From an uncultured Ruminococcus sp. (GTDB lineage Bacteria; Bacillota; Clostridia; Oscillospirales; Ruminococcaceae), in NCBI RefSeq assembly GCF_902762735.1, contig NZ_CACWPP010000016.1:1-39950 (forward strand): DNA of 39,950 bases, read 5' to 3'. The notes under the pieces are model-generated. The model did not search any database. It saw nothing but the letters and a program-made list of their open reading frames with translations, and was not told where the DNA came from. Made by a program: the position numbers and the translations under genes. The first letter of the stretch is position 1, and every line of letters starts with the position of its first letter. Shown in pieces: positions 1-39,950 of this stretch.

Positions 1-55
1 ATTTACTTGTTTTTTTGCTGTTTTTGACAGATATTGGCTGTTCACAGCATGATTT

Positions 56-84
56 AACCCCATATCCGAGGAGGATATGGGGTT
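56..84 (+). terminator. Perfect 12-bp hairpin, probable terminator of an upstream gene
   Basis: AACCCCATATCC (56-67) pairs perfectly with GGATATGGGGTT (73-84) around the loop GAGGA. The stem ends in TT followed by TTGAG, so the T-run is short. No gene is visible at the left edge, so it most likely ends a transcript that starts outside the window. It replaces the half of the adjacent family A element that is missing. Confidence 0.5.
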
Positions 85-97
85 TTGAGACAGACTG

Positions 98-199
98 GGT
101 TATCTTTCCCCCGCCTGCGGCGGGGGAAAGATAACATCAACTCAGTTTTTTCCTCATTGATAAAGGTATTTTGCAGTGGTGTGTTAAAGGGATAACCAT
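98..199 (-). mobile_element. Family A MITE-like element, half copy
   Basis: The GC hairpin at 99-135 (arms GTTATCTTTCCCCCGC and its complement) is followed by sequence that matches the reverse complement of the left half of the copy at 11461-11623, ending in GGGATAACCAT at 199. The other half is not recognisable: unrelated hairpin DNA lies at 56-84 instead. Only one terminus is present, so no target duplication can be checked. Confidence 0.7.
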
Positions 200-360
200 A
201 ATATGTTTTTTTGTTATATTTGATAACGTTTTCATTATAAACTATTTTCAACCTCTTGTCAAGCAGAATTCTATCTAATTCGACCAAAAAAGCTGGTAAC
301 TTTTAAATAAATGTGATAAAATTAAACAGTTCGCTCTGAAAGATGGTTTTTTGCGGCATC

Positions 361-388
361 TTGACAGCTCTCATGCTGTTTATATAAA
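361..388 (+). promoter_or_regulatory. Candidate sigma-A promoter of the FIST-EAL gene
   Basis: TTGACA (361-366) and TATAAA (383-388) are separated by 16 bp. This would give a leader of about 140 nt before the ATG at 535. A second -10-like TATAAT lies at 498-503 but has only a poorly spaced -35 (ATGACA, 472-477). Positions 200-360 are AT-rich and hold nothing else I recognise. Confidence 0.5.
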
Positions 389-534
389 TTTTGCATATGT
401 TAATAGTATCTATTTGTTAATGTTTAAATTTGTTCACAATCACGAAATTTTTGTTTTTACCATTTCGGTTAATGACAAATCGAGAAATATCTGTTATTAT
501 AATATGTGTATATGTCGTAAACATAAAGGGGTTG

Positions 535-3153
535 ATGGATTTGTTTACATGGAATTTTCAATATGTCTCCAAAGCAAGGATAGCAGAGGCTTTCGGACAG
601 CTGATGCTCGATCCCGCCAAAGGTGATATTCTTATAAGGATACATACAGCTATACATCTTGAGGAAGAAGCTGTCGATCTGGCTAAATTCATATCAAAGC
701 TGGTCCCGCAGGCGCATATCTTCGGTACAAGCACATCGGCTATAATCAGCTGGGGCAAACTTGTGCAGAACCAGTGCGTGATCTCGGTGACACAGATGAA
801 CAGCGGCAGGATAAGAACTGCTCTGCTGCCGACTTTTGAAGAGGACGGCATGCCCATTCACCCTGATGAGCTGTGCCAAAACGTGAAAGATGCTGTCATA
901 GAAAGGAACACAAAGCTGATGCTTACTTTCCTGACAGGCAAGTATCTGGGCGTATACAACTTTGTCGAGAAGTGCAATTCTTACTTTCCCGGTGTGCAGA
1001 TGATAGGCGGGCTTGCTAATACAGCGGATATAAGCCTGAAGCATTTTCTCGATTCGGGCTTTGTTTTAAATGAGAACGGCTGGACGAACAAAGGTATACT
1101 CGTTGCGGCGATAAGCGGCGATGCTGTTGAATCATACAGCTCTTATGCGACGGGCGTGCAGGCGATAGGCGATGAAGTCGAGATAACCGATACTTTCGGC
1201 ACATGCATACTCTCCATAGACGGCAGAGATGCGGCTGAGGAATACCGCATAGGTGTCGGTGATGAACTTAAAAGCAGACCCGAACTTACCAACCTGTTCC
1301 CGTATGTTTATTCAGATGCCAGCGATATACCGATATTTGTGCGTTTTTCGGACGACCGTTCGATAAGTGATATGTTTGACAGGAATATCGCGATAAACAA
1401 GCTGGCTTATGATGCTCACCCATACCTGAACACGGAGGAAAAGCGCGAGCTTATCTGCGCGAACCACAATGTCAGGGTGGGCAAAAAGCTCAGGCGTGCT
1501 TTTATATATGACAGAAAAGTAATATCGGACAACCGTTCGCTTTTCAGGCGCATAGAGAATTTTGAAAAGGCAGAGACTATCTTCGGCTACTCCTGCATAG
1601 CAAGGTCTATGATCTATTCAAACTGCGTAAAGTGGGAGCTTTCTGCCTACGAGAATTCAAACATGTGCGGCTGTATAACCGAAGGCGAGATCGCGAATGT
1701 GAACGGGCGCAATACTTTTGCAAACTGTTCTTTCGTGGTGTCGGTCATAGGTGAAGAGCCTTCCACGCAGATGTATAACCCTTATGCGTTCTCCCATACA
1801 GACACGCTGGTGGCTGACAACCATGAACTGCTGGGCTATCTGTACGATGTGGAGAAAAAGCTGATACAGAAAGAACATGCCGCCGCCGCAGACAGTCTGA
1901 AGGCTTTTGTGCGCGACTGTGAGCTGAAACTGCTCTACTCGGAAGGGGAAGAGATACCGAATGCTGCGGCGATGAACATGGATATAAAGATGAAAGGCTG
2001 TGACAGGATATGCATGATAAACGTGTTCGATACTTCGGCGATGAAGATAGTTTTCCCGCACACGCTTATCGACCTGACTTACAAGAATTACCTGTCAAAG
2101 TGTGTCAGCTTTGCAAAGCAGAAAGGTTACTCGATATATGTGCTTAACGGCTGGCATCTGGCGATAGGTGCGCCGTCGTACATGTTCGCGCTTTCTGAGT
2201 TTGTCAGCGATATGGAACTTCTCCAGCGGGAGCTGTTCGAGACTTCGGAGGATTACATAGCCATAGTGCCTATCTTCTGCGTTATTGATGACTGCACGAT
2301 GGATGATCTGGAGCAGGCATACAACTCTGCAAGAATGGAGATGGCAAGCAAAAACATACAGTTCTCGGTGCGCGATGCAAAATCGGGTCAGCTTGACGAA
2401 GAAAGCATACGCGAGCGCTACCATATGGTAAATGTGATAAACTATGCCATCGCCCACGATAAGGTCATACCATACTATCAGGGCATACATGACAACCGCA
2501 CGGACACTATACATCACTACGAATCCCTCATGCGCCTTGTGGATGAGAACGGCAGGGTGTATTATCCCGGCAGCTTCCTCGATGTTGCGCGGTCTTACGG
2601 GCTGCTGTATGACTCGATGTCAAAGATAATGATAAAAAAAGTGTTTGAGCGTTTCAGCCGTGTCGAGGGCATGAGCGTAAGCCTTAATCTGGGCATACGC
2701 GACATCAAGAACCGCGATGTGGTGGACTTTATCTATGAGTCACTTTCGACGGTGAGCCACCCTGAAAACTTCGTTTTTGAGATACTTGAGAACGAGGACA
2801 TAGATGACTATGACCTGATGGTGGCTTTCGTGGACAAGATACATGAACTTGGCGGACAGATCTCCATAGACGATTTCGGGAGCGGCTTCTCAAATCTTCA
2901 GCACATAGCAAGCATACATTCTGATTATCTGAAGATCGACGGTTCGATAGTGCGCAGATGCGTTGATGATGAGCAGAGCGCAAATCTGATCGCGCTGATG
3001 GCGGGCTGGAAAAGACTGTCCAACCGCAAAGTGCAGATCATCGCCGAGTTCGTTGAGAATGAGGCGATACAGGACCTCCTGATGGATTTTGATATAGATT
3101 ATTCTCAGGGCTATCTGTTCTCAAGACCATCCCCTGAGATCGAAGGGGTGTAG
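535..3153 (+). CDS. FIST sensor / degenerate GGDEF / EAL domain protein (probable c-di-GMP phosphodiesterase)
   Basis: The 872-residue product has three parts. Residues ~15-400 look like FIST_N plus FIST_C, a family thought to sense small ligands such as amino acids. Residues ~480-620 look like a GGDEF fold whose signature is lost, with NGWHL where GGDEF would be. Residues ~635-865 form an EAL domain with most catalytic positions visible: E663 of ESL (for EAL), E752, D779-D780 in IDDFG, K800 in LKIDG and E838 in AEFVE. It is therefore probably an active phosphodiesterase converting c-di-GMP to pGpG in the cytoplasm; no signal peptide or membrane segment is seen. The frame is open upstream to 430, but that part is AT-rich and overlaps a -10-like site. 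ATG 535 follows AAAGGGG with only a 3-nt spacer, and TTG 541 is an alternative at 9 nt. The next gene starts 3 nt after the stop. Confidence 0.85.
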   Translation: MDLFTWNFQYVSKARIAEAFGQLMLDPAKGDILIRIHTAIHLEEEAVDLAKFISKLVPQAHIFGTSTSAIISWGKLVQNQCVISVTQMNSGRIRTALLPTFEEDGMPIHPDELCQNVKDAVIERNTKLMLTFLTGKYLGVYNFVEKCNSYFPGVQMIGGLANTADISLKHFLDSGFVLNENGWTNKGILVAAISGDAVESYSSYATGVQAIGDEVEITDTFGTCILSIDGRDAAEEYRIGVGDELKSRPELTNLFPYVYSDASDIPIFVRFSDDRSISDMFDRNIAINKLAYDAHPYLNTEEKRELICANHNVRVGKKLRRAFIYDRKVISDNRSLFRRIENFEKAETIFGYSCIARSMIYSNCVKWELSAYENSNMCGCITEGEIANVNGRNTFANCSFVVSVIGEEPSTQMYNPYAFSHTDTLVADNHELLGYLYDVEKKLIQKEHAAAADSLKAFVRDCELKLLYSEGEEIPNAAAMNMDIKMKGCDRICMINVFDTSAMKIVFPHTLIDLTYKNYLSKCVSFAKQKGYSIYVLNGWHLAIGAPSYMFALSEFVSDMELLQRELFETSEDYIAIVPIFCVIDDCTMDDLEQAYNSARMEMASKNIQFSVRDAKSGQLDEESIRERYHMVNVINYAIAHDKVIPYYQGIHDNRTDTIHHYESLMRLVDENGRVYYPGSFLDVARSYGLLYDSMSKIMIKKVFERFSRVEGMSVSLNLGIRDIKNRDVVDFIYESLSTVSHPENFVFEILENEDIDDYDLMVAFVDKIHELGGQISIDDFGSGFSNLQHIASIHSDYLKIDGSIVRRCVDDEQSANLIALMAGWKRLSNRKVQIIAEFVENEAIQDLLMDFDIDYSQGYLFSRPSPEIEGV

Positions 3154-3156
3154 CGC

Positions 3157-4896
3157 ATGCCGGGAAGAAGGAAAAATGAAAGAATGATCTGTATGCTGCT
3201 GGAGGACATCGGCAGTGATTTTTCAAAGGAACTGGTAAAATCTGTTGCCAATGCGATACCTGCGGGGCGCGGCATCAAGCTGATAGTTTTGCCCGGGAAA
3301 TATGATGACGGCAAGGGTTCTGACAGCATACACGATTACAAGGCTGTGTACAATTCTGTGTTCAGGCTCAGTTCGCTGTGCGATGTTGACGGTTTTATAA
3401 TACATCTGGGCAGTGTGAATGAGCGTGATGTCAATAACGAGCAGATCTATTCCAGCGTTATGGATAAGCACCGCGAAGTACCTAAGGTGCTGGTCGCATC
3501 AGATCTGGAAGATGTGGTGACTGTCAATTATGACAATGAGACAGGCATACGCGAGGCGGTCGAGTATCTGGTCAACGCTGACGGTCTTACAAAATTTTGC
3601 ATGCTGGGCGGCAGAGATGACAATAAGGACGCAAGAGTGCGCAGGGAAATGTTCGAGAAATGCCTTGCCGAGTACGGCATTACGCTGAAAGAAAAGAACT
3701 TTGTCAATACGGATATGACAGCTAAATGTGTAAATGAAGCGGGCAGGCTTCTCGATGATAACCCCGATGTGCAGGCGGTGTTCTGTGTCAACGATGCTGC
3801 GGGGCAGGGTCTTTATGAAGCTATGGCGCGGCGCGGGCTGAAAGCGGGCAGGGATATAATGGTGTTCGGATTTGACAACACGCGCATGTCGGGCGAGCTG
3901 ATACCGCCGATGACTTCGATAGGTTCTGATGAGATGTCGCTGGGGCAGAAGGCGCTGGAACTGCTGCTTGCCATGATGAACGGCGATTCTGCTAAGTCTG
4001 CCACTGTGCCTACAAGGCTTTACGGGCGGGAGTCTTTTCCGTATGAGATGTATGACTACAACCGTATGGAGCTTGTGAATGCAGATCCCGCATTCATCTA
4101 CCGCATGTTCGATGACTGCTTTTACAGATACAAAAGTTCTTTCATAGACCGCGAGCAGGTCAACCTGAGAAGGCTGTTCTATGAGATATTTTACAGCATA
4201 CTTATTGCCATGAAACGCAGGTATATGAGCATAGAGACCTTTGACGAACTGGCTAAGATGGTGGACAAGTTCTTTGAGAAGGGCGCTATGGAGTACACAG
4301 ACGCGCTGAAACTCACCAAAAGCATCGAGCGCATACAGGTCGGCATCAACCATGTACAGCGTTCGCTGGCGGCAACGGTGCTGGTAAACAGGCTGTTCTC
4401 ACGCATGAAGGACAGGGCTATCATGGCACAGTCGATGCACATGATAAGCAGAGAGAACAATTACGCTTCCGAAATGTTGAAAATGGAGTCGTTTATGATA
4501 GGCAGTGCGAGCGGCAACTGCCGTGAAGAGAACATCTACCGCAATTTCGGACAGCTGGGGCTGGATAATTCGGCACTTTATGTATTTGATGAAGCTGTCG
4601 ATTACAGCGGCGGCAGCAGTACGGTGTTCCCAGAGATCATCAGGCTCAAATGCGTCATGCGCTCGGGCGAACTTTACCTGCTTTCGGAAGAACGTCAGCA
4701 CTGTCGGGTCAGCGATGTACTGGAAAGGGACGAGTTGTCATCGAGGTGCAGGGGATTTGTGGCATTCCCGATATTCTGCCGTAAACTGATCTACGGTCTG
4801 CTGATGTGCGAGCTGACCGACAATATCTACGAGCGCGGAGAGTTTATCGCCATGCAGCTTGGAAGGGCATTTGCACTTTGCAGCAGGGAGAAATGA
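3157..4896 (+). CDS. LacI-type ligand-binding sensor protein without DNA-binding domain
   Basis: Residues ~10-300 of 579 resemble the periplasmic-binding-protein-like sensor of LacI/GalR regulators (for example DPDVQAVFCVNDAAGQGLY and the FGFDNT segment), which normally bind sugars. There is no N-terminal helix-turn-helix and no signal peptide, so it is cytoplasmic and not a classical repressor. Residues ~310-430 are helical, and residues ~440-575 could be a GAF-like domain; that last assignment is weak. Start ATG 3157 follows AAGGGGTG overlapping the end of the upstream gene, with 3 nt between the genes, so the two proteins are probably made together and may form one signalling unit. Similar sensor regions are known fused to GGDEF or kinase outputs in clostridia; here no output domain is recognised. 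The direct ligand is unknown. Confidence 0.7.
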   Translation: MPGRRKNERMICMLLEDIGSDFSKELVKSVANAIPAGRGIKLIVLPGKYDDGKGSDSIHDYKAVYNSVFRLSSLCDVDGFIIHLGSVNERDVNNEQIYSSVMDKHREVPKVLVASDLEDVVTVNYDNETGIREAVEYLVNADGLTKFCMLGGRDDNKDARVRREMFEKCLAEYGITLKEKNFVNTDMTAKCVNEAGRLLDDNPDVQAVFCVNDAAGQGLYEAMARRGLKAGRDIMVFGFDNTRMSGELIPPMTSIGSDEMSLGQKALELLLAMMNGDSAKSATVPTRLYGRESFPYEMYDYNRMELVNADPAFIYRMFDDCFYRYKSSFIDREQVNLRRLFYEIFYSILIAMKRRYMSIETFDELAKMVDKFFEKGAMEYTDALKLTKSIERIQVGINHVQRSLAATVLVNRLFSRMKDRAIMAQSMHMISRENNYASEMLKMESFMIGSASGNCREENIYRNFGQLGLDNSALYVFDEAVDYSGGSSTVFPEIIRLKCVMRSGELYLLSEERQHCRVSDVLERDELSSRCRGFVAFPIFCRKLIYGLLMCELTDNIYERGEFIAMQLGRAFALCSREK

Positions 4897-4917
4897 CGAT
4901 AACAAAAGACGCTTATG

Positions 4918-4960
4918 AAAAAAGCCCCGTTTTGCGCGTGCTGCGCAGAATGGGGCTTTT
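4918..4960 (+). terminator. Rho-independent terminator of the FIST-EAL operon
   Basis: AAAAGCCCC pairs with GGGGCTTTT, and TGCGC with GCGCA, around a small loop. The arms are A-rich on the left and T-rich on the right, so it can act on both strands. Confidence 0.8.
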
Positions 4961-4974
4961 ATATATCCGATATT

Positions 4975-5098
4975 ATGACTGTCCCTTTAGCACACCAACT
5001 AAAAATGCGGTAAACAAAAGGATAATTGAGCACCATATGCCAAGAACATTAAGCTCTGTATAGCCGCTGTTTTTGTGGTGTGTCAGAGGGATAACCAC
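4975..5098 (+). mobile_element. Family A MITE-like element, short form, with perfect 10-bp target duplication
   Basis: The element starts ATGACTGTCCCTTTAGCAC and ends GTGTGTCAGAGGGATAACCAC, and it is 124 bp long. It is flanked by identical ATCCGATATT at 4965-4974 and 5099-5108, which fixes the ends exactly. It lacks the central GC hairpin of the ~160-bp copies. It carries no ORF. It lies just after the terminator of one operon, and its right duplication touches the stop codon of the convergent phosphatase gene. Confidence 0.9.
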
Positions 5099-5107
5099 AT
5101 CCGATAT

Positions 5108-5572
5108 TTACACGTTTTCAGTCTTTGTCAGGGCATCGTATATCTTGTTGAACACGAGCTGGTTCGGCATGTAGCGGTAGTCGGCAAATACACGTATGCC
5201 GTCCCCGAAGAAGAATTCACGCACTGCCGCCGCACAGCCTGCGCTCCTGCTGACACCGTATTCGCACTGGCAGATGATGTCCCTGCCCGCTTTCATATTT
5301 TCGCGTATGAACTTCGCCGCCTCTTCCGCTTCGGGAAAGAAATCATCAAAGCAGCCGCGCTCATCAAGGGTCTCCTTGTCGATGTCCTCAATATCCACCC
5401 TAAAGACGTGCCCGCATGCACCGTCGTAATTGACAGGGAAAAGCCCTGTCAGACGGCTCTCCTCAGGGTCTGAAAAGCTGATGACTGCCGCGTTTTCGGG
5501 GAAACGCTCCTCGTATATCAGCAGTTCGGCATCATCGCGTGACATTATCCTTACTCTGTTTTCCGTATCCAT
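5108..5572 (-). CDS. Small protein-tyrosine/dual-specificity phosphatase-like protein
   Basis: The 154-residue product contains C103-EYGVS-R109 followed by SAG, the Cx5R(S/T) loop of cysteine-based phosphatases; the Cys would be the nucleophile and the Arg would bind phosphate. The usual His before the Cys is replaced by Gln102. A candidate general-acid Asp lies in the DDFF segment (residues 76-79), but this is uncertain. The frame is open further upstream (to 5704), but AAAGGGCG seven nt before the ATG at 5572 supports this start. It overlaps the remnant of a nitroreductase gene at its 5' end and may rely on that gene's promoter. The substrate is unknown. No membrane segment is seen. Confidence 0.65.
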   Translation of the reverse strand: MDTENRVRIMSRDDAELLIYEERFPENAAVISFSDPEESRLTGLFPVNYDGACGHVFRVDIEDIDKETLDERGCFDDFFPEAEEAAKFIRENMKAGRDIICQCEYGVSRSAGCAAAVREFFFGDGIRVFADYRYMPNQLVFNKIYDALTKTENV

Positions 5573-5811
5573 TGAACCACGCCCTTTCATTAAAGTCAGC
5601 CTTTTGCGGTGCTTTCGGAAGTTCTGCCGCTGCACCGACAGGCAGCAGGCATACCGCATCAAGTTCGTTAGGTATACCCGGTTTGTCACAGATGCGGTCA
5701 TCATCTGTTATGTGACCCTCATACCGGCAGGAGGCATAGCACGGTGCATGTATCGCCAAAAGCATGTTTTCGATAGCTGTGCCGCGTAAAAATGCTTTCT
5801 ACCGTGTCCAT
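5532..5811 (-). pseudogene. Nitroreductase-family remnant with internal deletion and frameshift
   Basis: From ATG 5811 the reading begins MDTVESIFTRHSYRK, typical of the N-terminus of nitroreductase-family flavoproteins. The sense then continues in another frame (46 nt offset) with GTAIENMLLAIHA, and ends with a recognisable C-terminal part containing LDAVCLLPVG and ERAWFNGYGK. The ~100 central residues, including most FMN contacts, are gone. A ribosome site (GGTGATG) and a -10-like TATAAT (plus-strand 5829-5834) remain in front of the start. The two ends joined in different frames indicate a deletion rather than a short functional protein. The promoter may still serve the downstream phosphatase gene. 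Confidence 0.65.
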
Positions 5812-6063
5812 AACATCACCACACTCAAATTATAGCATATTTTCGGCTAATTACGGCAGAACGGTGTGCAGAAATTACAATTTCTGCCTTTTGCATAAAA
5901 ATAAATGCTGATTTTTGTGCAGATGGCATTATAACATACTAAAGCGATATGCTTTAAAATATCGCTTTATCGCTGTAAAACGCCTTTGGGTTAAAACGGT
6001 GCAGATGTCTGAAAATTCGGGTAAAAAATACAGGGTACAGCAGGTGTGAGGGGGTCGGTCCTA

Positions 6064-6092
6064 TTGACGGAAAAAGGATTTTGTGGTAAAAT
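6064..6092 (+). promoter_or_regulatory. Sigma-A promoter of ddh
   Basis: TTGACG (6064-6069), 17-bp spacer, TAAAAT (6087-6092). The start codon is 42 nt downstream. The stretch 5835-6063 holds no gene that I can support. Confidence 0.75.
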
Positions 6093-6134
6093 AACAGAGT
6101 AAAGTTCTTTTTTATTAGAAAGGAAATGATCAAT

Positions 6135-7124
6135 ATGTCAAACATTCGTATAGGTATTGTTGGCTACGGCAATCTCGGCAGAGGCGTTGAGCTTGCTATC
6201 AGACAGAACCCCGATACCGAGCTTGCTGCGGTATTCACCAGAAGAGATCCTTCTTCGCTGAAGATACTCACCGAAGGTGTGGGCGTTTACTCTGTAAATG
6301 ATGTGGCTGATTTCAAGGATAAGATCGACGTTCTGATACTCTGCGGCGGCAGCGCTACCGACCTGCCTGTGCAGACACCTCAGTTTGCAAAGCTGTTCAA
6401 CGTTATCGACAGCTTCGATACTCACGCAAGGATCCCCGAGCATTTCGCAAATGTTGATGCTGCTGCCAAAGAGGGCGGAAATGTCAGCGTTATCTCTGTG
6501 GGCTGGGATCCGGGCATGTTCTCTGTACAGAGACTGTACGGCAGCTGCATACTGCCCGATGGCAAGGATTACACATTCTGGGGCAAGGGCGTATCTCAGG
6601 GTCATTCAGACGCTATCAGAAGAGTTGAGGGCGTTGCTGACGGCAAGCAGTACACTGTTCCCGTTCAGGCGGCTATGGACGCTGTAAGAAACGGCGAAGA
6701 CCCCGACCTGACCACCAGACAGAAGCATACAAGAGAGTGCTTTGTTGTTGCGGAAGAGGGCGCTGACAAGGCTAAGATAGAGGAAACTATCAAGAACATG
6801 CCAAACTACTTCTCCGACTATGACACCACTGTAAACTTCATCTCGCAGGAAGAGCTGAACGAGAAGCACAGCGGTATCCCTCACGGCGGCTTCGTATTCA
6901 GAAGCGGCAAGACAGGTGTTAACGGCGAGACCCGCCACATCATCGAGTACAGCCTGAAGCTGGGTTCAAACCCCGAGTTCACTTCCAGCATACTGGTAGC
7001 ATACGCAAGGGCAGCTGTAAGACTTCAGAAAGAGGGCGCAGCAGGCTGCAAGACCGTATTCGACATCGCACCTGCATACCTCTCGCCTAAGAGCAGCGAA
7101 GAGCTGAGAGCTTCCATGCTTTGA
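6135..7124 (+). CDS. ddh: meso-Diaminopimelate D-dehydrogenase
   Basis: Reductively aminates tetrahydrodipicolinate to meso-diaminopimelate with NADPH (EC 1.4.1.16), the one-step branch of lysine and peptidoglycan precursor synthesis in the cytoplasm. The 329-residue length fits the family. The N-terminal Rossmann motif GYGNLG is at residues 10-15. Family-typical segments include the SFDTHARIPEHF region and SVGWDPGMFS, which line the active site. ATG 6135 lies about 10 nt after GAAAGGA; the in-frame ATG at 6126 is only 2 nt from it and is less likely. Own promoter at 6064 and own terminator at 7148, so it is monocistronic. Codon use is that of a well-expressed gene. Confidence 0.95.
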   Translation: MSNIRIGIVGYGNLGRGVELAIRQNPDTELAAVFTRRDPSSLKILTEGVGVYSVNDVADFKDKIDVLILCGGSATDLPVQTPQFAKLFNVIDSFDTHARIPEHFANVDAAAKEGGNVSVISVGWDPGMFSVQRLYGSCILPDGKDYTFWGKGVSQGHSDAIRRVEGVADGKQYTVPVQAAMDAVRNGEDPDLTTRQKHTRECFVVAEEGADKAKIEETIKNMPNYFSDYDTTVNFISQEELNEKHSGIPHGGFVFRSGKTGVNGETRHIIEYSLKLGSNPEFTSSILVAYARAAVRLQKEGAAGCKTVFDIAPAYLSPKSSEELRASML

Positions 7125-7147
7125 TCTTTGTATCGGATATAAGAACG

Positions 7148-7174
7148 GGTGGGGGCTTGCTCTCACCTTTTTTG
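7148..7174 (+). terminator. Terminator of ddh
   Basis: GGTGGGGG pairs with CTCTCACC (two G-U pairs) and is followed by TTTTTTG. Confidence 0.65.
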
Positions 7175-7178
7175 TAAT

Positions 7179-7279
7179 AGTCTCAATTTGGTTGTGTATT
7201 GTTCCCCCGCCTAAGGCGGGGAACAATACGAAAGAACAGCCATTTTGTATCATCAGCAATACACATCAAAATTGGGAGT
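7179..7279 (+). mobile_element. Family B MITE-like element
   Basis: About 101 bp. Ends AGTCTCAATTTGGTTGTG and, inverted, ACTCCCAATTTTGATGTG. Inside is a hairpin with arms GTATTGTTCCCC and GGGGAACAATAC. The flanks read TGTAAT (7173-7178) and TGTAAA (7280-7285), a nearly preserved target duplication. A second copy, nearly identical, is at 39549-39650. No coding capacity. Confidence 0.8.
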
Positions 7280-7286
7280 TGTAAAA

Positions 7287-7325
7287 TAAAAGTGCGTCTG
7301 CGGAAATTGCCGCAGGCGCACTTTT
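7287..7325 (-). terminator. Bidirectional terminator at the end of the two-component operon
   Basis: AAAAGTGCGTCTGCGG pairs with CCGCAGGCGCACTTTT around AAATTG, with one mismatch in the stem. A-run on the left and T-run on the right, so it works for the leftward operon and for read-through from ddh and the MITE. Confidence 0.85.
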
Positions 7326-7359
7326 TCGTATCACTTGTCAGCCCGTCAGCCTGACCGCA

Positions 7360-7989
7360 TCACGAATCGCTGATGGTTATGCCGATGACGCGGGCTTTTA
7401 TGGCAAGCTCGGTCCGGCTTCGGAAACCCGTCTTGTCAAGCATGGAGCGTACATGGGATTTCACCGTGTTTTCGGATATGCCCAGCTGTTCAGCCACCTG
7501 CTGGTTAGTCGCACCTGTGGTGACTATGCGCAGTATCTCCAGCTCACGCTCTGTGAATTCCGAACTGTCAGCCAGTCCCAGCTTTACGGTCGGACTGCTT
7601 CGCGGGTAAACGTGGTCGCCCGCCATCGTCCTGTCCATGACTTCCAGTATGGTCTGTTCGTCTGCTTCCTTGTACCAGAAACTCTCTATGCCGATGGACT
7701 TCGCCTTTTCCAGCCACGAATATTCGGGCATCGAGGTCACGGCGATGATCTTTATCTCGGGTCTGAGGGATTTTATCTTTTCAGCTGCCTCAAGCCCGTT
7801 TGAACCGTCATTCATAAGAATATCCATCAGTATCAGGTCTACCTGATGCCGCAGTATATAAACGTCAGCCGCCTGCGCCGAACTAAGCGAGAAAGCCAGT
7901 TCGTATTTAGGCGAATTGTTAACGTACATCTCAAACAAGTGCCTTGAAATGGACTGGTCGTCCACTATCATCACCCTATATTTTTCCAT
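7360..7989 (-). CDS. LuxR/NarL-family response regulator
   Basis: The 209-residue product has a receiver domain (1-120) with the acidic pair D10-D11, phospho-acceptor D56 in LILMD, T85 and K107, followed by a LuxR-type helix-turn-helix (about 145-205; FTERELEILRIVTTGATNQQ is the start of the signature). Phosphorylation by a histidine kinase would drive dimerisation and DNA binding. It starts 4 nt after the stop of the kinase gene and is the last gene of a three-gene leftward operon. Its targets are not evident; no transporter or other obvious output lies next to it. Own terminator at 7287-7325. Confidence 0.92.
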   Translation of the reverse strand: MEKYRVMIVDDQSISRHLFEMYVNNSPKYELAFSLSSAQAADVYILRHQVDLILMDILMNDGSNGLEAAEKIKSLRPEIKIIAVTSMPEYSWLEKAKSIGIESFWYKEADEQTILEVMDRTMAGDHVYPRSSPTVKLGLADSSEFTERELEILRIVTTGATNQQVAEQLGISENTVKSHVRSMLDKTGFRSRTELAIKARVIGITISDS

Positions 7990-7993
7990 TATT

Positions 7994-9268
7994 TTACTCC
8001 TTCCTGTCCACCTTTATCGTCAGCCTGAACTGCGGAACTGCCGCCAGTTCCATCTCGCCCCGCACCTGCTCGACCGCTGTGCGCAGGCTTTTCAGACCGC
8101 CTTTTTCGCTTATATCGCCCTCAGGCGGTTTGCCGTCATTGGTGAACACTGCGGTCATCACGCCGTTCTCATCGGTCAGGTCAACGGTCAGTTCACTGCC
8201 GTCTGCATGTTTGACAGTATTTGTCAGACACTCATGTATCGCTATGACCAGCACCTTGCGCATGTCATCGGGTATCTCACCGTTCAGCCTCAGCCTGACA
8301 CCCACTGCTTCTGCGGCTTCTTTCAGCGCCCCGATGGGGTCTGCGCTCTCATCGGGGTCGTTCTCGCCCTTTAGTATGCCCGCTGTGAACTGCCAGAGCT
8401 TCATCAGCTCTGCCCTGTCACCGCCGCGTATCAGGTAGCTTTTCAGCGCCAGCAAAGCCCTGCCCACATCATCATGTATGCGTATCTTTGCCGCAAGGAC
8501 TTCCTCTTCGCGTATCAGCGCGTTCATCTCGTTGTTGTAGTCCCTCAGCCTGAGGTTCACCTCTTTGAGATGTTTGTTGCGCTCTTCCAGTTCAAGGCTT
8601 TTCCGATACCGCTCTGTGACATCATAGGCGATAAGCTCCCACACCTTTACTCCGCTCACGTTCAGCAGGCGCTTGCGTATCTCGCGCACGCTGCCGTCAT
8701 TGAGGTGCAGATAGTACCTTTTGCCGCGTACCTCAGCAAAGCATCCTTCTCTGAGCTTGTTTTTTTGCAGGCTGAGTTCCAGCAGATGGCTGTCAAACAG
8801 CGGTATGCCCATCGCTTCCGTGCTGATGTGATGCATGGTGCTGTTTACGAACAGCGGCACGCCCTGCGGTGTGGTGAAAGCTATCCCGTCGGGCAGACTG
8901 TTCAGCCCGTCCTCCAGCGACTGCGGTGTGAGCTTGTTGGTAATATCACTTGCCTGACTGAGCCACAACACTGCCCACAGCACGGTCATAATGCAGATGA
9001 CCGCAAGGCACAGCACGGCGTTAAGCCCCTCAGCATATTTTTCAAAGACCGATGGCATGCGTTCGCCGATGACGACGCGGCATACCTCATTGATGCTCAG
9101 CATCAGCCCCATGCATATGACCAGCGCAGGCACGCAGATAAAGTATATCCGCCTGCTCTGCCCCGCGATATGCTGCCTTATTATCAGTGCCAAAAACATC
9201 ACATTCAGCAGGAAAGCCCCTATACCCAGCGATGAGAGCGATGATGCCGACAGATTTCCCAGCGTCAT
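7994..9268 (-). CDS. Membrane histidine kinase with PAS domain (HisKA_3/NarX type)
   Basis: The 424-residue product has three hydrophobic segments (about 14-31, 41-60 and 82-104), a PAS-like domain (about 112-220), a coiled coil (222-260), a phosphoacceptor helix with H265 in RIHDDVGRALLALK, and a C-terminal HATPase with N350 in HECLTNTVKHA and a GG before the LKSLR segment. This is the partner expected for a LuxR-type regulator. Its ATG overlaps the stop of the upstream gene (ATGA at 9265-9268), so the two membrane proteins are translationally coupled. The D-box DGK in NDGKPP is present, so it is likely active. The signal sensed is unknown. Confidence 0.85.
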   Translation of the reverse strand: MTLGNLSASSLSSLGIGAFLLNVMFLALIIRQHIAGQSRRIYFICVPALVICMGLMLSINEVCRVVIGERMPSVFEKYAEGLNAVLCLAVICIMTVLWAVLWLSQASDITNKLTPQSLEDGLNSLPDGIAFTTPQGVPLFVNSTMHHISTEAMGIPLFDSHLLELSLQKNKLREGCFAEVRGKRYYLHLNDGSVREIRKRLLNVSGVKVWELIAYDVTERYRKSLELEERNKHLKEVNLRLRDYNNEMNALIREEEVLAAKIRIHDDVGRALLALKSYLIRGGDRAELMKLWQFTAGILKGENDPDESADPIGALKEAAEAVGVRLRLNGEIPDDMRKVLVIAIHECLTNTVKHADGSELTVDLTDENGVMTAVFTNDGKPPEGDISEKGGLKSLRTAVEQVRGEMELAAVPQFRLTIKVDRKE

Positions 9269-10920
9269 ATCGCATCGCCCCCCTTCACAGAAAATGTGAT
9301 GAAGCAGCTCCCGTCAGCGGCTTCGGTATCTATCCTTCCGCCTGCCAGTGCCGCTCTTTCCTCAAAGTCGGCAAGCACGGGGAGCTTCTCATTGTCAAGC
9401 TCTATCCTGTAAACAATGCTGTCATCTAAATTCAGCGTGACCATTACAGCGTTCAGCTCAGGCAGGGCATTTTCGACTGCCGCCTGAAAAAGCTCATACA
9501 TTAAAAGTACCGTGTCGGAGGGCAGTTTAGTGCCGCGCGGTATCTCAGCGTTGCCGTAGATGCCCGATAATTCCATATATCCCAGCGATTCGCCCACCGA
9601 GAGCGCCAGTTCGCCGCTGTCTATACAGCTGTCACCGCCCGCCAGCAGAAGCAGATTTGAACAGCGCTTTATGAACACGCCGTCGATCGCCGCCCGCTTC
9701 ATGCCTGTGCGGAAACCTTCTTCATCTTCGGGGAGCTGTCCGAGCATTTCCGAAAGCCTGTCAAATTCGGGTTTCAGCCGTCTGGAGATGCTGTCATACA
9801 GCTTGTTCTGTTCAGCCGTGCGCCGTCTGCCTTCTTCGAGATGCTGTGCTTCATCGAGCATGGCGTTTTCTTCTTCGAGATAGCTTCGTGTCTCTTCCAG
9901 CCGCGAATTTAGCTGCTGAAGCTCCCGTATATCTTCCGTCCAGTAAAAATACCCGCCCGTCACCTGCTGTACTTTCAGCAGTATGCCGTCTTTTATGACT
10001 TCTCTTTCAGCTGCTTCCGCAAGCTGTTCCTTATCGGGAGGGGTACTGTTCTCACTGTGCAGCTCCACATTCATATCGGTGTCCGTCAGCCCCGCGCTTA
10101 TTGAAGATGCCCTGAAAAACTCACCGTGACCGTCATTTGAGGGGAGCATGTGCGTCATTACCAGACTTTCCCAGAAGCACACGAAGAAAAGGCATGTCAG
10201 GTCGGGAAACTCGTACATGCGCTGGAAAAGCAGAGGTTCGCCCGAGTTGGTGTATGAGATTATGTACAGTCCTCCCAGTGCAGATACGCCGGCGGGAAGC
10301 AGAAAACTCCTCCTGAACTGACGGCTGGTGCAGCTGCGCAGTGTCTTGAACAGTATGCCTGCCACGCATAGGAAAAGTATGCCCATCGCGCAGTAGTACA
10401 GCGGTCCGTATGAGTAGCTGTCAAGTGCATTGGGGACACCGTGCCTGAATTTGAATGCGAGCTGATGCCTGTCATTGGTGACTATCCCCGCCGTCACCGC
10501 CGCCGCAGGTATGAAAGCCGCTGTCGATGCGGGCGGCAGTTCATAGCTGTCAGTCCTGCCGATGTAGAATGATGACATCAGAAGAAGTGTGGGCAGCATC
10601 ACCACTGGGAAATAATACCAGTACCATATCAGCCTGCTGAGGTCTGAATCGACAGATACGAATTCATAGCGTATTGTCTTGACGATGCACCACAGCATCA
10701 TCAGCAGCGCCGAGAACGTCAGCAGGCGGCGCATGCCCTTCTGCGGGAAACGCCGCCGCGAGGCAAAGAGCCATATCAGATATACCGTCAGCAGCGGCAG
10801 TGCCAGCAGACAGTGATAGCTGAAATCAGTTCTGTCAAGAATGAGTTTGAACGCCCCCGAAAACAGCACGGCTGCTGCCCCGAAGATCATCTCTCTGCGA
10901 TGCTTGCGGTCGATAGGCAT
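9265..10920 (-). CDS. 7TM-domain histidine-kinase-like protein with degenerate ATPase end
   Basis: The 551-residue product has about seven N-terminal hydrophobic segments (roughly residues 12-255, resembling the 7TM N-terminal module of clostridial kinases), a linker with a PAS-like YFYWTEDIREL segment, a long charged coiled coil (about 330-400), and a C-terminal region of ~150 residues in the place of a HATPase. In that part I cannot find a convincing phosphoacceptor His, and the N- and G-boxes are weak (VLLMYELFQAAVENALPE is the nearest N-box-like stretch). It may be an inactive sensor subunit that passes signals to the kinase encoded next. ATG 10920 is chosen because AAAGGAG lies 10 nt upstream; the frame stays open to 10968, but that end runs into a mobile element. 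Confidence 0.65.
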   Translation of the reverse strand: MPIDRKHRREMIFGAAAVLFSGAFKLILDRTDFSYHCLLALPLLTVYLIWLFASRRRFPQKGMRRLLTFSALLMMLWCIVKTIRYEFVSVDSDLSRLIWYWYYFPVVMLPTLLLMSSFYIGRTDSYELPPASTAAFIPAAAVTAGIVTNDRHQLAFKFRHGVPNALDSYSYGPLYYCAMGILFLCVAGILFKTLRSCTSRQFRRSFLLPAGVSALGGLYIISYTNSGEPLLFQRMYEFPDLTCLFFVCFWESLVMTHMLPSNDGHGEFFRASSISAGLTDTDMNVELHSENSTPPDKEQLAEAAEREVIKDGILLKVQQVTGGYFYWTEDIRELQQLNSRLEETRSYLEEENAMLDEAQHLEEGRRRTAEQNKLYDSISRRLKPEFDRLSEMLGQLPEDEEGFRTGMKRAAIDGVFIKRCSNLLLLAGGDSCIDSGELALSVGESLGYMELSGIYGNAEIPRGTKLPSDTVLLMYELFQAAVENALPELNAVMVTLNLDDSIVYRIELDNEKLPVLADFEERAALAGGRIDTEAADGSCFITFSVKGGDAI

Positions 10921-10955
10921 ATCAGGTACGCTCCTTTCATCGAACATATTGATGC

Positions 10956-11112
10956 GCAGCCACCCCACTGATACAGCACAAAAACAGCGGTTTTACAGAA
11001 TCTGAGGTGGTTGGCGCATATCTTCCCTCACAGCAGTCGCGGGAAGATATGGTGCGCTCGGTCATTCTTTTGTTTACTGCATTTTCAGACGGTGTATCAA
11101 AGGGATAGTCAT
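10956..11112 (-). mobile_element. Family A MITE-like element in the leader of the two-component operon
   Basis: On the minus strand it starts ATGACTATCCCTTTGATACACC and matches the copy at 11292-11450 along its length, with a decayed far end (GGGGTGGCTGC instead of GGGATAACCAC). It is 157 bp. The flanking decamers ACATTGATAT (11113-11122) and ATATTGATGC (10946-10955) agree at 7 of 10 bases, all differences being transitions, so it is an older insertion. It lies between the promoter at 11121-11149 and the first gene, filling almost the whole leader. Confidence 0.8.
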
Positions 11113-11120
11113 ACATTGAT

Positions 11121-11149
11121 ATTATAACATGTATTACGCATTTTTTCAA
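11121..11149 (-). promoter_or_regulatory. Sigma-A promoter of the two-component operon
   Basis: On the minus strand TTGAAA (11149-11144), a 17-bp spacer, and TATAAT (11126-11121). The target duplication of the neighbouring MITE overlaps the end of the -10 hexamer by two bases. Confidence 0.75.
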
Positions 11150-11158
11150 GTGTCAGCC

Positions 11159-11202
11159 GCAGCAGGGCACTGTTTTTGCTGCAGCAGGGCACTGTTTTTG
11201 CA
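11159..11202 (+). repeat. Two tandem copies of a 22-bp unit
   Basis: GCAGCAGGGCACTGTTTTTG plus two bases occurs at 11159-11180 and 11181-11202, differing only in the last base. It lies just upstream of the -35 of the leftward two-component operon. No gene is seen in 11203-11281. Confidence 0.8.
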
Positions 11203-11291
11203 GGATCACAACAGATGTGAGACAGATCAAGAAAAAAGACAGCGGAGCGTCTTGTGCCTGTTTTACAATGTTTGTCCGATAAATTATTTAT

Positions 11292-11450
11292 ATGACTATC
11301 CCTTTAGCACACCAGCTAAAAATGCGGTGAACAAAAGGATAATTGAGCGCCCCATATCTTTCCCCAGCCTGCGGCGGGGGAAAGATATACGCCAAAAACC
11401 CTAAGTTCTGTATAGCCGCTGTTTTTGCGGTGTGTCAGCGGGATAACCAC
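11292..11450 (+). mobile_element. Family A MITE-like element, full form (left member of tandem pair)
   Basis: 159 bp, from ATGACTATCCCTTTAGCACACC to GGTGTGTCAGCGGGATAACCAC, with a central hairpin (CATATCTTTCCCC... and ...GGGGGAAAGATAT). Flanked by AATTATTTAT at 11282-11291 and 11451-11460. No ORF. Confidence 0.9.
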
Positions 11451-11460
11451 AATTATTTAT

Positions 11461-11623
11461 ATGAATATCCCTTTAGCACACCACTGCAAAATACCTTTAT
11501 TAATTAGGAAAAACTGAGTTGATGTTATCTTTCCCCCGCAGCAGGCGGGGGAAAGATAACCGCCAACTGTATTCAAATCCCGATATAACATTGTTTATTT
11601 TGGTGTGTCAGCGGGATAACCAC
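11461..11623 (+). mobile_element. Family A MITE-like element, full form (right member of tandem pair)
   Basis: 163 bp, from ATGAATATCCCTTTAGCACACC to GGTGTGTCAGCGGGATAACCAC, with a central perfect hairpin GTTATCTTTCCCCCGC / GCGGGGGAAAGATAAC. Flanked by AATTATTTAT at 11451-11460 and 11624-11633, so it shares one duplication copy with its left neighbour. Its interior differs from the left neighbour, so it is not a simple tandem duplication. Confidence 0.9.
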
Positions 11624-11763
11624 AATTATTTATGTCTGCTATCGTAATGTGGCGGGTGCGTTTTCATTTATTTTCAATGATTTAATCTATCCACATAAAT
11701 TTAAATCACTGCACTTTGCACGAAAAATTTACGGAATTTTTGAAAAAAAGCGCCTGCACCCCC

Positions 11764-11792
11764 TTGTCAAAAATGCGGATATATGTTACAAT
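11764..11792 (+). promoter_or_regulatory. Sigma-A promoter of cellobiose phosphorylase
   Basis: TTGTCA (11764-11769), 17-bp spacer, TACAAT (11787-11792). The predicted start (about 11799) gives a leader of about 190 nt that contains a palindromic operator-like site and a family A element. Positions 11634-11763 hold nothing I recognise. Confidence 0.7.
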
Positions 11793-11804
11793 GAGACTAG
11801 CGTT

Positions 11805-11814
11805 TATCGCGATA
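11805..11814 (+). promoter_or_regulatory. Operator-like palindrome downstream of the promoter
   Basis: TATCGCGATA is a perfect 10-bp palindrome centred on CG, as LacI-family operators are, and lies about 6-16 nt after the predicted transcription start. A repressor bound here would block transcription. No LacI-family repressor gene with a DNA-binding domain is in the window. Confidence 0.35.
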
Positions 11815-11829
11815 CGGATAATATGAAAC

Positions 11830-11955
11830 ATGGTCATCTCTTTAGCACACCTGTTATCACCTTCGTATGACAGCGGACATTTGCTGTGTTATAACGGCTG
11901 TTTCCGCTGTTTGACGAAACACTGTACAAGTGTGGTGTGTCAGCGGTATGACCAC
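11830..11955 (+). mobile_element. Family A MITE-like element, short form, in the leader of cellobiose phosphorylase
   Basis: 126 bp, from ATGGTCATCTCTTTAGCACACC to GGTGTGTCAGCGGTATGACCAC. The flanks AATATGAAAC (11820-11829) and AATATGAAAT (11956-11965) match at 9 of 10 bases. The central GC hairpin is absent and the interior differs from the 4975 copy. It sits between the promoter (11764-11792) and the ribosome site of the gene (about 11974-11979). Confidence 0.85.
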
Positions 11956-11989
11956 AATATGAAATTCAAAATCAAAGGAGAGAAAGACT

Positions 11990-14404
11990 ATGCAGTATGG
12001 TTATTTTGACCTGAAAAACAAGGAATATGTCATCACTCGCCCCGATACCCCCGCACCCTGGGCAAACTATCTCGGTTCGCCTGAGTACGGCGCTATCGTT
12101 TCAAACAACGGCGGCGGATACAGCTTCGTAAAGAGCGGTGCAAACGGCAGAATTGCAAGGTATCGCTTCAATTCAAACATCGGTCTGCCGGGCAGATATG
12201 TTTACATCAGAGATAACGATGCAAAGGATTACTGGTCTGCAACATGGCAGCCTGTAGGCAAGAGCCTTGATGAGTACAAGACCGAGTGCCATCACGGTAC
12301 TGCTTACACCACCATCAACTCTGAGTACAAGGGCATCAAGTCTGCACTGACTTACTATGTGCCCCTCAACAAGACTTATGAGGTGTGGAGAATAAAGATC
12401 ACCAATGACTCCGACAAGGCGAGAAACCTGTCAACTTGGGGCTTTATCGAGTTCACAAACGAGAACAACTATGAGCAGGATCAGGTAAACTTACAGTACA
12501 CACTGTTCATCACACGCACCTCTTTTGAGGGCAACAAGATAGTTCAGCACATAAACGAGAACAGCGGCAAGGACGAGAACGGTTCTAACCACAAGGAGAG
12601 ATTTTTCGGTCTGGTGGGCGCTGATGTTTCGGCTTACAACGGCAACCTTGACAGCTTTATAGGCGCTTACAGAGATTACGGCAACCCCATTGCTGTTGAG
12701 AGCGGCAAGTGCGACAATGTACTGAACTACAACTCCAATGCATGCGGCGCTTTGCAGTCCGACTTCACACTGGCGGCAGGCGAAACTAAGGAACTTATCT
12801 ACATTCTCGGTCAGAAAGACCCCATCACTGCCGAGAACATCATGGCTGAGTACAAGGCTGAGGGCAAGGTAGATGCTGAGGTCAAGGAACTTGTTGACTA
12901 CTGGCATGGTCAGCTGAACAACTTCCAGGTAGAAACACCTTCCGAAGAGTTCAACAACATGGTCGATGTATGGAACGCTTACCAGTGCTTCATCACATTC
13001 ATCTGGTCGAGAGCGGCTTCGTTCATTTACTGCGGTCTGAGAAACGGCTACGGTTACAGAGATACTGTTCAGGATATACAGGGTATCATACACATCAACC
13101 CCGAACTGGCGGCTGAAAAGATACGCTTCATGCTGTCTGCGCAGGTATCTAACGGCGGCGGTCTGCCACTCGTTAAGTTCGACCACAGAGCAGGTCACGA
13201 GACCTGCCCCGATGAGAACGACGAAAACAGCGTATATGCTAAGGAAACAGGTCATCCCTCTTACAGAGCGGACGATGCACTGTGGCTGTTCCCGACAATA
13301 GTTAAGTATATCGGTGAAACAGGCAACAAGGCATTCCTTGATGAAGTCATCGTTTATGCAGAAGAGGGCGGCGGAGAGGCTACCGTTTACGAGCATCTGA
13401 AGAATGCTATACGCTTCTCGCAGGAAAGACTGGGCGCACACAAGATGCCCGCAGGTCTGCACGCTGACTGGAACGACTGCCTGAGAATGGGCAAGAAGGG
13501 CGAGTCCACTTTCGTTGCTTTCCAGCTGTACTATGCGATGAGCGTTATGAAGGGCTATGCAGAAGAGCGCAAGGACGCTGAGTATGTCAGGTACATCACT
13601 GAGGCTCAGGCTGAACTGGGCAAGGCACTGGCTGACTGCTGGGACGAGGACAGATTTATCAGAGGTATACGCGACAACGGCGAGGTAGTCGGCGCGAAGG
13701 CTGACCCTGAGGCTTCGATGTGGCTGAACCCTCAGTCATGGTCTGTAATTTCGGGCTTTGCAAGCAAGGAGCAGGCTGAAAAGGCTCTGGAGAGCGTTCA
13801 CGAGATACTGAACACACCTTACGGCGTAAAGATAATGGAACCGCCTTATGTAGACCACTACTTTGACGGTGCGCTGATGCACATATTCAACCCCGACACT
13901 AAGGAGAACGGCGGTATATTCAGCCAGACACAGGGCTGGATAATACTGGCAGAATCACTGATGGGTCACGGCAACAGGGCGTTTGAGTACTTCCTTGAAA
14001 GTGCGCCTGCAAGCATGAACGACAAGGCTGAGCAGAGAGTGATGGAGCCATACGTACACGGTCAGTTCACCGAGAGCACACGTTCGCCTTATGCGGGCAG
14101 GAGCCATGTTCACTGGCTGACAGGCACAGGTTCGACCGTGATGGTGGGCTGTGTTGAGGGTATCTGCGGCATGAGGCCAAACGCTGAGGGTCTGGTGATA
14201 AGCCCGTCCATTCCTGCTGAGTGGGACGGCTTTAAGATCGAGAAGAACTTCCGCGGCAAGCACCTGTCCATCGACATACAGAACCCCGACCACGTACAGA
14301 GCGGTATCAAGTCGATAACCGTTAACGGCGAGGCAGTTGAGGGCGACTTCGTATGCGAGTGCAAGATGACCGAGCAGACCAATATCACTGTTGTGATGGG
14401 CTGA
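11990..14404 (+). CDS. cbp: Cellobiose phosphorylase (GH94)
   Basis: Splits cellobiose with phosphate into glucose 1-phosphate and glucose (EC 2.4.1.20) in the cytoplasm, saving ATP during growth on cellulose breakdown products. The 804-residue length and overall sequence fit GH94 cellobiose phosphorylases (usually ~800-820). The N-terminal beta-sandwich (about 1-280) is followed by an (alpha/alpha)6 barrel. Visible family signatures are NGYGYRDTVQD, the D493-WND segment carrying the general acid, and a SHVHWLTGTGS segment near the phosphate site. Start ATG 11990 follows AAAGGAGA by about 9 nt. It is monocistronic, with its own promoter and terminator. Cellodextrin or related beta-glucoside phosphorylases are the alternatives, but length and motifs favour cellobiose. 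Confidence 0.9.
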   Translation: MQYGYFDLKNKEYVITRPDTPAPWANYLGSPEYGAIVSNNGGGYSFVKSGANGRIARYRFNSNIGLPGRYVYIRDNDAKDYWSATWQPVGKSLDEYKTECHHGTAYTTINSEYKGIKSALTYYVPLNKTYEVWRIKITNDSDKARNLSTWGFIEFTNENNYEQDQVNLQYTLFITRTSFEGNKIVQHINENSGKDENGSNHKERFFGLVGADVSAYNGNLDSFIGAYRDYGNPIAVESGKCDNVLNYNSNACGALQSDFTLAAGETKELIYILGQKDPITAENIMAEYKAEGKVDAEVKELVDYWHGQLNNFQVETPSEEFNNMVDVWNAYQCFITFIWSRAASFIYCGLRNGYGYRDTVQDIQGIIHINPELAAEKIRFMLSAQVSNGGGLPLVKFDHRAGHETCPDENDENSVYAKETGHPSYRADDALWLFPTIVKYIGETGNKAFLDEVIVYAEEGGGEATVYEHLKNAIRFSQERLGAHKMPAGLHADWNDCLRMGKKGESTFVAFQLYYAMSVMKGYAEERKDAEYVRYITEAQAELGKALADCWDEDRFIRGIRDNGEVVGAKADPEASMWLNPQSWSVISGFASKEQAEKALESVHEILNTPYGVKIMEPPYVDHYFDGALMHIFNPDTKENGGIFSQTQGWIILAESLMGHGNRAFEYFLESAPASMNDKAEQRVMEPYVHGQFTESTRSPYAGRSHVHWLTGTGSTVMVGCVEGICGMRPNAEGLVISPSIPAEWDGFKIEKNFRGKHLSIDIQNPDHVQSGIKSITVNGEAVEGDFVCECKMTEQTNITVVMG

Positions 14405-14421
14405 TAGCTTTATAGAAATAA

Positions 14422-14454
14422 GAAAGACCGTCCTGTGAGGGGCGGTCTTTTTTT
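14422..14454 (+). terminator. Terminator of cellobiose phosphorylase
   Basis: AAAGACCG pairs with CGGTCTTT (inner CC/GG also pair), followed by TTTT. It overlaps by two bases the stop codon of the convergent lipoprotein gene. Confidence 0.85.
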
Positions 14455-15550
14455 AGTCGTAGTATTCGTAGTCGTATTTTCTAGTGTCACTTGAAAATAG
14501 CGTATCACCATCGTATATTTCAGATATTTCATTTATAACATCTCTGTTTTCGTTGTATTCCATAATATAATGATATGTTGGGTTTGAAATGCCTTTTGAA
14601 TTGTATGTAAGCTCTGTGTATTCAATTAAGTTGTTGTCATCATCGTATTTGTTTTCTACTACAAGAGTTTTATCAAAATTGCTGTTATCACTACTACTGT
14701 CAGAAATTGTTACAAGATATTTTTCGGTGAGATTATTATTGCTATCATAAATGTTTTCAAAAGTCATAGATGACGATGAATTATCAAAATATCCGTAATT
14801 ATTCATAGAAATCTCATTATCGTTCATATCATATACAGTTTCTAATCTATATATTAAATCATCGCCAGTATAACCTTCCTCGGTTTTTATCCATGTTTCG
14901 TCCTTATATTCATAAAAAGTTAAAAATTTATTTGTGTTGTTAGAGAATGATTTAATTTCTTTGATGATTCTATTGTTATCATCATAATCATATTCATAAT
15001 AAACGGTATCGTTATCATGCGCACTGACTACAATATTATCATGTTCATCATATTCCATTCTTGTGGTAAGAACTGAACCATCTTTTTCGGTGCAAATCTC
15101 TTCTGTTGCATTACCTTTTTCATCATATTTATATGAATATGAACTGCTTAGTGAAGAATCTGAATAGAATTCTTTTTTTATAAGATTACCTAATTCGTTG
15201 TATTCATAATATGCTTCGAGATTGCCATTGAAATAAACTGTTTCTTTATGTATTTTTGCTTTGGGTTCTTTGTCCTCGATTGACTCTGTGATTTGTTCGT
15301 TTTCGCTTGAATCTGTTGCCTTACTTTCAGTTTCTTCTTCAACCGCACTTTCAGTTTCAACTTCTGACTCCACATCTTCCGCCGAGTCATCAGCAGGTGC
15401 GGCGGTAGTTGTAGTTTCAGCCGCAGTGGTGGTTGTTGTGACGGCGGTATTATCTTTACTGTCGCTATTTTCCGCTGTTTCTCCACAGGCTGTCAGACCC
15501 ATAGTCAGCACAGTGGCGCATAAAATAGATATTTTTTGTAAATTGGTCAT
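14453..15550 (-). CDS. Lipoprotein with Thr-rich linker and YD-like repeats
   Basis: The 365-residue product begins MTNLQKISILCATVLTMG and has a lipobox LTAC, so it should be lipid-anchored on the outside of the membrane. Next comes a low-complexity linker of Thr/Ala (about 35-53) and then Ser/Glu/Asp (about 55-100). Residues ~120-365 consist of repeated units of about 25-40 residues containing YEYNELGN, YDEKGN, YDEHDN, YDYDDNN and similar, resembling degenerate YD repeats. The part is very acidic and rich in Tyr, Asn and Ser. The long ORF starts at 15601, but AAAGGGGTGGTCAC before ATG 15550 and the signal peptide decide for 15550. The function is unknown; a cell-surface binding role is possible. 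Own promoter at 15573-15601. The AT content and repeated Asn/Asp codons stand out from its neighbours. Confidence 0.8.
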   Translation of the reverse strand: MTNLQKISILCATVLTMGLTACGETAENSDSKDNTAVTTTTTAAETTTTAAPADDSAEDVESEVETESAVEEETESKATDSSENEQITESIEDKEPKAKIHKETVYFNGNLEAYYEYNELGNLIKKEFYSDSSLSSSYSYKYDEKGNATEEICTEKDGSVLTTRMEYDEHDNIVVSAHDNDTVYYEYDYDDNNRIIKEIKSFSNNTNKFLTFYEYKDETWIKTEEGYTGDDLIYRLETVYDMNDNEISMNNYGYFDNSSSSMTFENIYDSNNNLTEKYLVTISDSSSDNSNFDKTLVVENKYDDDNNLIEYTELTYNSKGISNPTYHYIMEYNENRDVINEISEIYDGDTLFSSDTRKYDYEYYD

Positions 15551-15572
15551 GTGACCACCCCTTTCTGCAATA

Positions 15573-15601
15573 ATTATAACACTTTTACAAAATAATTGCA
15601 A
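15573..15601 (-). promoter_or_regulatory. Sigma-A promoter of the lipoprotein gene
   Basis: On the minus strand TTGCAA (15601-15596), 17-bp spacer, TATAAT (15578-15573), 22 nt before the start codon. Confidence 0.75.
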
Positions 15602-15675
15602 GCAGAAATTCTTGCAATATATTTGTATACATTAAACAAAATATAGTGCATAATAATAAAAAGGGGGTTATTATT

Positions 15676-15882
15676 ATGTGGAAAATACAAAAGGGCTATG
15701 AATATGTCACAAAGACTTTCCGACTGCCTGTCGAACAGGTCGGTGAACTCGACAAACTCGCTTACGAAAACAATCTTTCACTGAACCAGCTGGTCATTCA
15801 ATGCCTGAATTTTGCGCTTGAAAACCTTGACAGGGGCGAGGGTGAACAGAATGATAAAATACAGGAAAAAGATACCATTTAA
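15676..15882 (+). CDS. Small ribbon-helix-helix-like protein
   Basis: The 68-residue product reads VTKTFRLPVEQVGELDKLA followed by an NLSLNQLVIQCLNFAL helix, the strand-helix-helix pattern of Arc/CopG-type DNA-binding proteins, which regulate genes as dimers. The tail (about 48-68) is charged and probably disordered. AAGGGGG lies 9 nt before ATG 15676; the frame is open to an ATG at 15646, which lacks a ribosome site. It stands alone between the divergent lipoprotein gene and recG, with its own terminator. No toxin partner is adjacent. No target or function can be stated. I could not find a convincing promoter for it. Confidence 0.65.
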   Translation: MWKIQKGYEYVTKTFRLPVEQVGELDKLAYENNLSLNQLVIQCLNFALENLDRGEGEQNDKIQEKDTI

Positions 15883-15914
15883 GAGAGCCGAATGTTTCGC
15901 ACTCTCTTTTTTTA
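15881..15914 (+). terminator. Terminator of the small ribbon-helix-helix gene
   Basis: AAGAGAG pairs with CTCTCTT and CGAA with TTCG around a short loop, followed by TTTTT. It overlaps the stop codon. Confidence 0.8.
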
Positions 15915-15958
15915 TTATGGGTTTTAGGGACTAATCACAAAAAACATCGCCAACCCCC

Positions 15959-15987
15959 TTGCAATTTTTGTGAAGATGTGTTATAAT
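15959..15987 (+). promoter_or_regulatory. Sigma-A promoter of recG
   Basis: TTGCAA (15959-15964), 17-bp spacer, TATAAT (15982-15987), 34 nt before ATG 16022. Confidence 0.8.
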
Positions 15988-16021
15988 ATAAACGAAGAAG
16001 TATGACAAGGCGGTGTCGGGA

Positions 16022-18058
16022 ATGATTAAGGAGCTTGCAAAGCCCGTGATGTACCTTTCGGGCGTGGGTCCGAAGAAAAGCGAGCTTTACGAGAATATGG
16101 GCGTGAAGACCGTCTATGACCTGCTTTATCATTTCCCGCGTTATTACATCGACCTGAATTCGCCGCAGACCATTCGCGATGCGCCGCTGAACGAAACGGT
16201 GGTGCTGAAAGGGCGGGTGGTGCGCAAACTGCCCGAAGCTCCCATAAGGCGGGGGCTGTCGGTATACAAGGCGGTATTCACCGATGATACTGCCGATCTC
16301 ACGATAGTCATTTACAACGCGGGCTACCTTTTTAAATCGCTGGAAGTCGAGCGGGAGTATTTTCTGGTCGGCAAGCTGACGGGCAACCTGATACGGCGCG
16401 AGATAAATTCCCCGCAGATATACCCCGCTGAGGGGACTGACCCCGTTCAGCCCGTTTACAGGCTGACTGAGGGCATCACGCAAAATCTTCTTCGGCAGAA
16501 CGTGCATGCGGCACTGACTTCGCTGGGGGCGCAGATATATGAGCCTGTTCCCGCTGAGATACTGCGTGAGAACGAACTTTGTTCGCTGGGCTTCGCGATG
16601 CAGAACATTCATTTTCCCACAGATATGCACACCCTCGAAATGGCGAAAGACAGGCTGGTGTTTGACGAACTGCTGACGCTGGCGCTGGGTATGCTGATGA
16701 TGAAGAGCAGGTGCCGCGAACATGCGGGCTGTGTGATGACGGGCGAGAGCATTGATGAATATTACAGCGGTCTGCCCTTTGAACTGACCACTGGTCAGAA
16801 AAATGCGATAAATGACTGCATAGCCGATATGCAGAAGAATTTCCCGATGAACCGCCTTATCCAGGGCGATGTGGGTTCGGGCAAGACGGCTGTGGCGGCT
16901 GGCGCGGCGTTCTTCGCTTACAAGAACGGCTGTCAGACCGCGCTGATGGCTCCCACCGAGATACTGGCGGCACAGCATTATGAAACGCTGTGCGGATTTC
17001 TTGAACCGCTTGGCGTGAAAGTCGTACTGCTGACAGGTTCGATGACCGCAAAAAAGAAGGAAAAGGTCAAGGCGGGCATCGCGGCAGGGGAGTACTCGGT
17101 GGTGGTAGGTACGCACGCACTGGTGCAGGCAAGCACAACTTTCAAAAAGCTGGGGCTGGTCATAACAGACGAACAGCACCGCTTCGGTGTGGGACAGCGT
17201 GCGATGCTGGCGGGCAAGGGGGATAATCCACACAAGCTGGTAATGTCGGCAACGCCAATACCGAGAACGCTGGCGCTGATGATATACGGTGATCTGGATA
17301 TATCGGTGCTGAAAGAACTTCCCAAAGGCAGACAGCCTGTTGAAACTTACGCGGTCACGGGCAAGCTGAGGGAGAGGGCTTTCGGGTATGTGAAACAGCA
17401 TCTCGATGAAGGCAGGCAGGGTTATATAGTCTGCCCGATGATAGAGGAAAGTGCGGCTGACCTGCAAGATGTCAAAAGCTACGCGAAAAATCTTTCGGAA
17501 GGCTTTTTCAAGGACTACCGCGTGGGTCTGCTGCATGGCAAACTCTCCGCTGATAAAAAAGAAACAGTGATGAAAAAGTTCAAGGAACATGAACTTGACC
17601 TGCTGGTTTCGACAACTGTTGTCGAGGTCGGTGTAGATGTGCCGAATGCGGCGATAATGGTCATCGAAAATGCCGACAGGTTCGGGCTTTCACAGCTGCA
17701 TCAGCTGCGCGGGCGCGTGGGAAGAGGGCAGTTCAAGTCGAGCTGCATACTGATAACCGATAACCCGACTGAGGAAGTCGTCCAGCGGCTGAAGATACTT
17801 TCAAAGAGCCATGACGGTTTTGAAATATCGCAGGAAGATCTGAAACTGCGCGGTCCCGGTGATTTCTTCGGCAGCAGACAGCATGGTCTGCCGAAAATGA
17901 AGATAGCTGATATGTCGCAGAACATGGACGTAATGGTAAAAGCGCAGAAGGCAGCTAAGGCGATACTTGATAAAGACCCGCAGCTGGACAGTCCGCAGAA
18001 CAGTGGTCTGAAAGAGCTTGTTGAGCGGCTTTTTGAACAAAATGTTTCCAACGACTGA
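16022..18058 (+). CDS. recG: ATP-dependent DNA helicase RecG
   Basis: A 678-residue superfamily 2 helicase that regresses stalled replication forks and processes branched recombination intermediates. Residues ~1-240 are the wedge domain with an OB fold; the N-terminus has the helix-hairpin VGPKKSELYENMG. The helicase core shows Walker A GDVGSGKT (282-289), DEQH (383-386), the SATPIPRTLAL segment, and motif VI QLRGRVGRG. The C-terminal TRG-like part follows, with RGPGDFFGSRQHG. Length fits bacterial RecG. ATG 16022 is chosen because AAGGCGG lies 8 nt upstream; a GTG at 16013 is less well placed. The downstream membrane-protein gene lies 75 nt away and may be co-transcribed. Confidence 0.95.
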   Translation: MIKELAKPVMYLSGVGPKKSELYENMGVKTVYDLLYHFPRYYIDLNSPQTIRDAPLNETVVLKGRVVRKLPEAPIRRGLSVYKAVFTDDTADLTIVIYNAGYLFKSLEVEREYFLVGKLTGNLIRREINSPQIYPAEGTDPVQPVYRLTEGITQNLLRQNVHAALTSLGAQIYEPVPAEILRENELCSLGFAMQNIHFPTDMHTLEMAKDRLVFDELLTLALGMLMMKSRCREHAGCVMTGESIDEYYSGLPFELTTGQKNAINDCIADMQKNFPMNRLIQGDVGSGKTAVAAGAAFFAYKNGCQTALMAPTEILAAQHYETLCGFLEPLGVKVVLLTGSMTAKKKEKVKAGIAAGEYSVVVGTHALVQASTTFKKLGLVITDEQHRFGVGQRAMLAGKGDNPHKLVMSATPIPRTLALMIYGDLDISVLKELPKGRQPVETYAVTGKLRERAFGYVKQHLDEGRQGYIVCPMIEESAADLQDVKSYAKNLSEGFFKDYRVGLLHGKLSADKKETVMKKFKEHELDLLVSTTVVEVGVDVPNAAIMVIENADRFGLSQLHQLRGRVGRGQFKSSCILITDNPTEEVVQRLKILSKSHDGFEISQEDLKLRGPGDFFGSRQHGLPKMKIADMSQNMDVMVKAQKAAKAILDKDPQLDSPQNSGLKELVERLFEQNVSND

Positions 18059-18133
18059 TTTGTATAAAATAAATAAAGGTTTGTGTAAGTACGGTGAAAA
18101 GAAAAGCTGACAGGCTTTACATGCAGGAGGTTT

Positions 18134-18751
18134 ATGACATTGGGCAGTAAAAGCTATGACTGGCTGCGGTTCATAGTCGTGTACACTCTGGCAAGACTGG
18201 GACTGCTGCTGGCGCTGGTCCTGTTCGGGGCTTTTACGGGGGCGGTATTGTTCCCGTCGCTGGTGACTTTCCTGCCGTATTCAATGGTCGGGGTGAAGAA
18301 CTTCCTGACACAGCCGAATGTTGGCTCTGTCATAGGAACGGTGGTGATATGCCTGTTCCTGATATGGGTGTTTTTCGACGATGGACGTAAGCATACGGCG
18401 TATGAGGAGTGGAGCATGACGACTATACTCACGGTGCTGATACTGGTGGGCATGTTCTACTATATACCCGCGATATTCCGCGATTCTTTCAGCGCTGAGG
18501 GCAAAGGCGAGATCTTCTATAAAGTGCTGTATTATCCCGCAGGCTGGGTCATTTCGGTGCTTGGGGGCGACTACATGACAGGGGTGCTTGGCTCGATGCT
18601 TCTGCTGATGGGCACGGCGCTGGTCACTTATGTGGTGTCATATAAAATGTATGTGAAAAAACACCCTGTTCTGCTGAGCGGCAGGAACGTCGGAACGGTT
18701 TGCGATGATGCTGAAAGCGACGAAGAGGAACAGCCTGAAAACGCCGAATAG
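18134..18751 (+). CDS. Four-helix membrane protein of unknown function
   Basis: A 205-residue protein with hydrophobic segments at about 15-45, 60-82, 95-115 and 148-170, and a short acidic C-terminal tail (DDAESDEEEQ) that should be cytoplasmic. I do not recognise the family. AGGAGG at 18125-18130 is only 3 nt from ATG 18134; the in-frame TTG at 18140 would be 9 nt away and might be the real start, giving a protein two residues shorter. It follows recG by 75 nt without a clear terminator between them. Positions 18752-18898 after it are AT-rich and contain no recognisable terminator. Confidence 0.6.
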   Translation: MTLGSKSYDWLRFIVVYTLARLGLLLALVLFGAFTGAVLFPSLVTFLPYSMVGVKNFLTQPNVGSVIGTVVICLFLIWVFFDDGRKHTAYEEWSMTTILTVLILVGMFYYIPAIFRDSFSAEGKGEIFYKVLYYPAGWVISVLGGDYMTGVLGSMLLLMGTALVTYVVSYKMYVKKHPVLLSGRNVGTVCDDAESDEEEQPENAE

Positions 18752-18898
18752 TGTTTATTGTTTAAAGAGTACAAAAAAATTCTCGGCAATAGCGGATATT
18801 CTATTAAAAAGTTAAATGGTCTACCTTATTAGTAAAAACTGACTAAAAATCCAATTGTTATTTTGTGAATAAAATTGCAAAAAATTTGGCATTTAGTC

Positions 18899-18927
18899 TT
18901 GCTAAAAAATCAAAAAAATGATATAAT
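18899..18927 (+). promoter_or_regulatory. Sigma-A promoter of the type IV pilus operon
   Basis: TTGCTA (18899-18904), 17-bp A-rich spacer, TATAAT (18922-18927). Transcription would start near 18934, leaving a leader of about 100 nt before pilC. Confidence 0.8.
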
Positions 18928-18940
18928 GATAAAAATGTGT

Positions 18941-19033
18941 TTTGTAGTTTTATGCCTTGGTGCGTTTTGATGCATCTAAGAGTCAGACGGCATGAGCTGT
19001 GAAGCATTAAAATGGTGGAGGTGTATCTACAAA
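18941..19033 (+). promoter_or_regulatory. Possibly structured leader of the pilus operon
   Basis: TTTGTAG (18941-18947) is complementary to CTACAAA (19027-19033), which ends one base before the pilC start codon. Inside, ATGCC (18952-18956) can pair with GGCAT (18989-18993), and GATGC (18969-18973) can pair with GCATT (19003-19007) in an alternative fold. The ribosome site GGTGGAGGTG lies within the enclosed part. It does not match the known c-di-GMP riboswitch consensus as far as I can read. Confidence 0.3.
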
Positions 19034-19034
19034 T

Positions 19035-20231
19035 ATGAAAAATTATAGCTACGTCGCTAAGGATACCACTGGCAAGACCATAAAAGGTACCTACGAGGCT
19101 GAAAATGAGCAGGAACTGCTTGACAAGATCTATGAGCAGGGTCTGTTCTGTGTAAGCTATAACGAGGCTTTGGGCGGCGGCAGAAAAACTGCCCACAAGT
19201 TCAAGACGGCTGAACTGGCATACTGCTGCAGACAGCTGTCGGCAATGATGTCGTCAGGTCTGACGATAGTTAAAGCGCTGGATATTCTTTACAAAGAAGA
19301 AGAGAACAAGGGCGCTAAGGCAGTCTGGAGAGACGTGTATGAGGACGTGCAGAAGGGCGAGAGCTTCTCGGGCGCACTTGAGGCTAAGCGAGGCTGCTTC
19401 CCCGACTTCTTCATCTCGATGGTAGATGCGGGCGAGATCTCAGGTTCGCTCGATGTTACCATGAAGAGACTGCAGGAGTATTATGCAAACAGCAACAAGC
19501 TGAACAACAAGGTAAAAGGCGCTATGATCTATCCTTGCGTACTGCTGGTGCTGGTCATCGCACTCGTACTTGCGATGAGCGTATTCATACTGCCTATATT
19601 CAAGAGCATGATGCCCGAAGACAGCCTGAATGTCCTTCAGAAAGCGCTGTTCGGCTTCAGTGACTTCGTAATAGCTAAGTGGTATGCACTGCTGATCGGC
19701 GTGGTCGTACTTGTACTTGCGTGGAACTACGCGATGAAGGTCGAGTCGGTCAAGCTGAAATTCGACTATATCAAGATAAAGATGCCTCTGGTAGGCCCTC
19801 TGATGGTAAAGATAGCCGAAGGTCGTTTTTCGAGAACACTTTCGTCCCTTTACTCCAGCGGTATACCGATGGTAGACTGCCTTGAAAGATCCTCAAGGAT
19901 ACTTAACAATACATATATCGACAAGATGTTCCTTCAGGTCGTTGATGAGGTAAAACAGGGTTCTCCCGTATCCACATCACTTTCCAAGACCGAGATATTC
20001 GAGGGCATGTTCTGCTCGATAATCTATGTTGGTGAGGAATCGGGCGCACTGGACGAGATCCTCGAAAAGACCGCAGATTTCTACGAGGAAGAAGCAGACG
20101 CAGCCGTTACCAGACTGGTCGGTCTGATGGAACCTCTGATGATCATTATCCTCGGTGTCGGCATAGGTCTTGTACTTGCCGCTATATTCCCGATGCTTTA
20201 CGGTGGTATTGCAGAGATGGAAAAGGAATAA
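19035..20231 (+). CDS. pilC: Type IV pilus inner-membrane platform protein PilC
   Basis: A 398-residue GspF/PilC-family protein that forms the membrane platform on which the assembly ATPase acts. A short N-terminal domain (YSYVAKDTTGKTIKGTYEAE) is typical of the family. Two repeats of the cytoplasmic helical domain follow (about 60-170 and 265-375), with the typical FSRTLSSLYSSGIPMVDCLE segment in the second. Membrane segments are at about 168-195, 215-240 and 370-395. It opens the operon pilC, pilMN, pilO and the pilin genes. The ribosome site GGAGGTG is about 11 nt from ATG 19035. Confidence 0.93.
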   Translation: MKNYSYVAKDTTGKTIKGTYEAENEQELLDKIYEQGLFCVSYNEALGGGRKTAHKFKTAELAYCCRQLSAMMSSGLTIVKALDILYKEEENKGAKAVWRDVYEDVQKGESFSGALEAKRGCFPDFFISMVDAGEISGSLDVTMKRLQEYYANSNKLNNKVKGAMIYPCVLLVLVIALVLAMSVFILPIFKSMMPEDSLNVLQKALFGFSDFVIAKWYALLIGVVVLVLAWNYAMKVESVKLKFDYIKIKMPLVGPLMVKIAEGRFSRTLSSLYSSGIPMVDCLERSSRILNNTYIDKMFLQVVDEVKQGSPVSTSLSKTEIFEGMFCSIIYVGEESGALDEILEKTADFYEEEADAAVTRLVGLMEPLMIIILGVGIGLVLAAIFPMLYGGIAEMEKE

Positions 20232-20327
20232 TGTACGTCGGGGCGATGAGCCTCGCGTATATAATTACCGATCTGAACAGGTCGGAGATAAATCATAAAA
20301 ATTTTTATATTTGAGGTGAAGGAATAA

Positions 20328-21851
20328 ATGCTATCATTTGACATTTCTGATAGGCAGATCAATATCGTTAAAGGTGATAATACGGCTAACAAGATCCGAA
20401 TCGACAACTCGACTTCCGTTCAGGTTCCCGAGGACATGATCGTTAACGGCGAAGTTTTACAGCTGTCAGGTCTGTCTGATCTGCTGCTGACTCAGCTGAG
20501 AAGCGAGCAGATGATGGATAAAGATGCTATCGTAACATTCTCGTCCAGCAGCATCGTGTTCAAGGAGCTTATCGTTCCTAAGGCTAAGGGTGCAGAGTTC
20601 CTGCAGATGGTACAGAACCACATGAGCCAGGAAATGGGCATATCCAATGAGTACTCTATTTCATATACTGTTGTAGGCGAAGCGGGCGAAGATAGTCCCG
20701 GCGCTGTAAAGGTGCTGGCTACTGCCTGCCCAAGCTCGATAGTTGAAGGTTTCAGAAAGCTGTTCGCTGTTATGAACATCAACCTGAGAAGCGTTAATAT
20801 CGGCTGTAACTCCATCGCAAGAATAGTTCTGGCTGATAAGTCGAACGCCGACAAGATGCCTCTGCTGGTTTGCCAGCTGGACAACAACTTCCTGGGACTG
20901 ACACTGTTCGAGAACGGACAGATGGCTTTCGCAAGATACGTACCGATCTCGCCTGATGAGTATGATGCAGATGATTACGTACTCGAAGCCCTGAATGAGA
21001 ACATATTCAAGATGGAGCAGTTCAACAGGGCAAGAGGCGGTTCAGGTCTGGCTAATGTTATCCTCTACGGTTTCATTGAGGACTACATGAAAATAGTCGA
21101 TGCACTCGAGGGTCTGGACATCAAGGCTTCTGTTCTCGGTACTCCTACCCAGATAACAGGCTATGAGAATTTCGAGTTCACTGTATTTGCCAATGCTATC
21201 GGTGCGCTGTACAGAAGAAATAAGCAGACCGAGAGGATCAACCTCCTGGAAGTTGACAGATCAAGCGGAAAGGACGCATCTTCGGGCATCGGTTCTATGC
21301 TGACCACCGCAGGTATACTGGCTGCGGCATCTGCTATACTTATTGCTGCTGTAACAGGATTTATCTCACTGAGAGCAAACTCGATCGACGAGCAGACTGC
21401 TAAGGTCGAAGAGGATATAGCTAAACTCCAGGCACAGGTAAAGGCAAATGAAGTTCTTCATAACAGACTGGAGATCATCAACAGATATAAGAACTATGTT
21501 CAGACTGTACAGCTTGATCTCGATACCAAGCCTCAGCTGATCCAGACTAAATTCGATAAGATAAAGGAAGTTATGGAAGCAAACGGTGCTACATACAGCG
21601 AGATCGCATTTGATCTTGATACAGGTGCGTATACTATCTCACCCATAACTGTTGATAAGAAGGAAGACTATGAGAAGCTCATAGATGATCTCAAGGCTCT
21701 GGATTTTGTAGCAGATATAACTTACGCCGGTTACAGAGTGCAGACACCGAGAGATCTTAAGCCTGGTGAAGAAGTCAAGGAAGAAGACACTAAGATCCAG
21801 CTTGATAGTCTTATACTTTATTTCATGGAAGAAGAAAAAGAGGGTGAATAA
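20328..21851 (+). CDS. pilM: Fused PilM-PilN pilus assembly protein
   Basis: Residues ~1-300 of 507 resemble PilM, the actin-like cytoplasmic protein of the alignment complex (it starts MLSFDISDRQINIVKG). Residues ~305-507 resemble PilN: INLLEVDR, a membrane segment at about 323-347, a coiled coil (~350-385) and a small extracytoplasmic alpha/beta domain. In most Gram-negatives these are two proteins, with PilM binding the PilN N-terminus; a fused PilMN is known in clostridia, for example Clostridioides difficile. It follows pilC by 96 nt, in which a small hairpin (CCGATCTG / CAGGTCGG) is present. pilO starts 3 nt after its stop. Confidence 0.85.
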   Translation: MLSFDISDRQINIVKGDNTANKIRIDNSTSVQVPEDMIVNGEVLQLSGLSDLLLTQLRSEQMMDKDAIVTFSSSSIVFKELIVPKAKGAEFLQMVQNHMSQEMGISNEYSISYTVVGEAGEDSPGAVKVLATACPSSIVEGFRKLFAVMNINLRSVNIGCNSIARIVLADKSNADKMPLLVCQLDNNFLGLTLFENGQMAFARYVPISPDEYDADDYVLEALNENIFKMEQFNRARGGSGLANVILYGFIEDYMKIVDALEGLDIKASVLGTPTQITGYENFEFTVFANAIGALYRRNKQTERINLLEVDRSSGKDASSGIGSMLTTAGILAAASAILIAAVTGFISLRANSIDEQTAKVEEDIAKLQAQVKANEVLHNRLEIINRYKNYVQTVQLDLDTKPQLIQTKFDKIKEVMEANGATYSEIAFDLDTGAYTISPITVDKKEDYEKLIDDLKALDFVADITYAGYRVQTPRDLKPGEEVKEEDTKIQLDSLILYFMEEEKEGE

Positions 21852-21854
21852 TCA

Positions 21855-22598
21855 ATGAAGCTGAATTATCGTGATAGGATCGTACTGACTGTTTTGATCG
21901 TTATATTTGTCTGGGTCGCAGGTGTAATGCTTTTCATAAAGCCCGCAATTGAGCGACTTCAGGATTCACAGAGCGCACTTGATACCGCTAAGGCTACTCG
22001 TTCCGACCTTCAGGACAGAGTCGAGGCAGATGCAGATCTGCCTGAGAGAATAGTGGAAGCATACAAGGAAGTTACTACAATGACCGAGAGCTTCTACCAG
22101 ATACAGGAAACTCAGATTGCTACCAGACAGATAGATGCTCTGCTTGCAGCTGATAACATCACAAACGATGATATGACTATCTCAACTTACAACAAATATA
22201 AGCTGGTGCCTTATGCTTATGTTGATAAGTCTGTTGTGGCTGATGCTGATGCGATGGTAGATGAATATATGGCACAGGGTCAGCCGTTAACTCCTGAGAC
22301 AGCACCTGCTGAGGGCGAAGCTGTTGCAGGTCCTGTAACTATCGGTTCTTACGAGATAACACTGAACTTTGAAGGCAAGATCGACGATGTTCAGAGGTTC
22401 TGCGATAAGATGAAGAACTCTAACGAGCAGAAGACCACAATGGTATCTAGCATCAACTACAAGTTTGATACCAAGAAAGTCGAAGGCAAGGACGGCGAGT
22501 CTAAGGAAGAAGTATCTGATGAAGATGTATCGGGTACTATGACCCTGACCATGATGGTCGTTAAGAAGCTGCCTGATCCTAATACTTTAGCAAACTAA
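21855..22598 (+). CDS. pilO: Pilus assembly protein PilO
   Basis: The 247-residue product has one N-terminal membrane segment (about 9-29), a coiled coil (30-65), and an extracytoplasmic domain (about 80-245) with an acidic, Pro/Ala-rich insertion (PLTPETAPAEGEAVAG, near 142-157). This is the layout of PilO, which pairs with PilN beneath the pilus platform. The sequence is poorly conserved, so the call rests mainly on topology and on position 3 nt after pilMN. The ribosome site is GAGGGTG. Confidence 0.8.
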   Translation: MKLNYRDRIVLTVLIVIFVWVAGVMLFIKPAIERLQDSQSALDTAKATRSDLQDRVEADADLPERIVEAYKEVTTMTESFYQIQETQIATRQIDALLAADNITNDDMTISTYNKYKLVPYAYVDKSVVADADAMVDEYMAQGQPLTPETAPAEGEAVAGPVTIGSYEITLNFEGKIDDVQRFCDKMKNSNEQKTTMVSSINYKFDTKKVEGKDGESKEEVSDEDVSGTMTLTMMVVKKLPDPNTLAN

Positions 22599-22602
22599 AG
22601 GT

Positions 22603-22652
22603 TATAGCATTTGGTAGGCGGAAACTACCTCCGCCTGCCAAATCGTGCTATA
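22603..22652 (+). other. Long intercistronic hairpin between pilO and the pilin-like genes
   Basis: TATAGCA (22603-22609) pairs with TGCTATA (22646-22652), and TTTGGTAGGCGGA (22610-22622) with TCCGCCTGCCAAA (22630-22642), with a 3-nt bulge (TCG) and a 7-nt loop. That is a 20-bp stem. There is no T-run after it, so it is more likely an RNA processing or stability element, or a partial attenuator, than a strong terminator. Confidence 0.7.
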
Positions 22653-22724
22653 TAAAATGATTAAAATTTCTAATTTTGATCATTAAAAAGTTGGGTTAAT
22701 ATTTTTAAGAAAGGTGGTAATCTT

Positions 22725-25193
22725 ATGAGAAGAAAAATCAAGTCCAATCGACAGGGCGCAGTTCTCATGACGGTGACAGTAGTTGCTGTAATGATGGTAG
22801 TTATCGTAGCAGCTGCAATATCACTGGTGGCACATACCAACACCAAGACGAACGAAGAATACCGCAAGAAACAGGCTTACTTTGCGGCTTCATCGTGTCT
22901 GGAAGCGTTCGTGGTAAAAGAAACGAACATGATGGTAGATGCTACACATACGTCAGCCTTCATCGAAGCAAAGGTCGCTGAGCTTCAGAGGATCGCAGCA
23001 GACGCTCAGACTATACATGTCAAGATCGGTGAGCTGAGCGGTGACGGAAGCACTGTTGATGATGCAAAACTGATCGGTGTCAATCACCCGAGATGGAACG
23101 ACATCGACGTAACACTGAAAGTCGAGGAGGCAGGCAGTTCCAGCAGTTTGAAGGCTACTGCTGTCGGCAGATACCTCGGACAGACCGAAAAGGTCGTAGC
23201 TTACATGTCCATAAAGCCTCAGTCTATGGGCACAACAAGACCGGGCGCGCTGGAGATCATCGGTACAAACGGTGGTGGTAATGATTCTTACAACAACATC
23301 AGCGTTTACGGCAACACCTCTGCTCCTCTGAAACAATCTGATACTGTAAATACTCTGTATAAGGTAACAAAGAACAATTCTTCGTTCTACGGTGATACTT
23401 CTATTTACGGTACACTGGCATTTTCAGACGGTACTCCTGTACTGAAGTCTAACCCCTACTATGTTCCGGGTGTCAACAACGACCAGACAAAGGGCTGTAC
23501 AATGTACGTTTCCAGATCTTTCGCTATGCTGAAGAATACAGGTAAGGTAACAAGCCAGTATGAGAAAGACAGGAGCTTTAGTGCTGAGCCCAGAGGCTTG
23601 AATGCGTATAACTACATTCAGGTCGATGAAGCCATGATAATGACAGGCGATAATGCAGTGATAGGTGCTGAGAACTACGAGATCGACATCTACACCAGTT
23701 TGTTTGACTTAGGCATTCACCCTAAGGATATTACACTAAATAACGGTACTAACCTTGTTGATGCTATGACAGCAGCCTGTGAACCCGGTGCTGTTAACGA
23801 TTATAAGGACACAATGGATATGGGCGGTCATGGTAATGATTCCAAGATCTGGGGTAATATCTATGTTCGCAGTAAGAATGAATTTTTTGATGGTTCGCTC
23901 TATCTTGGCTGTCTTAATGGAGTGATACATGGTGACGTTTATGTAGAGGGCGACATCTATATAACTGACAACAATTATACTATCGACGGCAACGTTTATG
24001 TTCAGCCAAAGACCGGTAGGGCGCTCTCAGACAGAGTTCATGGCGGTACTGTTAATGTAACAGCAGGTCACGAATTCAAGGAGCTTGACTGGACCAGCAT
24101 GAGCGGAAGAAGTGTTGTTCCCAACAACTTCAAACCTATTCCCTATTATTACTATCCCGAGCATATGCTGTGCCTCAAGGGTGCGGGTGGTATGACAGTA
24201 TCAACTATCGCTGATACTTACAAGAGCTTCTATGGTAAAGGCGGAGATATGACCGAACTGAAAGACAGGACCGACGTGCCTTGGTTCTGGACTGACGATA
24301 ATGGTCATCCGACAGACGGCACTTATGATCCCGTTACAGGCAGAGCAAATATTGATACCGTTAATTTTGAGCCGGGATTCTATGACTCAAATATTGATGT
24401 TAATTTTACAGCTGTCGCTAAACAGAGCTTTGTGCTTGGAAGTTATGTAAATAATGCCACTATCCTTGTTGACCTCGATAACGCGGTCGAAAATGCAGAC
24501 GGCAGACATGACATTGTTATTATCCTGAAAAACCAAGCTAGTGTCAGCAACAATCTGACTATCATTGTAAAGAATGATAACCACGATGTTGAAGGCGACG
24601 ATGCAAGATTCTGCTACCTGGTATCGGATTCGGGCGTTGGTACTGTTTATAACGAGTATTATGATTCGGGCAAAACTCAGGAGTCTACTTATGCCCCTGA
24701 ATTCAATGGCAAGAACGGCAAAGCCGCTCCCTTCTTTAACAGCAATAACAGATTCAATCTGCAGGAATACAGCACATACAGGGAAGTTTATCTCGGTCAC
24801 GGCCTTGATCCCACTGACAGAGATTATTCGAGCGACCCCAATGTATATGATATGCCTCACGGAAGCATCATAATGCTGCTCACCGAAGATGCTACATTCA
24901 TAGCTCCTCAGGATACTTACATGCAGTGCTGCATCTATGGTCCGAGAGCAAACTTCAAATGGGAGAATGACGGCAAACAGCTGATGATCTATCCCACATA
25001 CGCTGATGACGGCAATAAGGTAATGACCAACATCATAGGCAGCTGTATCGTTAAAAACTTTATGACAAGCAACAACAATAATACAGTTGTTTACAACCCC
25101 GTATCATCAAAGAGCATGGTTACGGTTGCACACGGTTTCGGTGATTCTGTTATAGACAAAACCTTCACGCTCGATAAGTACAACAATTTCTAA
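22725..25193 (+). CDS. Large PilX/GspK-like pilus-associated surface protein
   Basis: The 822-residue product starts with a positively charged leader, RQG, and then a hydrophobic helix (AVLMTVTVVAVMMVVIVAAA), with ASSCLEAF near residue 53, the pattern of the PilX N-terminal family. If processed after G11, the mature protein has Thr, not Glu, at position 5, as in GspK/PilX-type tip subunits. The rest is very large for a minor pilin. Residues ~385-440 contain short repeats (GNIYVRS, GDVYVEGDIYI, GNVYVQ) that suggest a beta-helical or bactofilin-like stretch. A C-terminal part (~540-820) is rich in Asn, Asp and Tyr. A surface or tip role is inferred. Good ribosome site AAGAAAGGTGG before ATG 22725. 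Confidence 0.75.
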   Translation: MRRKIKSNRQGAVLMTVTVVAVMMVVIVAAAISLVAHTNTKTNEEYRKKQAYFAASSCLEAFVVKETNMMVDATHTSAFIEAKVAELQRIAADAQTIHVKIGELSGDGSTVDDAKLIGVNHPRWNDIDVTLKVEEAGSSSSLKATAVGRYLGQTEKVVAYMSIKPQSMGTTRPGALEIIGTNGGGNDSYNNISVYGNTSAPLKQSDTVNTLYKVTKNNSSFYGDTSIYGTLAFSDGTPVLKSNPYYVPGVNNDQTKGCTMYVSRSFAMLKNTGKVTSQYEKDRSFSAEPRGLNAYNYIQVDEAMIMTGDNAVIGAENYEIDIYTSLFDLGIHPKDITLNNGTNLVDAMTAACEPGAVNDYKDTMDMGGHGNDSKIWGNIYVRSKNEFFDGSLYLGCLNGVIHGDVYVEGDIYITDNNYTIDGNVYVQPKTGRALSDRVHGGTVNVTAGHEFKELDWTSMSGRSVVPNNFKPIPYYYYPEHMLCLKGAGGMTVSTIADTYKSFYGKGGDMTELKDRTDVPWFWTDDNGHPTDGTYDPVTGRANIDTVNFEPGFYDSNIDVNFTAVAKQSFVLGSYVNNATILVDLDNAVENADGRHDIVIILKNQASVSNNLTIIVKNDNHDVEGDDARFCYLVSDSGVGTVYNEYYDSGKTQESTYAPEFNGKNGKAAPFFNSNNRFNLQEYSTYREVYLGHGLDPTDRDYSSDPNVYDMPHGSIIMLLTEDATFIAPQDTYMQCCIYGPRANFKWENDGKQLMIYPTYADDGNKVMTNIIGSCIVKNFMTSNNNNTVVYNPVSSKSMVTVAHGFGDSVIDKTFTLDKYNNF

Positions 25194-25214
25194 GGTCATA
25201 GGAGGTGTCCACTC

Positions 25215-25973
25215 ATGAAAAATAATAAAAAAGGTATGACATTGGTTGAGTGTATCATCGCTATGGCAGTTTTTGCGGTGGCTACCACCGGTTTCACAAT
25301 GGCAGCGACTACCTGTATAAAAGCGCAGATCAAGTCACATACCAGAAACAGGATAGCTAATGCGCAGACAACTAACCTTGAACACTTCTCCAATTACTCA
25401 AAGGTCATCGACCCAACACTGCTCAATGTTGAGGAGATGGACGAAAATTACGCTATCAGTTTTAATTTCGATCAAGTCGGCATCAATGTTGTCAATAAGG
25501 ACGTTTATGGCTATACTGCTATTACTGATCCCGATGACAAAACTTACCAGCTCAGCTATCTTTCTCCTATCGAGCAGGTAACGGTAATGCCCGGCGAATG
25601 GTGGCTGACTATCTACAATGGTGACTCGTCTGACCATTCATTCAAATTTAAAGCGCTTTCGGGTTTCGAGTTCTTCGACAACGAAAAAGAACCTCAGGGT
25701 GATGATACTGACTATCGTATCTACCCCGCAAACGGCGGTATCAGAAAGCTCGGTGTCAGATGTGACCCTACTGCGGTCGGCGTTGACAGTAATGTTATCG
25801 AGGTAACTGATATGAATGACCCGAGCAATCCTAAAATTTACGGTCTGTCAGAATTTATACTTGATCACAACACCGAAAACAATGCGGGCTATTGTTCTTT
25901 GTACTATGATGGCGCTCTTGAGGAGTTCATACCCAAGGCAGAATTTGAAGAACGTCATCCTTCTGAGTCATAA
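25215..25973 (+). CDS. Type IV prepilin, minor pilin (PilV-like)
   Basis: The 252-residue product carries a class III prepilin leader: MKNNKKG followed by MTLVECIIAMAVFAVATTG. Cleavage after G7 gives an N-methylated Met and Glu at mature position 5, as required for assembly. The hydrophobic helix covers residues 8-30. The globular part (~50-252) is acidic, and I cannot place it in a family. The gene lies 21 nt after the PilX-like gene and 15 nt before the next prepilin gene, with the ribosome site AGGAGGTG. Size and position match the PilV-type minor pilins of clostridial pilus loci. Confidence 0.82.
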   Translation: MKNNKKGMTLVECIIAMAVFAVATTGFTMAATTCIKAQIKSHTRNRIANAQTTNLEHFSNYSKVIDPTLLNVEEMDENYAISFNFDQVGINVVNKDVYGYTAITDPDDKTYQLSYLSPIEQVTVMPGEWWLTIYNGDSSDHSFKFKALSGFEFFDNEKEPQGDDTDYRIYPANGGIRKLGVRCDPTAVGVDSNVIEVTDMNDPSNPKIYGLSEFILDHNTENNAGYCSLYYDGALEEFIPKAEFEERHPSES

Positions 25974-25988
25974 GGGGGGTGCCGCATT

Positions 25989-28136
25989 ATGAAAAGCAAT
26001 AAAAAAGGTTTTACGCTGGTTGAACTTATCATCGTATCGACCATAATGGTAATGATAATGGGCGCTATCCTGAATTTTATCCAGCCGATGAATAATTTCT
26101 ATTCGAGAACGCTCTATAATTCAGATGCGAACGATGTCGGCTCGATATTGCAGGATTATTTCGAGAAAGAGGTAAGATATTCGCTCAATATGTGCATACT
26201 GGAAGGTTATGAAGGTGTGCCCGATGTAACAGGCGGTTATCTCAGAGACTTTAACGGCAAAAAGGCTATCAAGCAGAAGTTTACCGATGTTATCATCATT
26301 GACAATAACTCGCTTCGCGGCAGAGTATATTCGACTTACGATGAAAACAAGACTGCTGCACACAGAAAGCACGCAACAGGCGCACTGCTGAAAGCTAAGG
26401 TCGGTGCTGCGGGTATCGACATGGATACGCTTAACATTCTCGGCAAAGAAGAGCTTTACAGCGATATGAGATGCGAGTTTGAGGCTTATCTCAACATTGA
26501 TGATGCGAAGAACAAGTGTATCACACTCTCTTCAAAGCTCTGGAAGCCTGAGGGCAACGGTGTCGGCTACGATTTCAACAAGATAATCTTCAACCAGACA
26601 AGAGATTTTGAGCTTGTTAATATCAACCTCAGAGATGCAGATAAGATGATGTACTCTGCTGAATACTGGACAACAAGAGTTGACCCCAACGATACTCTGA
26701 AGTATCTCGCGCAGACACTTGATTACAGCAAGTTTGCAAGAGCAACCAGCGCAAGTGCGCCGTCTGATGGTATCAGTGAGATGTATGCAGGCGTTGACTC
26801 GCGCGGTGTGACACTGCCATTTACCTACATTTTCTATACTAAGGCAGAACCTGAGACTGAAGACGTTGTAGTATCTGTAAATACCGATGAAGGTGTGTCC
26901 ATCGACGAGAAATCATACACTTCAGGCTCGCTCATCTCTGATTCTGACATCACAGCATGGACAAATACAGCAAAGGGTATGGAGAGAGGCGCTTACACCG
27001 ATGCTTCAACAGGTGAAAGAAAGTTTGAGGAGTTTTCTCACTTTGAGGTAAATGGTGTTGATCTGGAAACGTTCAAGTCTACGATACTGACCAATGATAT
27101 TGAGGTCGTGGCTATTTATTCCAGAAGAGTAATACCTACACCCGATTATATAGTATCGTTCTACGACAGCTATGATGATCTTCACAACTGGTTGGGTCAC
27201 GGGACTTATAACAGCAACTCTTACAGAGAAGTTCCTATTTACGGAATTGCCTGTGAAGATGGTGACGGCAATCTCGATGACGATGAAGTAAGCTCGCCAA
27301 GCGGCGATGAACTCCATGTTTTCGACCACTGGGAAGATGCTTCTGGCAACCCGCTGGTAGCAGGCGGCAGAGCAGTTTATTTCAATGAATCGTACTATGC
27401 TGTATATAATGACGTTCCTCAGGTAGTATTTGGTTTCAGATATGCTGATGAGCCTGAAATAGGCGGCGCAGAAGGCAGTCTGCTTGCAAGTGGTGCAACC
27501 ATGTCAGTAAGATATGACCGCACATCGTCCAGCTTCCTCGCTGATCCTCAGCTCAGACCGATAGAGCTTGAGGTACAGAACGGTATAAGACCTTATAACA
27601 AGGAATTCAAGTACTGGGAGATACTTGACCCCAGCGATCCTGACACTGTTCTGGGTAAGGTCTCCGATCTGGCTGACTTCACATCACTGCCAACAGATGG
27701 CACGGTCGTGTTTATCCAGCCTCATCTTGAGGATACCCCTACCGGCGGTACAGTTCAAATGTATAACGATTCTGTTTCGTGTAACCCCGAATATGCAAGA
27801 TGGACACCTACCGAGCCTTACTATTACCCGAAAGCAAATGTAAGACTGCATATTACCAATGAAGATCCGTGGGATGGTAACGATTTCAGCGGTACTAAGA
27901 CGATCAAGGTAAAGTTCAAGCAAGACCTTGAATCTCAGGGTGTACAGCTCATAAATACAAATGGCTCCGGCGCTACGTTCAGTCTTTCAGCTGATACAGT
28001 TACGATAGTGTATACAGGAACACTTACTAAATGTGGCGGACGCGCTGAATTCAGTTTTGATCTGAGATGCCCTAACGAGTACGTACAGGCTGATGCAAAC
28101 AAATTATTTGATTTCGATGGCATGTATATGGAGTAA
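25989..28136 (+). CDS. Very large type IV prepilin with C-terminal surface domains
   Basis: The 715-residue product has the leader MKSNKKG and then FTLVELIIVSTIMVMIMG, with Glu at mature position 5, so it should be cut by PilD and inserted in the pilus. Residues ~30-280 form a pilin-like globular part. Residues ~295-470 contain beta-rich units with spaced aromatic residues (VVVSVNTDEGVSID, DYIVSFYDSYDD, LHVFDHWEDASGNPL) that look like InlB-type or similar repeat domains. The last ~120 residues form a beta-sandwich-like domain (NVRLHITNEDPWDG... to FSFDLRCP). Ordinary pilins are 130-250 residues, so this is an adhesin-like subunit. A role in binding plant cell wall polymers is inferred only from lifestyle. 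The ribosome site is AGGGGGGTG. It ends the first pilus transcript. Confidence 0.8.
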   Translation: MKSNKKGFTLVELIIVSTIMVMIMGAILNFIQPMNNFYSRTLYNSDANDVGSILQDYFEKEVRYSLNMCILEGYEGVPDVTGGYLRDFNGKKAIKQKFTDVIIIDNNSLRGRVYSTYDENKTAAHRKHATGALLKAKVGAAGIDMDTLNILGKEELYSDMRCEFEAYLNIDDAKNKCITLSSKLWKPEGNGVGYDFNKIIFNQTRDFELVNINLRDADKMMYSAEYWTTRVDPNDTLKYLAQTLDYSKFARATSASAPSDGISEMYAGVDSRGVTLPFTYIFYTKAEPETEDVVVSVNTDEGVSIDEKSYTSGSLISDSDITAWTNTAKGMERGAYTDASTGERKFEEFSHFEVNGVDLETFKSTILTNDIEVVAIYSRRVIPTPDYIVSFYDSYDDLHNWLGHGTYNSNSYREVPIYGIACEDGDGNLDDDEVSSPSGDELHVFDHWEDASGNPLVAGGRAVYFNESYYAVYNDVPQVVFGFRYADEPEIGGAEGSLLASGATMSVRYDRTSSSFLADPQLRPIELEVQNGIRPYNKEFKYWEILDPSDPDTVLGKVSDLADFTSLPTDGTVVFIQPHLEDTPTGGTVQMYNDSVSCNPEYARWTPTEPYYYPKANVRLHITNEDPWDGNDFSGTKTIKVKFKQDLESQGVQLINTNGSGATFSLSADTVTIVYTGTLTKCGGRAEFSFDLRCPNEYVQADANKLFDFDGMYME

Positions 28137-28147
28137 TTCCTAATTCA

Positions 28148-28201
28148 CAAGCGGCTTAAACAGCCGCTTGCTGAAAAGATCCCCGCGGGTCGTCCGCGAG
28201 G
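28148..28201 (+). other. Pair of hairpins after the pilin genes
   Basis: CAAGCGGCT (28148-28156) pairs with AGCCGCTTG (28162-28170), and CCCCGCGG (28181-28188) pairs with CCGCGAGG (28194-28201) with one mismatch. Neither has a T-run; they may slow RNA decay or assist the terminator that follows. Confidence 0.5.
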
Positions 28202-28235
28202 ACCTTTTGAGCAGAACAAAGCTCTGAAAATGGGC

Positions 28236-28270
28236 AAAAAAATACCGCTGATCTCTCAGCGGGTATTTTT
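28236..28270 (+). terminator. Bidirectional terminator between pilin operon and pilD
   Basis: AAAAATACC and GCTGA pair with TCAGC and GGTATTTTT, with one extra G in the right arm. A-run on the left and T-run on the right, so it serves both convergent transcripts. Confidence 0.85.
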
Positions 28271-28275
28271 GATTA

Positions 28276-29109
28276 TCAGAATATTGCTGAGATCAGCGCC
28301 GCTGTATCGTTCAGCGTTTCGTTGAGACCGGTGAAATCCATGTACCATTTGGTGATCGTGTCACCGTAAAGCGCCGCAGCTGCGATGCCCAGTGACAGGT
28401 AAGGACCAAAGGCGAAAACTGAATTACCGTTCGCGTGTTTGAGGATAAGTCCGCAGATCGAACCGACTATCAGCGCGACAGCCATAGCGACCAGTATGTT
28501 CGGTGCGCCAAGAAACAGCCCGCCTGCGATCATCAGATAAACATCACCCATGCCCATAGCTTTTTCGTGACTTACCAGTGCGATGATAAGCAGTGGTACG
28601 CTCACAACAAATGCGCCAAGTATCATCGCGGAAAGTGACAGCGGACAGTCTTTCTGGCAGAACAGGAACTTTGGTATGGCAAGCACACCGATGAATACTA
28701 CTACCCATGTGTTTATCAGCTGTGTGTCCCAGTCCATGAAGAAGATAACTATCAGCGCTGAGGTCATAAGCGAAACAAGTGCCGCATACAAAGGGCTGAT
28801 AACAACATCAAAGTGCAGGAATATCAGCAGATAGCAGATACCGTTCAGCAGCTCGACCACCGTGTATCTCGGTGAGATCTTTGCGCCGCAGGCGTGGCAT
28901 TTACCCCTTAGCATGCACCAGCTGATGACAGGGATAAGGTCTCGCTTTCTGATAGGCGTGCCGCAGGTCATACAGTGAGAGTTGCTCTTTATCAGGCTTT
29001 CGCCCAGTGGCAGGCGATAAATGCAGACATTCAGGAAACTGCCGATGCAAACGCCGAAAATAAAGACGAAAACGTAGATGACTGAGGTGTATATCAACTC
29101 ATTATCCAT
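28276..29109 (-). CDS. pilD: Prepilin peptidase / N-methyltransferase PilD
   Basis: A 277-residue inner-membrane aspartyl protease that cuts prepilin leaders after Gly and methylates the new N-terminus. The N-terminal zinc site is complete: C46/C49 and C71/C74. The catalytic aspartates are D126 (FFMDWD) and D189 in the GMGD motif. About eight membrane segments are visible. It is on the opposite strand, between the pilin genes and pilB, and has its own promoter. The ribosome site AGAAAGGAGG precedes ATG 29109. Its substrates in the window are the products of the genes at 25215 and 25989, and probably 22725. Confidence 0.95.
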   Translation of the reverse strand: MDNELIYTSVIYVFVFIFGVCIGSFLNVCIYRLPLGESLIKSNSHCMTCGTPIRKRDLIPVISWCMLRGKCHACGAKISPRYTVVELLNGICYLLIFLHFDVVISPLYAALVSLMTSALIVIFFMDWDTQLINTWVVVFIGVLAIPKFLFCQKDCPLSLSAMILGAFVVSVPLLIIALVSHEKAMGMGDVYLMIAGGLFLGAPNILVAMAVALIVGSICGLILKHANGNSVFAFGPYLSLGIAAAALYGDTITKWYMDFTGLNETLNDTAALISAIF

Positions 29110-29159
29110 TTGAAAGCCTCCTTTCTGAAGAATTGATCTGCTTTTCGCATTTCATATAT

Positions 29160-29188
29160 ATTTTAACACAATCTGACATGAATTACAA
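29160..29188 (-). promoter_or_regulatory. Sigma-A promoter of pilD
   Basis: On the minus strand TTGTAA (29188-29183), 17-bp spacer, TAAAAT (29165-29160), about 50 nt before the start codon. Confidence 0.7.
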
Positions 29189-29201
29189 GAGGTATTAATA
29201 A
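29173..29201 (+). promoter_or_regulatory. Candidate promoter of pilB-pilT, overlapping the pilD promoter
   Basis: CTGACA (29173-29178), 17-bp spacer, TAATAA (29196-29201). Both hexamers deviate from consensus. It would overlap the pilD promoter face to face. Confidence 0.35.
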
Positions 29202-29284
29202 TTTAAGAATTTATTCAAAATATTATTTTATCCGCAGTGCAGTGTTCCGTGTTGCACATTCAGGCGGAGGACAGGAGAGTATCT

Positions 29285-30964
29285 ATGAGAAACGGACCAA
29301 TAGGACAATATCTGGTAGAGAAGGGTCTGCTCAGCGAAGAAGATCTGCAAGCAGTGCTTGACCGCCAGAAGGCGGAAGGCAACAGCAAAAAGTTCGGTGA
29401 TCTGGTCATCGAAATGAAACTGGTCAGCGATGTTGATTTTGCAAAGACGCTGGCTGAGAGAATGAATGTCGAGTACGTAGACCTTGATAATATCCCGCTT
29501 AATGCAGAAGTAGTCAAGATGATACCTGAACAGACTGCAAGAAAGTACAATGTTATACCTGTCAAGAAGATAGGCAGGCGTATGATGGTCGCTACCAACG
29601 ACCCCATGAACTTCTACGTATTTGAGGATCTGAGAGTTATCACCGGCTGCAACATCACTGCTCAGCTCGCTACCAAGAATGCTATCAACAGAGCTATCGG
29701 TAAGATGTACTCCGAAGGTGCTGCTGCTAAGGCTGCGGAAGAGGCTACTGCGGAGAAGGAAGAAGAAGCGATCAACCTCAACGAGATCGACCTCAGCTCT
29801 GACCGTATCGACAATGCGCCTATCGTTAAGCTGGCGACTGCGATCGTTGAACAGGCATATCGTCAGGGCGCGACAGATATTCATATCGAGCCTTTCAAGG
29901 ATTTCACAAAGGTCAGAGTGCGTATCAACAGTGACCTGGTACCTCTGATGGCTGATATTGATGCAAGAAACCACGTTTCGCTGGTAACAAGATTTAAGAT
30001 CCTTTCAGGCATGAACATCGCCGAAAAGCGTATACCTCAGGACGGTCGTATGTCACAGACCATCGACGGCACAGTTGTTGACCTCCGTGTATCCAACCTG
30101 CCAATGGTTTACGGCGAAAAAGTCGTTCTCCGTATACTTGCGGGCGACAGCTCGGTAAGAAGAATACAGGATCTTGGTATGACAGACTATAACTACAAGC
30201 GTTTTGTATCCTGCCTGAAAGTGCCGCAGGGCGTTGTACTGGTAACAGGTCCTACCGGTTCAGGTAAGTCTACCACACTGTACGCCGCGCTTGGCGAGAT
30301 AGCTAAGCCTAATCTGAACGTTATCACAGTTGAAGACCCTGTCGAGAAGAAGATAGCTAACATCAATCAGTGCCAGATCAATGAGAAAGCGGGCATGACC
30401 TTTGCGGCTGCTCTGCGTTCGATACTCCGTCAGGACCCTGACATCATAATGATCGGTGAGATGCGTGATACCGAGACTGCCGAGATCGGTATCAGAGCCG
30501 CTATTACAGGACACCTTGTGCTGTCTACACTGCATACCAACGATGCTTCGTCAACCGTTACAAGACTTGTTGATATGGGCGTTGATGCGTACATGGTCGC
30601 TACATCACTTATCGGCGTTGTTGCACAGAGACTTACTAAGGTCGTTTGCCCGCACTGCCGTGTGGGCTATATGTCAACTCCCGAAGAAAATGACCTTATG
30701 GAGATCTCGGAGAGCGTTCCGATATACAAGGCTAAGGGCTGTTCAAAATGTACCAACGGCTACGTAGGACGTACTGCTATACATGAGATACTTCTGGCTA
30801 CACCGAAGATGAAGGAGATCATTACTGCGGGTGCTAAGAACGAAGAGATACAGGAACTTGCAAGACAGGAAGGCTGCCGTCTGCTGAGAGACAACGTTTC
30901 TGAGCTTGTTAGGGAAGGCAGAACTACCATCGACGAGCTGGTACGTGTAACTTACGCTGTATAA
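29285..30964 (+). CDS. pilB: Pilus extension ATPase PilB with MshEN-like N-terminal domain
   Basis: A 559-residue GspE/PilB-family hexameric ATPase that powers pilus extension. Residues 5-28 (PIGQYLVEKGLLSEEDLQ...Q) match the MshEN motif pattern LGxxLxxxGx6LxxxLxxQ except for the leading Arg; residues 36-59 match it partly, with Lys in place of Gly. The ATPase core shows Walker A GPTGSGKST (322-330), the Asp box, Walker B IIMIGEMRD and the His box STLHTNDAS. A CPHC...CSKC four-Cys zinc site follows near residues 456-490. ATG 29285 follows AGGAGAG; the open frame from 29237 has no ribosome site there. pilT follows 72 nt later in the same direction. Confidence 0.95.
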   Translation: MRNGPIGQYLVEKGLLSEEDLQAVLDRQKAEGNSKKFGDLVIEMKLVSDVDFAKTLAERMNVEYVDLDNIPLNAEVVKMIPEQTARKYNVIPVKKIGRRMMVATNDPMNFYVFEDLRVITGCNITAQLATKNAINRAIGKMYSEGAAAKAAEEATAEKEEEAINLNEIDLSSDRIDNAPIVKLATAIVEQAYRQGATDIHIEPFKDFTKVRVRINSDLVPLMADIDARNHVSLVTRFKILSGMNIAEKRIPQDGRMSQTIDGTVVDLRVSNLPMVYGEKVVLRILAGDSSVRRIQDLGMTDYNYKRFVSCLKVPQGVVLVTGPTGSGKSTTLYAALGEIAKPNLNVITVEDPVEKKIANINQCQINEKAGMTFAAALRSILRQDPDIIMIGEMRDTETAEIGIRAAITGHLVLSTLHTNDASSTVTRLVDMGVDAYMVATSLIGVVAQRLTKVVCPHCRVGYMSTPEENDLMEISESVPIYKAKGCSKCTNGYVGRTAIHEILLATPKMKEIITAGAKNEEIQELARQEGCRLLRDNVSELVREGRTTIDELVRVTYAV

Positions 30965-31036
30965 AGATAGTGAAAATTGGCGGCTGTGGGGCATATTAAA
31001 AGCCGTCTGCAATAAATTGTTTGGAGGTATAAACAA

Positions 31037-32104
31037 ATGGCAATTGATATTAACAAGATACTGGACGAATCCAGAGCGCTTGGCTGCTCGGACTTGCACT
31101 TTACCGTTGGTATTCCCCCGATAGTAAGACAGGGCGGCAACCTGAGAAAGCTGTCCAGCTATCCTGATATGACTGAGATCGAAATACTCAGAGTTTGCGA
31201 GGATATGTGTAACGATAGGCAGAGACAGCAGATAAAGGACAGGATAGATACTGACTTTACATATGTTTCCAGCAGAGGTTTCCGTCACAGAGTTAACGTT
31301 TACCATCAGAGAGGCAACACTGCTATCGCTATCCGTCTGCTGAGAAACGATATACCTACTCTGACCGACCTCGACCTGCCTCCCGTACTGGCAGAGTTCG
31401 TTATGCGTCCGCGTGGTCTGGTGCTTGTTACAGGTCCTACCGGTTCGGGTAAGTCTACCACACTGGCGGCGATGATCGACCATGTTAATATACACAAGTC
31501 TTCTCATATAATCACTGTTGAAGACCCTATCGAGTATATGCACTCACACAAGAGATGTATGATAAACCAGAGAGAGATCGGACCCGATGTTCCCAGCTTC
31601 TCTATGGCGCTGAGAGCAGCCCTCCGTGAGGACCCTGACATCATACTCGTCGGAGAAATGCGTGACTTCGAGACTATCGAAGCTGCCGTAACTGCCGCAG
31701 AAACAGGTCACCTTGTTATGTCTACTCTGCATACAACAGACGCGGCTTCCACCATCGACCGTATCATCGACGTTTTCCCTGCTCACCAGCAGCACCAGAT
31801 CAGAACTCAGCTGGCATCGGTACTTGTCGGCATTTGTACACAGACCCTCTGCCGTACTTTTGACGGCACAAGCCGTGTAGCTTGCTGTGAGATACTGAAT
31901 GCTACCGACTCCATCAAGGCTATGATACGTGATGATAAGGTCCACCTGATCGGTTCTGCTATGCAGACAGGCCGTGCAGTCGGAATGCAGACTATGGACC
32001 AGGAGCTGGCTAAGCTGGTCAAGAACAGAGTTATTTCTAAGGAAGTTGCTCTTGAAAAGTGCGTAAACGCCAACGACCTCAACAGATATATCCAGCAGGG
32101 CTAA
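31037..32104 (+). CDS. pilT: Pilus retraction ATPase PilT
   Basis: A 355-residue ATPase that depolymerises type IV pili and drives twitching or pulling. A PAS-like N-terminal domain (1-100; CSDLHFTVGIPPIVRQGG is typical of PilT) is followed by the RecA-like core with Walker A GPTGSGKST (133-141), Walker B DIILVGEMRD and the His box STLHTTDAAST. The retraction motif usually written AIRNLIRE is present in a changed form (SIKAMIRDDKVHLI). It lacks the zinc site of PilB. The ribosome site TTTGGAGG precedes ATG 31037. It ends the pilB-pilT transcript with a strong terminator at 32175. Confidence 0.95.
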   Translation: MAIDINKILDESRALGCSDLHFTVGIPPIVRQGGNLRKLSSYPDMTEIEILRVCEDMCNDRQRQQIKDRIDTDFTYVSSRGFRHRVNVYHQRGNTAIAIRLLRNDIPTLTDLDLPPVLAEFVMRPRGLVLVTGPTGSGKSTTLAAMIDHVNIHKSSHIITVEDPIEYMHSHKRCMINQREIGPDVPSFSMALRAALREDPDIILVGEMRDFETIEAAVTAAETGHLVMSTLHTTDAASTIDRIIDVFPAHQQHQIRTQLASVLVGICTQTLCRTFDGTSRVACCEILNATDSIKAMIRDDKVHLIGSAMQTGRAVGMQTMDQELAKLVKNRVISKEVALEKCVNANDLNRYIQQG

Positions 32105-32174
32105 TTCTTGGGACTAGCCTGTCAGCCATAATAAAGGCGGGCAGATATGCTGATATTAAAGTATTTTCACCTTT

Positions 32175-32204
32175 GCGGGGACAGTTTTTGTCCCCGCATT
32201 TTTT
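32175..32204 (+). terminator. Terminator of pilB-pilT
   Basis: GCGGGGACA pairs with TGTCCCCGC and is followed by ATTTTTT. Beyond it, 32205-32416 contains no gene; a weak inverted repeat (GCAATACA / TGTATTGC, about 32254-32286) is the only structure I see. Confidence 0.9.
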
Positions 32205-32416
32205 GCTTTTATATGGTTTTGAATAATGGATATGTAATAACAATTGCTGGATGGCAATACATACAACTTGCTGATTTGTATTGCTTTGGCTGACCGAATG
32301 TTGTGACAACCAATATAAACAAAAAGCGGAAGAAATGGCGTAAACAAGCGCTTTAATGAGATGTTTCCTATCTGCTGACATGCCAATTATTGTCGGAGAT
32401 ATTCGCAAAAATTAGC

Positions 32417-32445
32417 TTGTAAGCAAAAGGGAAGTGTGTTATAAT
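32417..32445 (+). promoter_or_regulatory. Sigma-A promoter of phosphoketolase
   Basis: TTGTAA (32417-32422), 17-bp spacer, TATAAT (32440-32445), with a leader of about 60 nt before ATG 32511. Confidence 0.8.
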
Positions 32446-32510
32446 ATTGTCATTGTGAAAATGTTGTCAATCTATGCTTTTCACATAAATTTAAAATCGG
32501 AGGGTCAAAA

Positions 32511-34871
32511 ATGTCTGATGTAACAACCATCACACCCGAGCTGTTGGACAAAATGAACAGATATTGGGACGCTGTGAACTATCTTTCCGCAGGTCAGCTC
32601 TATCTGCTCGATAACCCGCTGCTCAGAGAACCGCTCAAAAAAGAGCATATCAAAAAGAAGATCGTAGGTCACTGGGGCACTGTTCCAGGTCAGAACTTCA
32701 TCTACGTTCACCTCAACCGCGTTATCAAGAAGTATGATCTTGATATGATCTACATCTCAGGTCCCGGTCACGGAGGAAACTTCATGGTCGCGAATACTTA
32801 TGTTGAAGGCTCTTATTCAGAGGTATACCCAAACATTTCAAGAGATGTTGAGGGCATGAGGAAGCTGTTCAAGCAGTTCTCTTTCCCGGGCGGAATATCT
32901 TCCCACGTTGCACCCGAAACTCCGGGCTCTATCAACGAGGGCGGTGAACTTGGTTATTCTCTGGCACACAGCTTCGGTTCGGTTTTTGATAACCCCGATC
33001 TTATAACTGCCTGCGTTGTGGGCGATGGTGAGGCTGAAACAGGTCCGCTGGCTACTGCTTGGCATTCAAACAAGTTCCTGAACCCTGTTACCGATGGTGC
33101 GGTTCTGCCCATTCTTCACCTGAACGGCTACAAGATCTCCAACCCCACTGTTTTCTCAAGAATTACCCATGAAGAGCTGGAGTGCTTTTTCAGAGGATGC
33201 GGCTGGAAGCCCTATTTTGTTGAGGGCAGCGACCCGATGGAGATGCACAGGAAGATGGCTGAAACTCTTGACACTGTTATTGAAGAGATCAAGACTATCC
33301 AGAAAGATGCAAGAGTCGGCGGCAAGACCGAAAGACCCATCTGGCCGATGATCGTATTCCGTTCACCAAAGGGCTGGACAGGTCCTAAGTGGGTAGACGG
33401 CAACGAGATCGAGGGCACTTTCAGAGCGCATCAGGTGCCGATGGATATGTCACAGCCCGAGCATATGGCTCAGCTGGAGGAGTGGCTGAAAAGCTATCAC
33501 CCCGAGAAGCTGTTTGATGAGAGCGGCAGACTTATCCCCGAACTGGAAGAGCTTGCTCCCACAGGCATCAGAAGAATGGGTGCTAACCCACATGCAAACG
33601 GCGGTCTGCTGCTGAGAGATCTCAGACTTCCCGATTTCCGCGATTACGGCATCGAAGTCCCCGCGCCGGGTGCTACCGAAGCGCAGGATATGATCGAACT
33701 GGGCGGCTTTGTAAGAGATATTTTCAAGCTGAACGCAGAGAGCAGGAACTTCCGTATTTTCGGACCTGATGAAACCATGTCGAACAGACTGGGCAAGGTA
33801 TTTGAAGCTACCAAGCGCGACTGGAACGCTGAAATGAAGGACAACGACGAGTTTCTTGCGACTGACGGCCGTGTAATGGACAGCTATCTTTCCGAGCATA
33901 TGTGTGAGGGCTGGCTGGAGGGCTACCTGCTGACAGGCCGTCACGGTTTCTTTGCAAGCTATGAGGCTTTCATCAGAATAGTTGATTCGATGTTCTCGCA
34001 GCACGCAAAGTGGCTGAAAGTCACAAGTGAACTCCCCTGGAGGCAGAAGATAGCATCGCTGAACTACATTCTTTCCTCAAACGTATGGCAGCAGGATCAC
34101 AACGGCTTCACCCATCAGGATCCGGGTTTCCTCGACCACGTTGCCAACAAGAAGGCAGATGTGGTAAGAATGTATCTGCCGCCCGACACCAACTGTCTGC
34201 TGAGCGTTTTCGATCACTGCATACGTTCCAAGAATTACGTGAACGTTATGGTCACTTCCAAGCACCCGCGTCAGCAGTGGCTGACTATGGAGCAGGCTGT
34301 AAAGCACTGCACACAGGGTATCGGCATCTGGGAGTGGGCTTCCAACGATCAGGGTCAGGAACCTGATGTGGTACTGGCATGCTGCGGCGACACCCCGACA
34401 CTCGAAGCGCTGGCGGCTGTCACCATAATGCGCAAGAACATGCCGAATGTAAAGATAAGATTTATCAACGTTGTTGACCTGTTCAAGCTCCAGCCCAAGA
34501 GCAAGCACCCTCACGGACTGTCTGATGCTGAGTTCGATGCGCTGTTCACTAAGGACAAGCCGATAATCTTTGCATTCCACGGTTATCCCACACTTATCCA
34601 CGAACTGCTCTACCACAGAAACAACCGCAATCTGTACGTTTGCGGCTACAACGAGGAAGGCACTATCACCACGCCGTTCGACATGCGTGTACAGAACGAG
34701 ATAGACCGTTTCCACCTTGTTATGGAGATGCTGAAGCGTCTGCCGCAGCTGGGCAACACAGGTTCTTACCTGTACCAGATGATGCAGGACAAGCTGGTCG
34801 AGCACAAGCAGTACATTCACGAGGTCGGTCTTGATCTGCCCGAAGTACGCAACTGGAAATGGGACGTTTGA
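32511..34871 (+). CDS. xfp: Xylulose-5-phosphate/fructose-6-phosphate phosphoketolase
   Basis: A 786-residue thiamine-diphosphate enzyme that splits xylulose 5-phosphate (and often fructose 6-phosphate) with phosphate to acetyl phosphate plus glyceraldehyde 3-phosphate or erythrose 4-phosphate (EC 4.1.2.9 / 4.1.2.22). The length and the whole sequence fit the family. Visible signatures are the ISGPGHGG segment, [18 protein letters not shown], the ThDP/Mg motif [19 protein letters not shown], and the C-terminal FHGYP segment. It stands alone with its own promoter; the ribosome site is CGGAGGG. It is convergent with parC, with repeated terminators between. In a fibrolytic anaerobe it would route pentoses, and perhaps hexoses, to acetate and ATP. 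Confidence 0.95.
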
Positions 34872-34925
34872 TAATTCATAATTCACAATTCATAATTCAT
34901 AATTATTGACATGTGATATAGTATA

Positions 34926-34962
34926 CTGCCCCTGCGGGATCATTCTGCGGGGGCAGGTTTTT
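34926..34962 (+). terminator. Terminator hairpin in repeat unit 1 (xfp terminator)
   Basis: CTGCCCCTGC (34926-34935) pairs with GCGGGGGCAG (34947-34956) with one G-U pair, followed by GTTTTT. Confidence 0.85.
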
Positions 34963-35015
34963 AATTCATAATTCATAATTCACAATTCATAATTATTGAC
35001 ATGTGATATAGTATA

Positions 35016-35052
35016 CTGCCCTTGCGGGATCTTTCTGCGGGGGCAGGTTTTT
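35016..35052 (+). terminator. Terminator hairpin in repeat unit 2
   Basis: Same stem as in unit 1, with CTGCCCTTGC as left arm and the loop changed by one base, followed by GTTTTT. Confidence 0.8.
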
Positions 35053-35105
35053 AATTCATAATTCACAATTCATAATTCATAATTATTGACATGTGATATA
35101 GTTTG

Positions 35106-35142
35106 CTGCCCCTGCGGGATCTTTCTGCGGGGGCAGTTTTTT
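35106..35142 (+). terminator. Terminator hairpin in repeat unit 3
   Basis: Same stem as in unit 1, followed by TTTTTT. Confidence 0.8.
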
Positions 35143-35210
35143 AATTCATAATTCATAATTCACAATTCATAATTATTGACATGCGGCGTGTATACTGCGC
35201 TGACCAAAAT

Positions 35211-35240
35211 AAAAACGGGCATCTTGCGATGTCCGTTTTT
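35211..35240 (-). terminator. Bidirectional terminator of parE-parC
   Basis: AAAAACGG and CATC pair with GATG and CCGTTTTT around TTGC. It lies directly after the parC stop codon. Confidence 0.85.
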
Positions 35241-35250
35241 GGCTTATTTA

Positions 35251-37494
35251 TCAGAAAAGCTGTAACTGGTCGGGGTCTTCGAGGTCTTTTGCCAGGCAGC
35301 CTGCAACGGGTATGGTCTTGCTGCGGAACTTTGACAGCTTTTCAGCCTCTTCATCGCTGACGATGTAGGCTTTTTCTATCTTTGCATTCTTCGCTTTAAG
35401 GGTCATCACCTGAACGCCCTGAGTGTTTCGGGTGGTCTTTGGCAGAAGCAGTGCTGTATCGAAAAGCATCGCCCTGCCGTTGGTCGTCCTCAGCATCACC
35501 TGTGCGTTGTCGTTCAGTTTGAGTATCGTCACAAGACCTGCCTTTTCGCAGTATGCGTTGGACAGCTTTTTGCGGTTGGTCTTTGTTTCGTAGGCGTTGA
35601 GCGGGACTTTTGCCGCCTTGCCGTTGTCGTAGATAAACAGCAGGTAGCCCGAATAGTCCATAGTTTCGATCATCGCCGAGAAGCCCTCACCGCTGTCGAA
35701 GCCCAGCACTGCGGGGATATAGTCACCGAGATCGCTGGCTTTTGTGTTGCCGAATCTGCTTGCCTTAGCCTTATATACTGCCGCCTTGTCGGAGAAGAAC
35801 AGCAGTTCCGCCCTGTTTGAGGACTCTATCTCCGCCATCATGCGGTCGCCCTCTTTCAGCTTCTGGTCGCTTGCCATTCTCAGCGACTGCATGGTACATT
35901 TCTTGAAATAGCCGCTCTCGGAGATGAAGAGTTTGCATGGGTAGTCCTCTATCTCTTCCTCTTCCTCGACTTCTTCGATGTCGCTCTGGTAGAAGAACTG
36001 TGTTTTGCGTTCCTGTCCGTAGTTCTTGATAACATCGTTCAGTTCGCTGATGATGACCTGTTTTAGCTTTTTCTCGCTGCCCAGTATCTCTTCCAGTTCA
36101 GCTATCTCTTTTTCCAGTCTTTCGGTATCGGCGGTGCGCTTTAAGATGTACTCGCGGTTGAGGTGGCGCAGTTTTATCTCAGCCACGTATTCAGCCTGTA
36201 CCTCGTCAATGCCGAAGCCTATCATCAGGTTGGGAACGACTTCGCTCTCTTCCTCAGTTTCGCGGATTATCTTTATCGCCTTGTCTATGTCCAGCAGTAT
36301 CTTGCCCAGACCTTTCAGCAGGTGAAGTCTGTCGCGCTTCTTTTTAAGGTCATAGTTTACCCTGCGCTTTACGCAGTCAAGCCTGAACTTTGTCCACTCG
36401 TCCAGAATCTCGTACACGCCCATTACCTTAGGGTAGCCGTGTACCAGTATGTTGAAGTTGCAGGAATAGGTATCCTGCAAGGGTGTCAGCTTGTAGAGTT
36501 TCTGCATCAGCTTTTCGGGGTCAACGCCTTTTTTGATGTCAATACCTATCTGCAAGCCGTCGAGGTCTGTTTCATCTCTGATATAGGAGATCTCCTTTAT
36601 CTTGCCTGCCTTTACCAGCGCGATTATCTTTTCGATTATCGCTTCGATTGTAGTGGTGGCAGGTATCTCGGTGACTTCTATGCACCTCTCATCGGCGTTG
36701 TAGCGGTATTTCGCCCTCAGCTTTACCGAACCTCTGCCTGTGCGGTATATTTTGTCGAGTTCGGCTTCATCGTACAGCAGATAACCGCCGCCTGGAAAAT
36801 CAGGACCTTTCAGTTTGTCAAGTGCATTAGCATCGGGATCTTTCATCAGTGCGATGGCAGTTTCACAGACCTCAGTGAGGTTGAACGGGCAGACTGCCGA
36901 AGCCATCGAAACGCCGATGCCGACGTTTGCGTTTACAAGTATCGTCGGGAATGTGGCAGGGAAGAGGGTAGGTTCGGTCATGGTGTTGTCGTAGTTCGGC
37001 ACGAAGTCCACCGTTTCCTTGTCTATATCCCTGAAAAGCTCTTCACAGATGGGTTCCAGCTTAGCCTCAGTATATCGTGATGCCGCATAAGCCATATCGC
37101 GCGAATAGGATTTGCCGAAGTTGCCCTTTGACTGCACATACGGGTGCAGAAGTGCCTCGTTGCCGCGCGAAAGTCTTACCAGTGTTTCATATATCGCGCC
37201 GTCACCGTGAGGGTTGAGTTTCATTGTCGCACCCACGATGTTTGCGCACTTTGTCAGCTTGCCCTTAATAAGACCCATCAGGTACATGGTGTAAAGCAGT
37301 TTTCTGTGGGAGGGTTTGAAGCCGTCTATTTCGGGGAATGCTCTCGATACGATGACGCTCATCGCATAAGGCATGTAGTTTTTTTCAAGGGTCTGGGTGA
37401 TCTTCTGTTCAGCCACCAGACCCGCGCCCTCGATGTAAGCGTCCATCTTGGGGGCAGCAGCCTTTTTCTTAGGCTCTGCTTTTTTTCTTGCCAT
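35251..37494 (-). CDS. parC: DNA topoisomerase IV subunit A (ParC-type)
   Basis: A 747-residue type IIA topoisomerase breakage-reunion subunit that unlinks daughter chromosomes with ParE. A Lys/Ala-rich N-terminal tail (1-17) precedes the winged-helix/tower region. The catalytic tyrosine is Y141 in AASRYTEAKL. The quinolone-determining region reads NPHGDGAIYE (94-103), so Gly99 is at the place of the usual Ser and E103 is the acidic partner. A long coiled-coil region (~370-490) and a C-terminal beta-pinwheel-like part follow, with a strongly acidic stretch (EEVEEEEEIED) between them. The GyrA box is not seen, which favours ParC over GyrA. It follows parE by 43 nt in the same transcript; ribosome site GAAAGGA. 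Confidence 0.87.
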   Translation of the reverse strand: MARKKAEPKKKAAAPKMDAYIEGAGLVAEQKITQTLEKNYMPYAMSVIVSRAFPEIDGFKPSHRKLLYTMYLMGLIKGKLTKCANIVGATMKLNPHGDGAIYETLVRLSRGNEALLHPYVQSKGNFGKSYSRDMAYAASRYTEAKLEPICEELFRDIDKETVDFVPNYDNTMTEPTLFPATFPTILVNANVGIGVSMASAVCPFNLTEVCETAIALMKDPDANALDKLKGPDFPGGGYLLYDEAELDKIYRTGRGSVKLRAKYRYNADERCIEVTEIPATTTIEAIIEKIIALVKAGKIKEISYIRDETDLDGLQIGIDIKKGVDPEKLMQKLYKLTPLQDTYSCNFNILVHGYPKVMGVYEILDEWTKFRLDCVKRRVNYDLKKKRDRLHLLKGLGKILLDIDKAIKIIRETEEESEVVPNLMIGFGIDEVQAEYVAEIKLRHLNREYILKRTADTERLEKEIAELEEILGSEKKLKQVIISELNDVIKNYGQERKTQFFYQSDIEEVEEEEEIEDYPCKLFISESGYFKKCTMQSLRMASDQKLKEGDRMMAEIESSNRAELLFFSDKAAVYKAKASRFGNTKASDLGDYIPAVLGFDSGEGFSAMIETMDYSGYLLFIYDNGKAAKVPLNAYETKTNRKKLSNAYCEKAGLVTILKLNDNAQVMLRTTNGRAMLFDTALLLPKTTRNTQGVQVMTLKAKNAKIEKAYIVSDEEAEKLSKFRSKTIPVAGCLAKDLEDPDQLQLF

Positions 37495-37537
37495 ATTTTA
37501 CTGTCCTTTCGTATTATATAAAAGCTGTTATGCCATG

Positions 37538-39523
37538 TTAAGAAATGTCAGCCATTTCGAGATAGTCAGCGCCGTTATTTGTGATGAATTCCTTTCTGCC
37601 CGCCAGGTCATCGCCCAGAAGCATGTTGAACATCCACTGGGTCATCTCCACATCGTCGGGGTTGACCTTGATAAGGCGGCGGGTCTCGGGGTTCATGGTG
37701 GTAAGGCTCATCATGTCGGCTTCGTTCTCGCCAAGACCTTTCGAGCGCTGTATGGTAAAACTTTTATCGCCTATCATTTTCAGTATCTTGTCCTTTTCGG
37801 GTTCGTCATAAGCGAAGTAGGTCTTGTCTTTGGTGGTTATCTCGAACAGCGGCGATTCTGCGATGTACACATAGCCCTTTTCGATAAGGGTAGGAGTCAG
37901 CCTGTACAGCATCGTGAGTATCAGTGTGCGTATCTGGAAGCCGTCAACGTCCGCATCTGTACAGATGACGATTTTGTTCCAGCGGAGATTATCGAGGTTG
38001 AAAGCCGAGAGGTCTTTCTTTTTGCCTGTATTGACCTCAACGCCGCAGCCCAGCACCTTTATGAGGTCGGTGATTATCTCATTCTTGAATATCTTGTCAT
38101 AGTCAGCTTTAAGGCAGTTGAGTATCTTGCCGCGAACGGGTATGACAGCCTGAAATTCCGCATCACGCGCCAGCTTTACCGAACCCAGCGCCGAGTCACC
38201 CTCCACGATGTAGAGTTCGCGCCTGCTCAGGTCTTTTGAGCGGCAGTCAACGAACTTCTGCACCTGATTTGACAGGTCTATTGTGCCCTGCAACTTCTTC
38301 TTTATATTCAGCCTGGAAGTTTCTGCACTTTCGCGGCTTCTCTTGTTGACCAGCACCTGCTCGGCAATTTTCAGCGCTTCATCTGGATTTTCGATGAAGT
38401 ACACCTCAAGGTTGTGCTTTAAAAATTCAGTCATGCACTCCTTGATGAACTTGTTGGTTATCGCCTTTTTGGTCTGGTTCGCATAAGAAGTCTGTGTCGA
38501 GAAAGAACTTGATACCAGCACAAGGCAGTCAGCAACGTCCTGGAAGTTTATGGGCTTTTCGTTTTTGTTATACTTGTTGTTGTTTTTCAGATATGCGTTT
38601 ATCTGCGAAGTGAAAGCGCTCCTCACCGCATCATCGGGCGAACCGCCGTGTGAAAGGAAGCTGGAGTTGTGGAAATATTCCAGTGTCTGCACCTTGTTTG
38701 AGAACACGAAAGACACGCCCAGCTTGACCTTGTATTCGTCCTTGTCGGCGCGGTCGCGTCCGCGTCTGTCGCCTGTGAAGTACTGAACGTTTGTCAGCGT
38801 ATCTTCGCCCGCTATCTCCTTGACATAATCGGCTATACCGTTCTCGTAGAAGAAAGTCTGCTCTTCAAAAGTGCCGTCATTTCTCTGCACCCTCAGCAGG
38901 AAAGTCACACCGGGATTTACCACCGCCTGCTTTTTCATAACGTCCTCAAAGAACGACTTGTCGATATTTATATCGGTGAAAACATCGAGGTCGGGTTTCC
39001 AGTGGGTGCGTGTGCCTGTTTTTTTCTGCTTTGTCTCTTCCTTTTTGAGACCGCCCTTGTTTTCGCCCTTTTCAAAATGCAGGTCGTACTTATAGCCGTC
39101 ACGGAACACCTCAACGTCCATATATTCTGACGAATACTGTGTGGCACATGCGCCCAGACCGTTAAGACCCAGCGCAAACGAATAGTTCTCGCCCGAATTG
39201 TTGTCGAACTTGCCGCCCGCGTACAGTTCGCAGTAGACCAGTTCCCAGTTATAGCGCTTTTCGCGCTGGTTATAGTCAACGGGGCAGCCTCGTCCGAAGT
39301 CCTGCACCTCGATGGAATTGTCATCGTACTTGGTCACGATTATCTTGTCGCCGTGACCCTCTCTTGCTTCATCTATTGAGTTTGAAAGTATCTCAAACAC
39401 CGAATGCTGACAGCCATCTATGCCGTCAGAACCGAAAATTACCGCAGGACGCTTGCGCACACGGTCAGCGCCCTTCAGCATCGTAATATCGTCATTAGCG
39501 TAATCCTGTTTTTTGTTAGCCAT
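37538..39523 (-). CDS. parE: DNA topoisomerase IV subunit B (ParE-type)
   Basis: The 661-residue ATPase subunit of topoisomerase IV. The GHKL ATPase domain shows E44 and N48 in FEILSNSIDEA and the DFGRGCPVD and GLNGLGA segments. The transducer domain follows, and then the TOPRIM domain with EGDSALG and DADVDG (metal-binding) and RSKGLGE. The length fits ParE/GyrB without the long insertion of gamma-proteobacterial GyrB. ATG 39523 lies 7 nt after GAGG. The gene is first in parE-parC and has a leader of about 170 nt holding a family B element. The pairing with a ParC-type subunit favours ParE. Confidence 0.9.
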   Translation of the reverse strand: MANKKQDYANDDITMLKGADRVRKRPAVIFGSDGIDGCQHSVFEILSNSIDEAREGHGDKIIVTKYDDNSIEVQDFGRGCPVDYNQREKRYNWELVYCELYAGGKFDNNSGENYSFALGLNGLGACATQYSSEYMDVEVFRDGYKYDLHFEKGENKGGLKKEETKQKKTGTRTHWKPDLDVFTDINIDKSFFEDVMKKQAVVNPGVTFLLRVQRNDGTFEEQTFFYENGIADYVKEIAGEDTLTNVQYFTGDRRGRDRADKDEYKVKLGVSFVFSNKVQTLEYFHNSSFLSHGGSPDDAVRSAFTSQINAYLKNNNKYNKNEKPINFQDVADCLVLVSSSFSTQTSYANQTKKAITNKFIKECMTEFLKHNLEVYFIENPDEALKIAEQVLVNKRSRESAETSRLNIKKKLQGTIDLSNQVQKFVDCRSKDLSRRELYIVEGDSALGSVKLARDAEFQAVIPVRGKILNCLKADYDKIFKNEIITDLIKVLGCGVEVNTGKKKDLSAFNLDNLRWNKIVICTDADVDGFQIRTLILTMLYRLTPTLIEKGYVYIAESPLFEITTKDKTYFAYDEPEKDKILKMIGDKSFTIQRSKGLGENEADMMSLTTMNPETRRLIKVNPDDVEMTQWMFNMLLGDDLAGRKEFITNNGADYLEMADIS

Positions 39524-39548
39524 TTCATAACCTCACATTATTAAATGA

Positions 39549-39650
39549 AATCCCAATTTGGTTGTGTATTGTTCCCCCGCCGAAGGCGGGGGAACAATAC
39601 GAAAGAACAACCATTTCGTATAATCAGCAATACACATCAAAATTGGGAGT
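39549..39650 (-). mobile_element. Family B MITE-like element in the parE leader
   Basis: About 102 bp, from AATCCCAATTTGGTTGTG to CACATCAAAATTGGGAGT, with a perfect central hairpin (GTATTGTTCCCCCGCC / GGCGGGGGAACAATAC). Flanked by AAATGA at 39543-39548 and 39651-39656; the match can be read as 8 bp (AAATGAAA) if the first two bases belong to the target. It differs from the 7179 copy at only a few bases. It lies between the parE promoter and its start codon; the strand is given as that of parE, because the element is nearly palindromic. Confidence 0.85.
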
Positions 39651-39697
39651 AAATGAAAACTATTGTTCGTATTTGGTATAATTCAGCATACTTGGTT

Positions 39698-39727
39698 ATT
39701 ATAACACACTTCAATGCGGTTTGTAAA
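39698..39727 (-). promoter_or_regulatory. Candidate promoter of parE-parC
   Basis: On the minus strand TTTACA (39727-39722), 18-bp spacer, TATAAT (39703-39698). A consensus TTGACA lies further upstream (39739-39734) but is too far from this -10. Positions 39728-39850 show nothing else. Confidence 0.65.
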
Positions 39728-39850
39728 GCCCCTTGTCAAAAAATTTACCTTTTTACAGCAAAAGAGCGTCATTTTCTGTACTTAAAGTGAGCGGCATCGT
39801 GTAAAATGCCGCAATATCCATGATCTTCCATAAGCCATTTAAATAGAAAT

Positions 39851-39950
39851 ATGATTATCCCGCTGATACACCAAAATAAACGATGTTATATCGGGAACCA
39901 AATACAGTTGGCGGTTATCTTTCCCCCGCCTGCGGCGGGGGAAAGATAAC
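39851..39950 (-). mobile_element. Family A MITE-like element cut by the window end
   Basis: It starts ATGATTATCCCGCTGATACACC and matches the reverse complement of the right half of the copy at 11461-11623, running into the hairpin GTTATCTTTCCCCCGCC... at the last base. The flanking decamer on the left is AAATAGAAAT; the matching copy would be about 60 bp beyond the window. Confidence 0.85.

Follow-up and report, generated by a model that had tools for sequence, protein, structure and literature searches.

The window analysed here, a stretch of 39,950 nucleotides that is the whole of contig C16 in a draft genome of 242 contigs and 4.06 Mb from an uncultured Ruminococcus sp., contains short related repeats (family A) bordered by direct repeats. 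It raises two questions: which transposase might move elements of this size, and how many bases of the target are duplicated when they insert. A preliminary description of the window had proposed a small transposable family with 10-bp target duplications, moved by a transposase encoded elsewhere.

Family A in the window and in related genomes

All seven related elements described for the window were found again (Table 1), five of them complete and 124-163 bp long, the other two incomplete. In the following, the tip is the extra base at either end of an element, the octamer is the eight bases next to it, and the outer base is the one beyond. All five complete copies are flanked by an outer A, the octamer and an outer T. 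The two octamers agree in 8/8 positions in four of these copies and in 6/8 in copy 10956-11112, which is probably older, since its octamers have decayed. The decamer matches counted earlier are exact as letters, and we judge the view that the family has been active repeatedly to be right. A comparison with Rfam gave no match in the window.

Table 1. Copies of family A and their octamers in the window (contig C16), and pieces of the putative partner transposase elsewhere in the same draft genome.
Feature	Position	Strand	Remarks
Probable MITE	4974..5099	+	4975-5098 = 124 bp, plus one tip base per side (T..A)
Octamer TCCGATAT of copy 4975-5098	4966-4973 and 5100-5107		Outer flanks A, T
Probable MITE	10955..11113	-	10956-11112 = 157 bp, plus tips C..A
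Octamers TATTGATG and CATTGATA of copy 10956-11112	10947-10954 (TATTGATG); 11114-11121 (CATTGATA)		6/8 matching
Probable MITE	11291..11451	+	11292-11450 = 159 bp, plus tips T..A; central hairpin ~11354-11388
Octamer ATTATTTA of copy 11292-11450	11283-11290 and 11452-11459
Probable MITE	11460..11624	+	11461-11623 = 163 bp, plus tips T..A; other subtype, stacked on 11292-11450
Octamer ATTATTTA of copy 11461-11623	11452-11459 and 11625-11632		11452-11459 common to copy 11292-11450
Probable MITE	11829..11956	+	11830-11955 = 126 bp, plus tips C..A; family A ends
Octamer ATATGAAA of copy 11830-11955	11821-11828 and 11957-11964
Incomplete family A copy	98..200	-	IS-like end GGGATAACCATA at 189-200; stops at hairpin 98-135
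Family A copy	39850..39950	-	Truncated at its hairpin by the contig end
Transposase piece	C167, contig end		C-terminal 124 residues
Transposase pieces	C33, C130, C159, contig ends		Last 20 residues each
Transposase piece	C4, contig end		Inner piece
Transposase piece	Within C64		Broken

The left end of the family occurs 365 times in the 4.06 Mb of the own genome when up to two mismatches are allowed, and a control with the reversed pattern gave 0. With at most one mismatch it was present in 14/61 genomes examined, that is in 13 of the 29 from the genus (own genome counted), in none of the 8 from other genera of the same family and, as a single match, in one of the 24 from other families of the order. 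At this threshold the relatives richest in left ends were R. albus 8 (165) and R. albus 7 (88). Since, moreover, R. albus 8 is 99% identical to the window over positions 11956-12560, we infer that the own genome belongs to the R. albus group. The exact end was found, among the matches listed, in at least 49 named stretches, 48 of which are labelled Ruminococcus (38 being R. albus 8) and one uncultured Clostridiales; the own genome is possibly not among them.

For the own genome, 172 left-end contexts were seen and 96 distinct complete copies were scored (100 minus four duplicates counted in opposite orientation). The contexts left unscored were of three kinds: those in which no right end was recognised over 420 bp, those too close to a locus end, and second views of a scored copy. 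Because the loci had been picked either for the quality of their left ends or as close matches, the fraction of matching octamers in this sample leans to younger copies. Element lengths ranged from 96 to 303 bp, with peaks at 124 and 159. The longest stop-free run within the 96 elements had a median of 47 and a maximum of 85 aa; such runs are short and hold no transposase gene, in agreement with the description of a small non-autonomous family without a gene inside.

An IS1595-family insertion sequence as the probable partner

In R. albus 7, such ends form inverted pairs with a distance of about 1.01 kb between them, and these bound a transposase of 291 aa, of which 25 full-length stop-free frames were found in this genome. 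The protein matches PF12762 (DDE_Tnp_IS1595, 1e-21), PF12760 (zinc ribbon, 1.4e-10) and NF033547 (1.3e-47), all over cut-off, and the R. albus 7 plasmid record NC_014824 annotates it as an IS1595-family transposase. The complete insertion sequence (IS) measures about 1.02 kb. MITE and IS, both bounded by terminal inverted repeats, agree in 20/23 positions at the left end and in 19/23 at the right; the likeness covers the terminal ~24 bp, and blastn of the MITE against the IS detected no similarity longer than this, the interiors being unrelated. Perfect octamers flank 14 of the 16 R. albus 7 IS copies examined, the other two being without a match, and among these 14 the outer-left base is A in 13 and the outer-right base T in 13. 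A full IS with the ends of family A and 10-bp duplications had been named in the preliminary description as something to look for; an IS with similar ends does exist, but it duplicates 8 bp.

We consider it very probable that family A is a MITE family mobilised in trans by this ~1.02-kb IS1595-family IS of the R. albus group. As predicted from the sequences, the IS1595 transposase would act in trans on family A, carrying out its cutting and joining.

The own genome holds six pieces of this transposase (Table 1), five of them at contig ends, as expected of a repeated IS left unresolved in the assembly. All lie on contigs other than the window; the earlier placing of the transposase outside the window was correct. 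Residues 1-122 were not found in the own draft genome, where no intact copy is assembled; the window's own strain presumably carries one, which would be expected to have ends like ATGGTTATCCC. Three own-genome matches to PF01609 (DDE_Tnp_1) were set aside, since the full IS with matching ends has another domain.

Central hairpin and gene context

By their interiors, 92 of the 96 copies fall into one loose cluster and three into a second, and copy 11830-11955 stands alone. The main type is a long imperfect palindrome with a central hairpin of ~35 bp, and it is by this hairpin that the length peaks of 124 and 159 differ. Folded alone as RNA, the 159-bp main-type consensus pairs from end to end (-72.9 kcal/mol). 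An alignment fold of the 54 hairpin-bearing copies recovered no more than the central hairpin and a second, small hairpin close to the right end, the end-to-end fold being absent from this alignment consensus. Over 17 consensus pairs, changes on both sides were counted in 26 cells, of which 24 belong to the central hairpin; 200 shuffles, made without regard to relatedness, gave 8.5 on average and 16 at most. This is suggestive of covariation between the arms of the central hairpin. R. albus 8 has one and the same insertion, located in a larger repeat, both in a form with the hairpin and in a form lacking it; the hairpin was therefore gained or lost after insertion.

Overlaps of at least 60 bp with a stop-free frame 150 or more codons long were seen for 9/57 long-flank copies and for 885/1006 random segments of the same loci. 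Copy 11830-11955 has a promoter-like site (11764-11792) on one side and, on the other, the start codon (11990) of a GH94 gene, which we take to encode a cellobiose phosphorylase. Likewise, copy 10956-11112 is located between a promoter-like site (11149-11121, minus strand) and a histidine-kinase-like 7TM gene. These positions, together with the covarying arms, are consistent with the idea that the family is mobile and that its two leader copies have been turned into host regulatory RNA hairpins. We regard this as rather improbable: there are two cases only, the region holds two promoter-like sites as compared with a mean of 3.4 in shuffles, and the covariation, whose control ignores relatedness, might also stem from palindrome correction during replication. 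Since promoter-like sites are no commoner here than in shuffles, the leader role is a guess.

Target duplication, site regeneration and related systems

When the genome was searched with the ends and the flanks were compared, 55 of the 96 own-genome copies had identical octamers and 68 had octamers with at most one mismatch; random re-pairing of the octamers (200 rounds) gave a mean of 1.6 such copies and a maximum of 6. Flanking repeats thus accompany most of the sampled copies. At the fixed register, 24/96 copies had octamers with three or more mismatches, and four had direct repeats of 12-19 bp, for which a plain 8-bp cut does not account.

Read as decamers, the flanks vary little in their element-side letters (right A in 95/100, left T in 98/100) and more in their outer letters (A in 80/100, T in 78/100). 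Identical decamers at the fixed register, present in 32/100 copies before the four duplicates were dropped, speak for a family with true 10-bp duplications and a transposase of another, unknown kind. A true 10-bp copy, however, would make outer and element-side bases covary, and these letters do not follow each other. Among the 55 copies with perfect octamers the left outer base was not A in 13, and the right tip was still A in 13/13; the right outer base was not T in 11, and the left tip was T in 10 of these. The same was seen when the test was repeated on the 49 named loci listed, which gave 57 complete copies, 35 of them with perfect octamers (two of these, L186 and L187, go back to a single insertion that was copied as part of a larger repeat). 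Here 28 copies had A as the right tip and 7 had G, and in either group the outer-left base was A or T; the left tip was T in all 35, six of which had an outer-right A. Moreover, the left tip of the R. albus 7 IS is C in 10 of its 14 perfect-octamer copies, which shows the 8 bp directly, and the flank test revealed no identity over ten bases that did not depend on the tips.

An empty site points the same way. R. albus 8 is colinear with the flanks of copy 11830-11955 (94% and 99% identity, 9-base junction overlap) and lacks the element at the orthologous position, which reads GGAT-A-ATATGAAA-T-TCAAA with the octamer once; the filled site in the window reads A-ATATGAAA-C-element-A-ATATGAAA-T. 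Comparison of the two sites indicates that the octamer was duplicated and that C and A belong to the element. Two window copies have a left tip C, and in this one the tip is the mismatch that had been recorded as 9 of 10 bases at 11820/11956. No clean empty site was obtained for own-genome loci L011, L017 and L047 against R. albus 8, nor for R. albus 8 locus L203 against the own genome, the intervals differing beyond the element.

The target duplication of family A is therefore 8 bp, with A before and T after the target preferred, and each element has one extra tip base per side, mostly T on the left and A on the right. The proposed 10-bp duplication has to be abandoned, and true 10-bp duplications by another transposase are very improbable; the apparent 10-bp repeat arises because the tip base coincides with the preferred target base. 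As a caution, where tips and preferred target bases are the same, the duplication length inferred from a single window can be off by two. Least credible is an immobile structural repeat, dispersed in the genome and maintained by the host (a terminator, REP-like or RNA processing site), since the end-to-end fold of the main-type consensus, the both-side changes in the hairpin and the 48/57 copies without a ≥60-bp overlap of a long open frame are set against exact duplications, the R. albus 8 empty site and IS-like ends, all of which indicate mobility, against the lack of any Rfam match in the window and of an end-to-end fold in the alignment consensus, and against a gene avoidance that is also expected of the survivors of random insertion.

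For a MITE family moved by the IS1595 transposase, the 8-bp rule also bears on arrays. In most copies, insertion leaves both octamers with an A in front and a T behind, since the inner ones of these letters come from the usual tips T..A. Most insertions would in this way yield two fresh A-N8-T sites, and a second element may enter the same octamer and form a stacked pair; such regeneration explains stacked copies like those at 11282-11633. The stacked window elements 11292-11450 and 11461-11623 are of different subtypes (74% identity), which makes separate insertions more likely than a tandem duplication. When the own genome was scanned, by exact matching, for pairs of elements 1-30 bases apart, 5/8 junctions had a spacer of exactly 10, that is the octamer plus two tips; the same scan of seven other genomes gave two junctions, in two of them, with spacers of 5 and 8. 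Among the fetched loci the spacer was 10 in 9/14 junctions, a biased figure, as these loci were partly fetched for that pattern and include those of the own-genome scan, the unbiased figure being 5/8. Three octamers could be read in four of the nine spacer-10 junctions (window 11282-11633, L013, L034 and L143), and all three were identical in each; in the other five two octamers were readable, of which two pairs matched, one had a single mismatch and two did not match. A wider proposal would be that the tips imitate the target flanks, so that insertion doubles perfect sites and seeds arrays, and that the hairpin forms a palindromic module separable from the rest, whose symmetry is maintained and which serves in 5' leaders of the host; taken as a whole, we hold this to be tentative and on balance unlikely.

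The family, its likely partner transposase and its target rule can now be given for the repeats at which some draft contigs end, and one such repeat occupies the leader region in front of a GH94 gene in a bacterium of the R. albus group. A search of titles and abstract beginnings in the open literature, with subscription journals mostly outside, found no paper on Ruminococcus elements of this kind. The Correia/NEMIS elements of Neisseria are, like family A, small, palindromic, of high copy number and located near genes; by description, they are set apart by other ends and another target.

The R. albus 7 IS (NC_014824, match 306429-307489) has in common with family A the terminal ~24 bp, the 8-bp duplication, the A-N8-T target and the host group, and differs in its length, its transposase gene and its interior. 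Duplications of 8 bp are given as usual for the IS1595 family in an excerpt of PMC8101967. A MITE of ISHwa6, an IS1595-family element of Haloquadratum walsbyi, is listed with 165 bp, IR 25, DR 8 and 7 copies (PMC3852290, Table 4), and the MITEs of that work generally have only their borders in common with their IS, according to the sections available (PMC3852290). Compared by these descriptions, the ISHwa6 MITE is like family A in size, 25-bp ends and 8-bp duplication, and unlike it in being present in 7 copies in an archaeon, as against several hundred ends here (PMC3852290). MITEs of IS1595 elements are thus already known, and family A is a new and abundant one, notable for its copy number, its site regeneration and its apparently covarying central hairpin.

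Direct repeats and nesting of family A

Four copies of family A, a family of miniature elements (MITEs), have direct repeats 12-19 bp long on either side (loci L012, L014, L023 and L154); a simple cut of 8 bp does not account for repeats of this length. In R. albus 8, family A was found at the identical site of a larger repeat with ends TATAGCGATCC in two loci, L186 and L187, and the central hairpin of the nested copy is present in one of them and absent in the other.

Additional repeats and a transposase gene piece

The second small repeat family carries a GC-rich hairpin, TATTGTTCCCCCGCC, which resembles that of family A, and occurs further in L002, L028 and L031. In L124, a locus of the own genome, the broken IS1595 transposase piece adjoins sequence of this second family and a family A end. 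Since copies of the 143-nt stretch are spaced 90 bp apart, the array represents a 90-bp tandem repeat, in which the later copies are 92-94% identical to the first.

Coordinates of the repeats and of the transposase gene piece
Feature	Location	Remark
Second small repeat family	window 7150-7283 and 39548-39654	ends like CCCAATTT...AAATTGGGA
IS1595 transposase gene, broken piece	L124 (C64:7700-8600)	own genome
143-nt stretch	window 34861-35183	3 copies, 90-bp spacing
Nested family A copy	L186 976-1099	R. albus 8, inside larger repeat
Nested family A copy	L187 5661-5818	R. albus 8, inside larger repeat
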